From contig JAUWTJ010000015.1 in assembly GCA_030614785.1 (NCBI GenBank), positions 1-60,256 of the forward strand: a stretch of 60,256 nucleotides of DNA. The letters are read 5' to 3'. The position numbers were made by a program, and so were the translations under genes. Positions 1 through 60,256 of this stretch are shown in pieces. The notes beneath the pieces were generated by a model. It worked only from the letters and a program-made list of their open reading frames with translations, did not search any database and was not told where the DNA came from. Origin of the DNA: Alphaproteobacteria bacterium. GTDB taxonomy: Bacteria; Pseudomonadota; Alphaproteobacteria; M2410. How positions within the stretch are numbered: position 1 is the first letter of the stretch; each line of letters begins with the position of its first letter.

Positions 1-254
1 TCTCGCCCGTTTTCAGGATGATACGACGAGACCTTCGCGCGGCCGCTGACAATCAGGTAGAATCGTTTGTCAGCACCATCATGTGCGAGTGTTGTATCCC
101 GTTTATAGGTCCTGTCATAGTGAAAGAACTCAATGATGTCTTGTTGTACGTCATTGCTCAGTCCCGCAAAGAAAGGCGACTCCCGTAACGCCCTCAGACA
201 GTACTCATAGTTTGGGGACGAAGGTTTGATCGCATTTTTGGGTGATATATTCAC
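1..254 (-). CDS. Crp/Fnr-family regulator, N-terminal part, cut by window edge
   Basis: The frame runs from a GTG at 254, with GGGAG about 10 bases upstream, off the left edge (84 residues seen). After a short leader it shows the helical lead-in of a cyclic-nucleotide-binding domain (LRESPFFAGLSNDVQQDII) and then the strand FYLIVSGRAKVS, which matches the conserved start of the Crp/Fnr beta-roll. The DNA-binding half lies outside the window, so effector and target cannot be judged. It sits 35 bases downstream of the HlyD remnant on the same strand, which suggests a former operon. Confidence 0.75.
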   Translation of the reverse strand, partial: MNISPKNAIKPSSPNYEYCLRALRESPFFAGLSNDVQQDIIEFFHYDRTYKRDTTLAHDGADKRFYLIVSGRAKVSSYHPENGR

Positions 255-289
255 AAGTGTGAACTCCCTTTGGAAAGGCAATGATCTCC

Positions 290-694
290 TTACGCTACTC
301 TACCCTTCGTCCATCGCTTCTTTGGCTCGACTAAATTCCAAAAAGCCACCGCCTCGGCCTGAGCGACGCTCTCCCTTGCCCTGCGCACTTCGGCTTCGGC
401 TCGTTTAAGGCTTGCTTCAATTTCTGCGGTGTCCAGACGGGCGACAACGTGCCCCGCTTCGATGAAATCTCCTTCCTCCACAGCACCTTCAAGAATGCGG
501 CCAGGATATTTTGCCGCGATGTCGGTCTGTTCGGCTTCGATGCGCCCGTTAGCGACGGCTAAGCCTTCGAGGCGTGTGGCGCCACGCTGTGTGTACCAGA
601 CGGCAACAGTGACCAGGACGAGCGCAACAATTACGGCGGCTACGACATTATAGCGACGCAATAGCGACGCAATAGCGACGCAATAGCGACGCAT
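290..694 (-). pseudogene. HlyD-type membrane-fusion protein fragment, truncated and frameshifted
   Basis: The frame gives 134 residues: one N-terminal membrane helix (about 15-33), then the biotinyl-lipoyl-like segment of HlyD/EmrA adaptors (IEAEQTDIAAKYPGRI, EEGDFIEAGHVVARLD) and the start of the coiled-coil hairpin (EIEASLKRAEAEVRRARES). Family members are usually over 300 residues. Near a run of five T (minus strand, 340-344) the HlyD-like reading appears to move to the next frame (LEFSRAKEAMDEG), which then hits TAG. No downstream beta-barrel is present. The ATG at 694 follows AGGGA and lies at the edge of an 11-bp tandem repeat that forms the first coding bases. It was probably an efflux adaptor and is now decayed. 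Confidence 0.7.
650..693. repeat. Four perfect copies of an 11-bp tandem repeat
   Basis: Plus-strand unit ATAGCGACGCA is repeated four times without error. It covers the first codons of the HlyD fragment (start ATG at 694-692). Because 11 is not a multiple of three, gain or loss of one unit would change the frame after the start codon, the arrangement seen in phase-variable genes. Confidence 0.9.
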
Positions 695-881
695 CTTCTG
701 ATCCCTTTTTTAAACTTCCACCGACGAAGTGATCACCCACTGTTGCAATATATGGATTTTTCTTATCCCATCTACCAAGCACTATATCAGCATATACTGA
801 CAACGCAATCCGCCGTGCCATTCGATTGAGTTGATGTCGCATGAACGTTCCTGTCGCCGCCGAATTATTGAACTACAGGAG

Positions 882-920
882 ATCATCAAGTCCTGCCCTT
901 TCACAAATCATTGTGGTGAT
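882..920. repeat. Diverged 40-bp direct repeat, copy 1, with central palindrome
   Basis: This segment closely resembles 2103-2142, sharing AAGTCCTGC, TTTCACAAATC and TTGTG in the same order. It contains the palindrome CACAA-ATCA-TTGTG at 902-915. It lies between the minus-strand HlyD fragment and the plus-strand patatin gene, so it could be an operator for either. The shape (5-4-5 dyad) would suit a MarR- or Crp-class regulator, but no binding protein can be assigned. Confidence 0.6.
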
Positions 921-1043
921 ATGATTTGATCGCCATTCTCCTGAATCAAGTTTTTAGGAGGGACACGTGTCGAAGCGGTTTTCATGCGCTACAATATGCC
1001 TTAAAGACTTGATTGACACACGGAAGTACGAAAGACGACAGCA

Positions 1044-1970
1044 ATGACGGAAACTCGTATAGGTCTGGCACTGGGAAGCGGAGCCGCGCGCGGCTGGGCA
1101 CATATTGGAGTCATTCAAGCCCTCGCAGACTCAGGATTGGAACCCGACGTGGTTTGTGGAAGCTCAATCGGTGCATTCGTGGGCGGCGCCTATGCAGCCG
1201 GAGAGCTCGACAGGCTGGACGAATGGGCGCGCGCGATTACCTGGCGGGATATTGTTACTCTTCTGGATGTCAGCCTGTCCGGTGGTGGCTTGATTGAGGG
1301 CCGCCGCGTCATGGAGTTTTTACGTGAGCTGTGCTCCGATGCAACGATTGAGAGCCTCGACAGGCCATTCGCTGCGGTGGCAACCGACTGGAACTCCGGC
1401 CGGGAAATCTGGCTCCGAGAAGGCTCAATGGTAGAAGCGGTACGAGCTTCGGTCGCACTTCCGGGCATGCTAAGTCCGGTAAAACTAGGTGACAAGTGGC
1501 TCGTCGATGGCGGCCTCGTCAACCCCGTTCCGGTCTCGCTGTGCCGGGCGCTGGGCGCTGATATCGTCATTGCTGTCAATCTGAATGACGACCTTCTCCG
1601 CAAGCACACGACAAGAGAGCCGAGCGCCAAGCACAAGACAAGAGGGCAGTTGAAGTTCCTGGAGGAAAAGATAGAAGACCTTCCTGCGGCGGTCAGAAAC
1701 AGCACCCGCGCCGTCACCGAGCGATTGTTACGCTCAGAGCCGGAACATCCGGGATATTTCGAGATTGTGATGGGCTCAATTAGCATCATGCAGGATCACA
1801 TCACGCGGAGTCGGATGGCCGGAGAGCCCCCGGATGTCATGCTGAGCCCGCAATTGAACCAGATCGGCTTGCTCGAACTCAACCGCGCTCATGAAGCCAT
1901 CGAAGAAGGGCGAAGGTCCGTGCATCGAATGCTACCCGCCCTTACAGATACGATCACGGGTCTACAATGA
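1044..1970 (+). CDS. Patatin-like phospholipase, RssA type
   Basis: The 308-residue protein carries the full patatin signature. The glycine-rich oxyanion loop GLALGSGAARGWAHIGV is at the N-terminus, the nucleophile elbow GSSIG puts Ser41 as catalytic serine, and VDGGLVNPVPV supplies Asp155 of the Ser-Asp dyad. Family members are cytosolic lipid acyl hydrolases; the physiological substrate is not predictable. No signal peptide is seen. The ribosome site is weak. A second patatin of nearly the same length is encoded at 47542-48465. The gene is bracketed by the two diverged repeats at 882-920 and 2103-2142, hinting that it was acquired or duplicated as a unit. Confidence 0.92.
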   Translation: MTETRIGLALGSGAARGWAHIGVIQALADSGLEPDVVCGSSIGAFVGGAYAAGELDRLDEWARAITWRDIVTLLDVSLSGGGLIEGRRVMEFLRELCSDATIESLDRPFAAVATDWNSGREIWLREGSMVEAVRASVALPGMLSPVKLGDKWLVDGGLVNPVPVSLCRALGADIVIAVNLNDDLLRKHTTREPSAKHKTRGQLKFLEEKIEDLPAAVRNSTRAVTERLLRSEPEHPGYFEIVMGSISIMQDHITRSRMAGEPPDVMLSPQLNQIGLLELNRAHEAIEEGRRSVHRMLPALTDTITGLQ

Positions 1971-2102
1971 CGCCAAAGGCTCATCAGAATGCCTGTGCCT
2001 TCCTTTTATTCTATCCACGCACATTTCAAATCCCGCGAACTCGATCTCATACGATATTTTCAGATCGGGTTTGACGGCCCAGGCCGCGATCCATTCATAG
2101 CT

Positions 2103-2142
2103 ATGATGAAGTCCTGCACTTTTCACAAATCGTTGTGATGAT
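2103..2142. repeat. Diverged 40-bp direct repeat, copy 2, with central palindrome
   Basis: This is the second copy of the element at 882-920, here with a longer dyad, TCACAA-ATCG-TTGTGA (2123-2138). It lies between the convergent patatin and marR-type genes, where a promoter operator would not be expected, so it looks like a remnant of a duplicated upstream region. Confidence 0.6.
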
Positions 2143-2251
2143 GAATGGGATGCCCCCGGAAGATACATCTGAGAGGGAGCGCAGGTCTTCCGGGAGCGGG
2201 CCACACGATCTGAGGAGGTTACACCAGTCAAGTGTGGAGTTAAGGACGCGG

Positions 2252-2683
2252 TTACTGATTTGCCAATTCATCGGTTTGTCTGGATTGTTCGAGAAGGTTC
2301 GTGCGCGCACGACTGAGGGTGTCCACAAGTTGGTCAAATTCCTTTTCAGTAAGATGACAAAAGGCCGCACTGATCAGATCGTTAGATTTGTTCTGTAACC
2401 CCTGGATGTAAGGTGCGAATTTTTCGGTCAAATAGATTCGTTTGACACGGCGGTCTGACGGATCACTTTTGCGAAGAACCCAGCCACTCTCTTCCAGGCG
2501 GTCAATGGTTTTGCCCACAGTCGCCTTTTCCAGTTCCAGAATATCGGCCAACTCTGTCTGCGCAAGACCATCAGATCGCCAGAGATGAGCCAGCAAAAAC
2601 CATTGCGAGCGGGTGAGGCCCAATCCTTTGATGCGTCGGTCAAACACAACTCTCATGAGGCGTGCAAGGTCACTCAGGATGAA
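2252..2683 (-). pseudogene. MarR-family regulator, 5' end removed by IS element
   Basis: The frame encodes a MarR winged helix: LGLTRSQWFLLAHL, LAQTELADILELEKATVGK (recognition region), and DRRVKRIYLTEK (wing). Homology extends upstream of the first ATG (2656): the codons before it read FILSDLARLM, the dimerisation helix that normally opens MarR proteins, and continue exactly to the IS boundary at 2683. In the IS the frame meets TAG, so the native start is gone. Restart at ATG 2656 would give 134 residues lacking part of helix 1. It is therefore probably inactive or hypomorphic. Confidence 0.8.
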
Positions 2684-3625
2684 CCTGTGGCGTGCGAATT
2701 GCTATTTTTCACACAAATGTGAGAGATTTCCCAGTCTTGTCATGCGCTATCATTTGACTACGATCACCGGCCATGCGTGATCTTGCCATCCTTTTCATCC
2801 ACCTTCTCGTAACGACTGCCCGCCTGTTCGGCCCTGGCGGCGGCCGTTCTGTCGTCGCTGAATCTCTGCCCGTGAAATATCAGCTTCTTGTTCTCAATCG
2901 CTCGCGGGCGCGAGCACCGAGCCTTCGACCAATGGACCGGGTTATTGTCGGGCTGTGTGCAATCCTGATGCGCCCTGCCCGCCTGTTGCGATCGGTCATT
3001 ATCCTGAAGCCATCCACGGTCCTCAGCTTCCATCGCGCACTGGTCGAACGGAAATACCGCCTGCTCTTCACCGCCAAAACGCATGGCAAGCCAGGCCCCA
3101 AATCACACTGGGTGATGGTTGTCATGGATCAGTTTACGCGCCGCATCATTGGCTTCGCCGTTCATAAGGGAGCGCCAGATGGGCCCGGTGTATGTCGTAT
3201 GTTCAACTGTATCATCAGTGGATCCGGGAGCCCACTATACTTGAGCTGCGACAATGACCCGCTCTTTCGTTACCGACAATGGGAAGCGAACCTCCGGATA
3301 CTCGAAGTGACAGAAGTGAAGACAGTCCCTTACGTTCCTCTGTCACACCCTTTTGTGGAACGACTGATTGGCACGATACGGAGAGAATATCTGGACAAGG
3401 TTCCTTTCTGGAGTGCCCGGGACCTGGAGAGAAAATTACTGCTCTATAAGGAATATTATAACAGAAGTCGTCCTCATCAGGGACGCAATGGCGCTTTACC
3501 CGACTCAGGCTGCAATAAAACGGATCGGAAGAACGCTCGTCTGGACGCCTTTCGGTGGAAGGCTCATTGTCACGGCCTTTATCAACTGCCTGAAGCCACT
3601 TGAGTAGCAATTCGCACCCCACAGG
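2684..3625 (+). mobile_element. IS element with 21-bp terminal inverted repeats (about 0.94 kb)
   Basis: The ends are 2684-2704 and 3605-3625, inverted copies differing at one position, each reading CCTGTGG(C/G)GTGCGAATTGC inward. The element encloses one integrase-core transposase frame. Just inside the left end is a dyad TCACA-CAAA-TGTGA (2709-2722) upstream of the transposase start. The flanks are a truncated MarR gene and a truncated PEP-CTERM gene, and no target-site duplication is visible. Confidence 0.8.
2773..3603 (+). CDS. Integrase-core (rve) transposase with internal deletion
   Basis: The 276-residue protein begins with the N-terminal region of a widespread IS481/IS3-like integrase family (FHRALVERKYRLLF) and ends with its catalytic core (HWVMVVMDQFTRRIIGF, SCDNDPLFRYRQW, PFVERLIGTIRREYLD, YYNRSRPHQG). 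Relatives I recall are about 360 residues. Here the text jumps in frame from THGKPGPKS directly to HWVMVV, losing about 85-100 residues that normally hold the helix-turn-helix linker and the first catalytic Asp. The second Asp and the Glu are visible. The enzyme is probably inactive unless complemented in trans. Family naming is from memory. Confidence 0.75.
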   Translation: MRDLAILFIHLLVTTARLFGPGGGRSVVAESLPVKYQLLVLNRSRARAPSLRPMDRVIVGLCAILMRPARLLRSVIILKPSTVLSFHRALVERKYRLLFTAKTHGKPGPKSHWVMVVMDQFTRRIIGFAVHKGAPDGPGVCRMFNCIISGSGSPLYLSCDNDPLFRYRQWEANLRILEVTEVKTVPYVPLSHPFVERLIGTIRREYLDKVPFWSARDLERKLLLYKEYYNRSRPHQGRNGALPDSGCNKTDRKNARLDAFRWKAHCHGLYQLPEAT

Positions 3626-3959
3626 AGGCGGACCGAGAGATTCTGCAACATTTGAGGCGTGGGGTCCCGATAAGGCTTTTGTCATCGCAATGGGGTTATT
3701 TGGGCACGTGGACGTCTGGGATTCAGACGCACTTCCCACGGGCATCAATGTCAATGACTTCTTAGCGAAAATGTACATCACGATCTTTGAAAGCGGATCC
3801 TCCTTTTCTGGTCCGTTGACGGAAATGCACCGTGTCGATGAACCGTATGTGTTGCCATCCGTATTGGCGGGCCTTTTATTGCTTGCGCTGTTTGGTGCTC
3901 GTAGACGCCGGGTACTCGGCTCGCAAGCGTCTACCCCAATCTCCTATGGGTATCCTTAG
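3626..3959 (+). pseudogene. PEP-CTERM-like protein, C-terminal fragment
   Basis: The open frame enters from the IS right end and closes with a tripartite sorting tail: EPYVLPS, then a hydrophobic helix (VLAGLLLLALFG), then ARRRR. This matches exosortase (PEP-CTERM/VPLPA-type) substrates, although the exact VPEP signature is replaced by DEPYVLP. The preceding residues (FGHVDVWDSD) look like the end of a secreted beta-rich domain. Signal peptide and start codon are missing, cut off by the IS junction at 3625. An intact PEP-CTERM gene lies at 58821-59426. Confidence 0.65.
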
Positions 3960-4444
3960 CCACCACAGAGGAAACCCAGATGAAAGGAGTGACTCAGGTC
4001 CGCTTTGCGTCAATCTCGGTCATTCCTGTGTGTGGTGAAAGTAGTCCGTAGTCGGGTGTCAAGCAGACATGCTGAGCATCAGGTCTGCTTTTGCCTCGAT
4101 AACGGACGTGATGGTGGTTCGCCAAGATAGACCGGGATTAGCCAAAAACGGACGCTTGTCCCCCATGTGAAGCCAACGCCGACCTGACAGCATGATCGCA
4201 ACCTGGGTTATATCGCATGCGACCAACTGCCACCTGTGAGAAGCGCGATAGTCTGGTAAAGTTGTTGCGCTGGTTTTGTTTCGTCTATTAGGGCGATGCA
4301 ATTCTCAGGGGTGGTTTACGTCTTGCCTAATTTCACCGGATTTGGTGTTCAATACAAGGCAAACGCGTCCCCTGCAATTGTCCTAGTATCCTCTGAGTCC
4401 GTCATTTGCCGGAAGCAATAGCATTCAGATGAAGGGATCGTCCC
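3960..4444. other. Gene-poor gap between PEP-CTERM fragment and ybjN-type gene
   Basis: I see no convincing gene. The only sizeable minus-strand frame (4059-4301) has no family resemblance and no ribosome site. The stretch holds one terminator-like hairpin (4062-4092), and its last 100 bases must contain the promoter of the YbjN gene. Confidence 0.5.
4062..4092 (+). terminator. Possible rho-independent terminator
   Basis: The stem AGCAGAC/GTCTGCT encloses a second small stem ATGC/GCAT and is followed by TTTT. It lies about 100 bases after the PEP-CTERM fragment and could be its original terminator. Confidence 0.45.
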
Positions 4445-4948
4445 ATGACTTCGGTTGAAATTGAAAGGTTTTTTGCTCCCCATAACCCTGTCGATACCTT
4501 CGAGGAGGCAGTCGAAGCCTTCGATTGGCTATATAGCCGTACGTACAATGACGAATTGACAATCACTGTCTGTGGTAACTGGTGTGATTATCACGTCTCA
4601 GTGACTTGGCATGAGGACGTCGAGGCGGTTCGCATATCGACATTACTGGATATGAAGGTCTCGGAACGGAAAGCTCATGAAGTCCATTCTCTTCTTGCCC
4701 ATATCAACGAGCAGCTGTGGACCGGTCACTTTGATCATCGGTCAGATGAAAGTACCGTAGTGTTCCGCATCGGCCTGCCGCTCAACAACGTCGGTAAGGT
4801 GACCCGCGAGCAATGCGAAACATTGTTGCAGGCTGTTGTTGAGTCGTGTGAGCGCTATTATCCCGCGTTCCAGTTCGTATTGTGGGCGGGCAAGACGGCC
4901 AGGGAAGCAATTGACGCTACCATGTTCGAGACGCATGGCACGGCCTGA
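4445..4948 (+). CDS. YbjN domain-containing protein
   Basis: The 167-residue protein has the YbjN/type III chaperone-like fold pattern: DTFEEAVEAFDWLYSRTYNDELTITVCGNWCDYHVSVTW is split by beta strands, followed by HEVHSLLAHINEQLWTGHF, where family members carry an acidic/aromatic helix, and VVFRIGLPL before the C-terminal helices. GAAGGGA lies about 7 bases before the ATG. YbjN proteins are cytosolic and linked to stress and motility regulation in enterobacteria; the precise role here is unknown. It is followed by a small heat-shock gene, so a stress-response grouping is plausible. Confidence 0.82.
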   Translation: MTSVEIERFFAPHNPVDTFEEAVEAFDWLYSRTYNDELTITVCGNWCDYHVSVTWHEDVEAVRISTLLDMKVSERKAHEVHSLLAHINEQLWTGHFDHRSDESTVVFRIGLPLNNVGKVTREQCETLLQAVVESCERYYPAFQFVLWAGKTAREAIDATMFETHGTA

Positions 4949-5144
4949 TTGCGCCTTAAGGCGTATGCCTGTTGGCTTTGTGAAGAGGCTTTTGGTGGAA
5001 CAGCGAAAGTCGCCAAGGTACGCGGAATGAAATATAAAGGGCAAATGAGGACCAGGAAAGCCCCACGCCTGATGTGAAATGGCGAGCCGTAAGTGTTTTG
5101 AAGGAGTTGTTTGTTTTTGTTGATCTAACCAAGGAGGCAGAAAG

Positions 5145-5642
5145 ATGGCTGGAAAAACCGGGAAGATAGTCACAGAGAAGAAAGGATCGGAAGGCAGGTT
5201 GCGGCACCCTTTGGCGGAACTTCACAGGGAAGTCAATCGGCTCTTTGAGGATTACTCACTTGGCCTACCGAATCTTGAGTTCGAACCTTTCCGGTGGATG
5301 AAGTCGGAAGACCTGCCGGCGATAGACTTTGCTGAACAAGAGAATGAATATGTACTCACGGCGGAACTTCCGGGCCTGCAGGAAAGCGATTTTGACATCA
5401 CGCTCTCGAATCATGCGTTGACGCTCAAGGGCGAAAAGACGGAAGAAATAGAAGAAAAAGAGAAGGGCTACTATCTGAGTGAACGCCACTATGGAAGTTT
5501 CGAAAGAACTATTCAGCTTCCTGAATATGCCGATACATCCGGCATTGATGCGTCGTTCAAGGATGGTGTTCTCAGAATTCTAATACCGAAGTCCGAGGAG
5601 ACAAAAACGGCGGAACAGAAGATCCCGGTGAAATCTGCCTGA
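5145..5642 (+). CDS. Small heat-shock protein, Hsp20/alpha-crystallin family
   Basis: A strong AAGGAGG precedes the ATG. The 165 residues comprise a short N-terminal arm and an alpha-crystallin domain (about 52-150) with the typical ENEYVLTAELPGLQESDFDI, LTLKGEKTEE and SFERTIQLPE strands and the closing GVLRILIPK. It is an ATP-independent holdase that binds unfolding proteins in the cytosol. No recognisable heat-shock promoter was identified in the 196 bases upstream. Hsp20 next to Crp/Fnr-type regulators often occurs in transferred stress islands; that is inference here. Confidence 0.95.
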   Translation: MAGKTGKIVTEKKGSEGRLRHPLAELHREVNRLFEDYSLGLPNLEFEPFRWMKSEDLPAIDFAEQENEYVLTAELPGLQESDFDITLSNHALTLKGEKTEEIEEKEKGYYLSERHYGSFERTIQLPEYADTSGIDASFKDGVLRILIPKSEETKTAEQKIPVKSA

Positions 5643-5859
5643 CCTTTGACAGGCGGGCCTGTGGACCAGGATGGGTATGGTGCTTTCGCTACCGGACTGA
5701 TTGCAGCGACGCGCACCGAAATGATTGGCAGATCAGAAGTGTCGGGGAAGTCTGCCTGTCAAATGGCAGGTCATCAGCTTCCGTATGCATCATGGGGTTC
5801 CCCATCCAGACTGCCTGGTCGATTTTCTGCCCGGCAATTAACCGTTGGAGCATCATATC

Positions 5860-6696
5860 GTGAATATCTTACCAAATCGGCCACTTGAAAAAGGTACGAA
5901 TGCAGACGCCTTTGAACATGGCTGTGCGCCTGGCCCGTCGCAGGATGGAAGCAAGAGCCACCCGGGACCACATCCTGCGCGAATGGCGAAAAAGTGTGCT
6001 TCCAAGCATGTTCTAATCAACGAAGGCGATGATGCACACACGGTCTATGAGGTTATAGATGGTACAGTGATGCTCTATACTATTTCGGAGGACGGTCGCC
6101 GAACTGTTATCGGGTTCATGCAAAAAGGCGACTACTTCGGATTTGTCATGCGTGACGTTCATTCGTATTTTGCGCAGACTGTAGGCGAGTGTGTTGTTCG
6201 ATCAATACCACGTGCGAAATTATGGACTGAGATTCGAGAGCATCACAGGGCTGCTGAAAAGTTTCTGGCCCTGGAGAGCAATGCGCTGGAGAGTGCGCGC
6301 AAACACATGGTCCTGTTGACCTGCAAAACACCGACTGAACGCGTTGCGGTGTTTCTTCTGGAAATGGCGCGTCGCCAGGGGGTTGAAAGAAGGGATACCC
6401 TCCGGGTTCGCCTGCCGATGACAAGAGCAGATATCGGAGATTATCTTGGACTTGTTGTCGAGACAGTTTGTCGCTGCCTCACGCACTTGAAAGTCAGAGG
6501 CGTGATTGGCATCGGCAAGAAGGGGCAGATTGACATTCTGAAGGCTGCGACGCTCCGGCGTTATGCGTTGGGCGAGGAGGAAAGCGGTTTTTCCGATGAA
6601 TTCGTCCGCGAGGCGGACATAGATGCAAACAATGCATCTTTCGACACCTGGACCGATTTGGTGGAAGGCTTAAGGTCAGGTTTTGTTGCGTATTAG
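5860..6696 (+). CDS. Crp/Fnr-family (FixK-like) transcriptional regulator
   Basis: I chose the GTG at 5860 because TTGGAG lies 10 bases upstream; an in-frame TTG at 5845 is possible. The 278 residues hold a cyclic-nucleotide-binding-like beta-roll (HVLINEGDDAHTVYEVIDGTV, MQKGDYFGF), a dimer helix, and a Crp/Fnr helix-turn-helix (MTRADIGDYLGLVVETVCR). The E-T-V-C-R recognition helix resembles the Fnr/FixK type, but the N-terminal four-cysteine oxygen-sensing cluster is absent, so FixK-like control is the better guess. A roughly 45-residue acidic tail follows the winged helix. Confidence 0.85.
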   Translation: MNILPNRPLEKGTNADAFEHGCAPGPSQDGSKSHPGPHPARMAKKCASKHVLINEGDDAHTVYEVIDGTVMLYTISEDGRRTVIGFMQKGDYFGFVMRDVHSYFAQTVGECVVRSIPRAKLWTEIREHHRAAEKFLALESNALESARKHMVLLTCKTPTERVAVFLLEMARRQGVERRDTLRVRLPMTRADIGDYLGLVVETVCRCLTHLKVRGVIGIGKKGQIDILKAATLRRYALGEEESGFSDEFVREADIDANNASFDTWTDLVEGLRSGFVAY

Positions 6697-6782
6697 TCCG
6701 ATGGCCTCCGACTCTTGAAAGTCAATAACAAGCAGGCCCCCGCCAACCATCCGCTCTTTCAGAGGTCGTCCTTTGGTGTTGG

Positions 6783-6856
6783 ATGTCCGTTGTGGGTCAC
6801 GAGCGGACGAACCGCCTCCCCTGCCTTGATGTCCGGTCTGGGGCGGAAAGCGGACT
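6783..6856. repeat. Two tandem small intergenic dyads (GTCCG...CGGAC)
   Basis: At 6785-6808 and 6831-6855 the sequence shows the same layout: ATGTCCG, a G-rich spacer (GGGTC or GGGGC), then GCGGAC. It resembles short palindromic intergenic repeats found in many alphaproteobacterial genomes. The short frames crossing it look like translated repeat rather than genes. Confidence 0.4.
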
Positions 6857-7435
6857 TCCAGTTCCATCAATTTCCATACCGCATATTGTGCGCCAAATAC
6901 TCAATATGGAATATGAAGTCGACCACGATCTAAAAGTTGAGCTAGCGAACTGTCCCGCCCAAAAACCAGATTCTACAATAATGATGATGCAGTCCTCCCA
7001 CTTTAGGGATGTAATCGATTGCGCCATGCATCTGAATCGGGCGACCTTTGAGAGCATCCTTAATCAAGGGAAAATGCCCGCGAGATTGCTCATAATCCGA
7101 CAAAGATATGCCTGACTGAAGATGATACCGGAAGCAGCATGAATTATAATTCGCATCCAACAGGCTTTTGCCCGCGACATGGTCTTGAACGGTGATATCA
7201 CCGAACTGCCCATCAATGGCACCAACTACATTGGGTGGGGGGTGCTGAAGTTGGCAAGGCCGAAAGAAAGCACAAAATGGCATGCTATGAGACTGAACAG
7301 GCTTATGAGCTGGCAGAAGGTCCTCAATATTGAATGGGATGAGGAGACAGGGCAAGTCGATCTCGTATCATTTAAACGGGGGGAATGGGAGAACTTCCTC
7401 CGCAACTACCCGACGTGATGACGGTAGAACGAGTG
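6857..7435. other. Non-coding or decayed stretch
   Basis: This holds a 137-residue minus-strand frame (6942-7355) and short plus-strand frames (6783-7115, 7179-7418). Both strands look weakly protein-like but none has a good start or a recognisable domain. It may be a decayed mobile-element remnant; I cannot name it. Confidence 0.35.
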
Positions 7436-7765
7436 TCAGGCCGAATTGGGGTTGATCTCATGATCGGCAAGCCTCCGTGCGTCGTTGAGAACTGCGCAAA
7501 ACATGACAGCCTCAAATGTGTCCTGGACTGATCCATCGGTGCTGAAGCCCAGGAGCTCACTCACGAGGTCTAGCTTGATGAGAAGCTCTTCGACGGTTTC
7601 CGCTGGCCTTGCGGCAATCTTAAGGTTGAGCGTGTCAACTTTGGTCAAAGCCTTCTGTATTTCGTGTGCAGCGAGGCATGTGGATCCATACTGAAGTTGG
7701 GCTGACAGCCAACGCCTCTCAAAGTCGAGTTGGCTGAGAGTCTTCGTGGTCTTCTTCTTGATCAT
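7436..7765 (-). CDS. Hypothetical protein (109 aa)
   Basis: I do not recognise a family. The protein is helical throughout, with a basic start (MIKKKTTKTLSQLDFERRW) and no membrane segment. A ribosome site GAGAGG lies 8 bases before the ATG, which supports a real gene. It is divergent from the DUF2924/recombinase pair across a 181-base gap holding inverted repeats, so it may be an accessory or regulatory protein of that module. Confidence 0.55.
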   Translation of the reverse strand: MIKKKTTKTLSQLDFERRWLSAQLQYGSTCLAAHEIQKALTKVDTLNLKIAARPAETVEELLIKLDLVSELLGFSTDGSVQDTFEAVMFCAVLNDARRLADHEINPNSA

Positions 7766-7801
7766 ATTTGCGGCCTCTCTGTGGTGGAGCTCACGCTAAC
7801 T

Positions 7802-7907
7802 AACCGCTCTCTCACCGACGAAAGTCAAATGGAAAGTTCGGCATACCATGAACTTTACTCCGGCTAGAGAGCACTTTTGACTGGACTGTGCGGCGCAAGA
7901 GAGCGGT
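7802..7907. repeat. Left repeat pair flanking the DUF2924/recombinase module
   Basis: AACCGCTCTCT at 7802-7812 and CGCAAGAGAGC at 7894-7904 are inverted relatives of each other. Both recur as exact 11-base copies downstream of the recombinase (10138-10148 and 10096-10106). They lie in the divergent promoter gap. Confidence 0.6.
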
Positions 7908-7946
7908 AGTGGCACTGGACTAGTTAGACAAGATGGAGTCGAAAAA

Positions 7947-8378
7947 ATGTTGCAGAGCAACGTAAACACTGAATTGGGTTCACTGGGTGTAGCCTCATCC
8001 CAGGAACTCAGGGAAGTGTGGGAGAAACTATACCGATCACCGCCGCCCAAGGGTATGAGTATGAAGCTTATGATCAGAGCCTGCGCCTATCAGGTTCAAG
8101 TAAAAGCATGGGGCGGCCTGAAATCTTCAGACCGAAAGGCGCTCAAAGCCCATGGATTGGGTGATGGTGGTGAACGACCTGTAGGTGATGGCAATCCGCT
8201 GAAGGGAACGCGGCTTGTTCGGGAGTATCGTGGGGTCTCTCAAGTGGTCGATATAGTGCCGGGCGGTTACCGGTGGAAGAACCAGACTTATGCATCACTT
8301 TCAGCAGTGGCCCGCGCCATTACCGGGACCAAATGGAACGGTCTTGTGTTCTTCGGGCTCAAAAAACGAGGAGGTTAG
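7947..8378 (+). CDS. DUF2924 domain-containing protein
   Basis: The 143 residues match DUF2924: an N-terminal helical part (LREVWEKLYRSPPPKGMSMKLMIRACAYQVQ, here split by the conserved proline-rich turn), a middle GTRLVREYRG, and a C-terminal RWKNQTYASLSAVARAITGTKWNG. DUF2924 genes typically sit immediately before a large serine recombinase, as here, where the stop codon and the next start are separated by only two bases. Its function is unknown; a helper or DNA-binding role in recombination is inferred from this pairing. Confidence 0.85.
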   Translation: MLQSNVNTELGSLGVASSQELREVWEKLYRSPPPKGMSMKLMIRACAYQVQVKAWGGLKSSDRKALKAHGLGDGGERPVGDGNPLKGTRLVREYRGVSQVVDIVPGGYRWKNQTYASLSAVARAITGTKWNGLVFFGLKKRGG

Positions 8379-8380
8379 CC

Positions 8381-10015
8381 ATGACCCGCCAGCGATGCGC
8401 TGTCTACACCAGAAAGTCGACGGAAGACGGGCTCGACCAGGAGTTCAATTCGCTCGATGCCCAAAGGGAGGCCTGTGAAGCCTTTATCGTGAGCCAGAAG
8501 TCGGAAGGCTGGCAATTGCTAAAAGGACAATATGACGACGGCGGCTGTTCCGGTGGATCAATGGATCGCCCTGCCCTCAAGAAGCTGCTTGGGGACGTCA
8601 AAACAGGCAAGGTCGATGTCATTGTGGTTTACAAAGTGGACCGGCTCACGCGCTCCCTTGCGGACTTTGCCAAGATCGTCGAGATCCTTGATGACCAGGG
8701 TGCGTCCTTTGTCTCTGTCACCCAAGCCTTCAATACCACAACATCAATGGGAAGGCTCACCCTCAATGTCCTCCTCTCCTTTGCACAGTTTGAGCGTGAA
8801 GTAACCGCAGAACGGATCCGGGACAAAATTGCCGCTTCCAGAAAGAAAGGACTGTGGATGGGGGGCCCTGTACCCCTTGGCTATGACGTCATCGACAAGA
8901 AGCTGCAGATTAACATCAAAGAGGCCAATATCATCGAGAGAATTTTCAAGCTGTACCTGGATCTCGATACCGTTCGCGACGTAAAGGCCGAGGCTGATCG
9001 TCGAGGGTACAGAACAAAGGAGCAGAAATACTCGACTGGCCGGAAAGTTGGCGGTTGCCTCTTTTCCCGGGGAAGGCTCTATCACCTGCTCAAGAACCCC
9101 CTCTACATTGGTCGGGTCAAACACAAAGACCAGACCTATCCAGGGCAGCATGAAGGGATTATCGATCCGGACCTGTGGGATCAGGTTCAAGCCAAGCTCG
9201 AAGGCCGGGCCATGAGGTCCAGAGACATGCCGAAAAACTCGAACAAGCCGCTTCTTCTTAGTCTGCTCCATGACGAACAAGGGGCGCCGCTTACGACCAA
9301 TCACTCGTTAAAGAACGGCAAGCGTTATCGCTATTACATCTCCAAGGGACTCAACGGCAAGAAGGCTGTGTCAGGAGATGCGGGATGGCGCCTTCCTGCT
9401 CAAGAAATCGAAGCCCTTGTTCTTTCCCAGCTCAAGTGCTTCCTGTCTGATTCGGTCAGGATTATGGATGCGCTCGATTCGTCGCAAGCTCCAGACATAA
9501 AAACACCTCTGTCGTTCAACCAACTGGAACGCCTCCTGCCCTCACTTATAGATCGCATCGATCTGGCCTCGAGCCAATTCACCATCCACTTCAACCTGTA
9601 TGGCCTGGCAAAACTCGCCGATCATAAAGGCAAGCCCAGCCTATCGACCCACCAACACAGAGTCCCAATTCAAATCAAGCGCCGAGGCGTTGAGTCCAAG
9701 ATCATCATCCCTGGTCATAAGGCACCACCCAAGACCAAGGACCCGAAACTCGCCAGCCTGATTGGCAGGTCGTGCATCTGGTTTGAACAATTGAAGAGCG
9801 GCGAGAGACAGTCTATCGCGGACATTGCCAGGCAAGAAGACATTGATCCTGGTGACGTCAGTCGGTTCCTACCCCTTGCTTTTCTCGCCCCCGATATTGT
9901 CGCTGCAATCCTTAAAGGCCAGCACGACCCCGAGCTCACATCTGAGTCGCTCAAACGACTGTCTGGGCTCCCCATGGAATGGCAGGATCAGCGCATCCGT
10001 CTTGGTTTCAGTTAA
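8381..10015 (+). CDS. Large serine recombinase
   Basis: The start at 8381 follows AGGAGG. The 544-residue enzyme has the N-terminal resolvase domain (CAVYTRKSTEDGLDQEFNSL with the nucleophilic Ser in the RKST motif, DRLTRSLADF, FAQFEREVTAERIRDKI), then the recombinase domain (GPVPLGYDV, YHLLKNPLYIGRVKH) and a long C-terminal region. The usual zinc-ribbon cysteines are replaced by the GAPLTTNHSLKNGKRYRYY variant seen in the DUF2924-associated subfamily. It performs site-specific integration, excision or inversion. It lies 228 bases from a tRNA gene and probably drove acquisition of part of this block. Confidence 0.93.
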   Translation: MTRQRCAVYTRKSTEDGLDQEFNSLDAQREACEAFIVSQKSEGWQLLKGQYDDGGCSGGSMDRPALKKLLGDVKTGKVDVIVVYKVDRLTRSLADFAKIVEILDDQGASFVSVTQAFNTTTSMGRLTLNVLLSFAQFEREVTAERIRDKIAASRKKGLWMGGPVPLGYDVIDKKLQINIKEANIIERIFKLYLDLDTVRDVKAEADRRGYRTKEQKYSTGRKVGGCLFSRGRLYHLLKNPLYIGRVKHKDQTYPGQHEGIIDPDLWDQVQAKLEGRAMRSRDMPKNSNKPLLLSLLHDEQGAPLTTNHSLKNGKRYRYYISKGLNGKKAVSGDAGWRLPAQEIEALVLSQLKCFLSDSVRIMDALDSSQAPDIKTPLSFNQLERLLPSLIDRIDLASSQFTIHFNLYGLAKLADHKGKPSLSTHQHRVPIQIKRRGVESKIIIPGHKAPPKTKDPKLASLIGRSCIWFEQLKSGERQSIADIARQEDIDPGDVSRFLPLAFLAPDIVAAILKGQHDPELTSESLKRLSGLPMEWQDQRIRLGFS

Positions 10016-10095
10016 GGCGCAGCCCCCTCATACCAAAATCACAATTGTTGTTCGACGGCCAAGGTTTCCCCTGAAGCATGGTGGAAAAAAGGGGC

Positions 10096-10148
10096 CGCAA
10101 GAGAGCATTGCGAATTTGGCCTCAATATCTACGCTAAAACCGCTCTCT
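10096..10148. repeat. Right repeat pair flanking the recombinase module
   Basis: CGCAAGAGAGC (10096-10106) and AACCGCTCTCT (10138-10148) are exact copies of the two 11-base words left of the module (7894-7904 and 7802-7812) in the same orientation but reversed order. Confidence 0.6.
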
Positions 10149-10243
10149 ACACCATGCCTATCTCAAGCAGGTCCAGCTAACGCTTTGATTGTTCGGAGAC
10201 ATTCACGCGGCCACGGAAACAGTGGCGACTAATCGAGACTGCG

Positions 10244-10320
10244 TGGTGGGCCCGGCAGGACTCGAACCTGCGACCAGACCGTTATGAGCGGTCGGCTCTA
10301 ACCAGCTGAGCTACAGGCCC
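10244..10320 (-). tRNA. tRNA with CAU anticodon, probably tRNA-Ile2
   Basis: The 77 bases include an encoded CCA. All stems pair: acceptor GGGCCTG/CGGGCCC, D GCTC/GAGC, anticodon GACCG/CGGTC around CTCATAA, T GCAGG/CCTGC. The anticodon CAU allows Met or lysidine-modified Ile2. The C4-G69 and C5-G68 pairs and the GGTCGC variable region resemble Ile2 (E. coli ileX type) rather than elongator Met. The 3' end faces the serine recombinase. Confidence 0.9.
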
Positions 10321-10587
10321 CTAGATCACGCTATGGCCGCCGCTGAACCTCTACGCCAGCGAGCGGGAGTGCTGCTATAGCAGCTTTGTAATGTGAGACC
10401 AACAGGGCACCGGGGTTTATCCACAGGATTGCATCGCCCGACACAGGTCCCTCTTTTAGTATTCGTTAAGTATAGTGCAGTTTTTCAGCAAATATATCAA
10501 ATTTTCACAGTCTCTTTTACTCACCTTAAGCATGTATCCCTCTAGTTTGAATTTCGAAAGCCACTTTGTACTTGAGTATCTTCGCCT

Positions 10588-11061
10588 ATGCTTATCTTCC
10601 GCGCCCTGTTCTGGATCATCGCCGTGTCGCTTCTTCTTGCCGGGGGCAACGGGGCCTCTGGCTACTATGGTGACCGACCAGGCTCCGAATATGTCGACCG
10701 CGACAGCCCTGCCTATCACTCCGCCACCCGCGTTGTTGCCTCGGTCTCGCAGCTGAATGGCTGGTGCCTCTCGCACGAGACGGCCTGCGCCGCCGCCGGC
10801 ACCACCGGACAAATTGGTCTTGAGTTGATCGACAGATCGATGAAAGGGCTGGTGAGATGGGCGGCATCGAGCGAGGCTTCAACCGCAGAGCGACGGGTCG
10901 CAGACCAGGACCATAACGATGATCAGAACGATATGGCCCTTCAGGGCCAACGCACATCATGGGAGATGGCCGCGCCCGAAGACAACGTCGAAGCTCCGTT
11001 TTTTAACGGGCTCACAGATCTTCTGTACGGCGAAGACGAAGAGCTCGACGATATTGGTTGA
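10588..11061 (+). CDS. DUF5330-like small exported protein
   Basis: The 157 residues start with a hydrophobic segment (MLIFRALFWIIAVSLLLAGG) that would act as signal or anchor. A short Cys-containing region follows (NGWCLSHETACAAAGTTG), resembling the CxxxxxxC motif of DUF5330 proteins of alphaproteobacteria, and then an acidic, low-complexity tail. No enzymatic motif is seen. It lies between the tRNA and sufE. The family call is from pattern memory. Confidence 0.6.
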   Translation: MLIFRALFWIIAVSLLLAGGNGASGYYGDRPGSEYVDRDSPAYHSATRVVASVSQLNGWCLSHETACAAAGTTGQIGLELIDRSMKGLVRWAASSEASTAERRVADQDHNDDQNDMALQGQRTSWEMAAPEDNVEAPFFNGLTDLLYGEDEELDDIG

Positions 11062-11183
11062 GTGATCCTTGTGCCAATTCTTCCGGCTTGATCCGCTGGC
11101 CCGGGCGGCCCCTTGTCCTGGTCTTGCGCCAACGGCCGCGACGCGCTATCCCATCGTGTCGTTTCACAAGGCGCGGGCCCCGT

Positions 11184-11600
11184 ATGAGCATCGAACAGCT
11201 GATTGAAGATTTTGAATTCCTCGATGACTGGGAGGATCGCTACCGCTATGTCATCGAGCTGGGCAAGGACCTTGAACCCTTTCCAGATGAACTGCGCAGC
11301 GATACCACAAAGGTCAAGGGTTGTGTCAGTCAGGTCTGGCTGATCAGCCGCCGTCCCGCGGATGCGCCCGGCACACTCACCTTCATCGGTGACAGCGACG
11401 CTCATATCGTTCGGGGACTGATCGCCATATTGTTTCGGCTCTTTTCAGGAAAGACACCTCAGGACATTCTTGATGCCGATGCGAAAAAGGTATTCGAGCA
11501 ACTGGGCCTCGATGCGCACCTCAGTCCACAACGCTCCAACGGCTTTTATTCGATGGTTGAGCGTATTCGCCGGGACGCCAAAGCTGCCCTGCAAGATTGA
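11184..11600 (+). CDS. sufE: SufE-family sulfur acceptor
   Basis: The ATG at 11184 gives 138 residues, the usual SufE length; an upstream in-frame extension to 11058 lacks homology. Key features are IEDFEFLDDWEDRYRYVIELG, the KVKGCVSQVWL loop carrying the active cysteine, and the C-terminal helices ending in SNGFYSMVERIR. SufE takes persulfide from the cysteine desulfurase SufS for Fe-S cluster assembly. The rest of the suf operon is not in the window. It is convergent with the mucR-type gene, with two bases between stops. Confidence 0.93.
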   Translation: MSIEQLIEDFEFLDDWEDRYRYVIELGKDLEPFPDELRSDTTKVKGCVSQVWLISRRPADAPGTLTFIGDSDAHIVRGLIAILFRLFSGKTPQDILDADAKKVFEQLGLDAHLSPQRSNGFYSMVERIRRDAKAALQD

Positions 11601-11602
11601 CT

Positions 11603-12007
11603 CTAGTTGTCACCCTTGTTGCGACCAAGCTGCATATCTTTGGCAAGACGAGATCGCGCCTTCGCATAGTTTGGTGCGACCATCGGGTAGTCACCCGGCA
11701 GGCCCCACTTGGCACGATATTCGTCCGGCGACAAATCGTAATGGGTACGCAGGTGCCGCTTCAGGGATTTGAAGGGCTTACCGTCCTCAAGGCAGATGAT
11801 GTGATCTTCTGTCACAGAGTCCGCGATCGGAACCGGTGGTTCGAGGCCTGGTCGCCTGCCGTCGGCATCGTTGCCTGCAATATCACTCAAAGCCGAATAT
11901 GTCTTACCGATCAATTTTGGCAAGTCGGCGGATTCAACAGAATTATTCTGTACGTAGGCAGAGACGATCTGTGTCGTCATCTGAAGCAAATCGGCTGCGT
12001 TGACCAT
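11603..12007 (-). CDS. mucR: MucR/Ros-family transcriptional regulator
   Basis: The 134 residues begin with the MucR N-terminal helix (DLLQMTTQIVSAYVQNNSV) and carry the Ros zinc-finger-like DNA-binding domain (ICLEDGKPFKSLKRHLRTHY, then LSPDEYRAKWGLPGDYPMVAPNYA). The second metal ligand position is Asp (CLED), a variant known in other alphaproteobacterial Ros/MucR proteins. Such proteins are global H-NS-like regulators of surface polysaccharide, motility and cell cycle genes. An AAGGA abuts the ATG, so a slightly downstream start cannot be excluded. Confidence 0.95.
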   Translation of the reverse strand: MVNAADLLQMTTQIVSAYVQNNSVESADLPKLIGKTYSALSDIAGNDADGRRPGLEPPVPIADSVTEDHIICLEDGKPFKSLKRHLRTHYDLSPDEYRAKWGLPGDYPMVAPNYAKARSRLAKDMQLGRNKGDN

Positions 12008-12122
12008 TCCTTAAACCCCTTCAAAGAAGAACGCCAAACAATACAAGACGTTCTAGCCCAATACATTTACAGCATCAAATATATTCGGGTGAATACTTGG
12101 GCCTCGATCACTCAAACCAACG

Positions 12123-13724
12123 CTAGTGACCGGATTTTTGCTCTGAAGTGTGATTTGATGAGATTTCGTGATCAGTAATGAGCCCCTTCTCCTTCATCGC
12201 GGCCGTCGCTGGCACCAGAACCCAGAGACACATGAGAAAACCGGTTATGCTCATAACGATTGTGTAGGGCAGCGCCAACAACACCATTTTCATATAGGAC
12301 AGGCGCACCAGCGGGGCGACTGAAGATGTCAAAAGAAAGAGGAAGGCAGCCTGACCATTCGGCGTCGCAACGCTCGGGATGTTCGTTCCCGTATTGATTG
12401 CAACGGTGATCATATCGAGCTGCTCAAGAGAAATTTCTCCAGCATTGTAGGCGTCCACAACTTCATTGATATAGACGGTTGCGACAAAGACATTGTCGCT
12501 GATTGCGGACAGCACACCATTGGCAAGATAAAACATTACAATCTGGCTATTACCTTCGAGCGCAAGAGCCGAAGAGATAATTGGTGCAAAGAGTTGTTGA
12601 TCGTTGATCACGGCAACAATAGCAAAGAAGATGCCCAGAAGAGCCGTGAAGGGCAACGCCTCCGTAAAGGCTTCGCCTATGTGGTGCTCGTCTGTGATGC
12701 CGGTGAAGGCGCAGGTGAAGACGATCACAGTAAGACCAATGAGACCGACGGCGGCCAAATGGAACGCAAGGGCGAAAATAAGCCAGAGCGCAACAATTGC
12801 CTGCATGGCAAGAGAGGCCTTGTCTTCAAAGGAACGTTTCTCGACCTCTGCAGCTTCGTAGGCCTCAAGCTGCGCACGGACAGCGTCCGGAATCTGATGG
12901 CCATAGTCGAGAAGTTTAAACTTTTCCACAGTGGCGCAGGTCAAAAGGCCCATAACCAGGACCGGTACGGTTACCGGCAGCATACGTGTAAAGAACTCAA
13001 TAAAGTCCCAGTTGACCTTGGTGGCAATCAGAAGATTTTGCGGCTCACCCACCAGGGTCATCACGCCGCCGAGGGCTGTCCCCACCGCAGCGTGCATGAG
13101 AAGGTTACGCAAGAAGCCCCTGAAGTGATCCAGATCTTCGCGATGAGAGTCTTCCACCTGGTGGTCTTCTGAATGATCGTGACTTTGATCCTGCAGTTGC
13201 TTGCCAGACGCGAAGCGATGATAGATGCCATAAAAACCAACGCAGATACTGATAATCACGGCGGTCACAGTCAGAGCATCAAGGAAGGCTGACAGGAAGG
13301 CTGATGCGAAACAGAAAAGCAGGGATAGTATGATCTTGGAGCGAACCGACAGTAAGATCTTGGTGAATATGGCCAGGAGCAGGGTCTTCATGAAATAGAT
13401 CCCCGCGACCATGAAGATCAGTAAGAGGATTACTTCCAGGTTGTCACTGATCTCACTGTAAACATGAGCAGAATCGGTCAGACCGAGAAACACGGCTTCA
13501 ATGGCAAGAAGACCACCAGGAATGAGCGGGTAACATTTCAATGCCATGGCGAGGGTGAATATGAACTCGAGGATCAGGACCCATCCTGCCACAACCGGGC
13601 CAGCCGTGAACAAGAGTACCGGGTTAAAGACCAGAAACCCCAATATGACGCGCTTGTACCAGAGGGAGGAATTTCCCATGAAATTTGATGGAATGCCGCC
13701 CAGAACACTGGTCGCTTTGTTCAT
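12123..13724 (-). CDS. nhaB: Na+/H+ antiporter NhaB
   Basis: The start at 13724 (AGGGAAAATGAA upstream) gives 533 residues, close to E. coli NhaB. The protein opens with [20 protein letters not shown], typical of NhaB, and has about 12 hydrophobic segments, an acidic-histidine loop ([19 protein letters not shown]) between the two halves, and [16 protein letters not shown] and [18 protein letters not shown] in the second half. It exports Na+ (or Li+) in exchange for protons at the inner membrane. With the CPA1 antiporter at 20510-22978 it fits a marine or saline habitat. Confidence 0.95.
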
Positions 13725-13900
13725 TTCATTTTCCCTGTCGTGAGGCGACCTGTATCCCGCGCTTCTTCCCCGCTCATGGTTGAGGAGACGTCGCCCGGAT
13801 GCAGATCCTGTGAGATGTCGGCAGTACATTTGCCACGACAATTCGGCTCGGGCAAGCTCTATCAGCCCGATGACACATCATCCTCACGGCAGATCCAGCC

Positions 13901-14851
13901 TCACGACAAGATCCTGTTTCTGAAGATCTTGAAGAAAAGGAGGTAATGCAGCGCTGCCACCAGCAGGATCAAGACAAAGCTGGCCATATAGTCGGGTTCC
14001 GGTTCATAGAAGACGGTAGCGAACGGCATGCCCGCCCCCGCTGACGTGCTGATCGCAAAAGCGAATATGTTATTGGCCGCATGGGCACCAGCCGCGACTT
14101 CCACACCTGCGGTCTTGACCGTCAGCAGGCCAAAGTAAGCGCCAAACGTGAAATAAATCAAGAGAACCCAGATACCCCCCTCAAGGAAGTCGCCATTGGC
14201 GGAATGCATCGCCATGAACACTGCGGCCGGCAACACTATCCGCAAGATGTTGCTCGCCGTAAAAGCGGCGACACCCTGATAGAGGTAACCCCGCACAAAG
14301 GCCTCTTCAGCAAGACATTGGAAGGGAGTCAAGACGAGAACTAACACCAAAAACGGGAAAAAACGCCTGGGATCGAAGACCAGCTGGACGTCAGCGCCCA
14401 TGCCGAGAAGAGCTGCGGTTGATGAAACCAGAAGCATGGCGCCGGCGAAGATGGCAAAACTCACGAGCGCCGAACGCCACCGGAATCGCTCATGGGCTGT
14501 CAGGATCGACATGAGGGATCTTCGATGACAGACCTTGACGATCAACCAGTTGATCAAAAGAAGAACAATAAGGGAAAGCAGCAGAACTGCGCATGCCGCA
14601 ATCGCCACGGCGTCCTGATCGGGAGACAGATCAACCCAGTTGACCCGGTTCTTGATCATCTCCAGGGCGCCGGGATACCCCAGAAGCGTTGCGCCGAGTA
14701 TCAGAGGGACAACTGAAAGCTGCCAAAGGCAGAAAGTGAGGATTGCGCCACCAACATGGGACCACCCGGCGCCGCGCCCCTCCAGCCGCCTTGCAGCGAA
14801 GGGCTCTTCCCTCTCCTCTTGCGGCAATGGCCAGGCATTGTCATCCACCAT
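13901..14851 (-). CDS. CPBP-family intramembrane metalloprotease
   Basis: The ATG at 14851 has AGGGGAG seven bases upstream, better than the GTG at 14872; this gives 316 residues. About eight hydrophobic helices are visible. The CAAX-protease/bacteriocin-processing motifs are present: AEEAFVRGYL (Glu182, Glu183, Arg187) and FMAMHSANG (His216). Members cleave prenylated or leader-peptide substrates within membranes or serve as immunity proteins. The substrate is unknown. A cluster of perfect hairpins lies immediately upstream. Confidence 0.9.
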   Translation of the reverse strand: MVDDNAWPLPQEEREEPFAARRLEGRGAGWSHVGGAILTFCLWQLSVVPLILGATLLGYPGALEMIKNRVNWVDLSPDQDAVAIAACAVLLLSLIVLLLINWLIVKVCHRRSLMSILTAHERFRWRSALVSFAIFAGAMLLVSSTAALLGMGADVQLVFDPRRFFPFLVLVLVLTPFQCLAEEAFVRGYLYQGVAAFTASNILRIVLPAAVFMAMHSANGDFLEGGIWVLLIYFTFGAYFGLLTVKTAGVEVAAGAHAANNIFAFAISTSAGAGMPFATVFYEPEPDYMASFVLILLVAALHYLLFFKIFRNRILS

Positions 14852-14889
14852 ACGAAAACTCCCCTGTTTCACAAGGGCATGACACTACA

Positions 14890-15001
14890 CTCGATTCGAT
14901 TCTTATCGAATCGAGGTTCTCTCAGTTTTCGCTCACGCCAGTGCGCTGAAAGCGCACGGCTCCGCGGGGCGGCGCATAAGCGCCGGGTCGCAGTCGCGAC
15001 C
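14890..15001. repeat. Four successive perfect hairpins in 112 bp
   Basis: They are an 11-bp stem with TCTT loop (14890-14915), a 7-bp stem GTGCGCT/AGCGCAC (14941-14957), a 6-bp stem CGGCGC/GCGCCG with ATAA loop (14970-14985), and a 6-bp stem GGTCGC/GCGACC (14986-15001). No T-run follows any of them on either strand. They occupy the leader of the CPBP gene and could be an extragenic palindromic repeat or a structured leader. Confidence 0.8.
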
Positions 15002-15219
15002 TTGCCGCCCATTTCAATCTCGAAAATGGTCTAGGACACACATGGTATGATTTGAAAGATCTGTTGGATTTTTTATCGATCCTGGTCAGCTGCGGCAATT
15101 TTGCGGAGCTTTGACCAGAGAGGGTGGGGCACCGGCCGTTCGTTTGGGTAACGATTGGAGGGGGAAAAGCCGATGCCCCGGGGACACTGAGTAAACAGTC
15201 AAATGTCACTTCATCAGGA

Positions 15220-16215
15220 CTAGATAAGTCCCTTCTTCATACAGGCACAATCGCTGAAGACTTCCTCATCGAGCGCATCCAGGTAGGTATCCAGCGCCGC
15301 CACCATGACTTCCTGAGACGTCAACTCCAACTTTTGAGCTGCAAGTGACAGACGAATATAGCGGCGCGGATCAAGACGCATCGCGGAACGTGCGCCGACG
15401 GCGGTCTTTCCCAACTTGATCGCCTGGCGCACTTTGGACGCCTTATCGCTGCAACCAGTTCCCTGAGTTTCCCGTGCGGCGTTCGGCAAAGCGGTATTCT
15501 CAGACCGACTTTCTGACATTCCAGCTTTCAGAGCCTCAAGGTCCGGCTGTTCCGCATCTGCGCCCGCGCTGAACGTGTCAGCCCTATTCGACCGGGATGA
15601 TGTAGTGTCGGAGTCGGAAGTCTGTCTTTCCGGTCTTTGACCTTCAGCCTCGTTTATGGCGTCTGAAACTATGTCATCAAACCAGTTTTCGTCGCCATCC
15701 TCTCGCTCCGCGCGAGCCAGATCCTCGGAAAAACTCGAACCAGTCGAGGGCAAGTCAAGCTCTCGCCTTCTGCCTAGAGACAGACCTTCCAGATCAAGAC
15801 CGCCCTGTGATTCAAGTTGAGAAAACCCGTGGCTGAGAGGATCCTCGGCGTCACCAACTGCTGAGCTGTCATCCTCACGCGCCGCATTCTCATGAAAAGC
15901 CTGCTCAATCATGTCGCGATGATCTGCGACCACCTGAGCCCCCGGGCGCGCAAGGCCGTACCCGCGTGCCGCCGCAGAGGCCTGATCGATAACCCCGTCT
16001 ATCATCGGGTGCTGTCTGTCGGTCAAAACCCGCTCGGCTTCCTGAGCCAAACGTCTGGCGGGAATATGTTGTGCAATTGCCTCCGCTGTGAAGGCCGCCG
16101 CCGCAGGCACAGCTTCGCCCTTGCGCGCAAGAAGACCAGCCGTCAACGATGCGTATTTTGAACTGTTGGCGTCGACTTCATCTTCCTGGTTCATCATCGT
16201 ATGAGCGTCCTTCAT
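15220..16215 (-). CDS. ParA-linked protein with C-terminal ribbon-helix-helix-like domain
   Basis: The 331-residue protein starts inside the parA stop (ATGA overlap), so the two are co-translated. Residues about 1-100 are alanine-rich helices (SLTAGLLARKGEAVPAAAAF), the centre (about 115-250) is acidic and probably disordered, and the last 60 residues (RLDPRRYIRLSLAAQKL then SQEVMVAALDTYLDAL) resemble a ribbon-helix-helix DNA-binding domain. A ParB-like or adaptor role for the ParA ATPase is inferred from position. No ParB nuclease domain is seen. It ends with a cysteine pair (DCACMKKG). Confidence 0.7.
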   Translation of the reverse strand: MKDAHTMMNQEDEVDANSSKYASLTAGLLARKGEAVPAAAAFTAEAIAQHIPARRLAQEAERVLTDRQHPMIDGVIDQASAAARGYGLARPGAQVVADHRDMIEQAFHENAAREDDSSAVGDAEDPLSHGFSQLESQGGLDLEGLSLGRRRELDLPSTGSSFSEDLARAEREDGDENWFDDIVSDAINEAEGQRPERQTSDSDTTSSRSNRADTFSAGADAEQPDLEALKAGMSESRSENTALPNAARETQGTGCSDKASKVRQAIKLGKTAVGARSAMRLDPRRYIRLSLAAQKLELTSQEVMVAALDTYLDALDEEVFSDCACMKKGLI

Positions 16216-16949
16216 TGCGCAGCCCTCCGACCAAATGATGCGGAAGGTTGTCCAAGGCCGTTGAGATTCTGGAGCGGCGCACCTCTTTCGTCGAGAGACC
16301 CGGCAACCGGAGCCTCAAGCCGATACAGGCGTTCCTTCAGATACTGCCAAAGCTCGCCTATTTCCTCTGCAGACTGCCCACCTGGGTCTGTTTCCATCAC
16401 GGTGCGCCCGTCAATCATACTGGCGGCAAAATCTACTCGATTGTGGATATTCACCGGTGCAACGGTGCCATGTTGCGACAGGGCAACGGCGGCCTCCGAA
16501 GTGATCCGCGCTCTACGTGTGGCAGCATTGATAGCAAAAATAACCGGTTTCTTGTGAGACTCAGCAATATCGACCGTTGGACCGACTGCGCGCAGGTCAT
16601 GTGGACTCGGACGTGTCGGCAAAACAAGAAGATCAGCCACGGCGACAACTTCAGAAATTGCGCGCGTAACGGCCGGCGGCGTATCCACAACAACAAGCTT
16701 GTAATTAGCCTGACGGATTTGCTGCAGGTCAGAATAAAGCTGTGAGAAAACAGATTGTATAAACACCGGAGTGCTCACTTGTCTGGAATTCCACCACTTG
16801 GACAAAGACCCTTGCGGATCTGTGTCGATCAGGGCGACGGGACCGTCGCCTGCTCTCTCGGCTTCAACAGCAATGTGTCCAGCCAGAGTGGTCTTTCCTG
16901 AGCCACCCTTCTGCGACGCGAACACCAACACACGCATAGGCGATGTCAT
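16212..16949 (-). CDS. ParA-family ATPase
   Basis: The 245 residues begin with a deviant Walker A, QKGGSGKTT (Lys14 signature, Lys19 P-loop), then DTDPQGSLSKW and VVVDTPPAV (Walker B). This is a short ParA without N-terminal helix-turn-helix, like MipZ, orphan ParA or the ParC-type cargo positioners. GGAGTAAGAGGC precedes the ATG. It would form an ATP-dependent nucleoid- or membrane-bound gradient that positions a cargo; the co-translated RHH protein is the likely partner. It lies about 260 bases from the DUF2336 genes on the same strand, upstream in transcription order of neither replication nor chromosome parS genes. Confidence 0.92.
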   Translation of the reverse strand: MTSPMRVLVFASQKGGSGKTTLAGHIAVEAERAGDGPVALIDTDPQGSLSKWWNSRQVSTPVFIQSVFSQLYSDLQQIRQANYKLVVVDTPPAVTRAISEVVAVADLLVLPTRPSPHDLRAVGPTVDIAESHKKPVIFAINAATRRARITSEAAVALSQHGTVAPVNIHNRVDFAASMIDGRTVMETDPGGQSAEEIGELWQYLKERLYRLEAPVAGSLDERGAPLQNLNGLGQPSASFGRRAAQ

Positions 16950-17210
16950 GCCTCTTACTCCTTTCGGTAACTCCGCTACCCCCTTGATCTCAAGGTCGGG
17001 CCGGAAGCTTTGCGTCCCATCGTTTCCAATGGTTTGCCGTTTCGTGGTTTACACGTGCCGCAAACTGCTACTTCTTCGACACAATACTTATGTTATGTAA
17101 CGGGTGTTAAGGGAAAGTAAAAACTCGACCATTTCTATGCCACTCCGTATACGTTTTATTCCATCAGTTGGCGTACTGTTTTTACTAAAATTTTATTCCA
17201 TTCCAATCGT

Positions 17211-18287
17211 TCATGCCACCATTAGATCGTCAAGGTCCCAGAAACACAGCGTATTGACGGCCTGTTCCTCAGAAATATTATCAAATATTGACGCAATGAT
17301 CTGCAGGTCACCAGCGGGTCGCGGCGTTTTACTGCGCTGATAGTCGATCAGCAGAAACATGGTTGTGAACTGCCCCCGGTCAGCGCCGATCGACTTACAC
17401 AGAAGTGCGAGCGCCTGGCCACCTTCATCTGTCAAGGCTTCTCGCACGGTGTGACCATTGACACCGAGGTCGGAAATCAATTGTGTGATCAGCCTTTTCA
17501 AATCTCCGGCCCGGAGAAGAGATATGAGATCATTTACCTTCACCGCATTAGCGCGTTTTATGATTTCCCCCGGGGTCTTATACTCTGCGCCAACTTCGGC
17601 CCTGGAGGCGGCAGCGGCAACGCCAAGTTCAAGAGCCCTGTCGAGCACATCCTGATCAACAGGGAACTCTTTCAGGATCCGCTCGCGAAGCGACCCGGAG
17701 ACCCACCAAAACATTTGATTGGCAAATATCGGATCAAGTCCATCCCGCTCGATCAATGGTCGACGCAGCGCCTCGACATTGCGACTGCGTTCAATCAACT
17801 TTTGCATGTCAGCGAAGTCGATTTCCGCAGAGTCATTTTCCACTAGGTTGGTCAGGACGATGTCTTCACCCACTTCAATGAGCACGCTTGAGACCTCCGC
17901 AGAGATTCCTTCGCGGTTGGCGATTGCAATCCGGTGCCCCTCTGATTCCGTGCGAATGACTTTCAGCAGAGATTCATTTGAAATTGTCCGGCAACCCAGC
18001 AGCATCGGTCTGGCAATTTCATACTCATCGTGAATCAAAAACTGAACGAGCGCTTCCGGCGGCGAAGGGAGGTCAGCCAGTTGCTTAGCCAACTGCAAGC
18101 GAAGGTCTGTTTCCGCCTGAGCCGCAAGATCGAGCAATATCTCGTCGAGGATCTCGCGCTCGCCGTCGCGGAGTTTCTCATCTCGAAACAATCTGATGTC
18201 GACGACTTGTTCAAGCAAGTCCCGCCGAGATTCTGGTGTTTTTTCAGCCGCCAAGACTTTCATTCCTTCAAGGTTGTAGTTTGCCAT
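17211..18287 (-). CDS. DUF2336 domain-containing protein (first copy)
   Basis: The 358 residues are HEAT-like helical repeats of the alphaproteobacterial DUF2336 family: LAKQLADLPSPPEALVQFLIHDEYEIARPMLL, split by the family's conserved D-x-x-I-A turn, and NQMFWWVSGSLRERILKEF. It is predicted cytosolic, and the function is unknown. It lies downstream of, and on the same strand as, a longer paralogue (18317-19627), 29 bases apart, so the two form a tandem operon. Confidence 0.85.
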   Translation of the reverse strand: MANYNLEGMKVLAAEKTPESRRDLLEQVVDIRLFRDEKLRDGEREILDEILLDLAAQAETDLRLQLAKQLADLPSPPEALVQFLIHDEYEIARPMLLGCRTISNESLLKVIRTESEGHRIAIANREGISAEVSSVLIEVGEDIVLTNLVENDSAEIDFADMQKLIERSRNVEALRRPLIERDGLDPIFANQMFWWVSGSLRERILKEFPVDQDVLDRALELGVAAAASRAEVGAEYKTPGEIIKRANAVKVNDLISLLRAGDLKRLITQLISDLGVNGHTVREALTDEGGQALALLCKSIGADRGQFTTMFLLIDYQRSKTPRPAGDLQIIASIFDNISEEQAVNTLCFWDLDDLMVA

Positions 18288-18316
18288 TGTCCTGCTCCTT
18301 ATGGCCGCTTCATATT

Positions 18317-19627
18317 TTAAACTTCAATCTCTCTTGTTGCTCTATCCCAGTATCGCAAGATCAGATCCGCCTTATCAGTCGAAAGCGTGTCGTGGACCAA
18401 CGTAACCGCGTCATTTGCGGCTTTGCTTTCGTCCCAGGGATCACCCTTTCGGTTGTTCAGAATTGAACGCAAACGCATATAGCGCTCGCGGCCAAACCCC
18501 GTCGCCTTACAGAAAACGCCAATTGCCTCTCCGCCCTGATCATCAAAAATCTGAGCAATCGTTTCCGCCCTCAAGCAGGCACCGGCAGCAAGGATATCAA
18601 GGGCATCGCATGCGTCGCCGGTATCAAGCTCATCCAGAGCAAGATCGATATCCTGTCGATCCATCTTTTGCGCTTTGCGCACCATTCGGAAAGCATTGGC
18701 AACCTCCGGGATCATCTCATCGAACTCTTCGGTAATTTCCAATGAAACGACTTCAAAGACCGCCTGTCTTGGACTGGCAAAGCGCTCGATTATTGTCCGG
18801 CGCAAGACAGATGGTGACCACCAGAAGACCAAATGCGCAAGATCCGGAGGGAAGTCCGTTCTTTCAATGAGGGGTTCAAGGACTTCCGGTTTTTCCAGAC
18901 TCATTTCCGCAAGACGCACAAATCCCGTACGCGATATCTCTGCCGTTGCATTGCGCAACATTACGCGAATAGTGGATATGTCTGCACATTGAATTATCGC
19001 ATCACAAACCGAACTGTGCAGATCTTCACGTTCAGCGACACATTTTTGATACATCGGACCAGACGTCGTTACCACTGAAATCAAATCTGCCTGCTTCAAT
19101 TTCATCGGTGACCTGAGAACAGGCAAGGCAATCTCGTCTTCACTGTGGAGCATTGTCCTGATGAGAACCGGCGGCGGCTCCGAATGTTGTAACATCCGTT
19201 CGACCATTTTGAGCTTGCTGGTACGGTCCGCTTTTTCGAAGAGCCTCGAGATAAGGTCATCAGACAGGGCCCGTTCCTGCGGCGCAATGCTCCCCGAGGG
19301 CAAGAACAGCAGATCCGACAGACGCATCATCAAGACCCTGATCGCAGCTTCGTTTCTGTCCTCCGAAGATATATCTTGTTTGTCCACCACTGCTTCGCCA
19401 TTGACCCTGACGATCTCTTCGAATTCGGTATCGTTCTGCATTCCCTCGTCCATGACGTCCCTGGTCACCGGCAGTGGTTCCAGAGGCAATGGTTCAAGCG
19501 GCAATGGCGGCAGCGGGAGCGAAGCACCTGGCCCCAGCACATCCTTGCCTTGAGCAAGGCTATCGATCGACGTGCCGATACCGCCGATGTCGTCGTCTTG
19601 CAGCGTTTTGAATTTTGCAAAAGACAC
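18317..19627 (-). CDS. DUF2336 domain-containing protein (second copy)
   Basis: I place the start at the GTG 19627, which has GGAGT seven bases upstream, rather than the TTG at 19645; this gives 436 residues. An N-terminal linker contains a proline-leucine repeat (PLPPLPLEPLPLEPLP). The DUF2336 repeats then follow (LISRLFEKADRTSKLKMVERML, HLVFWWSPSVLRRTIIERF), paralogous to the downstream gene. It is helical, with no membrane segment. Two adjacent copies next to a ParA/RHH pair suggest they share a cell-organisation or signalling task; this is inference. Confidence 0.85.
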   Translation of the reverse strand: MSFAKFKTLQDDDIGGIGTSIDSLAQGKDVLGPGASLPLPPLPLEPLPLEPLPVTRDVMDEGMQNDTEFEEIVRVNGEAVVDKQDISSEDRNEAAIRVLMMRLSDLLFLPSGSIAPQERALSDDLISRLFEKADRTSKLKMVERMLQHSEPPPVLIRTMLHSEDEIALPVLRSPMKLKQADLISVVTTSGPMYQKCVAEREDLHSSVCDAIIQCADISTIRVMLRNATAEISRTGFVRLAEMSLEKPEVLEPLIERTDFPPDLAHLVFWWSPSVLRRTIIERFASPRQAVFEVVSLEITEEFDEMIPEVANAFRMVRKAQKMDRQDIDLALDELDTGDACDALDILAAGACLRAETIAQIFDDQGGEAIGVFCKATGFGRERYMRLRSILNNRKGDPWDESKAANDAVTLVHDTLSTDKADLILRYWDRATREIEV

Positions 19628-19896
19628 GTGGTTACTCCGAAACAATTTTTTTACCCAGAACCTACCCTCAACACTGACATGAACTACCTAATTCACTTCT
19701 ATCTGTAGTTGAGGGTCATACCCTGCATATCTGTCGATTGATAATGACAAGGTTTCATTACAAATTCGCAAAGGGAAAGGTTAAATTGTAATGATTTCGC
19801 GAGTCACGAATTCAGTATTGGATAGTTAACCATCCCGGGATAACATGCTGATGTTACAGGCGTGGGGTGACGTAAACTAAGGCGAGGAACAGACGC

Positions 19897-20202
19897 ATGG
19901 TTTTGATGAGAGTTAATATTGCCGGGTTGCTCTTACTGACAATGCTTTGCGCCTGCGTAACCGGGATCGATCCTGCCATTCTGGATTCCGCAGAATATAA
20001 TGAGGGGTTCTCGCATGGCTGTGCGACAGCAGACAAACAGTCCAACGGTTTTAAGTCCGACATCGTGGAAAACCCCGCACGCTCGGAAAGCAACGAGCGC
20101 TACATCATCGGCTGGCGACAGGGATTTTACGCCTGTGGAGGAAAGTCCATGGATCCAAAGGCCTATAACACCGGCGAGTGGTATCATGATATCGGCGACT
20201 GA
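19897..20202 (+). CDS. Small lipoprotein
   Basis: The 101-residue precursor has a signal peptide (MVLMRVNIAGLLLLTML) and a lipobox L-C-A-C with Cys20 as the lipidated residue. The mature part is short and soluble with two further cysteines. It contains YNEGFSHGCATAD and YIIGWRQGFYACGG, two related G-x-x-x-G-C stretches that suggest an internal duplication or disulfide pair. I do not recognise the family. AGGCGAGGAA lies upstream. A second small exported gene follows 38 bases later. Confidence 0.75.
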   Translation: MVLMRVNIAGLLLLTMLCACVTGIDPAILDSAEYNEGFSHGCATADKQSNGFKSDIVENPARSESNERYIIGWRQGFYACGGKSMDPKAYNTGEWYHDIGD

Positions 20203-20240
20203 GCTGAAGTAATGCGAGTGGCGATACACGGAGAGTGATC

Positions 20241-20513
20241 ATGAAGAGTTTTTTACTTGGTGCGCTGCTGGTCGGAAGCACACTATTTTATGCCGACCAC
20301 AGTTACGGCACCTTGCGGCCCTGTGACATGCTCGCCAAGGAGCGCGCCCGTGATGCCATGGACAAGGAAGGTCTGTCGATCGGACTGCTTGATCTGGCGA
20401 TTGGAAAGTGGAAGGCGCACCAGGCTCAAAACCTGTCTACTTTCGATTGTGTTATTGGTGTTTCCGAGGAATGGTGGTTCAACGCAAGACAACTGGTCGG
20501 CGTCGAGGATTAG
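20241..20513 (+). CDS. Small secreted protein (90 aa)
   Basis: GGAGAG lies five bases before the ATG at 20241, favouring it over a GTG at 20235. A signal peptide (MKSFLLGALLVGSTLFYA) precedes a helical mature domain with cysteines in RPCDMLAK and FDCVIG that could form a disulfide. Family unknown. It is probably co-transcribed with the lipoprotein before it, and its last four bases overlap the end of the convergent antiporter gene. Confidence 0.65.
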   Translation: MKSFLLGALLVGSTLFYADHSYGTLRPCDMLAKERARDAMDKEGLSIGLLDLAIGKWKAHQAQNLSTFDCVIGVSEEWWFNARQLVGVED

Positions 20514-22978
20514 TGCCTGGCATCAAGCTCTGTCGTCAGATCCGCAGCCTGCCTGAGGCGAACAGAGGTCGTTTCCACGATATGCGCCTGAAGAGCTGCA
20601 TTGGTACGCATGAGCCTCCGGAAGTCCCGACGATCCAGAACCAGTAGATGGCAAAAACCGTTGGCAATCACATCGGCATTTCGCCTGTTATGTGTCACCA
20701 GAGCCATTTCACCGAAATAGTCCCCCGCTCCGAGCTCCACAGTGGCATTGGGCAAGTGTACTTTCACAGATCCTGCGGCGATAAAAAACATCCGTGTTCC
20801 GATACGGCCCTTTTCGATGATCTTTTCGCCAGGCAGTGCAAGGCCAGGCCGCAATTGTCTTGCAATGTTTGAAAGATCCGGGCTTGAGAGAATAGAAAAC
20901 AGAGGAACGGCGGCCAGCATGCGGGATAGTTCCAGGCCAAGATTTAGCCCCGGCGACTTTTCCTGGCCGGACTGGCGAACCCGTCGATCCGTCTCAAGGT
21001 CTTCGAAAACCTCAAGAGAAATAACAGACTGGCGCAACTGCTCCCTATATTGTGTCTGTTCCAGTCCAAGCGCGATACGGTTGAGATAGCGTTGATGGAG
21101 ATCCGAGGCAAAAGATGGGAACTGAAGACTTACCGCCTCAAGCGCCCCCAGAATTCCGGCAAGACGATCTTCCAGAAGCTTTTCGACCTCTGCAACAATC
21201 TGTGGCCCCACAAAGCCAGATACAGACTCTCGGGAAAACGTGATCAGGTCTCGCACTGCAAATTCCGCAACAATCAAAACCTCAAACCGCCGCGCAAGCA
21301 AGCGTGCCAGATCGGTTTCATATCCAAAGCGCCGCTGGGTCCACAAGGCCATGCGAAGTTGCCAGCCCCATTTCAAACCGACCGCAGTGGCCTTGCCGTA
21401 ACCCTCAACCCCCCCGGTTTTCGCACCGTCAAAGGTTCGGCTGGCATCGGCCCTCAGAGTTTCCGCAATACGCCGTGTGGCGATGCCACGTTGATAATAT
21501 TCAAGGCAAAGGTCCATCTCCCGACTGGCAACGGACAAGAGAGCTACCTGCAACAGGTCCTCCCGCTCCATGGAGAGACTTCTGGTCGCCGGAGCTTCGG
21601 TGCCCTCGGCGGCGGGTGGAAGTGGAAAGCCAATCTCCTCTGCAATTGCGTTGACCTGCTTCTGCACACGGGATCGTGAGACATCCATGACCCGGTCCCG
21701 TATCTGCCGCTCTCTGGGCGTCAGCTTGTCAAGCCGCAGGAGGCGCATCAAAGGGTGAAGCGTCGGCGCCTGCACAAACAGGGTGATGAGCACATACCCC
21801 GTAGCGGCCACGAGAATGAAGCGCCTGAGATCCTCTGAAAGGCTCGGGTCCTCTGAAATGGCGAGAGCAAGGGCGATAGTGACTGCGCCGCGCAGACCGC
21901 CCCAGGCCAGAACGGCCCGATAGGAAATATTAATCGGCTGGGCCAAACGAAAATGGCTGAGCGCGGGGATCAAGGCATAGAGAATGAGAATGCGGGCGAA
22001 GAGCGTCGCGCCGAACAGGATAACAAGGATCAAAACATCTTCAAATCGGAAGGCCTCGAGGACGCGCGGCGCGACCATGGCGGCAAGCACAAAGATCAAC
22101 GACGTGGCCCAGAAATCAAGCATGGCCCAGGTTCCCTCAACAACGCTCCAGCCGCCAGGAGAAACTCGCATACGACCATCGTTAGCAAAGATAATCGCTG
22201 CCGTTACAACTGCAATCACACCCGAAAATCCCAAATAAGTATCTGCCACATAGTAGGTGAGATAGGCCAGCGCAACGGTCAACGTGACCTCTCCCATCAC
22301 GAGATCCTTCATGGCACCGATCAGCAATGCCCCCGTTTTGGCGAAAACATATCCAACCAGCGCCCCTCCAATGGTTCCACCGAAAAAGGCAGCAATACCT
22401 GCTACGGGATCACTGCCCCCGACGACCATTGAAAAAAGAACTGTATAAAGAGCAATTGCCGCAGCATCATTAAAGAGGCTTTCCCCTTCAACAAGAACCA
22501 ACAGGCGTTTCGGCGCACCGAGATCCCTGAAAATAGCCACGACCGCCGCCGAATCCGTCGTGGCGACGATCGACCCCAGCAAAAGCGCGACGACGAGGGG
22601 AACGCCTGCAAAAAACGACAAGCTGAGACCCACGAGGCCTGTGCAAACAACGACGGCTACGACGGCCAGAACGATGACGGCGCCAACTTCATCCATCAAC
22701 CGCCTGACGTCTATGGACAGACCTGCTGAAAAAAGGAGTGGCGGCAGGAAAATAAAAAGATAGCCATCAGCGGGCAATTCAAGGCCAGCGGTCGCTCGCA
22801 GCAAATCACCACCTACGCCTTCCGCGCCGGCAAATCTCAGCGCAGCAACGCCCAAAATAACACCGAATGCTCCCAACAAAACTGTGTAGGGCAATTGCAG
22901 TTTTCTGGCCATCGGCATCAAAAGGCTGAAAGCAAACATCAGGCAGGCCACTGCAAAGACGACAGATCCGACGGTCAT
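20510..22978 (-). CDS. CPA1-family Na+/H+ antiporter with C-terminal cyclic-nucleotide-binding domain
   Basis: The 822 residues comprise about 12 membrane helices (1-410) with the NhaP/CPA1 signatures LFIFLPPLLFSAGLSID, ATTDSAAVVAIFRDLGAPKR and VEGESLFNDAAAIALYTVLF (catalytic ND). A long cytosolic region and a terminal cNMP-binding beta-roll follow (about 690-810; PGLALPGEKIIEKGRIGTRM, GAGDYFGEMALVTHNRRNADV). The layout parallels eukaryotic SOS1-type and sperm NHE exchangers and some bacterial homologues. It exports Na+ using the proton gradient; the sensor domain suggests gating by cAMP, cGMP or another ligand. The RAA loop of the phosphate cassette appears as RNAD, which may alter ligand choice. 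Confidence 0.93.
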   Translation of the reverse strand: MTVGSVVFAVACLMFAFSLLMPMARKLQLPYTVLLGAFGVILGVAALRFAGAEGVGGDLLRATAGLELPADGYLFIFLPPLLFSAGLSIDVRRLMDEVGAVIVLAVVAVVVCTGLVGLSLSFFAGVPLVVALLLGSIVATTDSAAVVAIFRDLGAPKRLLVLVEGESLFNDAAAIALYTVLFSMVVGGSDPVAGIAAFFGGTIGGALVGYVFAKTGALLIGAMKDLVMGEVTLTVALAYLTYYVADTYLGFSGVIAVVTAAIIFANDGRMRVSPGGWSVVEGTWAMLDFWATSLIFVLAAMVAPRVLEAFRFEDVLILVILFGATLFARILILYALIPALSHFRLAQPINISYRAVLAWGGLRGAVTIALALAISEDPSLSEDLRRFILVAATGYVLITLFVQAPTLHPLMRLLRLDKLTPRERQIRDRVMDVSRSRVQKQVNAIAEEIGFPLPPAAEGTEAPATRSLSMEREDLLQVALLSVASREMDLCLEYYQRGIATRRIAETLRADASRTFDGAKTGGVEGYGKATAVGLKWGWQLRMALWTQRRFGYETDLARLLARRFEVLIVAEFAVRDLITFSRESVSGFVGPQIVAEVEKLLEDRLAGILGALEAVSLQFPSFASDLHQRYLNRIALGLEQTQYREQLRQSVISLEVFEDLETDRRVRQSGQEKSPGLNLGLELSRMLAAVPLFSILSSPDLSNIARQLRPGLALPGEKIIEKGRIGTRMFFIAAGSVKVHLPNATVELGAGDYFGEMALVTHNRRNADVIANGFCHLLVLDRRDFRRLMRTNAALQAHIVETTSVRLRQAADLTTELDARH

Positions 22979-23189
22979 AGCTCCTGGCGCCCTCCAGCTT
23001 CAGTGAAAATAGCATTGAATGGCCAAAGCGGCGCTTTCATTTTCTGCCCCGCATTTGTCAAAAATTTCCATTTCTATTCAAGAGCAAATAGACCATTCTT
23101 TCGACATAAGATGATTTGTCCCTCAGGATCAATCAAGAGAAGCTTCCTCACACAAGGGAAGCCGAAAAGGGAAAGAAAAACAAGACATA

Positions 23190-24470
23190 ATGAGTGAACC
23201 CGAGACAAGCGGAATATCGGATGTCACAGCGGGGCACCCCGACAAGGCGACAAGGCGCTGGTATTTCGGGGGGCACGGCGCATGGTATGCAGCGGCCGGG
23301 CTACAAATGGTTCTGTTCCCGTTTCTTACAGCATTTGTCCTTGGTCTGGACGCACGCTATGTCGGAATTGCTCAACTGGCCCTGATGGGTCCGGGCCTTA
23401 TCCTCCTCTTGCCCGGCGGCGTCATCGCTGACCACCTCGACGAGCGCCGCTATCTCATCAAATTGCACCTGCTCGCCTCCCTGCCGCCGCTTGTCATGGC
23501 AGGTGTAATTTTTACAGGCTATTTGAGTTTTTCTTTTCTCATCGGCTATGCACTGGTTGCCGGATCACTTTCGACACTCACCATTCCGGCGCGAGATTCT
23601 CTTCTCAACCGCCTCACCCCTCACGAAGGTCTCACCAAGCTCATAGCGCTTGCAATCGCCTTGCAGTTTGGCGGGCAATTGACCGGGATGGCCATCGCAG
23701 GTTTCGCCGTCACGACCGGCCCGGCCCCCTTCTTTGTCCTTCTCTCGCTTATCATGCTCAGTGGCGCCTGGGCTCTGACCAGGCTCAAGACTGCCAGCCA
23801 TGAGGTTGCCCATAGTCCTCTTGGCGCAGACCTGAGGATTTATGCAAGGCGCATCGGGGACGCCATGAGCCACCTCTTTGGTTCCAAAATTCTGGCCCCC
23901 GTGATGATTTGCAACTCTGCTGTCGGGTTCTTTTTTGTCGGCAGTTTCATGGTTTCCGTCCCGATCTTCGTAAGGGATGTTTTCGGAGGCGGGGCCCGCG
24001 ATATTTCCTTGCTTCATATCAGTTTCTTCGTCGGCACCGTCATCTCGGCTCTCGTCATCATGCGCATCAACGCCATTCGCAATCGCGGCAAGGTGATCAT
24101 GATTGGCCTCGCGGTGGGAACACTTGTTTGTTTTTTGATGACCCGTGACGTTTCGTTTCCGGTCTTTGCCTTTCTCATGTTTTGCTGGGGACTTGGGGCA
24201 GGCGTTGTCATGACAAACAGCCGAACGATCATTCAGGAAGCAGCTCCTGATGAGATGAGAGCGCGAATGCTGGCCTCATTTCAGATGGGTATCATGGGTT
24301 TTGGACCCCTTGGGTCCCTCATAACCGGATTTGTCATAGAAGCCGTGGGCGCACGAAATGCCATGTATGTCCCCGGCGTGGGCATGGGCGCGGTTCTGGT
24401 TCTCATCGCGATGTTCACTGGCCTGTGGTCCCTGACGAACCAGGATACAGCGAGATCAATCACACATTGA
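23190..24470 (+). CDS. MFS transporter (first of a tandem pair)
   Basis: The 426 residues have 11-12 hydrophobic helices and MFS loop motifs: the GGVIADHLDERRYLIK loop between helices 2 and 3, and PARDSLLNRL in the fourth-helix region, as in the MFS_3/EntS-like exporters. No substrate can be read from sequence. It is followed after 87 bases by a paralogue with the same motif (PARDSLLSRV), so the pair arose by duplication and may form functionally distinct exporters. Confidence 0.88.
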   Translation: MSEPETSGISDVTAGHPDKATRRWYFGGHGAWYAAAGLQMVLFPFLTAFVLGLDARYVGIAQLALMGPGLILLLPGGVIADHLDERRYLIKLHLLASLPPLVMAGVIFTGYLSFSFLIGYALVAGSLSTLTIPARDSLLNRLTPHEGLTKLIALAIALQFGGQLTGMAIAGFAVTTGPAPFFVLLSLIMLSGAWALTRLKTASHEVAHSPLGADLRIYARRIGDAMSHLFGSKILAPVMICNSAVGFFFVGSFMVSVPIFVRDVFGGGARDISLLHISFFVGTVISALVIMRINAIRNRGKVIMIGLAVGTLVCFLMTRDVSFPVFAFLMFCWGLGAGVVMTNSRTIIQEAAPDEMRARMLASFQMGIMGFGPLGSLITGFVIEAVGARNAMYVPGVGMGAVLVLIAMFTGLWSLTNQDTARSITH

Positions 24471-24557
24471 TGCTATTTGCTTTCACTGTCGCCCGACATC
24501 TGTCGTAGCATGAGCCAACCGGGGAACATCACCCGAAGGAAACGCTGCGAGAAAAGA

Positions 24558-25883
24558 ATGAGTGAAAACACCACGCCAGCAGAGTTTGACCCTGCCGCCG
24601 AGCCTGACATGCCGCCCGGAGCGCGCCAGAATACGCCGATTGAGGAATACCGCTGGTACATGGGTGGTCAGGCGATGTTTTTTGCATCTGGCGGGATTGG
24701 TTTTGTCCTGGGACAATGGCTCATTGCGTTTTACCTCCGCGAGCCACCTGAAGTCATGGGCCTTGCCATGATGGTCATGAGCCTGCCGCAACTCCTTTTC
24801 ATCCTGTTTGGTGGTCTGGCAGCGGACCGGATGGAACTCCGGGCTCATCTCATCCGAATGCAATCCCTGATGATGATCCCCATGCTGGCGGTGGCTGTGG
24901 TCATCATAGCGGGTCACCTGACGGTCGTGGTGCTGGTTGCGATTAATTTCGTTGGCGCGATATTTGCTGCCTTCGTTCAACCCGCCCGGGACAGCCTTTT
25001 GTCGCGTGTGACCACCAATCTGGAACACATCACCATTCAGCAGGCGATCACAACGGCCAACATGCTGCAATTCGGCGCGCAAATTTTTGGTATTCTCATG
25101 GTCATGGCGGTTGCCTTTGTCGGACCGGTCAGTCTCATTTTCATGCAGTCGTTCCTCTATCTGATGGGGATTTATACAACGGCGCGGCTCTCGGCCAGCC
25201 CTCCTTCACCTCGCGAAGACAGCAGCGGCCACTGGATAGCCTCGCTCCACACTGACGTGCTTGATGGTCTCAAGGTTTCTTTCACCTCACATGAAATCCG
25301 CCCTGTCATGCTCTGGGTCCTGTCGTCAGGCTTTATTGTCATGGGGACGTTCATGATCTATCTGCCTCTTATCGTTCGCGATGTGTTCCACGGCGACGCG
25401 TTTGAACTGACCGTCATGATGACCTGTTTCTTCAGCGGCGTAACAATCTGCTCCCGCCTCCTGTCACGGTTCGGCAATTTCCGCTACCAGGGTCGGGCGT
25501 TGCTGATGGCGCAAACCTGTTCGGCCTGCATCATGCTGGCCATCAGTCAGAACCACATCGTATGGATCTTCTTCGGTTTGGTGTTTTGCTGGGGATTGTC
25601 TGCCGCGATAAGCATGTCGATGACACGGTCGATCATTCAACAGGCCGCCCCCGAAAGCCATCGCGCCCGCGTCCTGTCGGTCTTCCTGCTATGCATGTTC
25701 GGGGGAGCGCCCGTCGGCTCTCTGGTCGGCGGGTTCCTGGCCCGGAGCTTTGGCCCACTTGACGCCACGCTCATTGCCATGGTCGCAAGTCTGTCGATGA
25801 TCCTTGCCTTCACGCTGCTCTCCAGCCTCTGGTCCCTGAAGAGCGACCCCATGCGCTTTGATGACAGTGAGATAGCGACCTGA
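24558..25883 (+). CDS. MFS transporter (second of a tandem pair)
   Basis: The ATG at 24558 gives 441 residues; an upstream extension to 24477 shows no homology. It has a roughly 40-residue cytosolic N-terminus, then 11-12 hydrophobic helices with GGLAADRMELRAHLIR and FVQPARDSLLSRVTTN, matching the preceding transporter. The C-terminal half repeats the pattern ISMSMTRSIIQQAAPESHRARV. It is convergent with the enoyl-CoA hydratase gene, suggesting that the transporters serve the neighbouring catabolic cluster as uptake or efflux systems; this is inference. Confidence 0.88.
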   Translation: MSENTTPAEFDPAAEPDMPPGARQNTPIEEYRWYMGGQAMFFASGGIGFVLGQWLIAFYLREPPEVMGLAMMVMSLPQLLFILFGGLAADRMELRAHLIRMQSLMMIPMLAVAVVIIAGHLTVVVLVAINFVGAIFAAFVQPARDSLLSRVTTNLEHITIQQAITTANMLQFGAQIFGILMVMAVAFVGPVSLIFMQSFLYLMGIYTTARLSASPPSPREDSSGHWIASLHTDVLDGLKVSFTSHEIRPVMLWVLSSGFIVMGTFMIYLPLIVRDVFHGDAFELTVMMTCFFSGVTICSRLLSRFGNFRYQGRALLMAQTCSACIMLAISQNHIVWIFFGLVFCWGLSAAISMSMTRSIIQQAAPESHRARVLSVFLLCMFGGAPVGSLVGGFLARSFGPLDATLIAMVASLSMILAFTLLSSLWSLKSDPMRFDDSEIAT

Positions 25884-25899
25884 CAAAACAGAATACACC

Positions 25900-26781
25900 C
25901 TAGGAGTAGTCCGGCTCGTCCCACCAGGGAAAGTAAGACGGCAGGTCAGTCGAGATCTTGCTCTGATAGTTTGCCGGGCGTTTTTCGAGGAAAGACGTGA
26001 CGCCTTCCGCGGCATCGGGACCGCGGCCTGTTGCCAGAACGCCGCGACTTTCGATCTTGTGGGCTTCCATGGGGTGATCGGCGCCCAGCATGCGCCACAT
26101 CATCTGGCGTATCAGCGTGACTGACAAAGGAGATGTGTTCTGAGCAATCTCCCGGGCTATTTCATAAGCGCGAGGCAGAAGGTCGTCGTGCGGCACCACT
26201 TCCTTGACAAGACCTCCCTTCAAGGCCTCTTTGGCATCAAACACGCGGCCAGAGTAAGCCCATTCGACGGCCTGGCTTATGCCAACAATGCGGGGCAGAA
26301 AGTAGCTCGAGCAGGCTTCCGGAACGATGCCGCGCCGGGCAAAGACAAAACCGAATTTTGCTTTGTCAGATGCGATCCTGATGTCCATCGGCAATTGCAT
26401 GGTCGAGCCAATCCCGACCGAGGGACCATTGATGGCACCAATGACGGGCTTCAGGGAATTGAAAATCCTGAGACCGAGGATGCCGCCGCCGTCTCTGTAT
26501 TTTGGATCCGACCAGTCGGGTTCGGAGGGTGTACTGCCCGCTTCCGCATTAGATCGGGCGAAGGTGTCGCCGCCGCTTGAAAGGTCAGCACCGGCGCAAA
26601 AGCCGCGTCCTGCTCCTGTAACAACCATGGCGCGGACATCATCATCGGCGTCAGCCAGATCAAAAGCCTGCACCATTTCGTTCAACATGATGCCCGTGAA
26701 AGCGTTGAGCTTGTCCGGGCGGTTGAGCGTTATTGTCGCGACCTTGTCCTTCACATCATAGAGGATCTGGGTAAATTCCAT
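25900..26781 (-). CDS. Enoyl-CoA hydratase/isomerase family protein
   Basis: The ATG at 26781 follows AGGGAGAG and gives 293 residues. Crotonase motifs are present: VATITLNRPDKLNAFT, the oxyanion-hole segment GRGFCAGADLSSGG, and GAINGPSVGIGSTMQLPMD. The Glu-containing GIVPEACSSYFLPRIVG follows in the position of the catalytic acid region. It would hydrate or isomerise an enoyl-CoA during degradation of a fatty or cyclic acid. It is divergent from the GMC oxidoreductase gene, with a 212-base shared promoter region. Confidence 0.92.
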   Translation of the reverse strand: MEFTQILYDVKDKVATITLNRPDKLNAFTGIMLNEMVQAFDLADADDDVRAMVVTGAGRGFCAGADLSSGGDTFARSNAEAGSTPSEPDWSDPKYRDGGGILGLRIFNSLKPVIGAINGPSVGIGSTMQLPMDIRIASDKAKFGFVFARRGIVPEACSSYFLPRIVGISQAVEWAYSGRVFDAKEALKGGLVKEVVPHDDLLPRAYEIAREIAQNTSPLSVTLIRQMMWRMLGADHPMEAHKIESRGVLATGRGPDAAEGVTSFLEKRPANYQSKISTDLPSYFPWWDEPDYS

Positions 26782-26993
26782 TATATATCTCTCCCTTTTA
26801 CGAGGCCTCTGCGGGCCGCTTTCCAACCCTGATCCTGGCGCACTTTGGTCAATTACACAATTGCCTGAAAAGACCTGATTTTTTGGATAAATCCGGTTGT
26901 TTCCGGCTTACACTTGACCTTGGAGCGCGGTGCCTTAATCTACCTCACAACAATAAGAAATTCCGGTGGAAACCGGTGGGAGACGAGCCTTAC

Positions 26994-28601
26994 ATGTACG
27001 ATTATATCATCATTGGTGGCGGTTCTGCCGGCTGCACGCTGGCCAATCGGTTGTCGGTCAATCCAAAGACCAAGGTTTTGCTGCTGGAAGCCGGTGGGCG
27101 GGATACCAATCCGCTTATCCATATTCCGGCAGGTTATTTTTACAATATGGGCAACCCGAAAATTGACTGGTGCTACAAGACCGAGCCGGAGGAAGGCACG
27201 GGCAATCGAGAGATCGACTGGCCGAGGGGCAAAGTGCTGGGAGGCTCCAGTTCAATCAATGGCCTGCTATACGTCCGGGGCCAGGCCCAGGACTATGATG
27301 GCTGGCGGCAGATGGGCAATGAAGGATGGGGTTGGGACGACATACTTCCATATTTCATCAAGTCCGAGAACCAGGAACGCGGCAAGGATGATCTTCACGG
27401 GTCAGGTGGCCCACTCAATGTGAGCGATCTTGCGGACCCCCATCCGATCTCACGGGCTTTTGTCGAAGCAGGTGTAGAGCGCGGGTTGCCGCGGCTTGAT
27501 GATTGCAACGGCGTCAGCCAGGAGGGTGTCGGGTTCTACCAGGTCACCATCAAGAACGGTCGGCGACACTCTGCGGCTGCCGGGTATCTGAAAGAGGCGC
27601 GTGATCGGCCCAATCTGGCAGTGGAAACCGAAGCCCTGGTGCAGCGGATTCTGTTTAACGGCAAGCGCGCGGTTGGCGTAGAGTTTCTCAAGGATGGCGA
27701 TATACGCGAGGAACGCGCGGGCGCCGAGGTCATCCTTTGCGGCGGCGCGGTCAATTCACCGCAAATTCTCCAACTCTCCGGTATCGGCAATGCAGAGGAC
27801 CTGCAAGCTCACGGTATTGACGTCGTGCATGAACTCAAGGGTGTCGGCGAAAACCTGCAAGACCACTATCAGATCCCCATCGTCTATCGGGTGACCAGGC
27901 CTGGAACCGTCAATGAACTCACTCGCGGCCTGCCCCTTATCGGCCAAATTGCGAAATACCTGACCTCTCGCAAGGGGTTGCTAGCCATGTCTCCAGCCCA
28001 GGTCTTTGCTTTTGTGCGCACCCGGCAAGAGTTGGAAACACCGGATATCCAGTTCCATTTTCTCCCCGCCAGCATGGATCCCGAAGACACATCAGGCAAA
28101 GGCAAGCTCGACAAACTCCCTGGCATGACGGCGACGATGTGTCAGCTCAGACCTGAGAGCCGGGGTTCGATCAAGATCAAATCCGCAGACCCTGGTGCTT
28201 ACCCTGCAATCCACCCGAATTATCTTGTCGATCCCATTGATCAACAAACCGCGATTGCCAGTGTCAGGACCGCACGCGATATCTTTGGCGCTGACGCGCT
28301 TTCGGGATATCGCGGAGAAGAGCTTGTTCCCGGTAATGCCATTCAGAGCGATGACGAAATTCTCGAACATTGCCGTCTCACAGGGATCACTATCTATCAC
28401 CCTGTTGGCACCTGCAAGATGGGGTCCGATCCGATGGCGGTGGTGGACAACGAGCTAAAGGTTCACGGTGTGAGCGGGCTGCGGGTTGTCGATGCCTCCA
28501 TTATGCCGCGGCTTGTCTCCGGCAACACCAATGCACCGACAATCATGATTGCCGAAAAGGCTGCGGATATGATCCTGTCGGCGACCGCTAAAACCCAATA
28601 A
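26994..28601 (+). CDS. GMC-family FAD-dependent oxidoreductase
   Basis: The ATG at 26994 (GGGAGACGAG upstream) gives 535 residues. The dinucleotide-binding start DYIIIGGGSAGCTLANRL, the GMC signature WPRGKVLGGSSSINGLLY and the C-terminal active-site segment IYHPVGTCKMG (catalytic His) with SGNTNAPTIMIAEKAAD are all present, as in choline/alcohol dehydrogenases. It oxidises an alcohol to an aldehyde or ketone using FAD. It heads an operon with an acyl-CoA ligase and a MaoC hydratase, so the substrate is probably a long-chain or cyclic alcohol entering beta-oxidation rather than choline. Confidence 0.95.
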   Translation: MYDYIIIGGGSAGCTLANRLSVNPKTKVLLLEAGGRDTNPLIHIPAGYFYNMGNPKIDWCYKTEPEEGTGNREIDWPRGKVLGGSSSINGLLYVRGQAQDYDGWRQMGNEGWGWDDILPYFIKSENQERGKDDLHGSGGPLNVSDLADPHPISRAFVEAGVERGLPRLDDCNGVSQEGVGFYQVTIKNGRRHSAAAGYLKEARDRPNLAVETEALVQRILFNGKRAVGVEFLKDGDIREERAGAEVILCGGAVNSPQILQLSGIGNAEDLQAHGIDVVHELKGVGENLQDHYQIPIVYRVTRPGTVNELTRGLPLIGQIAKYLTSRKGLLAMSPAQVFAFVRTRQELETPDIQFHFLPASMDPEDTSGKGKLDKLPGMTATMCQLRPESRGSIKIKSADPGAYPAIHPNYLVDPIDQQTAIASVRTARDIFGADALSGYRGEELVPGNAIQSDDEILEHCRLTGITIYHPVGTCKMGSDPMAVVDNELKVHGVSGLRVVDASIMPRLVSGNTNAPTIMIAEKAADMILSATAKTQ

Positions 28602-28618
28602 CCACCGAGGAAACGCTC

Positions 28619-30160
28619 ATGCATCCAAGCATTCATGCGGAACAAACGCCGGACAAGCCAGCTTTCATTATGGCGTCCACCGGTCAGGCTGTGACCTATC
28701 AGGAGCTGGAAGAGCGCTCCAATCGGGGGGCACAGCTGTTTCGGTCAAAGGGCCTCAAAAAAGGCGATGCGATTGCCATCTACATGGAAAACAATTCGCG
28801 CTATTTCGAGATCTGCTGGGCGGCGCAGCGCTCGGGCCTTTATTTCACATGCATCTCCTCAAGACTGACCGCCGAAGAGGTCGACTACATTGTGGGAGAC
28901 TGCGGCGCGAAGCTGTTCGTGACCTCAGACCAAAAGGCGGATGTGGCGGGCGAACTTGGTTCGCTGATGCCCGGCGCCACGACACGGATGATGGTCGGCG
29001 GGACCATCGATGGCTACGACAGCTGGGAGGCGTGTGCTGACGCGATGCCCGCCAGCCGCATTGCCGATGAGTGTGCCGGTACGGACATGCTTTACTCTTC
29101 CGGCACAACCGGAAAACCAAAGGGCGTTCGGGTTCCACCTCCATCCGATGATATCGTCGAAGCGGGCGGGCTCGTTAGTCTGGTTAACCTGCTTTACGGG
29201 CTTGACCAGGCATCCATTTATCTGTCCCCCGCTCCGCTCTATCACTCGGCGCCGCTAAGGTTCAACATGGCGATACAGCGCCTCGGTGGGACCTGCATTG
29301 TCATGGAGAATTACGACCCTGAACAGGCCCTTCAGTTGATCGAAAAATACAAAGTGACCTGCAGCCAGTGGGTTCCGACCATGTTTGTGCGCATGCTCAA
29401 GATGCCGGAGGAGATTCGCACGAAATATGATCTTTCCACGCACAGGATGGCAATCCACGCCGCAGCGCCCTGCCCGGTCCCGGTCAAAAAACAGATGATT
29501 GAGTGGTGGGGGCCGATTATCAGTGAATATTACGCGGGAACTGAAGGCAATGGCTTCTGCACAATCAATTCAGAAGAATGGCTTTCTCATGAAGGATCTG
29601 TCGGCAAGGCCATCATGGGCGAACTTCACATTGTCGGCGAAGATGGTGAGGAAGCGACAACCGGCGAGCCGGGCTCGATCTTTTTTGCCAATGGCAGCGC
29701 CTTTGAATATTATAACGATCCTGAAAAAACCAAGGACTCACAGAATGACAAAGGATGGTCGACCCTGGGCGACGTTGGCTATGTTGATGAGGACGGCTAT
29801 CTCTACCTGACCGACCGCAAGGCCTTTATGATCATCTCCGGTGGGGTCAACATTTACCCACAGGAAACCGAGAACCTTCTCATCACTCACCCCAAAGTGG
29901 CGGACGTCGCCGTGATTGGCGTCCCCAATGAAGATTTTGGCGAAGAGGTCAAAGCCGTTGTACAAGCCGCCAACCCGGCTGAGGCCGGCGATGCGCTGGC
30001 CGAGGAATTGATTGAATTTTGCAAGGAGCATCTCAGTGCAATCAAGTGTCCGCGATCCATTGACTTCGACCCGGAGCTGCCGCGGCACCCTACCGGCAAA
30101 CTCTACAAGCGCCTCGTACGAGACCGCTACTGGGGCAACAAGACATCAAAAATCGTATAG
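28619..30160 (+). CDS. Acyl-CoA synthetase (AMP-binding)
   Basis: The 513-residue enzyme has the adenylate-forming core motifs: the P-loop DMLYSSGTTGKPKGV, the A5 motif EYYAGTEGNGF, the A7/A8 region WSTLGDVGYVDEDGYLYLTDR followed by KAFMIISGGVNIYP, and the A10 lysine in HPTGKLYKR. It activates a carboxylic acid to its CoA thioester through an acyl-AMP. It starts 17 bases after the GMC gene with GAGGAAA as ribosome site. The motifs resemble FadD3/FadK-like ligases of cyclic or branched acids, but the substrate is not determinable. Confidence 0.95.
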   Translation: MHPSIHAEQTPDKPAFIMASTGQAVTYQELEERSNRGAQLFRSKGLKKGDAIAIYMENNSRYFEICWAAQRSGLYFTCISSRLTAEEVDYIVGDCGAKLFVTSDQKADVAGELGSLMPGATTRMMVGGTIDGYDSWEACADAMPASRIADECAGTDMLYSSGTTGKPKGVRVPPPSDDIVEAGGLVSLVNLLYGLDQASIYLSPAPLYHSAPLRFNMAIQRLGGTCIVMENYDPEQALQLIEKYKVTCSQWVPTMFVRMLKMPEEIRTKYDLSTHRMAIHAAAPCPVPVKKQMIEWWGPIISEYYAGTEGNGFCTINSEEWLSHEGSVGKAIMGELHIVGEDGEEATTGEPGSIFFANGSAFEYYNDPEKTKDSQNDKGWSTLGDVGYVDEDGYLYLTDRKAFMIISGGVNIYPQETENLLITHPKVADVAVIGVPNEDFGEEVKAVVQAANPAEAGDALAEELIEFCKEHLSAIKCPRSIDFDPELPRHPTGKLYKRLVRDRYWGNKTSKIV

Positions 30161-30197
30161 GGCCGAGTGGCTCAAATCACCCTCGAAAGGAAATAGA

Positions 30198-30647
30198 ATG
30201 GAAGCCATCGAATTTGGAGATCTGAAAAATCATGTCGGTGAAGAAACCGGCGTGTCCGACTGGGTCGAGATCAACCAGGACCGCGTCAATCAGTTCGCAG
30301 AGGCGACCGGCGATCATCAGTGGATCCACGTCGATGTAGAAAAAGCAACCGAGCTCATGGGCGGCCCGATCGCGCACGGCTATCTGACACTGTCGCTCAT
30401 CCCTTTCCTGAGCACCGGAATGCGTCCAATCAAGGGCGTAACGCGCGGGATCAACTATGGCTGCAACAAGGTTCGTTTCACCAATATGGTTCCGGTCGGC
30501 TCAAAGGTCCGCATGCGACAATCGCTTAAATCGGTTGAGGAGAAAGGTGGCGGACTTCTGATGACCAACATTTGCACAATCGAGATTGAAGGTCAGGAAC
30601 GCCCGGCCTGTGTCGCTGAAACCTTGAGCATTATCTACAACACCTGA
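30198..30647 (+). CDS. MaoC-family hotdog dehydratase
   Basis: The ATG at 30198 (AAAGGAAAT upstream) gives 149 residues. The hydratase-2 motif is visible as ATGDHQWIHVD (Asp39, His44) followed by GPIAHGYLTLSLIP. These proteins are (R)-specific enoyl-CoA hydratases or related thioester-processing enzymes. It is the last gene of the GMC/ligase operon, closed by a terminator at 30672-30705. Confidence 0.93.
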   Translation: MEAIEFGDLKNHVGEETGVSDWVEINQDRVNQFAEATGDHQWIHVDVEKATELMGGPIAHGYLTLSLIPFLSTGMRPIKGVTRGINYGCNKVRFTNMVPVGSKVRMRQSLKSVEEKGGGLLMTNICTIEIEGQERPACVAETLSIIYNT

Positions 30648-30671
30648 CGCGATCCACTTCGAAAAAGCGAA

Positions 30672-30705
30672 AGGGCCCCTGAAGGTAATTCAGGAGCCCT
30701 TTTTT
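30672..30705. terminator. Bidirectional rho-independent terminator
   Basis: The stem AGGGC-CCCTGAA pairs with TTCAGG-AGCCCT and ends in a run of six T on the plus strand and A-rich sequence before the stem on the other. It separates the convergent MaoC operon and the TonB operon. Confidence 0.85.
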
Positions 30706-30724
30706 ATTCCGCATCTGACCGGTA

Positions 30725-32095
30725 TCAGGAGCCGCTGGCGGCCTTCTTGGCATTTGCCCGCTTGATCTCCAGATCGAGAAAATTGATCCACCGCTGGGCG
30801 TTCTTCTCGTTCTTTTCATATCGCGCCGCGTTGACGAAGGACTTGCGCGCCGGCTCAAGTTTTCCGCGACTATACTGCGCTGTGCCGAGCAGCATCCACG
30901 CCCCACCGGGATCGCGCAACTCACCCTTGCTAATACCTTTTCTGCAGGCTCCCTCTGCCTTGGCATATTCACGGTCAAACAGATAGGATTGGCAAAGTCT
31001 TATATAAAGGTCTCCGTCCTCGGAAAGTCCGGCGGCGATACCCAGCGGCTTGATGGACTTCTTCCATTCGCGCGCTTCCTGGTAAGCGATCGACAGCGTC
31101 TCGTAGTTGTCAGCTTCCTCTTTCAGCAGTCCATCCGTAAAACCTTTTTCAAGTACCCTGACTCCACGTATGGGGGTCTCCTTATAGATGTGCAGGCTGC
31201 CAAGACTACCAAGTTCGGTAGATTTTTTCATCATGTCCTGGATATACATCATGATCCTGAAGTAATAGGACGTCTCTTCATCATCAAGAATGGAATAGGT
31301 CGATGCAAGCTGGCTCCAATACTGCGACTTGCCCGGGAACAGGCCAACCATTTCGCGAAGCAGAGTTTGCATCTCCTTCACCTTCTTGTTCTGATAGCGC
31401 ATGCCGGCGACGAACCGGAACCAGTTTTCACGCAAGTCTTCCTGAAGGCGCGCCTTGGCAAGCCCCTCTTCGGCAAGCTCATGCGCCTTGCGATAGTCTT
31501 CCTTCATTGCGTAGGCCTGGGCCAGGGTGAAGAAGGCTTGCGGCGATGCACTGTCGCCAGCCTGAGCAAACCAAAGTTCCAGCGTTTTGATAGCTTCGTC
31601 CACACGGTCTTCAGCCAGGTAGAGTTGACCAATATAGTAAAGCAGGTCTGATTGCCCCTGCTCATCAAGAGCCTTCATCTGGTAAGCTTGCTCAAACATG
31701 GAAAGCGCGCGCTTATAATCGCCCATATTTGAATAAACGTAACCAATCATCCGCAAGACGACAGCCCGCTCATAGTCTTTCATATCCGTATTGAGAAGAC
31801 GGTTGAGGATTGCGAGGGCCTCGGCGTTGTTGTCTACGGCCAACGCATCCTGCGCCTTCAACAGGGCCAGGCCGACTTTCTTGCTGACGGTTTTTGATGC
31901 CTTTGTTTTGGGCTTTTCGCGTTTGGCTCTTTGCGCCTGTGCCTCACTAATGCCGCCGAAACCTGCATCAGACATCCCCGGCAAGCCGGTCACCTGAACA
32001 AGACCTGCAACAGCAACTGCCGCGCACAGACCGCCAATCTTGCGGCGCCATCGCGCTGTCACTGCCGGCCTTTTTTTCATGCCTTGTCTGAACAT
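30725..32095 (-). CDS. TPR-repeat periplasmic protein of TonB cluster
   Basis: The 456-residue precursor has a basic N-terminus and signal sequence (KIGGLCAAVAVAGLVQVTG, cleavage near AQA). TPR-like pairs run through the rest: NNAEALAILNRLLNTD, GDYKRALSMFEQAYQM, DYRKAHELAEEGLAKA and EYAKAEGACRKGISKG. Such TPR proteins accompany TtpC-type TonB systems (TtpD/TPR gene) in many marine bacteria and are thought to help assemble the energy-transducing complex. It is the final gene of the operon, 103 bases after tonB. Confidence 0.85.
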   Translation of the reverse strand: MFRQGMKKRPAVTARWRRKIGGLCAAVAVAGLVQVTGLPGMSDAGFGGISEAQAQRAKREKPKTKASKTVSKKVGLALLKAQDALAVDNNAEALAILNRLLNTDMKDYERAVVLRMIGYVYSNMGDYKRALSMFEQAYQMKALDEQGQSDLLYYIGQLYLAEDRVDEAIKTLELWFAQAGDSASPQAFFTLAQAYAMKEDYRKAHELAEEGLAKARLQEDLRENWFRFVAGMRYQNKKVKEMQTLLREMVGLFPGKSQYWSQLASTYSILDDEETSYYFRIMMYIQDMMKKSTELGSLGSLHIYKETPIRGVRVLEKGFTDGLLKEEADNYETLSIAYQEAREWKKSIKPLGIAAGLSEDGDLYIRLCQSYLFDREYAKAEGACRKGISKGELRDPGGAWMLLGTAQYSRGKLEPARKSFVNAARYEKNEKNAQRWINFLDLEIKRANAKKAASGS

Positions 32096-32198
32096 TCGGT
32101 AATCTCCTCACAACAGCGGCAAAACCGCTACTTTCTTACTAACTCTTGTCCAGACCAACGGACGACGTATTTTTGGCCTCACCTATTTCTGCCGCCTA

Positions 32199-32789
32199 TT
32201 AGTCGTCTTCGAGCTCAAATGTTAGAACAACCTGGGTTTTCCATGCCACGGGCTTGCCGTTCACCATCATCGGCTTGTACTTCCATTTAACCACCGCACG
32301 TCTCGCCGCGCGGTCGAATGTGCCAGGCGGATCAGCATCAACTACGACAGGATCAACAACTGCCCCCGTTTCGGTCACCGTAAATTCAATCAACACCCAG
32401 CCCTCTACGCCGCGCTCGGCGGCACGCACCGGATATTGGGGCGGGATACGGACAATTGGCTGAACGTCAGAGTCAGACCGGAATCCGCCATCGGGATCGA
32501 TGTTCAAACCCACATCGCCAAGACTGACATCAATGGCCTGCTGTTTTGGCGGACGGCGACTTGAAGTCAGCTTCGGCGGCGGCGGCGGGGTATCCCGCTT
32601 TTCCGGACGCTTCTGAACCTCTTGCTTGCGTGTTTCCTCGTCCCGATCATCACGAGCAATCTTGATTTCCCCAAGTGTTATTGCGTCTTTGGGTCGTTCA
32701 AAATCAGCCGTTATGAGGTAACGCATCAGGAAGAACAAGGCGAGCGTTACGCCGACCGCAAACGGGGTTCCTGCAATTAGCCGCAGCAT
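32199..32789 (-). CDS. tonB: Energy transducer TonB
   Basis: The 196 residues show one N-terminal membrane helix (about 8-27), a proline-rich periplasmic linker (RDTPPPPPKL) and the TonB C-terminal domain (PQYPVRAAERGVEGWVLIEF, DRAARRAVVKWKYKP, then VVLTFELEDD). The SxxxH motif common in the TonB1 helix is not seen, consistent with TonB2-type systems. It transmits the proton-motive force from ExbB/ExbD to outer-membrane TonB-dependent receptors. Start 14 bases after exbD. Confidence 0.95.
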   Translation of the reverse strand: MLRLIAGTPFAVGVTLALFFLMRYLITADFERPKDAITLGEIKIARDDRDEETRKQEVQKRPEKRDTPPPPPKLTSSRRPPKQQAIDVSLGDVGLNIDPDGGFRSDSDVQPIVRIPPQYPVRAAERGVEGWVLIEFTVTETGAVVDPVVVDADPPGTFDRAARRAVVKWKYKPMMVNGKPVAWKTQVVLTFELEDD

Positions 32790-32803
32790 AGTAATCTACC
32801 CTT

Positions 32804-33208
32804 CTAATCTGTCTTGTTCGTCGAGATTTTGGTGGCCGGAGCGCCCGCATCGCGGACACTTTCCATCACTTTCATCATGACCCCGGCCTCGGAATCCTTG
32901 TCAGCCTGAATGACGATGGCCCCGTTTGGATTTTCTGCCAACATACGCTCAACACTGCCGCGTACGGCCCGCAGATCGATCTCCTTCTTGTCGATGAAGA
33001 TCCTGTTGTCTGCCGTTATCGCAATCAAAACCGCAACGGTTTTTACTTTTTCTGTCGTTTCAGCATCCGGACGTTCAATATCAACTCCCGGCTCCTTGAT
33101 AAAAGTCGAGGTGACAATGAAAAAGATGAGCATGATGAACACGATGTCGAGCATCGGTGTCAGATCAATTTCAGCCTCTTCGCCGGTTGCTACTCTTTTA
33201 CCTCTCAT
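32804..33208 (-). CDS. exbD: ExbD-family protein (second copy)
   Basis: The 134 residues hold one membrane helix preceded by the family motif EIDLTPMLDIVFIMLIFFIV, whose Asp in MLDIVF is the proton-path residue, and a periplasmic ExbD/TolR domain (VAVLIAITADNRIFIDKKEI, GAIVIQADKDSEAGVMMKVM). It lies between a paralogous exbD and tonB. Two ExbD copies in a row are usual in TtpC-containing TonB clusters. Confidence 0.95.
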   Translation of the reverse strand: MRGKRVATGEEAEIDLTPMLDIVFIMLIFFIVTSTFIKEPGVDIERPDAETTEKVKTVAVLIAITADNRIFIDKKEIDLRAVRGSVERMLAENPNGAIVIQADKDSEAGVMMKVMESVRDAGAPATKISTNKTD

Positions 33209-33242
33209 AACGCATTCCTAAAATCTTGCTGTCTCGACAGCG

Positions 33243-33650
33243 TCATTCCACATCGGCACTTACAAGTAACGATGGCGTCACCTTGGCTAACTTGCACTGA
33301 TCCATGACCTCAACGACAATACCTGTTGATGCACTCTCGCTAAACTGGATGACCACGGATCCCTTTGGGCTTTGTGCAATATAGCGCTCGACAACAGCCC
33401 GAATGGCACGCAGGTCAACATCACGTCGTTTGATCTCGATGCGATCATTCCTGTCCACCACAATCCGCAACGCAATTACCGTAGATTGCGGTTTATCCGG
33501 CGTATCTTCCGGCTTGGTCACATCCAGACCAGCTTCGCGAACAAATGTCGCGGTCACAATGAAAAAGATCAGCATGATGAACACGATGTCGAGCATCGGT
33601 GTCAAGTCGACTTTGGCCTCATCGTTGTCGTGTCTAAATCTATGTTTCAC
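33243..33650 (-). CDS. exbD: ExbD-family protein (first copy)
   Basis: The 135 residues closely follow the next gene: KVDLTPMLDIVFIMLIFFIV with the conserved Asp, then VIALRIVVDRNDRIEIKRRD. The nucleotide stretch coding the helix is nearly identical between the two copies, suggesting recent duplication or gene conversion. Start 12 bases after exbB. Confidence 0.95.
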   Translation of the reverse strand: MKHRFRHDNDEAKVDLTPMLDIVFIMLIFFIVTATFVREAGLDVTKPEDTPDKPQSTVIALRIVVDRNDRIEIKRRDVDLRAIRAVVERYIAQSPKGSVVIQFSESASTGIVVEVMDQCKLAKVTPSLLVSADVE

Positions 33651-33662
33651 AACAAATCCTTA

Positions 33663-34199
33663 CTACTGAAGTTCCATATGGTCAGCGGCGGCGTGAACTT
33701 CACGTTTAGCGCGCTGCTCAAGAGAGTTGAGGAAGAACATGCCGGACAGGGCCGCAACCATACCCGCCATTGTCGGGATGGTGGCCTGTTTGACACCATC
33801 CGCCATGGCACGGGCGTTACTCGACCCGGTAAAGGCCATAACGTCAAACACCTCGATCATACCCGTCACGGTTCCCATCAGCCCGAGCATTGGCAGAAGA
33901 GCGACAAGCGCCCGCAGGAACATCATCTGGGCATCGACGTTCAACTGGACCTCAGAGACCAGTGCATCACGGATACGGTGAGCATACCAGGACTTGTGAT
34001 CCGCCCTGGTCTTCCACTCTTTTTCAACACGCCGGACAATTGATCTGTGCGCGCCCCAATAATACATGTAGCGCTCGATGATGATCATCCACATAACAAA
34101 TGTGGCACCCATAATGTAGTTCAGCACCCAGCCACCGGTCTCCATAAACTCGGAGAGATTAGCGAAGGCAACAAGCGGGTTTACAACATTCCAATCCAC
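33663..34199 (-). CDS. exbB: ExbB (MotA/TolQ/ExbB proton channel)
   Basis: The 178 residues have three membrane helices and the MotA/TolQ/ExbB core LRALVALLPMLGLMGTVTGMIEVF, split around the conserved GLMGTVTGM, with GVKQATIPTMAGMVAALSG closing the third helix. It forms the pentameric inner-membrane channel with ExbD. It follows a TtpC-like, longer ExbB homologue, separated by a 75-base gap holding a strong hairpin. Confidence 0.95.
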   Translation of the reverse strand: MDWNVVNPLVAFANLSEFMETGGWVLNYIMGATFVMWMIIIERYMYYWGAHRSIVRRVEKEWKTRADHKSWYAHRIRDALVSEVQLNVDAQMMFLRALVALLPMLGLMGTVTGMIEVFDVMAFTGSSNARAMADGVKQATIPTMAGMVAALSGMFFLNSLEQRAKREVHAAADHMELQ

Positions 34200-34233
34200 A
34201 ATTGGACTCCCATAATTTCACCGGATCTGACCA

Positions 34234-34263
34234 GGAGGACGTCATCCAAAGATGACATCCTCC
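34234..34263 (-). promoter_or_regulatory. Intercistronic hairpin between ttpC-like and exbB genes
   Basis: On the minus-strand transcript the stem GGAGGAUGUCAUC pairs with GAUGACGUCCUCC (13 pairs, one G-U) across a 4-base loop. No U-run follows, so it is more likely an mRNA-processing or stabilising element than a terminator. It could set different amounts of the upstream and downstream operon products. Confidence 0.65.
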
Positions 34264-34274
34264 TTGCGCAGATT

Positions 34275-35699
34275 CTAACGACGGCCGCCTTCAGCCTGAC
34301 GTGCAACAATACCCGCAGCCTGTTCTTCCAAAATCTGAACAACAGTCTTACTCATGCCGGAGGCAAATGAGTGGAGCAGCAGAACCGGAATGGCAACCGT
34401 CAAACCCAGCACCGTGGTGATCAGGGCTTGCGAAATACCGCCAGCCATCATCTTGGGATCACCGGCACCAAACAGCGTGATCGCCTGGAAGGTCAGGATC
34501 ATACCTGTAACCGTACCCAGAAGACCCAGCATTGGCGCCACCGCAGCAACCACCTTCATGGTGTTGAGGCCGCGTTCCAGCTTGGGCACTTCCTTGAGGA
34601 TCGCCTCATCAAGCTTGAGCTCAAGGGTTTCCACGCTTGCCTTTGAATTGGCTTCATAGGCCAGCAGCACACGGCCGAGCGGATTGGACTTGTTGGCTTT
34701 CTTGTTCTTGACCTGACGGCGCACCGCACCACTGGTCGACCAGAGTGACAGGATACGAACAAATGCCAGCAGGATAGTGATAATACCAAGACCGATAATC
34801 ACAAACCCGACCTGGGCACCTTGTTCAATGCGTTGGGTAATCCCCGGGGTCATAACGAACGTGTCCAAAATGGTCCCCATGGAAGGATCAATCACACCCA
34901 CCCTGATACCATCTGACGCCTTGGCAAAGGACGTTGCAGCACCAGTGAATTTTGACGGGGGCTGTTTTGTCAGACGGACAAGACTCATGACCTTGCTGTC
35001 CTGGTCCTGCCGGTAATTAACGAAACCATCTTTGGTCATCGCTGTGAAAGGACCCACACGGACAACCTGCTGTGAAACCCTGTCACCGGATATTTCGGTG
35101 ACTTCCGCAGTGTACCGGGTAATATTACCCTGCTCGGTCATTTCCTGCTGCATCGTGTACCAAAGACTACGAAGTTCGTCACTTGACGGAATTCCGGAAC
35201 TTTCGGCAATGGCCCCGACAATATCGGCGCGGCCCGGAAGCTGGGACGATATCAGAGAGGAATCAACGATGCCCCGGGTATCACCGGCGACCTGTTTGAC
35301 AACCCCGACAAGTTCATTGAACTCGCCAAGCGCCTTGGCTTTTTCTTCTTCAAGCCTTGCGATCGTGAGATTGTTTTGGGTTTCCCGATTTTCAAGCTGA
35401 ACGGAAATCGCTTCTTCGCGCTTCACATCGGCCTTTGCCTTGTTGAGCAAGGCCTGCTGACGCGAGCGATTGCGCTTGAACTCGGCCTCTCGCCGATTAC
35501 TCTCCGCGCGTTCCTTGATGCGGTCATTCTTGACCGCTTCAAGAAGCTGATCAAGGGTCATGCCGGCGGTTTCTTCTGCAACGTCTGCTTCCTGAGCATA
35601 GGCTGCGGTGAGGTTCACAGGAGCCAATGCGACCGGAGCAAGAGCCCAGGCGGCGGTCAGGCCCATTGCGATACCAAAAGATTTTACTGTTGTTTTCAT
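34275..35699 (-). CDS. TtpC-like ExbB homologue with periplasmic coiled-coil extension
   Basis: The ATG at 35699 has GAGG eight bases upstream, better than the ATG at 35717 that overlaps the previous stop; length is 474. It has a signal peptide (MKTTVKSFGIAMGLTAAWAL, cleavage near AYA), a coiled-coil (about 30-115; SNRREAEFKRNRSRQQALLN), a middle periplasmic domain, and C-terminal MotA/TolQ/ExbB helices (VVAAVAPMLGLLGTVTGMIL). This architecture is that of TtpC, required with TonB2-type systems in Vibrio. Length and domain order agree. Confidence 0.9.
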   Translation of the reverse strand: MKTTVKSFGIAMGLTAAWALAPVALAPVNLTAAYAQEADVAEETAGMTLDQLLEAVKNDRIKERAESNRREAEFKRNRSRQQALLNKAKADVKREEAISVQLENRETQNNLTIARLEEEKAKALGEFNELVGVVKQVAGDTRGIVDSSLISSQLPGRADIVGAIAESSGIPSSDELRSLWYTMQQEMTEQGNITRYTAEVTEISGDRVSQQVVRVGPFTAMTKDGFVNYRQDQDSKVMSLVRLTKQPPSKFTGAATSFAKASDGIRVGVIDPSMGTILDTFVMTPGITQRIEQGAQVGFVIIGLGIITILLAFVRILSLWSTSGAVRRQVKNKKANKSNPLGRVLLAYEANSKASVETLELKLDEAILKEVPKLERGLNTMKVVAAVAPMLGLLGTVTGMILTFQAITLFGAGDPKMMAGGISQALITTVLGLTVAIPVLLLHSFASGMSKTVVQILEEQAAGIVARQAEGGRR

Positions 35700-35713
35700 T
35701 GTTCGCGCCTCAC

Positions 35714-36508
35714 TCATGCGTCTTTTGGAGCTGGAAGGGGAAGGAGGAGAAGATCCGGTGGCACAAACTCTCTGGCCACTGCAATCGCCGTGTCAATCTG
35801 ATCACGAGATCCGCCAGGCAAATCCGTGGTCCAGCCGTCGGCAGCAACATCCCACATACCGGTTTCTGACTTATCCATGGTTTGGTAATAAAGTGCGATA
35901 CGGCCAACCTTCAGGAAGTTTACCGTCCGCTCCCCGTCAGCTGTCACGAGGACACCTTCGTAGGCTTCAATCGAACGACCGTAATCATTTTCGATCTGGA
36001 AGGCCTCAAGAGCCTTGCGATATTTTTCAGCCGTTGAAACTTCCGACCGATCAAAGTCTGCCTTCAACTTGGCAACCCGCGTCGCCCGCTCAACAGGCAA
36101 GAAAGGAAGATCCTTGGCAATGAAAAGGTCAATGGTGTTGATCATTTCATTGATCAGCGGCGGCATCGCTCTCTGGATATCCGCCACGTTGAGAATATCA
36201 GAGCGCAGAACCTTGATGCGCCTCTCCTGATCCGCAATAAGCTTGCGCTTCAAAGCGTTGTACTCGCGCAGATCGGCAAGAAGATCAATTGTCACTCTGT
36301 AGTCAGCAACAATTTCGGAAATCTGATCATCGATCTGATTGATCCGGACTTGCGATTGCTTTGCTTCTCGCGTTGTCGCCGCTGTTTCGTTGGTCGCTTC
36401 CGTCAATTGCGCCATGGCTGGCGTAACAGACAATCCGGAAACCAGTACGGTCCCCAGACAAGCAATGGCCAGCAACGATTTTGGCTGGCGCTTTACGGTT
36501 CGTTTCAT
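35714..36508 (-). CDS. DUF3450 periplasmic protein of TonB cluster
   Basis: The ATG at 36508 (GAGAGGC upstream) gives 264 residues with signal peptide (SLLAIACLGTVLVSG, cleavage near AMA). A long coiled-coil follows (EAKQSQVRINQIDDQISEIV, LREYNALKRKLIADQERRI) with DUF3450 segments IQRAMPPLINEMINTIDLFI and GRIALYYQTMD. DUF3450 genes nearly always open TtpC-type TonB operons; the protein probably contacts TtpC in the periplasm. It heads this seven-gene operon. Confidence 0.92.
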   Translation of the reverse strand: MKRTVKRQPKSLLAIACLGTVLVSGLSVTPAMAQLTEATNETAATTREAKQSQVRINQIDDQISEIVADYRVTIDLLADLREYNALKRKLIADQERRIKVLRSDILNVADIQRAMPPLINEMINTIDLFIAKDLPFLPVERATRVAKLKADFDRSEVSTAEKYRKALEAFQIENDYGRSIEAYEGVLVTADGERTVNFLKVGRIALYYQTMDKSETGMWDVAADGWTTDLPGGSRDQIDTAIAVAREFVPPDLLLLPLPAPKDA

Positions 36509-37185
36509 CAATTGCCTCTCAGGTCCTGGTTGATGAGCGATAAACACCGGCAACCGCATGACTACGGACTGGTACCAATACTTACCTGACTCGAATTACC
36601 CTCTAGAAATTCCCGCTTCCGCGAGACGGCCGACCTCGGCCAAAAACCCTTATCCCTCTCGAGATCGGAGAAACCCGACCTCAAAGCTATTCGTACGTAC
36701 AACACGACAAGCAAAAATCTTCTTAACAGAAGACCTGACTTATGCGTCTCTTTTCAAATTCCGGGTCGCACCCCGTACAAGGCTGGTCTTCCCATTCTGG
36801 CACCCTCAGCACCACAACATTCAGCCCCGCTCAGCCTTCTTATTTCATACGTGAGTACAAATTCCCATAATTTGAATCGTTTTTCAACGCTTTGTGTCAA
36901 TTAACATTAACATTCTGCAATCTTACACCTAATTTACATAACCTAATTGAGGCGAAAGTGGGGCGAAGGGCCGCTGTAGCCCTTGATTATGCACCGAAAA
37001 ATTCATTGCCTTTTGTCTGCGTTGCAAACATGCACCTCACGACACATTTGCATCCACCGTCGCCCCAAAGACGCCCCGATTGGAAGCCAGTGTGCCCGAA
37101 AGTCGGCATGGAGCATTTCTTTCCTGGAGGAAGATTCGACAATTAACCATCTTGCAGGCAGGCGAATTACCGGAGGGCTGCAGAA
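36509..37185. other. Intergenic region with AT-rich promoter segment
   Basis: This is the divergent gap between the TonB operon (minus) and the DUF4126 gene (plus). It holds an AT-rich stretch at about 36850-36950, likely promoters. I see no certain Fur-type iron box and no convincing gene; the short frames inside have no homology. Confidence 0.5.
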
Positions 37186-37836
37186 ATGGACGAAATGACC
37201 GTGGTTGTGAGCTCCCTTGCCTTGATGCTGGGAGCCGGTTGGGCGAGCGGTATCAACCTTTATGCAGCGATGCTCGCCATCGGAATCATGGGCAACACTG
37301 GCGCTATGGTTCTGCCTGAAGATCTGGTGATTCTGTCCCACCCGCTGGTTATCTTCGCTGCGGGCATAATGTATGTGATCGAATTCTTCGCCGACAAGGT
37401 CCCGGGGATCGATACGGGGTGGGACGTGTTGCACACGTTCATTAGAATACCTGCAGGCGCTATTCTGGCAACAGCGGCGGTCGGCGATGTCAGCGAGCCC
37501 GTGGCCCTTGCTGCCGCGATCATCGGTGGAGGCATGGCCCTGACGACCCATGCGACCAAGTCGGGATCACGGGTGCTGGTCAATACGTCCCCCGAACCCT
37601 TTTCGAATATCGGTGTTTCGCTGCTCGAAGATGTCGCCGTTTTCTTCGGCATCTGGACGGCCCTGAACCATCCCTGGCTCTTTATCGGGTTTCTCACCCT
37701 GTTTCTCATCTTTGCGGCCTGGATGCTGCCAAGAATCTGGCGTGGCATCAAACGGGTTTTTGCCTTCCTGACCAGGCCGTTCAGGCCCAGGCAGGTGGAC
37801 GCCCTGCAGGACGGGGTGCCTGACAGGGTGGATTGA
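37186..37836 (+). CDS. DUF4126 membrane protein
   Basis: The 216 residues contain five to six hydrophobic helices and the DUF4126 signature region near the start (GAGWASGINLYAAMLAIGIM) followed by VIEFFADKVPGIDTGWDVLH and ALTTHATKSGSR. The C-terminus is basic and cytosolic. Function unknown. GGAGGGCTGCAGAA precedes the ATG. Confidence 0.88.
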   Translation: MDEMTVVVSSLALMLGAGWASGINLYAAMLAIGIMGNTGAMVLPEDLVILSHPLVIFAAGIMYVIEFFADKVPGIDTGWDVLHTFIRIPAGAILATAAVGDVSEPVALAAAIIGGGMALTTHATKSGSRVLVNTSPEPFSNIGVSLLEDVAVFFGIWTALNHPWLFIGFLTLFLIFAAWMLPRIWRGIKRVFAFLTRPFRPRQVDALQDGVPDRVD

Positions 37837-37882
37837 ACTTTATATGAGGTGGCCCGGTTCAATATCGCAGGTGGAAAAAAGC

Positions 37883-37957
37883 TGGCTGGGGCGGTAGGAT
37901 TCGAACCTCCGCATGGCTCGACCAAAACGCGCTGCCTTACCACTTGGCCACGCCCCA
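37883..37957 (-). tRNA. tRNA-Gln (UUG) with two G-A mismatches
   Basis: Acceptor TGGGGCG/CGCCCCA, D-arm GCC/GGC and anticodon loop TTTTGGT identify tRNA-Gln(UUG); CCA is encoded. The anticodon stem GCGCG/CGAGC has a G29-A41 mismatch and the T stem GGAGG/CCTAC has a G50-A64 mismatch. A C at each A would restore perfect stems. It may be a mutated but functional, or decaying, tRNA. Confidence 0.85.
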
Positions 37958-38259
37958 AGCTTTTCTCAGCAAAAACGAAGCACGCCCTCTGGGACGCTGC
38001 CTTCAAGCGGGCGGAACATAGCCGCTTCGATTGGGCCTTGCAAGCCCCGTTTTTCAACTATTTTTGTAATGATTTCAGCGCTGTAAATCAGCTGACGGCA
38101 AGGCATTCGCGCGACAGGTCGGCCTGCCGAAAACGCGTGAACCTTTCTCTGTCGCCACGCTTGCGAAAGGCAACGCCAACGCATATAAGTTCCCGGCCTG
38201 GTGGGTGATCTGCATGTTCAAGACCCAATCGTCTTCAAGATCCAACCATCGGGCACAGT

Positions 38260-38337
38260 CGGAGTGTGGCGCAGCCTGGTTAGCGCACATCGTTCGGAAC
38301 GATGGGGCCGGTGGTTCAAATCCACTCACTCCGACCA
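38260..38337 (+). tRNA. tRNA-Pro (CGG)
   Basis: Acceptor CGGAGTG/CACTCCG, anticodon stem CATCG/CGATG with loop TTCGGAA (anticodon CGG), T stem pairs, and CCA is encoded. All stems pair. Confidence 0.95.
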
Positions 38338-38477
38338 TTTTCCCAATCACCTTCAACAGCTTGCCTTGAGCTCCTGAAATGCGGCAATCCACCCTGGATT
38401 CACGGGTCGACACCCTACCCTCCTGAGCTATAGTGGCCGCAACGCGCCGATAAGAACGCAACATAAAGGGACAAAGC

Positions 38478-39689
38478 ATGGACCTGAAACTGAGCAAGGA
38501 ATACGAGGATTTTCGCCAGGAAGTCCGCGACTTCTGCGAAAAGTCCAAAGATCAAATGCCCGGGCCACGGGAAATTGGGGCCAGCGACCCCAAACGCCAG
38601 GCCTGGCAAAAGCTTTTGATTGAGCACGGCTATACAGCCAGAACCATTCCAAAAGAATACGGTGGTTATGGAGCGGAGCCGGATGTTCTGAAATCGCGCA
38701 TCATTTCAGAAGCCTTCACCGAAACGAAAACACTGGGCGGGCTCTCCAACCAGGGCATCTCGATGTTTGTCCCGACGCTGCTTGAGCTCGGCACCGAAGA
38801 ACAGAAGAAACGCTGGATCAAACCGACCCTCGAAGGCACTCACGTCTGGTGTCAGGGCTATTCCGAGCCAAACTCCGGATCCGACCTTGCAAGCCTGCAG
38901 ACCAAAGCCCACGTTGAAGATGGCATGTTTGTCATCAACGGTCAGAAAATCTGGACCTCAGGCGCTCATGAATCCGACATGATGTTCTGCCTTGTACGAA
39001 CGGAACCCGATGCGCCCAAGCACAAGGGCATCTCCTACCTCTTCTTTGAGACGGACAATCCCGGCATTGACAGGCGCCTGCTTCCCAATATGACCGGCGC
39101 GGCATCGTTCAACGAAGTTTTCTTCACCGACGCCAAAGTGCCGATGGATCAAATTGTTGGCGAACGCGGTGACGGATGGAACGTTTGCAATGCCACACTC
39201 AAGCACGAACGTGGCATGCTGGGTGATCCCAACGCTGCGGGAACACGTCTCAAGACCATCATCGACATGATGCATGAAGAGACCCTTGATGGTCAGCGCC
39301 TCATCGACAATCCGGTTTACCGAGACCGTCTTGTTCAATTGCAGGCGGAAGCAACAGCCATGCAATATCACGGGCTCCGCCTTTTGACCGCGTCCATCAA
39401 GAAGGAAAACCCCGGCCTCTCGCGCCTCATCGTCAAACTGCAGGGCTGTGAACTCAATCATCAGATTGCCAGCTTTGCTGTTGATCTGCTTGGTGAGCTC
39501 GGCGTGCTCTATGGACAGACGCCGCTGGTGCGCAACAATGGTACATGGCAGTTCAGCTATATGTATGACCTCGGCCTCATCATCGGCGGCGGCACCGCAC
39601 AAATTCAGAAAAACATAATCAGTGAGCACGGCCTCGGCATGCCCAGAGAGCCCAAAGTGGGGCAACCCAAACCCGCAATACCTGCTTAG
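38478..39689 (+). CDS. Acyl-CoA dehydrogenase (large subunit-like)
   Basis: The 403 residues show the ACAD fold: N-terminal helices, the beta-domain signature CQGYSEPNSGSDLASLQTKA, GQKIWTSGAHESDMMFCLVR, and the C-terminal IGGGTAQIQKNIISEHGLGM. The usual catalytic Glu of the YEGT motif is not at this spot, as in ACADs of the steroid/cyclic-acid type, where it comes from another helix. It oxidises an acyl-CoA using FAD. The next gene encodes a shorter ACAD; such pairs often form alpha2-beta2 heterotetramers. Confidence 0.93.
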   Translation: MDLKLSKEYEDFRQEVRDFCEKSKDQMPGPREIGASDPKRQAWQKLLIEHGYTARTIPKEYGGYGAEPDVLKSRIISEAFTETKTLGGLSNQGISMFVPTLLELGTEEQKKRWIKPTLEGTHVWCQGYSEPNSGSDLASLQTKAHVEDGMFVINGQKIWTSGAHESDMMFCLVRTEPDAPKHKGISYLFFETDNPGIDRRLLPNMTGAASFNEVFFTDAKVPMDQIVGERGDGWNVCNATLKHERGMLGDPNAAGTRLKTIIDMMHEETLDGQRLIDNPVYRDRLVQLQAEATAMQYHGLRLLTASIKKENPGLSRLIVKLQGCELNHQIASFAVDLLGELGVLYGQTPLVRNNGTWQFSYMYDLGLIIGGGTAQIQKNIISEHGLGMPREPKVGQPKPAIPA

Positions 39690-39742
39690 GGAATTGGCCT
39701 GGCATAGAGCCCGCCCGTGTAACACTGAAAAAGGATTGAACC

Positions 39743-40828
39743 ATGGAATTTTGTTTATCAGAGGAGCAAAAGCTCCTGCAGGACAGCGTTGGCGGATATC
39801 TTGCCAGCGTATCCACAGTAGAAAAAATACGCGAGACCGCGACAGGCGATGAGGCCATGTCAAAGGAGATCTTTGACGGACTAACAGAACTGGGCGTGAA
39901 CTCGGTGCTCATTCCCGAAGAGCACGGCGGCATGGGCATGAGCCTGCTCGACGCGGCTCTCATCCAGGAAATGATCGGCCGTCATGCCGCCCCCGTTCCC
40001 TATCTTGCCAATGCAGGAATGGCCGTGGTCGGACTAAATGAAGCGGGCACGGCGGAGCAAAAAGAAGTGCTCTTTCCTAAAATCGCCACCGGCGAAGCGC
40101 GCATCGGCATTGCCATGTCTGAACGCACCGGCGCGCGCGAAGATGCCAAGGTCACGTTAGAGGGCGGGACGCTCAACGGACGCTCGCTTTTTGCCCTCGA
40201 CACCGGCTCGGCCACCGACTTTATTGTCTGTGATAACGAAGGCGGCTTGCATCTGGTCAAGGCTGATGCGGCTGGTCTTGAGATCACTGCCATGGGCACG
40301 ATCGACAACACAAGATCCGTTGGCGAGCTGAAATTCTCCGGCACCCCGGCCCAACCTCTTTCAAGCGAAAACGAAAAAGGTCTTGCGGCCTCCAAAATGC
40401 TGGCGGCAGGCCGGGTTCTGGCCGCCGCTGATACGTTGGGCGCAGCTCAGATGATGATCGAAAAAGCGGTTGCCTATTCGCTGGAGCGCAAACAGTTCAA
40501 CCGGATCATCGGGTCCTATCAAGCCGTCAAGCACATGTGCGCCGAAATGGCGGCAGGGCTGGACCCCTGCCATTCGCTTCTGTGGTATGCGGCCTACGCG
40601 GCTGACGCTATTCCGGAAGAAGCCGAGCTGGCTTCGATGCACGCCAAGTCTCACATCTCGGAGATCGGCACGATGTGTGCCCGCAAGTCGACCGAGGTCC
40701 ATGGAGGCATCGGCTTTACTGAAGTCCTTGGCCTGCACTTCTGGTTCAAACGCATCGGCTTTAACCGGCAACTCCTCGGCGGCCCGACCAGCATTCGCGC
40801 CGAAGCGGCGAAGCTGCAGTTCGGATGA
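39743..40828 (+). CDS. Acyl-CoA dehydrogenase (small subunit-like)
   Basis: The 361 residues are an ACAD lacking some N-terminal features of the larger partner: LTELGVNSVLIPEEHGGMGM, YSLERKQFNRIIGSYQAVKH, and VHGGIGFTEVLGLHFWFKRI in the family's C-terminal helix. The middle beta-domain is short and lacks the classical WxTxS/T stretch, which suggests it is the regulatory or FAD-sharing half of a heteromeric enzyme. It begins 53 bases after the larger ACAD; the following HAD gene overlaps its stop by four bases. Confidence 0.9.
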   Translation: MEFCLSEEQKLLQDSVGGYLASVSTVEKIRETATGDEAMSKEIFDGLTELGVNSVLIPEEHGGMGMSLLDAALIQEMIGRHAAPVPYLANAGMAVVGLNEAGTAEQKEVLFPKIATGEARIGIAMSERTGAREDAKVTLEGGTLNGRSLFALDTGSATDFIVCDNEGGLHLVKADAAGLEITAMGTIDNTRSVGELKFSGTPAQPLSSENEKGLAASKMLAAGRVLAAADTLGAAQMMIEKAVAYSLERKQFNRIIGSYQAVKHMCAEMAAGLDPCHSLLWYAAYAADAIPEEAELASMHAKSHISEIGTMCARKSTEVHGGIGFTEVLGLHFWFKRIGFNRQLLGGPTSIRAEAAKLQFG

Positions 40829-41454
40829 GCCTTCGCGCCGTCATCTTCGACCTTGGCAATGTCCTGATCGACTGGAATATGAAACCTTCGTTTCGTCCTC
40901 ACTTCAACAGCGATGACGAAATGCAGAGCTTCCTTGACTGGTTCTCACCGTTCTTCCTGGAATATGTCCATGACGGCCACGGGGATCTGACCGCCAGCCT
41001 CGCACCGATGAAAGCGCAGTATCCCGACAAGACTCCTCTCTTCGAGATCTTTGAGCACCAGTGGTTTGATTTCATGAAGGGGCCGATTACCGGCACCGTG
41101 GATATTCTCCACCGTCTCGACGCGCAGCAGATACCGCTCTTCGCCCTCACCAACTGGCCGCATCAGGTCTGGCCACCGCGCGGTCCGGACGGGGCAGACC
41201 CGCAGGATCACGATTACAGTTTTCTTGATCGGTTCCGGGACATCGTCGTTTCCGGCGAAGTGCGCATGCGCAAGCCCAATGACGATATTTATCTCCATGC
41301 GCTCGAAAAGTTTGGACTTGAGGCGAGCGAGGCTGTGTTTGTTGATGATCTTGATGAGAATATCGAGACAGCAAATAGACTTGGGCTGACGGGGCTGGTG
41401 TTCAGATCGCCGGAAAAACTTGAAGCCGATTTGAAGGGGCTGGGGTTGCTATAG
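40825..41454 (+). CDS. HAD-superfamily hydrolase (subfamily IA)
   Basis: The 209 residues open with VIFDLGNVLIDW (Asp9 nucleophile, DxG form), then LFALTNWPHQVW (motif II Thr) and MRKPNDDIYLHAL/VFVDDLDENI (motifs III and IV). It is cytosolic, a phosphatase or dehalogenase of unknown substrate. The start overlaps the ACAD stop (ATGA), indicating translational coupling. Confidence 0.92.
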   Translation: MSLRAVIFDLGNVLIDWNMKPSFRPHFNSDDEMQSFLDWFSPFFLEYVHDGHGDLTASLAPMKAQYPDKTPLFEIFEHQWFDFMKGPITGTVDILHRLDAQQIPLFALTNWPHQVWPPRGPDGADPQDHDYSFLDRFRDIVVSGEVRMRKPNDDIYLHALEKFGLEASEAVFVDDLDENIETANRLGLTGLVFRSPEKLEADLKGLGLL

Positions 41455-41490
41455 CCAAGTCTTACAATCTGGATAGATCTGTAACGAGAT

Positions 41491-41646
41491 TGTCACCCCG
41501 GATGCAATGCGGTGCACAGTACCGCTTTGCTGGACTCTACGCGGCAGGGCGTGCCCCGCACGCCTGAGAGCTGGGGGCCCAAAGCTGACAATTGGATCCC
41601 GGACCAGCATTGCATCACTTCGTGCTGCAACGCATCCGGGATGACA
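41491..41646. repeat. 156-bp intergenic element bounded by inverted repeats
   Basis: The ends TGTCACCCCGGATGC (41491-41505) and GCATCCGGGATGACA (41632-41646) are inverted copies with one mismatch. The interior has several smaller dyads (ATGCGGTGC, GGATCCCGGAC). It resembles the palindromic TGTCATCCCGG elements scattered through alphaproteobacterial genomes and may be a small non-autonomous mobile element. No gene fits within it. Confidence 0.7.
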
Positions 41647-41690
41647 CTGCGATTCAATGAAGTGCAAACTTTAAGCTGGATAAGCGGCCC

Positions 41691-42239
41691 TCAGACTTCG
41701 CTCACCCTCTCCAATACAAACGCTACTCTTTCCTCCACTGACAAGCGCGGCACTACGATGAGTTCATAGCCGCATTCGCGATAGGTCGCAGTATTCACCT
41801 CGTAGTCCCTCACCGCCGCTTCAAACGTGGTCTTGCGCTCCGCATCATTGGTGAAAATCCCCTGCCACGGCGGTGTGACAAAGACCCCTGGATTGAAACG
41901 ACGGGAGCGTGCGATGTCTATGTGCCGCTGCGGCGTCTCGCGCTCAAGGGCCTTGGCACATGACAAGGCTTCGATGAAGCTGCGATCAAAGAAGACCGGC
42001 ACGGATAGAGCCTCATGAGCCTCGAAGGCTTCCAGCGCCTTTGCAAATATCAAATCAGCAAAGCGCTCCAGATTGACCCAGGGCTGACCATCTCCGCCTG
42101 ATTCGTTTTCTTCCTGAACGACGATGCGGCCTGCTTCAGGCACGCAAATGTGACCAGCCTCCCTCAAGCCGTTGACGATGGAAGACTTGCCGGAACTTGA
42201 GCCGCCGGTGAAGACATAGAAGTTTGGTTTGTCGAGCAT
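41691..42239 (-). CDS. AAA-family ATPase (AAA_28-like)
   Basis: The 182 residues contain a P-loop FTGGSSSGKSSIVNGL near the N-terminus, FFDRSFIEALSCA in the Walker B region and a predicted kinase-like lid (RSRRFNPGVFVTPPWQG). This fits the AAA_28 group, small predicted nucleoside-triphosphate-using enzymes. The function is unclear. It lies 15 bases downstream of the hotdog-protein gene on the same strand. Confidence 0.85.
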   Translation of the reverse strand: MLDKPNFYVFTGGSSSGKSSIVNGLREAGHICVPEAGRIVVQEENESGGDGQPWVNLERFADLIFAKALEAFEAHEALSVPVFFDRSFIEALSCAKALERETPQRHIDIARSRRFNPGVFVTPPWQGIFTNDAERKTTFEAAVRDYEVNTATYRECGYELIVVPRLSVEERVAFVLERVSEV

Positions 42240-42254
42240 CGCCTCCTCTGAGAC

Positions 42255-43199
42255 TTATCGCCCCTCAATCTCCGCCAAATCCTCGGCATATTTCGCGTAG
42301 GATTCTTTCATCGTTGCAGAATTGAGCAGCGTTGTGGCGACGACCTCACCTGCACTATTCTTGACGGTCGTGCGGGTCCAGTTACTTTCGGTACGCCGCG
42401 AATCGCTGATGGCAACGACTTCCTTATCGACGGTGTATTTCTCGCCCACGAACAAAGGTCCCTTGATCATGTTGATTTCAAGATCAGCAAAGAGGCCGAC
42501 GGCGGGACCGCGCGCCGGAATAGACCTGTTACCGGAGTGCGTCAGTACACTGACCATCTCGAAAGGAATAATGCCGCGGCCCCAGGGCGAGGTGTCGCCA
42601 GTGGCCTCCTCGTACCAGGCAGAGGGCTCGGTGATCTTTTTGTTCTTGCCATTGAGTGAAAACGGATAGAGCGCGCCCATGTTCTGGTCAAAATCCATCG
42701 AGACAGGCAGATCTTCTGCGCTCTTCATGCCGACCTTGACGTCGTGGAGAATGACCAGAGTGCCTGGTTCACGCAGCCCCTTCATGCGCGTCGTGAGGGC
42801 TGAATCGACCTTGTCGCCGATGGAGAGGGAACCGCGAAAGACTTCTGTCCCATCGGCCTTTTCCATCCAGGCCTCGGCATAGTCGGGAGCCGTTTGTTTG
42901 ACAAAAGCGCGGGTCTCGTCGCCCTCGTAGCAGACATTGCGATAGTGGGCCGAAATGCAGCCCGCAACAAACCACTGATCGCCCCACAGCTTGTGGCCAA
43001 TGGGATCGAACTGACTGAAGTGCGTGGGCCCTTCAACAGCGCCGCCTTCAAAGCCCATTGTCCGAGCCGTCTCTTCATCGTGAATTGACGTGTGACCGTC
43101 GTATTCCTGCTCGGCCAGCATGTTCTTCGGACCCCGCAAAGGGCCCGAGAGGATGCCATCGTCTTCTGTGATTTCAGTATTGAAAGGGGCGTTTGACAT
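42255..43199 (-). CDS. MaoC-like double-hotdog protein
   Basis: The 314 residues have two hotdog-like halves: GFEGGAVEGPTHFSQFDPIG with WFVAGCISAHYRNVCYEGDE, and a second half with FADLEINMIKGPLFVGEKYTVD. Hotdog MaoC-like proteins bind CoA thioesters; the catalytic Asp-His pair of hydratase-2 is not certain here, so it may be a thioesterase or a hydratase. GAGGATTTCCA precedes the ATG. It neighbours the ACAD/HAD cluster and the kinase-type genes. Confidence 0.75.
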   Translation of the reverse strand: MSNAPFNTEITEDDGILSGPLRGPKNMLAEQEYDGHTSIHDEETARTMGFEGGAVEGPTHFSQFDPIGHKLWGDQWFVAGCISAHYRNVCYEGDETRAFVKQTAPDYAEAWMEKADGTEVFRGSLSIGDKVDSALTTRMKGLREPGTLVILHDVKVGMKSAEDLPVSMDFDQNMGALYPFSLNGKNKKITEPSAWYEEATGDTSPWGRGIIPFEMVSVLTHSGNRSIPARGPAVGLFADLEINMIKGPLFVGEKYTVDKEVVAISDSRRTESNWTRTTVKNSAGEVVATTLLNSATMKESYAKYAEDLAEIEGR

Positions 43200-43291
43200 T
43201 GGAAATCCTCACCTTATGGTTCTTGTTCTGTTTGATTCCAGTATAGACCAGCGCGCCAATTGAACGAAGCCAAAAGGGGAACGAAGCCAAA

Positions 43292-44236
43292 ATGGAAGCC
43301 GACCCCCACGCCTATGAAGAGGTGGACCTTGCGTTGCGCCTGACGGCAGGCTGGGCCATTGATCCGCAAAGTCTGGTTCATGTTCGCGGCGGCTCCAATA
43401 ATGTCTTTCAGGCAAAACGCGGCGGCGGCGATGTCTTTGTCAAGGTGACAGCAGCCTCGATGCGGACGGAGAGTGAGGTTTCCGGCAGCAGCGCCTTCCT
43501 CAGACATCTCGGCGACAGGGGCGCACCGGTGTCCAAACTGGTCATCAAGTCAAACGGCAATCGCTATGACATTTTCGATTCTGCGGAGAGAACCTATTAC
43601 ATCACGGTAACCGAAACAGCGCCGGGCACTGTCAAGGACAAGTCCTGCAGTGATCCGGACCACTTCGCCGCCTGGGGCGCGGCTCTGGCCCTGCTGCATA
43701 ATGCAGCCGAGGACTTTGACCGCTCGTCCTTTCCCTATCTGGCCGGTGACGGGGAGTGGCTGCGCATCATTGATCGATGCGGCGATGCGGAAGCCGCAAT
43801 CCGGGATCGGATCGATGAAATCGGAATTTGGCGCAAAGCTTTGGTACGCCCGGCCGGGGACCTGCCCCTCACCCATGGCGACATGAACATCGGCAATGTG
43901 GCGTACAATGGCGGTGCCGCAACTCTTATTGATTTCGATGAACCCATGATCACCTGGAACGCAGCCGATATCGCCAGACCCTTTCGCGAGACATGGGGTC
44001 AGGATGATGCGCAAAGGGCGAAGACCTTCAAGGCCTTTCTCGGTGCCTATTCGCAGCACAGACCACCCGAGCTCACCGATCCCCGGGACTATGAGAACTT
44101 CAATACCCTCAAGAATCTGGAGATGTATGGCTGGCTCAGCAAGGAATGGACGGGCGATACGTTCATCGGACACAATGTGGAGGATGGGCTCAAGGAGCTT
44201 CGAGGCTTGATTCTTGCGCCATTGAAGCTAGGCTGA
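43292..44236 (+). CDS. APH-family phosphotransferase
   Basis: The 314 residues match the aminoglycoside-phosphotransferase/choline-kinase fold: GGSNNVFQAKRGGGDVFVKV (nucleotide loop), LPLTHGDMNIGNVAYNGG (catalytic Asp), then TLIDFDEPMITWNAADIARP (metal Asp). It is more likely a small-molecule kinase of the neighbouring catabolic set than a resistance enzyme. The ribosome site lies in a directly repeated 14-base stretch (GAACGAAGCCAAAA at 43262-43275 and 43279-43292). Confidence 0.9.
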   Translation: MEADPHAYEEVDLALRLTAGWAIDPQSLVHVRGGSNNVFQAKRGGGDVFVKVTAASMRTESEVSGSSAFLRHLGDRGAPVSKLVIKSNGNRYDIFDSAERTYYITVTETAPGTVKDKSCSDPDHFAAWGAALALLHNAAEDFDRSSFPYLAGDGEWLRIIDRCGDAEAAIRDRIDEIGIWRKALVRPAGDLPLTHGDMNIGNVAYNGGAATLIDFDEPMITWNAADIARPFRETWGQDDAQRAKTFKAFLGAYSQHRPPELTDPRDYENFNTLKNLEMYGWLSKEWTGDTFIGHNVEDGLKELRGLILAPLKLG

Positions 44237-44288
44237 CACTCTCTTGCTGGCACCCCTGATACGGCCTGACATCAACCGGAGTTCACCT

Positions 44289-45494
44289 GTGATCCACACC
44301 TTCTTTCGCACAACCCTGCTTCTGTTACCTTTTGCACTGCTGATTTCATCCCCGGCAAGCGGCTCTGACTATGTGCCTCCAAAGGGGGAGGCCTGGGAAA
44401 AGATCTCTGCTGATGCCGCCGGGTTTGATGCGGAAAAGCTGGCGGCGGTGGTTCAATTCGCCATCGACAATGAGACGAAATTCGAGGGCAAGCTTGGCGA
44501 GCTCTATAGCGCGCGGGACCTGCACCTCAAGGGCCGTCTGGATTTTGGCAATGAACCCTTTGACGAGATCATTGGTCCGATCAAGGATCGCGAGGACCCG
44601 TCCGGTATTATCCTTAGAGGCGGCAAAATTGTGGCTGAATGGGGCGATGTAAACCGGGTCGACATGACTCACAGCGTCACCAAGACGTTTCTGTCCAGCG
44701 TTGCCGGCATCGCCTGGGACCGAGGAAAGATCAAGATTGATGACCAGGTCAAACCTTATCTTGAGACGGACCATTTTACATCCGAGCACAATTCAAAGAT
44801 CACCTGGGATCATCTTCTGCGCCAGACCAGTGGTTGGCAGGGCACGCTGTGGGGCAAGCCGGACTGGGCCGACCGTCCCGGTCCAAAGCCATGGAGCACA
44901 CTTGAACAGGGCTCCCTGCCCGTTGGCAAGCATTGGAAATACAACGACGTGCGCGTCAACGTTCTGGCGCTGGCACTGCTTTACGTTCTTGAGGAGCCTT
45001 TACCGGATGTCCTGAAGCGCGAGTTCATGGACCTGATCGGCGCCTCGGACACCTGGGTCTGGCATGGCTACAGCAACTCCTGGGTGACCATCAACGGCCG
45101 GAAAATGCAGTCGGTTTCAGGCGGCGGCCACTGGGGTGGCGGGATGTTCATCTCGGCGCGCGATCTCGCCCGTCTCGGCCTGGTTGCCCAGCGCGACGGG
45201 AAATGGGGGACACGGCAAATCCTCTCCGAGGACTGGATCACCATGGCGCGGACATCAACTGATATGAACCCCGGTTATGGCTACATGAACTGGTTCCTCA
45301 ACCGCGACAAGGCGCGGTTCCCGGCGGCACCCGAGAGTGCCGTCGGCTTCTTCGGCAACGGCACTAATATGGTCTATGTCGACAAGGAAAATGATATCGT
45401 CGCCGTGGTGCGCTGGATCGACCGCAAAAAGACGCAAGAATTCGTTGAACTTCTGCTCGGTGCGCAAAGACCAGAAGAGACAACAAATGAGTAA
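44289..45494 (+). CDS. Serine hydrolase, beta-lactamase/6-aminohexanoate hydrolase type
   Basis: The GTG at 44289 has CCGGAG seven bases upstream and gives a signal peptide (FFRTTLLLLPFALLISS), for 401 residues in all. The SxxK motif is in HSVTKTFLS and the Tyr motif in WKYNDVRVNVLAL; VSGGGHWGGGMFISARDLARL resembles the NylB/class C region. It is predicted periplasmic. It could be an esterase or amidase acting on the catabolic substrate, rather than a beta-lactamase. Its stop overlaps the next start by eight bases. Confidence 0.88.
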   Translation: MIHTFFRTTLLLLPFALLISSPASGSDYVPPKGEAWEKISADAAGFDAEKLAAVVQFAIDNETKFEGKLGELYSARDLHLKGRLDFGNEPFDEIIGPIKDREDPSGIILRGGKIVAEWGDVNRVDMTHSVTKTFLSSVAGIAWDRGKIKIDDQVKPYLETDHFTSEHNSKITWDHLLRQTSGWQGTLWGKPDWADRPGPKPWSTLEQGSLPVGKHWKYNDVRVNVLALALLYVLEEPLPDVLKREFMDLIGASDTWVWHGYSNSWVTINGRKMQSVSGGGHWGGGMFISARDLARLGLVAQRDGKWGTRQILSEDWITMARTSTDMNPGYGYMNWFLNRDKARFPAAPESAVGFFGNGTNMVYVDKENDIVAVVRWIDRKKTQEFVELLLGAQRPEETTNE

Positions 45495-46587
45495 TGGACC
45501 TACGATGATGGATGTCCCTGTCGAAACCAATCCCGAGAATATTTCATCCGCATGGTTGACGAATGTTCTGCTGGCATCCGGCGCGCTGAAGGGCGACACG
45601 AAACTGGAAACTTTCACCTACAAACCCATCGGCACGGGCCAGATGAGCAATTCGTTTCGCATCACACCTATCTGGTCGGGCGGTGATGGACCTGCGAGTT
45701 TTGTTATCAAATTACCGTCTGCAGATGAGGGGAGCCGCAACGCCGGCCAGGGCATGGGGGCCTATGAGGCCGAAGTGAACTTCTACAGGGACTATGCACC
45801 AAAGCTTCCTATGCGGACCCCGTTCTGTCATTTCACGGGCATTGCGCAGAACAAGGTTGATTTTGTGCTGGTGCTGGAAGACGTGGCGCCGGCTAAACAG
45901 GGCGACCAGATGGAGGGCGGCACTCTTGACCAGGCCCGCCTCGCTGTCGTCGAAGTGACCAAACTACACGCTCCGTTCCTGAACAATCCAATCCTCAAAG
46001 AAACGCCGTGGCTCAACAGAAGCAAGGGCAGCGCCGCAAGTTTTCGGCCCTTGCTGAAAGATTTTTACATGGGCTTCAGGGAGCGCTATGAGGGCCAGAT
46101 TGAGCCGGAGATCATCGCCATGGGCGAGAGATATTATGGCGGGATGGACGACTACCTGGAACCGGTGCATGAGCCATTCGCCCTGGTCCATTCGGATTAT
46201 CGTCTCGACAATATGCTTTTTGCGACCTCAGAACGGGGCCCGCCCATTACGGTCGTTGACTGGCAAACGGTCACCTGCGGAAGCCCTATGAGCGATGTGT
46301 CCTATTTCATTGGAGCCGGGCTCCTTGTGGAAGAACGCCGAGCCCATGAAGAAGAACTCGTGCACCTCTATCACGAGACCATGCTTGCTTCAGGTGTCAC
46401 GGATTTTCCGTGGGAAAAATGCTGGGAGCAATACCGGGCAAACTCTTTTGCCGGGTTCATGATGGCGGTGCTGGCATCAATGCTGGTGGAGCGCACAGCG
46501 CGCGGCGACGAAATGTTCCTCACTATGGCGCAGCGTCACGGCCAGCAAATACTTGATCTTGATGCAGAAGAATTCTTGATCCGTTAA
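45487..46587 (+). CDS. EcKL-like/APH-family kinase
   Basis: The ATG at 45487 overlaps the preceding stop and gives 366 residues. Motifs: GQMSNSFRITPIW, FVLVLEDVAPAKQGDQMEGG (hinge and lid), LVHSDYRLDNMLFATSE (catalytic Asp), and TVVDWQTVTCGSPMSDVSYF (metal Asp). This is the pattern of ecdysteroid-kinase-like/DUF1679 APH proteins that often sit in steroid or acyl-CoA catabolic clusters. The substrate is unknown. Confidence 0.88.
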   Translation: MSNGPTMMDVPVETNPENISSAWLTNVLLASGALKGDTKLETFTYKPIGTGQMSNSFRITPIWSGGDGPASFVIKLPSADEGSRNAGQGMGAYEAEVNFYRDYAPKLPMRTPFCHFTGIAQNKVDFVLVLEDVAPAKQGDQMEGGTLDQARLAVVEVTKLHAPFLNNPILKETPWLNRSKGSAASFRPLLKDFYMGFRERYEGQIEPEIIAMGERYYGGMDDYLEPVHEPFALVHSDYRLDNMLFATSERGPPITVVDWQTVTCGSPMSDVSYFIGAGLLVEERRAHEEELVHLYHETMLASGVTDFPWEKCWEQYRANSFAGFMMAVLASMLVERTARGDEMFLTMAQRHGQQILDLDAEEFLIR

Positions 46588-46910
46588 GCCGTCTCGGCCT
46601 TGCGCACGGGCTGACAGGCACGAGGATCGCCCTTACAGCAATCTTCGGTCAGAAACTCGAGCAGTGAGCCCATACCTTCGAAATTGACCGAATAAATAAT
46701 CTTGCGAGACTCTCGCCGCGAACCAAGCATCCCGCCGCTTTCAAGCTCCTTCAAATGAAACGAAAGGGTCGCCGGGGCGACCTTGAGCGCCGCACCAATT
46801 TCACCCGCCGGGGTCCCGTCAGGGCCCCGCTCGACCAGATGCCGGAAGATCCTGAGACGGGTGTCCTGCGCCAGGGCAGAAAGGGCTTTTACGGCTTGTT
46901 TCTCGTTCAT
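46584..46910 (-). CDS. ArsR-family winged-helix regulator
   Basis: The start at MNEKQ (46910) gives 108 residues, the usual ArsR length; a longer frame to 46985 is possible but less likely. The winged helix reads ALAQDTRLRIFRHL, GEIGAALKVAPATLSFHLKE (recognition helix) and GSRRESRKIIYSVN (wing). The C-terminal CCKGDPRAC cluster is typical of arsenite- or thiol-binding subsets. Convergent with the preceding kinase, overlapping by four bases. Confidence 0.92.
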   Translation of the reverse strand: MNEKQAVKALSALAQDTRLRIFRHLVERGPDGTPAGEIGAALKVAPATLSFHLKELESGGMLGSRRESRKIIYSVNFEGMGSLLEFLTEDCCKGDPRACQPVRKAETA

Positions 46911-46936
46911 TATTCGATAGTAATGGAAATGTTGGA

Positions 46937-47551
46937 ATGATGAAAGAGGCAAATTTCGAAGCCATGCACAATTCTCAAAGCGCACTCACCACAAAGCCTT
47001 TCTATTTTTTGCGGCACGGCGAAACTGACTGGAACAAAGAACGCAAGTGGCAGGGCTCACAGGACATTCCACTCAATGACACAGGCATTGCGCAGGCCAA
47101 AGCGGTCCGCCCGTTGCTTGACTCTCTAGGCATTAAAACTGTCTGCGTTAGCCCTTTGCAACGAGCAGTTAAAACTGCAGACTTGGCTGCAGGGCACCTG
47201 GCAGCTCCAGCTCATATTATTGAAGATTTGCGAGAAGTTGGTTTTGGTCCCTATGAAGGAAGCAATCATTACCTTAATCCATGGCATGATGGATGGAAGG
47301 AAGGCGCTCATATAGAGGGCGTTGAGGATTTTAACATCTTCATTGCGCGTGGCCTCGCCGCAATCAATCAGGCCCTCAGTTTTGATGGCCCGGTTCTGAT
47401 CGTCTCTCATGGCGGCATCTTTTGGTCTGTGAGGAAACACGCTCGACTGGATCCTGATCTGAGCGCGTGGAATTGTTCACTATTTGAGCTGAGACCACCA
47501 ACTGAACATCGACCCTTCTGGCTGCATGAAGTACTCAATCCTCAGGATTGA
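46937..47551 (+). CDS. Histidine phosphatase family protein
   Basis: The RHG signature FLRHGETDWN is near the N-terminus, and VSHGGIFWSV supplies the second His; SPLQRAVKTADLAAG and GPYEGSNHYLNPWHDGW follow phosphoglycerate-mutase-like order. About 204 residues from the ATG at 46937; an inner ATG at 46964 is an alternative. It is a cytosolic phosphatase of unknown substrate. Overlaps the end of the convergent patatin gene by 10 bases. Confidence 0.92.
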   Translation: MMKEANFEAMHNSQSALTTKPFYFLRHGETDWNKERKWQGSQDIPLNDTGIAQAKAVRPLLDSLGIKTVCVSPLQRAVKTADLAAGHLAAPAHIIEDLREVGFGPYEGSNHYLNPWHDGWKEGAHIEGVEDFNIFIARGLAAINQALSFDGPVLIVSHGGIFWSVRKHARLDPDLSAWNCSLFELRPPTEHRPFWLHEVLNPQD

Positions 47552-48465
47552 TCCGCCCGCGCCAGCAAAGCCTTGATTTCGGGAATTTTCACCATGATCG
47601 CCTCACGCCCGAGTGCGATGAGTTCGTCGGCCTTGTCGAATTCGATCTGGGTGATATGACCAACCTTCGGCTCTATATAGACGTCAGCGGGACAGATCTC
47701 TGCATGCCCGCGCGCTATCTCACGAAGGATCAAGGCCCCGGAGGTGAGCGCAACGCCGAGAAAACCCGGCTCCTTCGCCTCCCCTCGAAAGAACCTTGCG
47801 ACTGACTGGCTCAGATTGGCAAATGCAGCTCTCGCGCCCACCGTTTCGCCGCCTTTGCCCGGCGTAGCCGACTCATCGGGATGGCGCAACAAACCGGCTG
47901 CGGCGGCCTGACCTTCAAAGTCCCCGACAATATTGACGCCAATGACCAGATCCGCTCCGAGGTCCCGGCAGGTCGAAACGGGAACCGTGTTGAGAAGCCC
48001 GCCATCGACGAGGAGACGCTGGCCACTTCGCACCGGCGTAAAGACACCTGGAATGGAAATCGATGCGCGCAGCGCCTCGACAACGTCGCCTGTGTCGAAA
48101 ATCACCTGATCACCAGACACAAGATCAGCGGCAACTGCGGCAAAGGGCCTGTCGAAGTCCTCGATGCGGCAGTCGCCCAGATGTTCACGCAGCAACGCGA
48201 CAACCGGCTCGCCGGCGAGAAAACCGTTTTTGCCAATCTGGATATCTGCAAGGCGGATCATGCGGTGCCAGTTCATGCCGCGCGCGACTTTCTCCAGCGC
48301 CTCCATCTTGCCAGCCACATAACAGGCACCGACGATCGAGCCGATGGATGTCCCGGTAACAATATCCGGCCTGAAGCCATTCTCGGTCAGGACCTGGATG
48401 ATGCCAATATGAGCCCAGCCGAGGGCCGCGCCGCCACCAAGGGCCAACCCGATTTTTCGTGTCAT
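47542..48465 (-). CDS. Patatin-like phospholipase, RssA type (second)
   Basis: The 307 residues are paralogous to the gene at 1044-1970: oxyanion loop GLALGGGAALGWAHIGI, nucleophile elbow GTSIG (Ser40), and VDGGLLNTVPVS (Asp154). No signal peptide. It probably acts in the cytosol as a lipid acyl hydrolase. The two patatins share length and order of motifs, so one may be a transferred or duplicated form of the other. Confidence 0.93.
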   Translation of the reverse strand: MTRKIGLALGGGAALGWAHIGIIQVLTENGFRPDIVTGTSIGSIVGACYVAGKMEALEKVARGMNWHRMIRLADIQIGKNGFLAGEPVVALLREHLGDCRIEDFDRPFAAVAADLVSGDQVIFDTGDVVEALRASISIPGVFTPVRSGQRLLVDGGLLNTVPVSTCRDLGADLVIGVNIVGDFEGQAAAAGLLRHPDESATPGKGGETVGARAAFANLSQSVARFFRGEAKEPGFLGVALTSGALILREIARGHAEICPADVYIEPKVGHITQIEFDKADELIALGREAIMVKIPEIKALLARADQS

Positions 48466-48556
48466 GAAAAGACCTGTCGTTGATCAAGCTCTCGCCACAA
48501 GAACTAACGCAGGTTTGGCATTTCTGCAATCTGATGGTGATTTTTCCTGCGCCGCC

Positions 48557-48823
48557 TCAGTGCAGGACAAATTCCTCAGCCGTACCAACCTCGCTGGCAG
48601 AAATCAATTCCATAGCGCCGACTGTTACCGAGTGAAGACGGCCATCCAGATTGTCTTCCCAAAATTCCAGAAATTTCATGAGGCGAGGATACTTTGGCGA
48701 CAGGTCAAGATTTTGCCAGACGAATGTTTGAATAAGGGAGGGATGATCCGGCATATGATACAGAATCTCCGCTGTCGCAAGTCGATACCCTTTGAGTTGG
48801 CGAGTAAATTGCTCATCTGTCAT
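48557..48823 (-). CDS. Usg-family protein
   Basis: The 88-residue protein follows the Usg pattern: QLKGYRLATAEILYHMPDHP, LIQTFVWQNLDLSPKYPRL and FWEDNLDGRLHSVTV. Usg is a small alphaproteobacterial family of unknown function. GGAGTATAAACC precedes the ATG. It is the last chromosomal gene before the prophage block. Confidence 0.88.
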   Translation of the reverse strand: MTDEQFTRQLKGYRLATAEILYHMPDHPSLIQTFVWQNLDLSPKYPRLMKFLEFWEDNLDGRLHSVTVGAMELISASEVGTAEEFVLH

Positions 48824-48931
48824 GGTTTATACTCCTTACACCGCCAAAGACTAGATCAGACAGGTTAACAGTTTTTTTACCCCTTTAACACTTTCCTCTT
48901 GTTACAGATTGTCTTTTTGGTGTTAGCACTC

Positions 48932-48959
48932 TTGACCAGGACTGCCAAAAACTGGTCAA
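48932..48959. repeat. Inverted repeat at prophage edge
   Basis: TTGACCAG and CTGGTCAA face each other across 12 bases, just beyond the last phage gene. It could be a terminator-like stem of the phage late operon (no clear T-run on the minus strand) or part of an attachment site. I found no matching copy elsewhere in the window. Confidence 0.5.
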
Positions 48960-48992
48960 TCCGTCTTTTTCCAAAGACTCAGTGCGTTGGCC

Positions 48993-49196
48993 TCATTCAA
49001 CTGGCGCAGGTAATACATGTACGCTGGACTTTGTCTTAACCTTTTCACCCGTTCGCAAATAATGCTCGATGACGGCAGCAAAGGGAAGCCAGTCTTCCGG
49101 CGGAACAAACCCGCAAGCCGTCACATAGTCCAACGCAAGAACTCGAACCCTCTGATCGGTATCGAGATCTTTTAGCAGGAACGGTAATGCGGTCAT
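48993..49196 (-). CDS. Small phage protein (67 aa)
   Basis: The 67 residues (FLLKDLDTDQRVRVLALDYV, then DWLPFAAVIEHYLRTGEKV) are amphipathic and without a known domain. GGGGGCAGAG immediately before the ATG is a strong ribosome site. It is the last gene of the late operon, 9 bases after a 16-residue frame. It might be a lysis or lysogenic-conversion product; unknown. Confidence 0.6.
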   Translation of the reverse strand: MTALPFLLKDLDTDQRVRVLALDYVTACGFVPPEDWLPFAAVIEHYLRTGEKVKTKSSVHVLPAPVE

Positions 49197-49205
49197 CTCT
49201 GCCCC

Positions 49206-49256
49206 CTATTGAACGAAGAACTCTGGAACAGGTTCTACACCAAACTTCTGATTCAT
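49206..49256 (-). CDS. Possible 16-residue peptide, coupled to the holin-like gene
   Basis: The ATG at 49256 overlaps the holin-like stop as ATGA and reads MNQKFGVEPVPEFFVQ to TAG at 49206. Such coupling is the style of the surrounding operon. The ribosome site of the next gene overlaps its end. Coding status is uncertain because of its length. Confidence 0.3.
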   Translation of the reverse strand: MNQKFGVEPVPEFFVQ

Positions 49257-49579
49257 GATCCGCCTCTCCAAAAGGCTTTCAGGAAATCGAGCAATGCACC
49301 TGATACCAGACCGGCAACGCCGCCAATCCCCAACAGCATTCCTCTCGCGCCCGCCCTGGTTTTCACGTAGCTCCTGACATGTGGGTCGACCTGATTTGCA
49401 ACGTGATTACTCAAAACGGCATGTCTTTCCTCGACAACATCAAGGCGCAACACGGCTTCGACTGAATGTTCGATCAGCGCCGTGTGCATTTCGTCAATCT
49501 TGCCAAAGATCTTCGATGTTTGGTCCTTGACAGTTTTCATGTCCGCCTTCAAACCCCCAATATCCTCTTCGACGCTCAT
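49253..49579 (-). CDS. Holin-like phage protein (108 aa)
   Basis: A coiled-coil N-terminal half (SVEEDIGGLKADMKTVKDQT, then VVEERHAVLSNHVANQV) is followed by one hydrophobic helix (GMLLGIGGVAGLVSGALL) and a short basic tail, the architecture of XhlA-like holin accessory proteins. CGGAGAA precedes the ATG. It lies downstream of the fibre genes, where lysis genes are usual. No endolysin gene is seen next to it. Confidence 0.6.
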   Translation of the reverse strand: MSVEEDIGGLKADMKTVKDQTSKIFGKIDEMHTALIEHSVEAVLRLDVVEERHAVLSNHVANQVDPHVRSYVKTRAGARGMLLGIGGVAGLVSGALLDFLKAFWRGGS

Positions 49580-49589
49580 AGGTTCTCCG

Positions 49590-50045
49590 TCAGATTTTCA
49601 ATGCATAAATTGTGTAGTCAGCGGAGCCTTCTACCGCTCCCGACGTTGGCCGAATCTCAATCGTCAATGTTGTAGTGACTTCGATTTCGCCCAGTTTGAC
49701 GCCATCCACGTTCTCCCAAACCCGGTCAGTGGACAATGGGAGCCAAGACCCTAATCCAGCATTAAGAGAATTCGGTGGATTTGTCAGTCCAGATGCATAA
49801 GTTGCTCGAATTTCATAACCGTCCCCTATCGTCACTTCAGGAACTGAAATCCAGTTCTGGTAGTATGTCCAACTGGCCGAGGATGTTGTGACATTCCTGT
49901 ATACTTTCCCGTCGCGGTCGAACTTCAGCCCTGAGTACGGATCGGTGGTATTGGTATGAGATGCGGAACCACCGGCAAGAATGACTGACAAGCCGCCAAC
50001 CGCATTTGCGATAACTGAAGTCGAACCATGAAGTGCGGGAATCAT
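49590..50045 (-). CDS. Phage fibre-associated protein (151 aa)
   Basis: The ATG at 50045 overlaps the stop of the fibre gene (ATGA). The 151 residues begin with a short apolar piece (VIANAVGGLSVILAGG) and continue as beta-rich sequence with no recognisable domain (YRNVTTSSASWTYYQNWISV). It is probably a fibre accessory or chaperone, from position alone. Confidence 0.55.
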   Translation of the reverse strand: MIPALHGSTSVIANAVGGLSVILAGGSASHTNTTDPYSGLKFDRDGKVYRNVTTSSASWTYYQNWISVPEVTIGDGYEIRATYASGLTNPPNSLNAGLGSWLPLSTDRVWENVDGVKLGEIEVTTTLTIEIRPTSGAVEGSADYTIYALKI

Positions 50046-51277
50046 ACTGCAACATCCCCATAGGCGACCCAGGTATCTGAAGCGACTTTGACAATACACA
50101 TCACTGCATATTGCTGCGAGGTCTTGAGACCATTCGGGGCCCGCAACAATACCGCCGCACCCGGCGCAATCGTCACTTGCCCGGCACCGGACTGAAAAAC
50201 CTGAATCACCGTCCCGATTGAAAAGTTAACGGCAGAATTTGGTGGCACTGTCCATATCACTGCAGCGGCTGATGTGCTTTCCTGCATGGTGTTCGCATCA
50301 GCCAGGGCGAAAGTCTTCGCAGATGTCTGAGCGACCACCTTTATGCCAAAATCGTCCAGACCAATCTTCCTGTGGGCAGAGGCTGAATCGTCCCATATCA
50401 GCAATTCATCTGCTGTATGATCAAGGTCGTTAGCGGAAATGGTAATAAGTTGATTAACCGGTAAAGTAGTGTTTCCAGCAATTTTGAGGGCCCCAGTTAC
50501 AATATCCAACCCTCCACTGCCAATTATCACACGATCAACCAAAGCTGTCACGAGAGTGAGGGCGTCACCATTATTATTGTATTTGACACTACCGCGAATT
50601 TCCGCAGCGGTATCACCAAAATTGAGGGACGCAAGGCCCGCATTCCCACCGACGATGCCGACATAGGAATTGACAGCCCCTTCAAACAGCGCGAAAGTCG
50701 CGCCATTCGGCGACCATACGTGTCCGTTCGTTGCGGACTTAACGTGTAATTTGCAATCAGGGTTTGCCGTGCCAACTCCGACTCTGTCGTTTGTTGAGTC
50801 GACATACAATGTGTCTACATCAACCGTCAAATCCATCAAAGTCAATCCAGATGTAATACTTGGCATTTGAAACTGTGTGCCGTCGTAAACAAGTTGAACC
50901 AGCCCTCCTGCCACAATATCCCCGGAGACCAATGCAGCTCCGTTCTTCTGGACTGCTTTGGGACCTAAAGCATTTACATTGACTGTCGATACACCGGTAT
51001 TTGCGTTTGCCGCAAAAAAGTGAAAGGCTTGGCCGGTTGCATAGGCAGTGATGGTCGGAGCGGGGGCAATGGCATAGACATCGGCCTCACCGGTGTCAGC
51101 CGCGTAGGCTGATATTCCTCCAAGACTTTCATCCCACCACGACTTAATTGCAGACATCATTCCGCGGGCTGAATTATTTACTGAGGATGGTGCCATGCCT
51201 TCCTGCCAATTGATGCCTGCATCCGCTATATCGTTGGATGCAGGGGTCGTTGACCAGTCTTTGATATTATTTGTCAT
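50042..51277 (-). CDS. Phage tail fibre protein
   Basis: The 411 residues start with a conserved attachment-type head (SVNNSARGMMSAIKSWWDES), common in tail fibre proteins, then beta-rich repeats including the collagen-like/trimeric fibre stretches DSTNDRVGVGTANPDCKLHV and NLDHTADELLIWDDSASAHR-type segments. It would form the receptor-binding trimer of the tail. AAGGAAAAG lies before the ATG. Upstream (51278-51425) is a short gap of unclear content. Confidence 0.8.
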   Translation of the reverse strand: MTNNIKDWSTTPASNDIADAGINWQEGMAPSSVNNSARGMMSAIKSWWDESLGGISAYAADTGEADVYAIAPAPTITAYATGQAFHFFAANANTGVSTVNVNALGPKAVQKNGAALVSGDIVAGGLVQLVYDGTQFQMPSITSGLTLMDLTVDVDTLYVDSTNDRVGVGTANPDCKLHVKSATNGHVWSPNGATFALFEGAVNSYVGIVGGNAGLASLNFGDTAAEIRGSVKYNNNGDALTLVTALVDRVIIGSGGLDIVTGALKIAGNTTLPVNQLITISANDLDHTADELLIWDDSASAHRKIGLDDFGIKVVAQTSAKTFALADANTMQESTSAAAVIWTVPPNSAVNFSIGTVIQVFQSGAGQVTIAPGAAVLLRAPNGLKTSQQYAVMCIVKVASDTWVAYGDVAV

Positions 51278-51425
51278 TTGTCTTTTCCTTCAGGAATAAC
51301 CAAACAATCCGATACAGATCGCCTTTGAACCAGATACGATAACTCCGAAATCCGGGAACTCACGGCAATATCCAATTATTCTTCCCGAGCTCCCAGCACC
51401 TCTGTACTAAAGATGGTCAGTTTGG
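51278..51425. other. Phage gap with short open frame, no confident gene
   Basis: On the minus strand a roughly 38-codon frame without a start codon reads protein-like (REFPDFGVIVSGSKAICIGL). It could be a relic of a lost fibre gene. Nothing else is seen. Confidence 0.3.
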
Positions 51426-52295
51426 CTAGCCGATCGATGAGAGTACGCCGAGGGCGGATGAGAATATGTCAAAAGGTCCCATTGTATTTTTGACCGTTGT
51501 AGTCTGAGTACCATTGCGGGTATTGCCCTGACCTCCCATGCCATTCAATGCCCGGGCGTAGAGGAGTAACTTCTTCCATGGATCATCCTGCTCAAACGTA
51601 TGACGTTCCTGAAGATCCGCCAACTGACTTTTAGCCAACCCTTCATGCTGTGCTCCCACAGACTGCAAGGCTCCAGCATCCAGGTAGGGGACCATTGCAA
51701 GTCGCTCTGCCGAGCCTACGGCATTCGTACGGCGGGAGTAATCGTCCTCCCACGCACTTTGCAGTTTCGAAATCGCGTCGATCTGGCGGGCGCGCTCCTG
51801 CTGATAGTTTTGAGCGTAGATGTCGTTCGCAAGATTTCCGAGCTGTGACTGCAGCAATTGTTGATGAGCCCCTGAGCCTGCCCGACCTCTCAATCCAGCA
51901 GTACCGTTGATCTTGTCCGTAACCTTGTCAGCCGCCTTATCGAACATCGTGTCCAACCACGGATTGCCGACTAGGTTGTCCCCTTGAGCTGTACCGGTCA
52001 GATAGTTGGCAAATGGACTGGTGCTGTAGTTCCCGATCATCATGTTCCGGACTTGCTCGTTTGCCGTGTCGATGAGCGAAGACCCGTTCCGTGCGCGGGT
52101 TTCTATCATTCCCAGAGCGTCTGCTGTCTGGTTGGAGAAGGGAACCGATGTGGAAAATGGGAAATAGGAGTCATTCTGCCCTTGCTGATAAAGTGAGCGG
52201 GCTTGGCCCATAATGTCGTTCAGATATGGCGCCGCCGGTTTCCAGGGGCCCTGTTCGGACTTCTCGACCACTTTTGTTTTTGATCCGCTGCTCAT
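51426..52295 (-). CDS. Phage internal/tail protein (289 aa)
   Basis: The ATG at 52295 (GGAGAAGAGATT upstream) gives 289 residues: a head segment (KPAAPYLNDIMGQARSLYQQ) and glutamine-rich helices with no known domain (HQQLLQSQLGNLANDIYAQN). Similar proteins of marine podoviruses carry this N-terminal pattern and are annotated as tail or internal virion proteins. Its last residues abut the fibre gap. Function is from position only. Confidence 0.6.
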   Translation of the reverse strand: MSSGSKTKVVEKSEQGPWKPAAPYLNDIMGQARSLYQQGQNDSYFPFSTSVPFSNQTADALGMIETRARNGSSLIDTANEQVRNMMIGNYSTSPFANYLTGTAQGDNLVGNPWLDTMFDKAADKVTDKINGTAGLRGRAGSGAHQQLLQSQLGNLANDIYAQNYQQERARQIDAISKLQSAWEDDYSRRTNAVGSAERLAMVPYLDAGALQSVGAQHEGLAKSQLADLQERHTFEQDDPWKKLLLYARALNGMGGQGNTRNGTQTTTVKNTMGPFDIFSSALGVLSSIG

Positions 52296-52705
52296 AATCT
52301 CTTCTCCAGTAAAACATGTGACATCTTGTAGTCGGGCAGTTCTCTGGCCCATCCGCGCCGGGCGAGGACCTGGGCGATACCGCAACCCTGCCCTCTAGCC
52401 CATTCTTCAAACGAGGTCAGGACATGTTTCCAGTCCTTGCGGCCTTCACCGGTCAGGATGATGACGTCGGCGACTTTCATGCCGGTCGGGTAGACCAGCA
52501 ACTGACTGACACCGACGGCCCGAGCCTCGGACTTTTCCGTGTTCCAGACGATCCAGAGTTGCTGATCGCCTGACTCGATTTCGGCAAGGATCGCATCAGG
52601 CGTGAAGCGACCATTTGATCTGCCGGTTGAGTCCCTAATCCAGGCATCAATGAGGGGCCACGTCTGACAGGCGGCCTCCGGCGGTATTTGGACGAGTTTC
52701 ATCAT
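52292..52705 (-). CDS. Phage GNAT-like protein (137 aa)
   Basis: The stop overlaps the next gene start (ATGA). The 137 residues (IPPEAACQTWPLIDAWIRDS, then ADVIILTGEGRKDWKHVLTS and FEEWARGQGCGIAQVLARRG) resemble the small acetyltransferase-like proteins often encoded in podovirus tail regions; the acetyl-CoA loop is not clear. It may modify or be a structural part of the tail. Confidence 0.55.
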   Translation of the reverse strand: MMKLVQIPPEAACQTWPLIDAWIRDSTGRSNGRFTPDAILAEIESGDQQLWIVWNTEKSEARAVGVSQLLVYPTGMKVADVIILTGEGRKDWKHVLTSFEEWARGQGCGIAQVLARRGWARELPDYKMSHVLLEKRL

Positions 52706-52947
52706 CTTTGAATAAAGCTCATGTCCAGCAGGCCGCGCCGCCGACCGGCAGGGCCAAATGGTGTGCGCGCGTAGAAATTCGGTGGCAAAATGGGTGGCAA
52801 GACTGGCGGCAGAACAGGCGGGACCAGCGGCGGGGCTGGTGGCGCGACTGGCAGGTCATAACCTTGCGTATAACCGGGCACGACAAACTGGTTGCCGTCC
52901 CAGAAGTTGACGGGGGGAATTGGAAACGGGGGGCTTTGTTGGGTCAT
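52702..52947 (-). CDS. Proline-rich phage protein (81 aa)
   Basis: The centre is a PP-rich stretch (APPAPPLVPPVLPPVLPPIL), flanked by NFWDGNQFVVPGYTQGYD and RRRGLLDMSFIQR. Low complexity but with a clear ribosome site in the operon. Possibly a linker or tail-assembly protein; family unknown. Confidence 0.6.
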   Translation of the reverse strand: MTQQSPPFPIPPVNFWDGNQFVVPGYTQGYDLPVAPPAPPLVPPVLPPVLPPILPPNFYARTPFGPAGRRRGLLDMSFIQR

Positions 52948-53258
52948 TATCCACCTACTGTTGCAAAGTTGAAGATGCGGTCGATTTGGGAGTTATTTGA
53001 ATGCTGGATGGTCGCCGCGCCGCTCGCGCAGGTGATCCAGATATTGGATTGTTCCGCCGCCGCGTTGGCGGTCTTAGGCATCAGAAGAACAACGCTGTCG
53101 GGGCCAATATAAGGTCGCGTGATTGTCGTCGATGACTGACTGGCCGTCAGGGTCACTTCTCCGACGCTGTTAATCTGCCCAAGGAGAAGCTGATTTATTA
53201 CGAAGGCCAATTCTCGCGATGTCGCGCCTTCCGGTTTCAATCTGGGTCTTCGGGTCAT
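52947..53258 (-). CDS. Small phage structural protein (103 aa)
   Basis: A basic start (MTRRPRLKPEGATSRELAF) is followed by a beta-rich segment (GPDSVVLLMPKTANAAAEQS, then IWITCASGAATIQHSNNSQI). Its start overlaps the stop of the 481-aa gene by four bases and its stop abuts the start of the next. Unknown function; likely a neck or spike protein. Confidence 0.6.
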   Translation of the reverse strand: MTRRPRLKPEGATSRELAFVINQLLLGQINSVGEVTLTASQSSTTITRPYIGPDSVVLLMPKTANAAAEQSNIWITCASGAATIQHSNNSQIDRIFNFATVGG

Positions 53259-54700
53259 CGGGCTCCGTCCTCCACTGCAAGGAAGTCAACGCCCTGGGCG
53301 TGGGTCCAGGCGGCGCCAGCCGGGATCCTGAGGCGGGCGCGCTGAAACCGCCCTGATGAGCGCACCGGGCAACGCCCGGAAGGGGTCATGGCGACTTCGT
53401 CCGTATAGCTCGGGTTGGCGGAGAGGATTTCGCGGCGGCCAAGGGAGATCAAGGCGGTATCTGTATCAACGATGGGTCTGATTTCGCTGACAAACGCTCT
53501 TTGCCCCGGCAGCAGCTCGGCTTCGCGAGTCTCCAGGATGGCCTCAAGGGGCAGGCCTGTGAGCAGCGCCAACTTGTCATCAAGACCGAAAATACCGAGC
53601 GCCAATGCACCGTCGGTCCACAGGCGGGAATCGAGCGAGATACCCAAAAGATCGAGGTCCGCTGACATGGCGTCCAGCCCTTCCAGGGTGTAGCCCGGCG
53701 CCAGCACCGGAAAGATGAGACGTACATCCATATCGGCCTGGGACCACCCGCCCGTCGCCCAGTTGTACATGATGAACCGGTCGGGCTCCCCGTCAACGGA
53801 CTGACTGCTTGCATAGGACCAGATCACGATCTTGTTGATCGGGTCGGCGATGCCGGTCATGCGCGATAGATAGGTTTCATCAGCGTTGGCAAAGAAGGTC
53901 TTGTCGATCTTGTGTGCACCGATCGGTGTGCTGCGACCCCCGTCAAATTGATAAAATCCGTCATGCGCAAGATAGAAGGCGGTCCGTCCCACCTGAACCA
54001 GAGATCCGGGCGCTCTCAGACCACGACCCTTTTCCACGACATCGAATTGAAAAACGAATTCATCACCTGTTGCCACCATGGAGACAATTGCGTGTTCAAG
54101 GAAGATGAAACCCTGCTCACCGCCGATGATTCCCTGGACCCAGCCGCCCTCCGGGAAGTTCTGAAAGTCGGATTGATCGGTGCCGACGGTCCAGCTTTCA
54201 GGATCGCCAAACCCTGACCAATGGATGCCGTTCCTTTGGGTGGACAGGTTGCCCAACACTACAAAATCTCGCACCACCGCCATGTAGCGCGCCTGGGGAG
54301 GCGTCCCGCCGAGGTCGACAAATGGACTAGTCAGGGACAAATCGTATTTTTGCGGTACGTCGGAATAATTGGAGGCAATGATGAGACTGCCAAACTGGGC
54401 GAACCTCCATTTTTCATCGCCGGTCGTCGCATAGGCGCCGACGGTCCTTGTGATATCCTGCCAGGCGGTGTCTGCCAGCCTGTAGAGACCTGTCTGCGTC
54501 CCGGCAAAATTGACAACTGCGCCATCGCCGGTCTGGGCCGAGGTGCCACCTTTTGCCGACGAGGCCAACGCATCACTGCTGGTTTGGGCCGAGCCGACCG
54601 GACGGTACGAGGTCGCCGCCGGAAAGACGTTGTTGATATAAGGCGTTCCGGGATTGTTGAAATCTGCCTGGTCCGGGAGCCACTCACCGAAAGGGATCAT
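53255..54700 (-). CDS. Phage neck/tail beta-propeller-like protein (481 aa, gp10 position)
   Basis: The 481 residues are beta-rich with repeated W/Y-G motifs (GDEKWRFAQFGSLIIASNYS, NLSTQRNGIHWSGFGDPESW, AFYLAHDGFYQFDGGRSTPI). Size and order after the gp4-like adaptor match the packaged-DNA stabilisation protein gp10 of P22-like phages, though no direct sequence match can be claimed. Starts 4 bases before the stop of the preceding gene. Confidence 0.7.
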   Translation of the reverse strand: MIPFGEWLPDQADFNNPGTPYINNVFPAATSYRPVGSAQTSSDALASSAKGGTSAQTGDGAVVNFAGTQTGLYRLADTAWQDITRTVGAYATTGDEKWRFAQFGSLIIASNYSDVPQKYDLSLTSPFVDLGGTPPQARYMAVVRDFVVLGNLSTQRNGIHWSGFGDPESWTVGTDQSDFQNFPEGGWVQGIIGGEQGFIFLEHAIVSMVATGDEFVFQFDVVEKGRGLRAPGSLVQVGRTAFYLAHDGFYQFDGGRSTPIGAHKIDKTFFANADETYLSRMTGIADPINKIVIWSYASSQSVDGEPDRFIMYNWATGGWSQADMDVRLIFPVLAPGYTLEGLDAMSADLDLLGISLDSRLWTDGALALGIFGLDDKLALLTGLPLEAILETREAELLPGQRAFVSEIRPIVDTDTALISLGRREILSANPSYTDEVAMTPSGRCPVRSSGRFQRARLRIPAGAAWTHAQGVDFLAVEDGAR

Positions 54701-55347
54701 GGGGTGCCTCCCTTGACCTTGATGGACCAGGTCGTTCCGGATGATTTGGTCTTTTCATCCTGTCGGGTGAGAGCCATGGCCGCGCTGGCATAGCGAATGA
54801 GATATTCGTCCGCGGCCGGGCGGTTCCTTGTGTAGATTGCGGCCTCCACGAGAGCCGCAAAGAGATATATATCCGGCGCGTTCTGGAGCAGCGAGTTGGT
54901 ATCTGTATCAAGCGATAGCACAGAAAATTTGGCGAAGTAATTCAGCTGGACAGCGTTGGATGTATCGGGGACCGGGCTCAGGATGAGGTCGTTGCCCTCG
55001 ATCGTTGCCCGCACCGGTGTGCCGGTGGAAAGCCCTGCATCCATGCGCCAGAACAGTTCGGGCGCCAGCAGCTCGATGACCTGCGCCGGGTCCGACAGAA
55101 ACACAGTTCGGCGGGCCTCGAGGAAATCTGTCGGCAGGGTCGCGCGCCCTGAAGTAATTGTCAGATCGACCTCGGTCTCCATGGTGCGCAGCCGCACCGG
55201 CTGCAGCATCATCGGGCCCTGTGCCGAGCCGTAGTGAATACGCGTCTCTGCAAAGCTGACAAAATCCGGAATTCGGCTTGTCAGATCGGACCGGTCGAGC
55301 CAGTCCGCAATCGCGTTTTTCAATTCACCATAGTTGGTAATCGCCAT
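54697..55347 (-). CDS. Phage head-tail adaptor protein (P22 gp4-like)
   Basis: The ATG at 55347 gives 216 residues, mainly helical: YGELKNAIADWLDRSDLTSR, IPDFVSFAETRIHYG, then DNAPDIYLFAALVEAAIYTR-like helices with NRPAADEYLIRYASAAMAL. These match the podovirus tail accessory/adaptor family that sits on the portal. A longer in-frame extension to 55593 lacks homology. Weak ribosome site. Confidence 0.75.
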   Translation of the reverse strand: MAITNYGELKNAIADWLDRSDLTSRIPDFVSFAETRIHYGSAQGPMMLQPVRLRTMETEVDLTITSGRATLPTDFLEARRTVFLSDPAQVIELLAPELFWRMDAGLSTGTPVRATIEGNDLILSPVPDTSNAVQLNYFAKFSVLSLDTDTNSLLQNAPDIYLFAALVEAAIYTRNRPAADEYLIRYASAAMALTRQDEKTKSSGTTWSIKVKGGTP

Positions 55348-55501
55348 GACTTCGTCCGCTCTGTGATCACCCGGACGCCGTAAAACGTCGGGTGTGTTTA
55401 AATCAGTGACTGGAGGAGAAGTCAGGTTTTCGGGTGGGGGATAAGTCGAGGTGATTTTTTCTGGTGCTTTACTGAACGCCTGAAGTCTATTCAATGGTCG
55501 C

Positions 55502-55801
55502 CTAGAGTTCACCAGACCAGGTTCTAAACAGCGCGTTGTCCGGATCGTTAGCCCAGTCCTTCCAGGCCTTTGAATCATTGAACCAGCCTTCACGAAACGC
55601 CTTGCGGACTACAAACTCGGGGATCACCGCAGCGTGGCGAAATTCCTTGCCTGGTTCCAGTTCTGACAGGCGCTTTGCTTCCTTCAGGATTGGCTCTACG
55701 TTATCAACCTCTTCAAGAATTAGCGCTTCAGGGCGCTCGGCGTCTGCATGGATGATGGTGATGCCGTTTGCTCGCAAATCAAATATACCGCGTTTGGTCA
55801 T
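55502..55801 (-). CDS. Small phage protein (99 aa)
   Basis: The 99 residues (MTKRGIFDLRANGITIIHAD; KEFRHAAVIPEFVVRKAFRE; DWANDPDNALFRTWSGEL) match a short protein often found between coat and adaptor genes of such phages. Function unknown. A 154-base gap follows before the adaptor gene. Confidence 0.7.
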   Translation of the reverse strand: MTKRGIFDLRANGITIIHADAERPEALILEEVDNVEPILKEAKRLSELEPGKEFRHAAVIPEFVVRKAFREGWFNDSKAWKDWANDPDNALFRTWSGEL

Positions 55802-56068
55802 GGGGGCTCCAAGGGTGAAACTGTTGCGTGTTTTAGTCTACCTCGGATGAGGCTGCGGCCAGTGCCCCGCCGATACCCCGAAGCCGTTGTCGGTGAAATT
55901 ACTAAAACTTCTCATTTCCGTTTTTCTCATTTGAAGAAAATACGCCCGGCCCGTCACGGGGGGTGCCCTTTGAGGGCAGTGGCCATGGGGAAACATGTCT
56001 GGCCAATTTGCACGTGAGGAGCCGGACGCGGGGTACCCTGTTCTTGCCGGGTCCGAGGCTTGGGAAGG

Positions 56069-56101
56069 CTTTCGAGAGCCATATCCAATGGCTCCCGAAA
56101 G
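56069..56101 (-). terminator. Strong hairpin after the capsid gene
   Basis: A 14-bp stem (one G-T pair) with a 5-base loop begins 25 bases after the capsid stop. There is no T-run. It may be an intrinsic terminator variant or an mRNA-processing site that sets high capsid levels relative to the genes downstream. Confidence 0.6.
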
Positions 56102-56125
56102 CTGACCCGTCAGAGCAGAGATTTG

Positions 56126-57067
56126 TTACGCCACATCAAGATCGGCGATGACACCATGTGCCTTCTCATTCTTGACGCACAGGGCGTATTCAGCGACAAC
56201 GTATTTGCGCTCTGAATCGCCTGTCCGCGCGAGATCCTTGACTTGCGGTGGACGCAGAAAGGCGATTTCGGCATATTCCGGGTCGACCACGAGAGCGGTG
56301 CGTTCGCGCTGGAAGCGGTTCGGCATCACCTTGATTTCGCCAAAGTCAGAAGCATAAAGATGGGCTGCCGCCTGGATCTTGTCGTCAGCGATTGCCTGGC
56401 GCGCCTGAGAGCGCCCTGTGAAGCCGGAGACAACACCCTTGTTGAAAGGACCCACAGAGAGGAAGTTCGGGGACGCCCCTTCTGTGTAGCAGCTCTGGAT
56501 CACGCCTTTCAGCATGGCCTCGGTAAAGGGCCGCGCGGTGCCATCAGTTGCAGCATCCGTTGCTGCTGCTGCATTGGCGCCGGTCGCACCGCGGTCAACG
56601 TTTGTCGCCAGGAAGCTCTCGATGGAGCGTGTACGCCGCGCTGTGCCGGTGGCACCGGCGTTATAGCCCTGGTTTCCGACGATCACGGCCTCAATGTCGC
56701 GCTTGAGCTCTTTCAGGCGTTTTGCCACCTGATAGCCCATTTCGCTTGAGCGACCGGCCTTCTTGACTTTCTCCTGGGTGGAGGAGACCACCACATCACG
56801 GCGGGAGATCTGACAATAGTTTTTCTCGCGTGTGGTCGGCGTCGATGCCGTGCCATCCACAATATCGCCTTCCAGAACGGCGTTGTTTGCATCGGCGGCA
56901 GCCAGCGCATCGGTTTGCCACTCGTAGAGAATGCCCTTGCCATCGGTTGACCCGATCGCGTTGGAAAACGGGGTTTCTTCCGGTGACAGGCTTTTTATAA
57001 CCTCCGAGAGATTTTCGCGATTACCCACCGCATCGTAGGTGAGAAACGCATTGGTTTGTACTGTCAT
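56126..57067 (-). CDS. Major capsid protein, SU10/DUF5309 type
   Basis: The 313 residues begin with the family opening (LSEVIKSLSPEETPFSNAIG) and include KNYCQISRRDVVVSSTQEKV, ELKRDIEAVIVGNQG (E-loop/spine helix region) and RFQRERTALVVDPEYAEIAF at the A-domain/C-terminus. This is the DUF5309 or SU10 capsid fold. AAGGAA lies nine bases before the ATG. A 12-bp palindrome TTCGATATCGAA (57101-57112) lies in the leader. Confidence 0.9.
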   Translation of the reverse strand: MTVQTNAFLTYDAVGNRENLSEVIKSLSPEETPFSNAIGSTDGKGILYEWQTDALAAADANNAVLEGDIVDGTASTPTTREKNYCQISRRDVVVSSTQEKVKKAGRSSEMGYQVAKRLKELKRDIEAVIVGNQGYNAGATGTARRTRSIESFLATNVDRGATGANAAAATDAATDGTARPFTEAMLKGVIQSCYTEGASPNFLSVGPFNKGVVSGFTGRSQARQAIADDKIQAAAHLYASDFGEIKVMPNRFQRERTALVVDPEYAEIAFLRPPQVKDLARTGDSERKYVVAEYALCVKNEKAHGVIADLDVA

Positions 57068-57190
57068 ATTTCAAGTTCCTTTGTGTGTTTCGTTGTATAT
57101 TTCGATATCGAATTTGCTATCAAGGTCACGGGGTTCATCCCGGCGCTTTTGGCGCGTCGGTGTGAGCGACCAATCAAGCCATAGTGTTGA

Positions 57191-58159
57191 TCAGAGCATG
57201 AGCTCGATCACACGGGCTGCGTCCTCGACGTGACCCGTCTTTTTGAGTTTGGTCATAGCCTGGCGATAACCCGCTTTGGGGTCTTCGCGCCTCGCATGTC
57301 CCGGCGTCATCACCGGCCGCGCGCGCTGCTGGTCTCTCGCGCGCCTCGCAGCTTTGACCTGGCCTTGTTCAAGTTGATCGTATTTCATGGCCTTGTGGAG
57401 AATGGCGATCTCTGTGGCGCCGGCATCGGCAAACCGCTCATCGCCAAATCCTTGCACCTTTCCATAGGCCCTGATCTCGTCCCTGAGCTGATCGCCACCT
57501 TCAGGATCCGTTAGTTCGGGGATCAATTTGGCAAGTTCAGCGCTCTCGGTTTCAAGCACACGACCTCTGCGGAATTCTGTCAGTGTATTGGCATAACCCT
57601 CGGCCTGCTGCAGCGCGGCGCTGCGCGCCTGAAGGTCAGCAAAACGCGCCGGGTTAGTCATCGCGAGCGCCTGGAGATCCTGCGGTGAACGCAGGTCGGC
57701 AAAGTCACCCAGAAGCTGGCGTTGCAAGGAGGGGATAAGGGAATTGATCTCGGCATTGGCGGTTTCAAAGGCAGTGTCTATTTCGCTGCGGCGCTGCGTG
57801 ATTTCGACTGTGCGGCTTTCAACCTCGCCAGCCTTCGTCCATGCTTCAGTGAGTTCGGACAGAGGGACCGTCGTCTCCTTGCCGTCAATTTCAACCGCGA
57901 CCAGTGGGTCGTCATCAACCGCCACCAGTGGATCGTCAGGGGCCGCGTCCTCCGTCGGACCAGTGTCGCCTTTGTCTGACGGGTCGAAATCGTTGACAGT
58001 GTCTTCCTCGCGCTCATAAACACCAGCTCCGAGGATCTCATCGATCTTCATGGCTGCCTGTTCAACGGAACCCTCAGTCGGGTTATCAAAATCCTCATCA
58101 AGCAATGCCGCTTCGCCTTCATTAGGCTCAAGGTCGGAAAAATTGGTAAAGTCGTTCAT
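57191..58159 (-). CDS. Phage scaffolding protein
   Basis: The 322 residues are acidic at the start (LEPNEGEAALLDEDFDN), then contain a duplicated DPLVAV stretch, long helices (RRSEIDTAFETANAEINSLI) and a basic C-terminus (RAMRSRDQ-like RRARDQQRARPVMTPGHARR) that fits capsid binding. Position immediately upstream of the capsid gene and composition support scaffold. No protease domain seen. Confidence 0.8.
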   Translation of the reverse strand: MNDFTNFSDLEPNEGEAALLDEDFDNPTEGSVEQAAMKIDEILGAGVYEREEDTVNDFDPSDKGDTGPTEDAAPDDPLVAVDDDPLVAVEIDGKETTVPLSELTEAWTKAGEVESRTVEITQRRSEIDTAFETANAEINSLIPSLQRQLLGDFADLRSPQDLQALAMTNPARFADLQARSAALQQAEGYANTLTEFRRGRVLETESAELAKLIPELTDPEGGDQLRDEIRAYGKVQGFGDERFADAGATEIAILHKAMKYDQLEQGQVKAARRARDQQRARPVMTPGHARREDPKAGYRQAMTKLKKTGHVEDAARVIELML

Positions 58160-58199
58160 CGGGTCTCTCCTGAGTTCTTGTGATGATTATCGATTGAAT

Positions 58200-58493
58200 T
58201 CAGCGCCAGAAGCGTTCGCGCCCTTCAAGGTCGGCGCTCTGCCGCGATGTCAGGGTGCCGGTGAAGGCAAGGCTTGCGAGGTGGTCGCGGAAGCGGCCAA
58301 CAAGACGGACGAGGCGATGGGCATCCTCACGCGCATCAAGCGTTCGGGCTTGCTTCCAGGCCTTGACGTATTCCTCCTCAAGGCCCTCAAGGGTCTGTTG
58401 CAGGAGTGGATCCTTAAGGAGAATTTCGGCGCGCTGCCCACGCTCAACCTTGTCAAAAGTCCCCCCAAATGCCGGATCATTAAAACGCGCCAT
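58200..58493 (-). CDS. Small phage head protein (97 aa)
   Basis: The ATG at 58493 follows GGACAGGGC. The 97 residues (MARFNDPAFGGTFDKVERGQ, LLKDPLLQQTLEGLEEEYVK, TLDAREDAHRLVRLVGRFRD) are helical and charged. It lies between the moron cassette and scaffold. Possibly a minor head or packaging-related protein; unknown. Confidence 0.65.
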   Translation of the reverse strand: MARFNDPAFGGTFDKVERGQRAEILLKDPLLQQTLEGLEEEYVKAWKQARTLDAREDAHRLVRLVGRFRDHLASLAFTGTLTSRQSADLEGRERFWR

Positions 58494-58660
58494 GCCCTGT
58501 CCTTTTCGTTTCAAATTGTTGCTGAAGCGAGTATCGGTCAGGGCAAGGGTCCGGGGAGAGGTTGGACGAGATTTTTTCGGGGAAGCGATGCCGACAGGTA
58601 ACCGGATAACACAGCCAATCCGGAGATGTCCGGACCAATTCAGCCAAATCATGTTTTAAG

Positions 58661-58677
58661 TGTCAGGATTCTTTACA
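58661..58677 (+). promoter_or_regulatory. TGTCA-N7-T(G/T)ACA motif, copy 1 (candidate activator site)
   Basis: TGTCAGGATTCTTTACA lies 50 bases before the -24/-12-like element of the PEP-CTERM gene. The same 17-base word with a perfect dyad, TGTCAGGTTTCTTGACA, is found at 59520-59536. The spacing suits an enhancer-binding activator of a sigma54 promoter. Confidence 0.5.
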
Positions 58678-58727
58678 ATTGGATTATGACAGTCTCACAA
58701 CATGTTGTTTTTGTTGATATTTTTATA

Positions 58728-58743
58728 TGGCATGGAACTTGTA
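58728..58743 (+). promoter_or_regulatory. Sigma54-like -24/-12 element of PEP-CTERM gene
   Basis: TGGCATGGAACTTGTA matches the RpoN consensus TGGCACG-N4-TTGCA except for two positions. It lies about 65 bases upstream of the start codon, with a ribosome site GAGGAGATAAAGTA directly before the ATG. PEP-CTERM genes in other bacteria are RpoN/PrsR-controlled. Confidence 0.45.
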
Positions 58744-58820
58744 TATTATTGCGATAACACGGCACCTTTGTATCAGCGAAAAATGGGGATTTTTCCAGAG
58801 GCGCCAGAGGAGATAAAGTA

Positions 58821-59426
58821 ATGGTTGGAATAAAGAGTTTCAAAGTCACGGTTGGCGCGGCACTTCTCGCCTTGGGGCTGGGTGCTACGTTTACGGGTTC
58901 GGCGTCGGCGGCACTTGTCGCTTGCACCGGCTCTGAGGTTTTTACAATTGAAGGTGCAGGTTTTTCAAGCTGTATGGTTGATACAGCGTATGCCGAAGGA
59001 AACGAAGTGGCATCGGTTAACCTGGTTTTCGGTGCGGGCTGGACTTTGGTCGCCAAGTCCGATGCTGCTGGTTCAGGCTTGACAGCAACACTTGGTACGA
59101 GCGGCACATTTGCAATGCTGCTCAGTCTTTTTGATCCTACTGATGAAATTGCCCTGGTTTTCAAAACCGGCTCCGGACAAAACAACCCTTCGGATGCGAT
59201 ATTCGGGCTGTGGACCGTTGGGGATCTCAACGCTGCACTCACTGGCGCGGCGACGGATTTGGATGGTACATACGATCTGTCTTCTTGGGGGCAAAATGCG
59301 CTGTCTCACATGTCGGCTTTCAAGCGCGAGGGCGAACGAAGAGTTCCCGAACCCGGACCACTTGGTCTTCTGGGAATTGGTATGGTCGCGCTTTACATTG
59401 CGCGCCGGAGGCACCTTCTGAGATAA
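58821..59426 (+). CDS. PEP-CTERM sorting domain protein (phage-borne)
   Basis: The 201-residue precursor has a signal peptide (VTVGAALLALGLGATFTGSA, cleavage near ASA) and a mature domain of beta-rich sequence with two cysteines (VACTGSEVFTIEGAGFSSCM). It ends with the exosortase sorting signal VPEPGPLGLLGIGMVALYIA-RRR, cleaved and anchored at the cell surface by EpsH/XrtA-type exosortases. The mature domain has no recognised family. It is transcribed against the phage late genes and has its own promoter and terminator. Confidence 0.95.
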   Translation: MVGIKSFKVTVGAALLALGLGATFTGSASAALVACTGSEVFTIEGAGFSSCMVDTAYAEGNEVASVNLVFGAGWTLVAKSDAAGSGLTATLGTSGTFAMLLSLFDPTDEIALVFKTGSGQNNPSDAIFGLWTVGDLNAALTGAATDLDGTYDLSSWGQNALSHMSAFKREGERRVPEPGPLGLLGIGMVALYIARRRHLLR

Positions 59427-59454
59427 TCAGGAGAGAGTTTACGACAAAAAACAG

Positions 59455-59486
59455 ACCGGAGCAGTCCCCACTGCTCCGGTTTTTTT
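59455..59486 (+). terminator. Rho-independent terminator of PEP-CTERM gene
   Basis: An 11-bp perfect stem (ACCGGAGCAGT/ACTGCTCCGGT) with a CCCC loop is followed by seven T. It lies 30 bases after the stop codon. Confidence 0.95.
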
Positions 59487-59519
59487 GTATTTCACGTACG
59501 GCCTTCAGTATACGTAAGG

Positions 59520-59536
59520 TGTCAGGTTTCTTGACA
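59520..59536 (+). promoter_or_regulatory. TGTCA-N7-T(G/T)ACA motif, copy 2 (perfect dyad)
   Basis: TGTCAGGTTTCTTGACA repeats the motif at 58661-58677 with perfect half-sites. It precedes the second sigma54-like element by about 107 bases, a usual distance for an upstream activating sequence. Confidence 0.5.
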
Positions 59537-59642
59537 GTCCGGGCATCCGAGATTTTCACCACTCTTGAAAATAGTTTAAGTATCTGGCGCAATTCATTGA
59601 TTTTCCTTATAACAAGCAAATATGCCTCCAAAGCCTCAAAAC

Positions 59643-59658
59643 TGGCCCGCGACTTGCT
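59643..59658 (+). promoter_or_regulatory. Sigma54-like -24/-12 element of 29-aa ORF
   Basis: TGGCCCGCGACTTGCT matches TGGCACG-N4-TTGC(A/T) with one substitution. About 40 bases downstream lies a small open frame with a ribosome site (GAGGCGTGGG). Confidence 0.5.
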
Positions 59659-59696
59659 TGTTATTTGACAAGAAATAATTATGAGGCGTGGGTCGT

Positions 59697-59786
59697 ATGT
59701 TTTATTTGATCGAAGATGAATCCATCCGGTTTTCGGCAGGGCTTTATATACTCACGATGCTGATCGGCTTTGTGTGCATCCTTTAG
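59697..59786 (+). CDS. Possible 29-residue membrane peptide
   Basis: The ATG at 59697 opens a 29-codon frame, MFYLIEDESIRFSAGLYILT followed by MLIGFVCIL, with a predicted single hydrophobic helix in its second half. GAGG lies about 10 bases upstream and a sigma54-like promoter about 40 bases further. The stop directly abuts the stop of the portal gene, as expected of a gene inserted into a tight space. Coding status needs expression evidence. Confidence 0.4.
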   Translation: MFYLIEDESIRFSAGLYILTMLIGFVCIL

Positions 59787-60256
59787 TTACCGGTTAGTGA
59801 TTCCGGTCACATTTGCCTTTTCGCGTTTTAGTACCATATCCAGACTGGCTGTTTCGCGCTTCAACATCATGTCCTGAGCGGCTTCCTCGCGTTTCAATGT
59901 CATCTCATTTTCAAGCTTCATTTGATCGACCCTGAACTTGTGCTGCAATTCCAGCTCCTTGAGCTGTCGATCCTGTTCAAATTTGATTGCATCCTCCTGC
60001 ATCTTCTGTGCGAGCTCAGCTTGTTTGAGGGATGCCTGGTGTTGCATGAGAGCGGCCTGCTGCGCGGCGAGACGGTCCGCATCGCTCTGCCAGGGGGAAG
60101 ACGACGCGGCTTTCGGACCATCTGATACCTGCGGCGCGGCTGGCAGTGTGAAGAAGCGCTCAACGCCCTTGAAGCCCATGGCGCCGACAATAATCTCGGC
60201 GGTTTCCATCATATTGGCCGGGGTCGCAAAGCCCTGTTCAAAAGCCATTTTTTGCA
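59787..60256 (-). CDS. Phage portal protein, C-terminal part (cut by window edge)
   Basis: The frame is open through the right edge; the ATG at 60248 may not be the start. Residues read NMMETAEIIVGAMGFKGVER, then FFTLPAAP, then a glutamine/lysine-rich coiled-coil (QHQASLKQAELAQKMQEDAI) typical of podovirus portal C-termini. The portal forms the dodecameric DNA gate of the head. Its stop abuts the small plus-strand ORF. Confidence 0.6.
   Translation of the reverse strand, partial: QKMAFEQGFATPANMMETAEIIVGAMGFKGVERFFTLPAAPQVSDGPKAASSSPWQSDADRLAAQQAALMQHQASLKQAELAQKMQEDAIKFEQDRQLKELELQHKFRVDQMKLENEMTLKREEAAQDMMLKRETASLDMVLKREKANVTGITNR

Follow-up and report, generated by a model that had tools for sequence, protein, structure and literature searches.

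A short plus-strand cassette encoding a PEP-CTERM surface protein among the morphogenesis genes of a phage element raises the question of whether a phage can carry an exosortase substrate as cargo, and whether the phage or its host would decide when such a gene is expressed. In this study, we analyzed the 60,256-nt window containing this locus, which is the entire contig C106 of a 3.86-Mb genome assembled in 148 contigs (G000). The explanation that we favor from the sequence, and consider reasonably probable, is that a remnant of an SU10-like phage carries a two-unit lysogen cassette wired to the PrsK/PrsR-sigma54 exosortase regulon of the host.

The cassette (58653-59786) runs antisense to all phage genes of the element and occupies the gap between the portal and head genes, bounded by the portal stop (59787) and the start of a small gene (58493), with two plus-strand units inside (Table 1). 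The major capsid, scaffold, adaptor and portal proteins were recognized in its flanks, in agreement with a preliminary description of this DNA that had placed a plus-strand cassette in the portal-scaffold interval. That description had also proposed a PEP-CTERM protein followed by a perfect terminator and a second unit with a 29-residue membrane peptide; the former was confirmed by family models and a 13-pair stem, the latter by a homologue in a related genome. The protein of unit 1 scored over the curated cut-off of PF07589 (22.1 bits, cut-off 20.7) and over that of TIGR02595 (21.2 bits, cut-off 16). The features expected of exosortase substrates, namely a PEP motif, a TM segment and a basic C-terminal end, are all present, the VPEP-TM-RRR tail comprising residues 175-197 (59343-59411), and a signal-peptide-like segment was seen by eye at the N-terminus. 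Unit 1 is a PEP-CTERM protein and a predicted exosortase substrate. A PDB sequence search returned no useful match, and the AlphaFold model of the PEP-CTERM protein (pLDDT 47) was left unused. Elsewhere in the window, a transposase-like ORF (2773-3959) adjoins a truncated PEP-CTERM-like C-terminus (3600-3959).

Table 1. Features of the cassette, of the surrounding phage remnant and of its bacterial flank, in window coordinates.
Feature	Position	Strand	Evidence or remark
Portal protein, C-terminal part	59787..60256	-	rest on contig C32
Unit 2: 29-aa membrane peptide MFYLIEDESIRFSAGLYILTMLIGFVCIL	59697..59786	+	ORF; homologue in G001
Sigma54 -24/-12 site, unit 2 TGGCCCGCGACTTGCT	59643..59658	+	106 nt past motif 1; -24/-12 complete
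PEP-CTERM box motif 1, unit 2 TGTCAGGTTTCTTGACA	59520..59536	+	host matrix
Intrinsic terminator of unit 1	59453..59482	+	13-pair stem, T run
Unit 1: PEP-CTERM protein, 201 aa	58821..59426	+	PF07589, TIGR02595
Sigma54 -24/-12-like site, unit 1 TGGCATGGAACTTGTA	58728..58743	+	50 nt past motif 1
PEP-CTERM box motif 1, unit 1 (presumed PrsR site) TGTCAGGATTCTTTACA	58661..58677	+	strict box, host matrix
Small conserved phage gene by portal, 97 aa	58200..58493	-	58% identity G001, 47% G002
Scaffold protein	57191..58159	-	phrog_3927, 2e-27
Major capsid protein, SU10 type	56126..57067	-	PF17236, 3e-94
SU10-type adaptor	54697..55593	-	PF24175
Virion structural protein	53255..54700	-	phrog_3287
DNA ejection protein	51426..52385	-	phrog_4287
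Tail protein or tail fibre	50042..51277	-	phrog_8780 and phrog_16053
usg-like gene, same order in G001; considered the bacterial right flank of the remnant	48557..48826	-	synteny
Patatin-like gene of the bacterial flank, same order in G001	47542..48465	-	PF01734, synteny

Each cassette unit has a PEP-CTERM-box promoter, composed of a 17-nt presumed PrsR site (motif 1) and a sigma54 -24/-12 site. The sigma54-like sites proposed earlier were both found at their positions, but they are only the sigma54 halves of these promoters, and the presumed PrsR boxes upstream had been missed. The strict form of motif 1 has eight exact matches in 3.86 Mb, compared with about 0.1 expected by chance (estimate), and all eight lie upstream of PEP-CTERM genes, one of them being unit 1. 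A motif-1 matrix trained on nine host sites only, with the cassette sites left out, recovered both cassette sites when 342 kb of strand were scanned; the score of the weaker cassette site was equalled or exceeded at ten positions, a number equal to that of the eight host PEP-CTERM promoter sites in the scanned loci plus the two cassette sites. Motif 1, TGTCRGRATTCTTTACA, emerged as the element accompanying the sigma54 sites when the upstream regions of host PEP-CTERM genes were compared, and it is also present upstream of both cassette units. The spacers between motif 1 and the sigma54 site measure 50 nt (four genes), 61-62 nt (five), 73 nt (one) and 106 nt (unit 2), steps that would correspond roughly to one helical turn or its multiples. 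The spacer of unit 1 falls within the published range of 32-92 nt (PMC1569441), whereas that of unit 2 lies outside it and yet is equal in the related genome G001. The -12 element of unit 1 reads GT and not GC; this deviation and the long spacer of unit 2 speak against a lysogen cassette under this control. Another box with a sigma54 promoter occurs in the first 360 bases of a different contig of the same genome (L090, G000:C6), before a signal-peptide-like ORF that is truncated by the contig end and is probably one more regulon member.

The search for a host exosortase and PrsR, as advised in the preliminary description, was positive for both. XrtA of the window genome matched TIGR03109 with 266 bits (cut-off 208) and is accompanied by a polysaccharide locus, PrsR scored 643 bits (cut-off 502.6), and about 15 PEP-CTERM genes are present besides unit 1. 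PrsR above the cut-off was also found in G002, and it was not found in G001 (87% complete) or G003 (83% complete). The box in G001 is intact, and the missing PrsR there counts against the lysogen cassette; this site could be a relic, or the PrsR gene of G001 could have remained unassembled. The same pair of elements was described for PEP-CTERM genes of Proteobacteria under the names motif 1 and motif 2, with PrsR as the proposed binder (Haft et al., 2006; PMC1569441). The cassette resembles this PEP-CTERM/EpsH (XrtA) system in its PEP-CTERM tail, its single-gene unit, its motif 1 with a sigma54 motif 2, and the presence of PrsR and XrtA in the genome; it differs in that the gene lies among phage morphogenesis genes and that the product of a second box unit, with its 106-nt spacer, is no PEP-CTERM protein but a 29-aa peptide. 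A further parallel is pepA of Aquincola tertiaricarbonis, an RpoN-dependent PEP-CTERM gene with a mapped -24/-12 promoter and a predicted upstream enhancer that is needed for flocs (PMC9850573). The cassette shares with pepA the gene type, the -24/-12 promoter and the upstream enhancer (predicted), but pepA is presented as floc-formation machinery and not as phage cargo.

Minus-strand phage genes occupy the stretch between the contig end and about 49.25 kb, and the SU10 capsid, portal and adaptor families (PF17236, PF23899 and PF24175) were all over the cut-off. Contig C32 shares an exact 127-bp overlap with C106 that occurs in no other contig and restores the portal frame; it holds the remaining portal (PF23899, 645 bits), beyond which lie a terminase frame with an in-frame TGA and then bacterial-looking genes. 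The terminase aligned too poorly with distant phages for the disruption to be sized, and no att repeat of at least 10 bp was found between both remnant ends. Because genes for integration, replication and lysis were not recognized in the element (C106 together with the C32 end; no integrase), the phage segment reads as an incomplete SU10-like podovirus morphogenesis remnant of ~14.8 kb and not as an intact prophage; the absence of these genes and the stop in the terminase frame also count against the lysogen cassette. The podovirus-like prophage proposed earlier is therefore upheld in its SU10-like podovirus genes and reduced in its extent to this remnant.

Related phages and genomes showed the same locus in other states. 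In four related sequenced phages, portal, small gene(s), scaffold and capsid share a strand, and no antisense cassette lies at this point. The SU10-like podophages phiM5 of Sinorhizobium (MF074189) and isolate ctjtQ328 (MW202879) have the gene order portal, small gene, scaffold and capsid in common with the window element, with capsids 45-50% identical, whereas they lack an antisense cassette in the gap after the portal, and the window element has no recognized replication and lysis modules. In related viral contigs, different opposite-strand ORFs separate the small gene from the scaffold (L036:2973-3917, ParB-like by eye; L041:4159-5680), so the portal-scaffold interval looks like an insertion hotspot. 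Among bacterial relatives, the MAG M3011 (G001, identical to L168), which belongs to the same family as the window genome and to a different genus, has a remnant at the same chromosomal site, with tail fibre, small genes, usg-like gene and patatin collinear. This shared site fits a single old integration that was passed on vertically as well as separate integrations into a common attachment site; a flank for an empty chromosomal site was not found in about 1.25 of the 2.4 Mb of G003. In M3011, the capsid is fused in frame to the tail fibre (L168:4095-5897), giving a 600-aa ORF with everything between lost. In G002, which belongs to the same family, the portal and small gene nearly touch. In a G002 locus with the same portal family (L183, G002:C104), a Fic-like/HTH gene pair separates terminase and portal, and an insert of 2.9 kb precedes the scaffold.

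We scanned IMG/VR for the box followed by a sigma54 site and obtained ten stretches, including four distinct ones with TGGCAC and then TTG (L273, L123, L270/L274 and L272) whose promoters look real. The loose form of the pattern was expected by chance two or three times in IMG/VR (estimate), in line with four poor matches; L268, L269, L271 and L150/L154 were treated as chance, as was L158, the lone match of an earlier viral scan, with an unsuitable -24/-12 spacing. The siphophage-like 98-kb viral contig L273 contains a 224-aa PEP-CTERM gene (10750-11424, minus strand) with a complete box and sigma54 promoter, immediately upstream of a capsid gene, after which connector and tail genes follow on the same strand. 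The GC content of this gene is 56%, against 63% for the locus, and the ORFs of a related Brevundimonas phage that correspond to its neighbors enclose no gene. The preliminary description had suggested looking for other phages with PEP-CTERM genes, and this unrelated contig with the same promoter type is such a case; it provides the strongest support for the view that PEP-CTERM genes with a box promoter would travel on phages. In the contigs of L123, L270/L274 and L272, which carry terminase or lysis genes, the box and sigma54 site precede genes other than PEP-CTERM genes. Searches of sequenced phages by tblastn with PEP-CTERM proteins or tails, which have little power for a 24-aa motif, returned no match, nor did blastn of the cassette against phages. 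No paper linking PEP-CTERM proteins to phage cargo was found in the open-access literature searched, a scope that excludes most subscription papers.

The main alternative is that host regulon genes landed in an old cryptic prophage after its death, in which case the PrsR/sigma54 wiring would be ordinary host regulation and the cassette would never have been phage-borne. The remnant state, the interrupted terminase and the capsid-tail fusion in G001 all suit a dead prophage; however, portal and capsid have open frames in three genera, with 61-71% identity compared with about 50% in the flanking patatin, which speaks against long neutral decay. The same chromosomal site in two genera is likewise in its favor, as is the confinement of unit 1 to the window genome: unit 1 is missing from G001 and G002 at the matching locus, which weighs against the lysogen cassette, and the closest relative of its protein in the searched genomes, which occurs in G002, shares 36% identity. 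Yet related viral contigs likewise show what looks like an insertion hotspot in this interval, and L273 is a phage contig with a like gene and promoter. Furthermore, the same gene and flanks at a chromosomal locus without phage genes, a case raised in the preliminary description, were not found. We regard this alternative as possible but rather doubtful. Given the remnant state, with unit 1 missing and unit 2 present in the sister locus, the PEP-CTERM unit may have come with the phage or may have been inserted after the death of the prophage.

It could also be argued that only unit 1 is functional and that the ORF of unit 2, whose end directly abuts the portal stop codon, is a chance reading frame, as it is very short and has no match in family libraries. 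We consider this very improbable. In G001, the interval between portal and small gene contains, on the opposite strand, a box that is followed after a 106-nt spacer by TGGCCCGGAACTTGCT and then by a 29-aa homologue of the unit 2 peptide, of the same length, in the same place by the portal stop and with 11 of 29 residues identical. The score of this alignment was reached in none of 100,000 permutations, and seven of the 11 common residues are encoded by different codons. On the strength of this peptide, its spacing and the permutation and codon results, unit 2 can very probably be regarded as a genuine gene that is conserved; its peptide pattern had no match in viral contigs, while the control was positive in both known loci. 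Lastly, an assembly chimera joining phage and host pieces, which the 148 contigs and the contig end cutting the portal might suggest, was rejected in view of the unique C32/C106 overlap that restores the portal frame and of the same unit 2 arrangement in the independently assembled G001, and a single contig carries the cassette with both phage flanks.

If the SU10-like remnant indeed carries a lysogen cassette wired to the host regulon, the host PrsK/PrsR, and not a phage programme, would turn it on with the other box-controlled PEP-CTERM genes of the host. The host XrtA would then cut the surface protein of unit 1 and hand it to the envelope or exopolysaccharide, the unit 2 peptide would sit in the inner membrane, and the cassette would change the envelope or matrix when the host PEP-CTERM set is on. 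The cassette does possess promoters of its own, as previously stated, but most likely under host control because they are of the host PrsR/sigma54 type. Its designation as a moron holds for the opposite strand, the promoters and the terminator, all matched in the sequence, and for the lack of such a cassette in relatives, although the carrier is not a functional phage. Like phage morons and lysogenic conversion genes, the cassette has opposite orientation, its own promoter and terminator, and is extra relative to related phages; in contrast to them, its promoters are of the kind found in a host two-component/sigma54 regulon, it encodes a predicted exosortase substrate, and its carrier is a remnant. 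It may perhaps be a phage-borne moron altering the surface or aggregation of the lysogen; superinfection exclusion is a possible role at the level of a guess, and adhesion and biofilm roles are likewise guesses.

More broadly, the viral contigs raise the evenly balanced possibility that unrelated phages repeatedly adopted the host PEP-CTERM-box (PrsR and sigma54) promoter, and that phage genes in lysogens or in infected cells would thereby be switched with the exopolysaccharide/floc two-component system of the host; the genes concerned would be an exosortase-sorted surface protein, the 29-aa peptide and the non-PEP genes of L123, L270/L274 and L272. If true, phages would plug genes into the exosortase/biofilm regulon, coupling viral cargo to the aggregation state of the host, and an exosortase substrate would join the known kinds of phage cargo genes. 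The pattern TGTCNGNATTCTTTAC-N(30-110)-TGGC-N7-TTG offers a specific DNA signature by which such phages could be found, and the locus also provides a testable small peptide. As to the individual box genes, that of L123 is a 220-aa ORF with a terminase-small-subunit-like ORF next downstream, that of L270 is a weakly Csx16-like ORF, and that of L272 is a 268-aa ORF behind several box copies.
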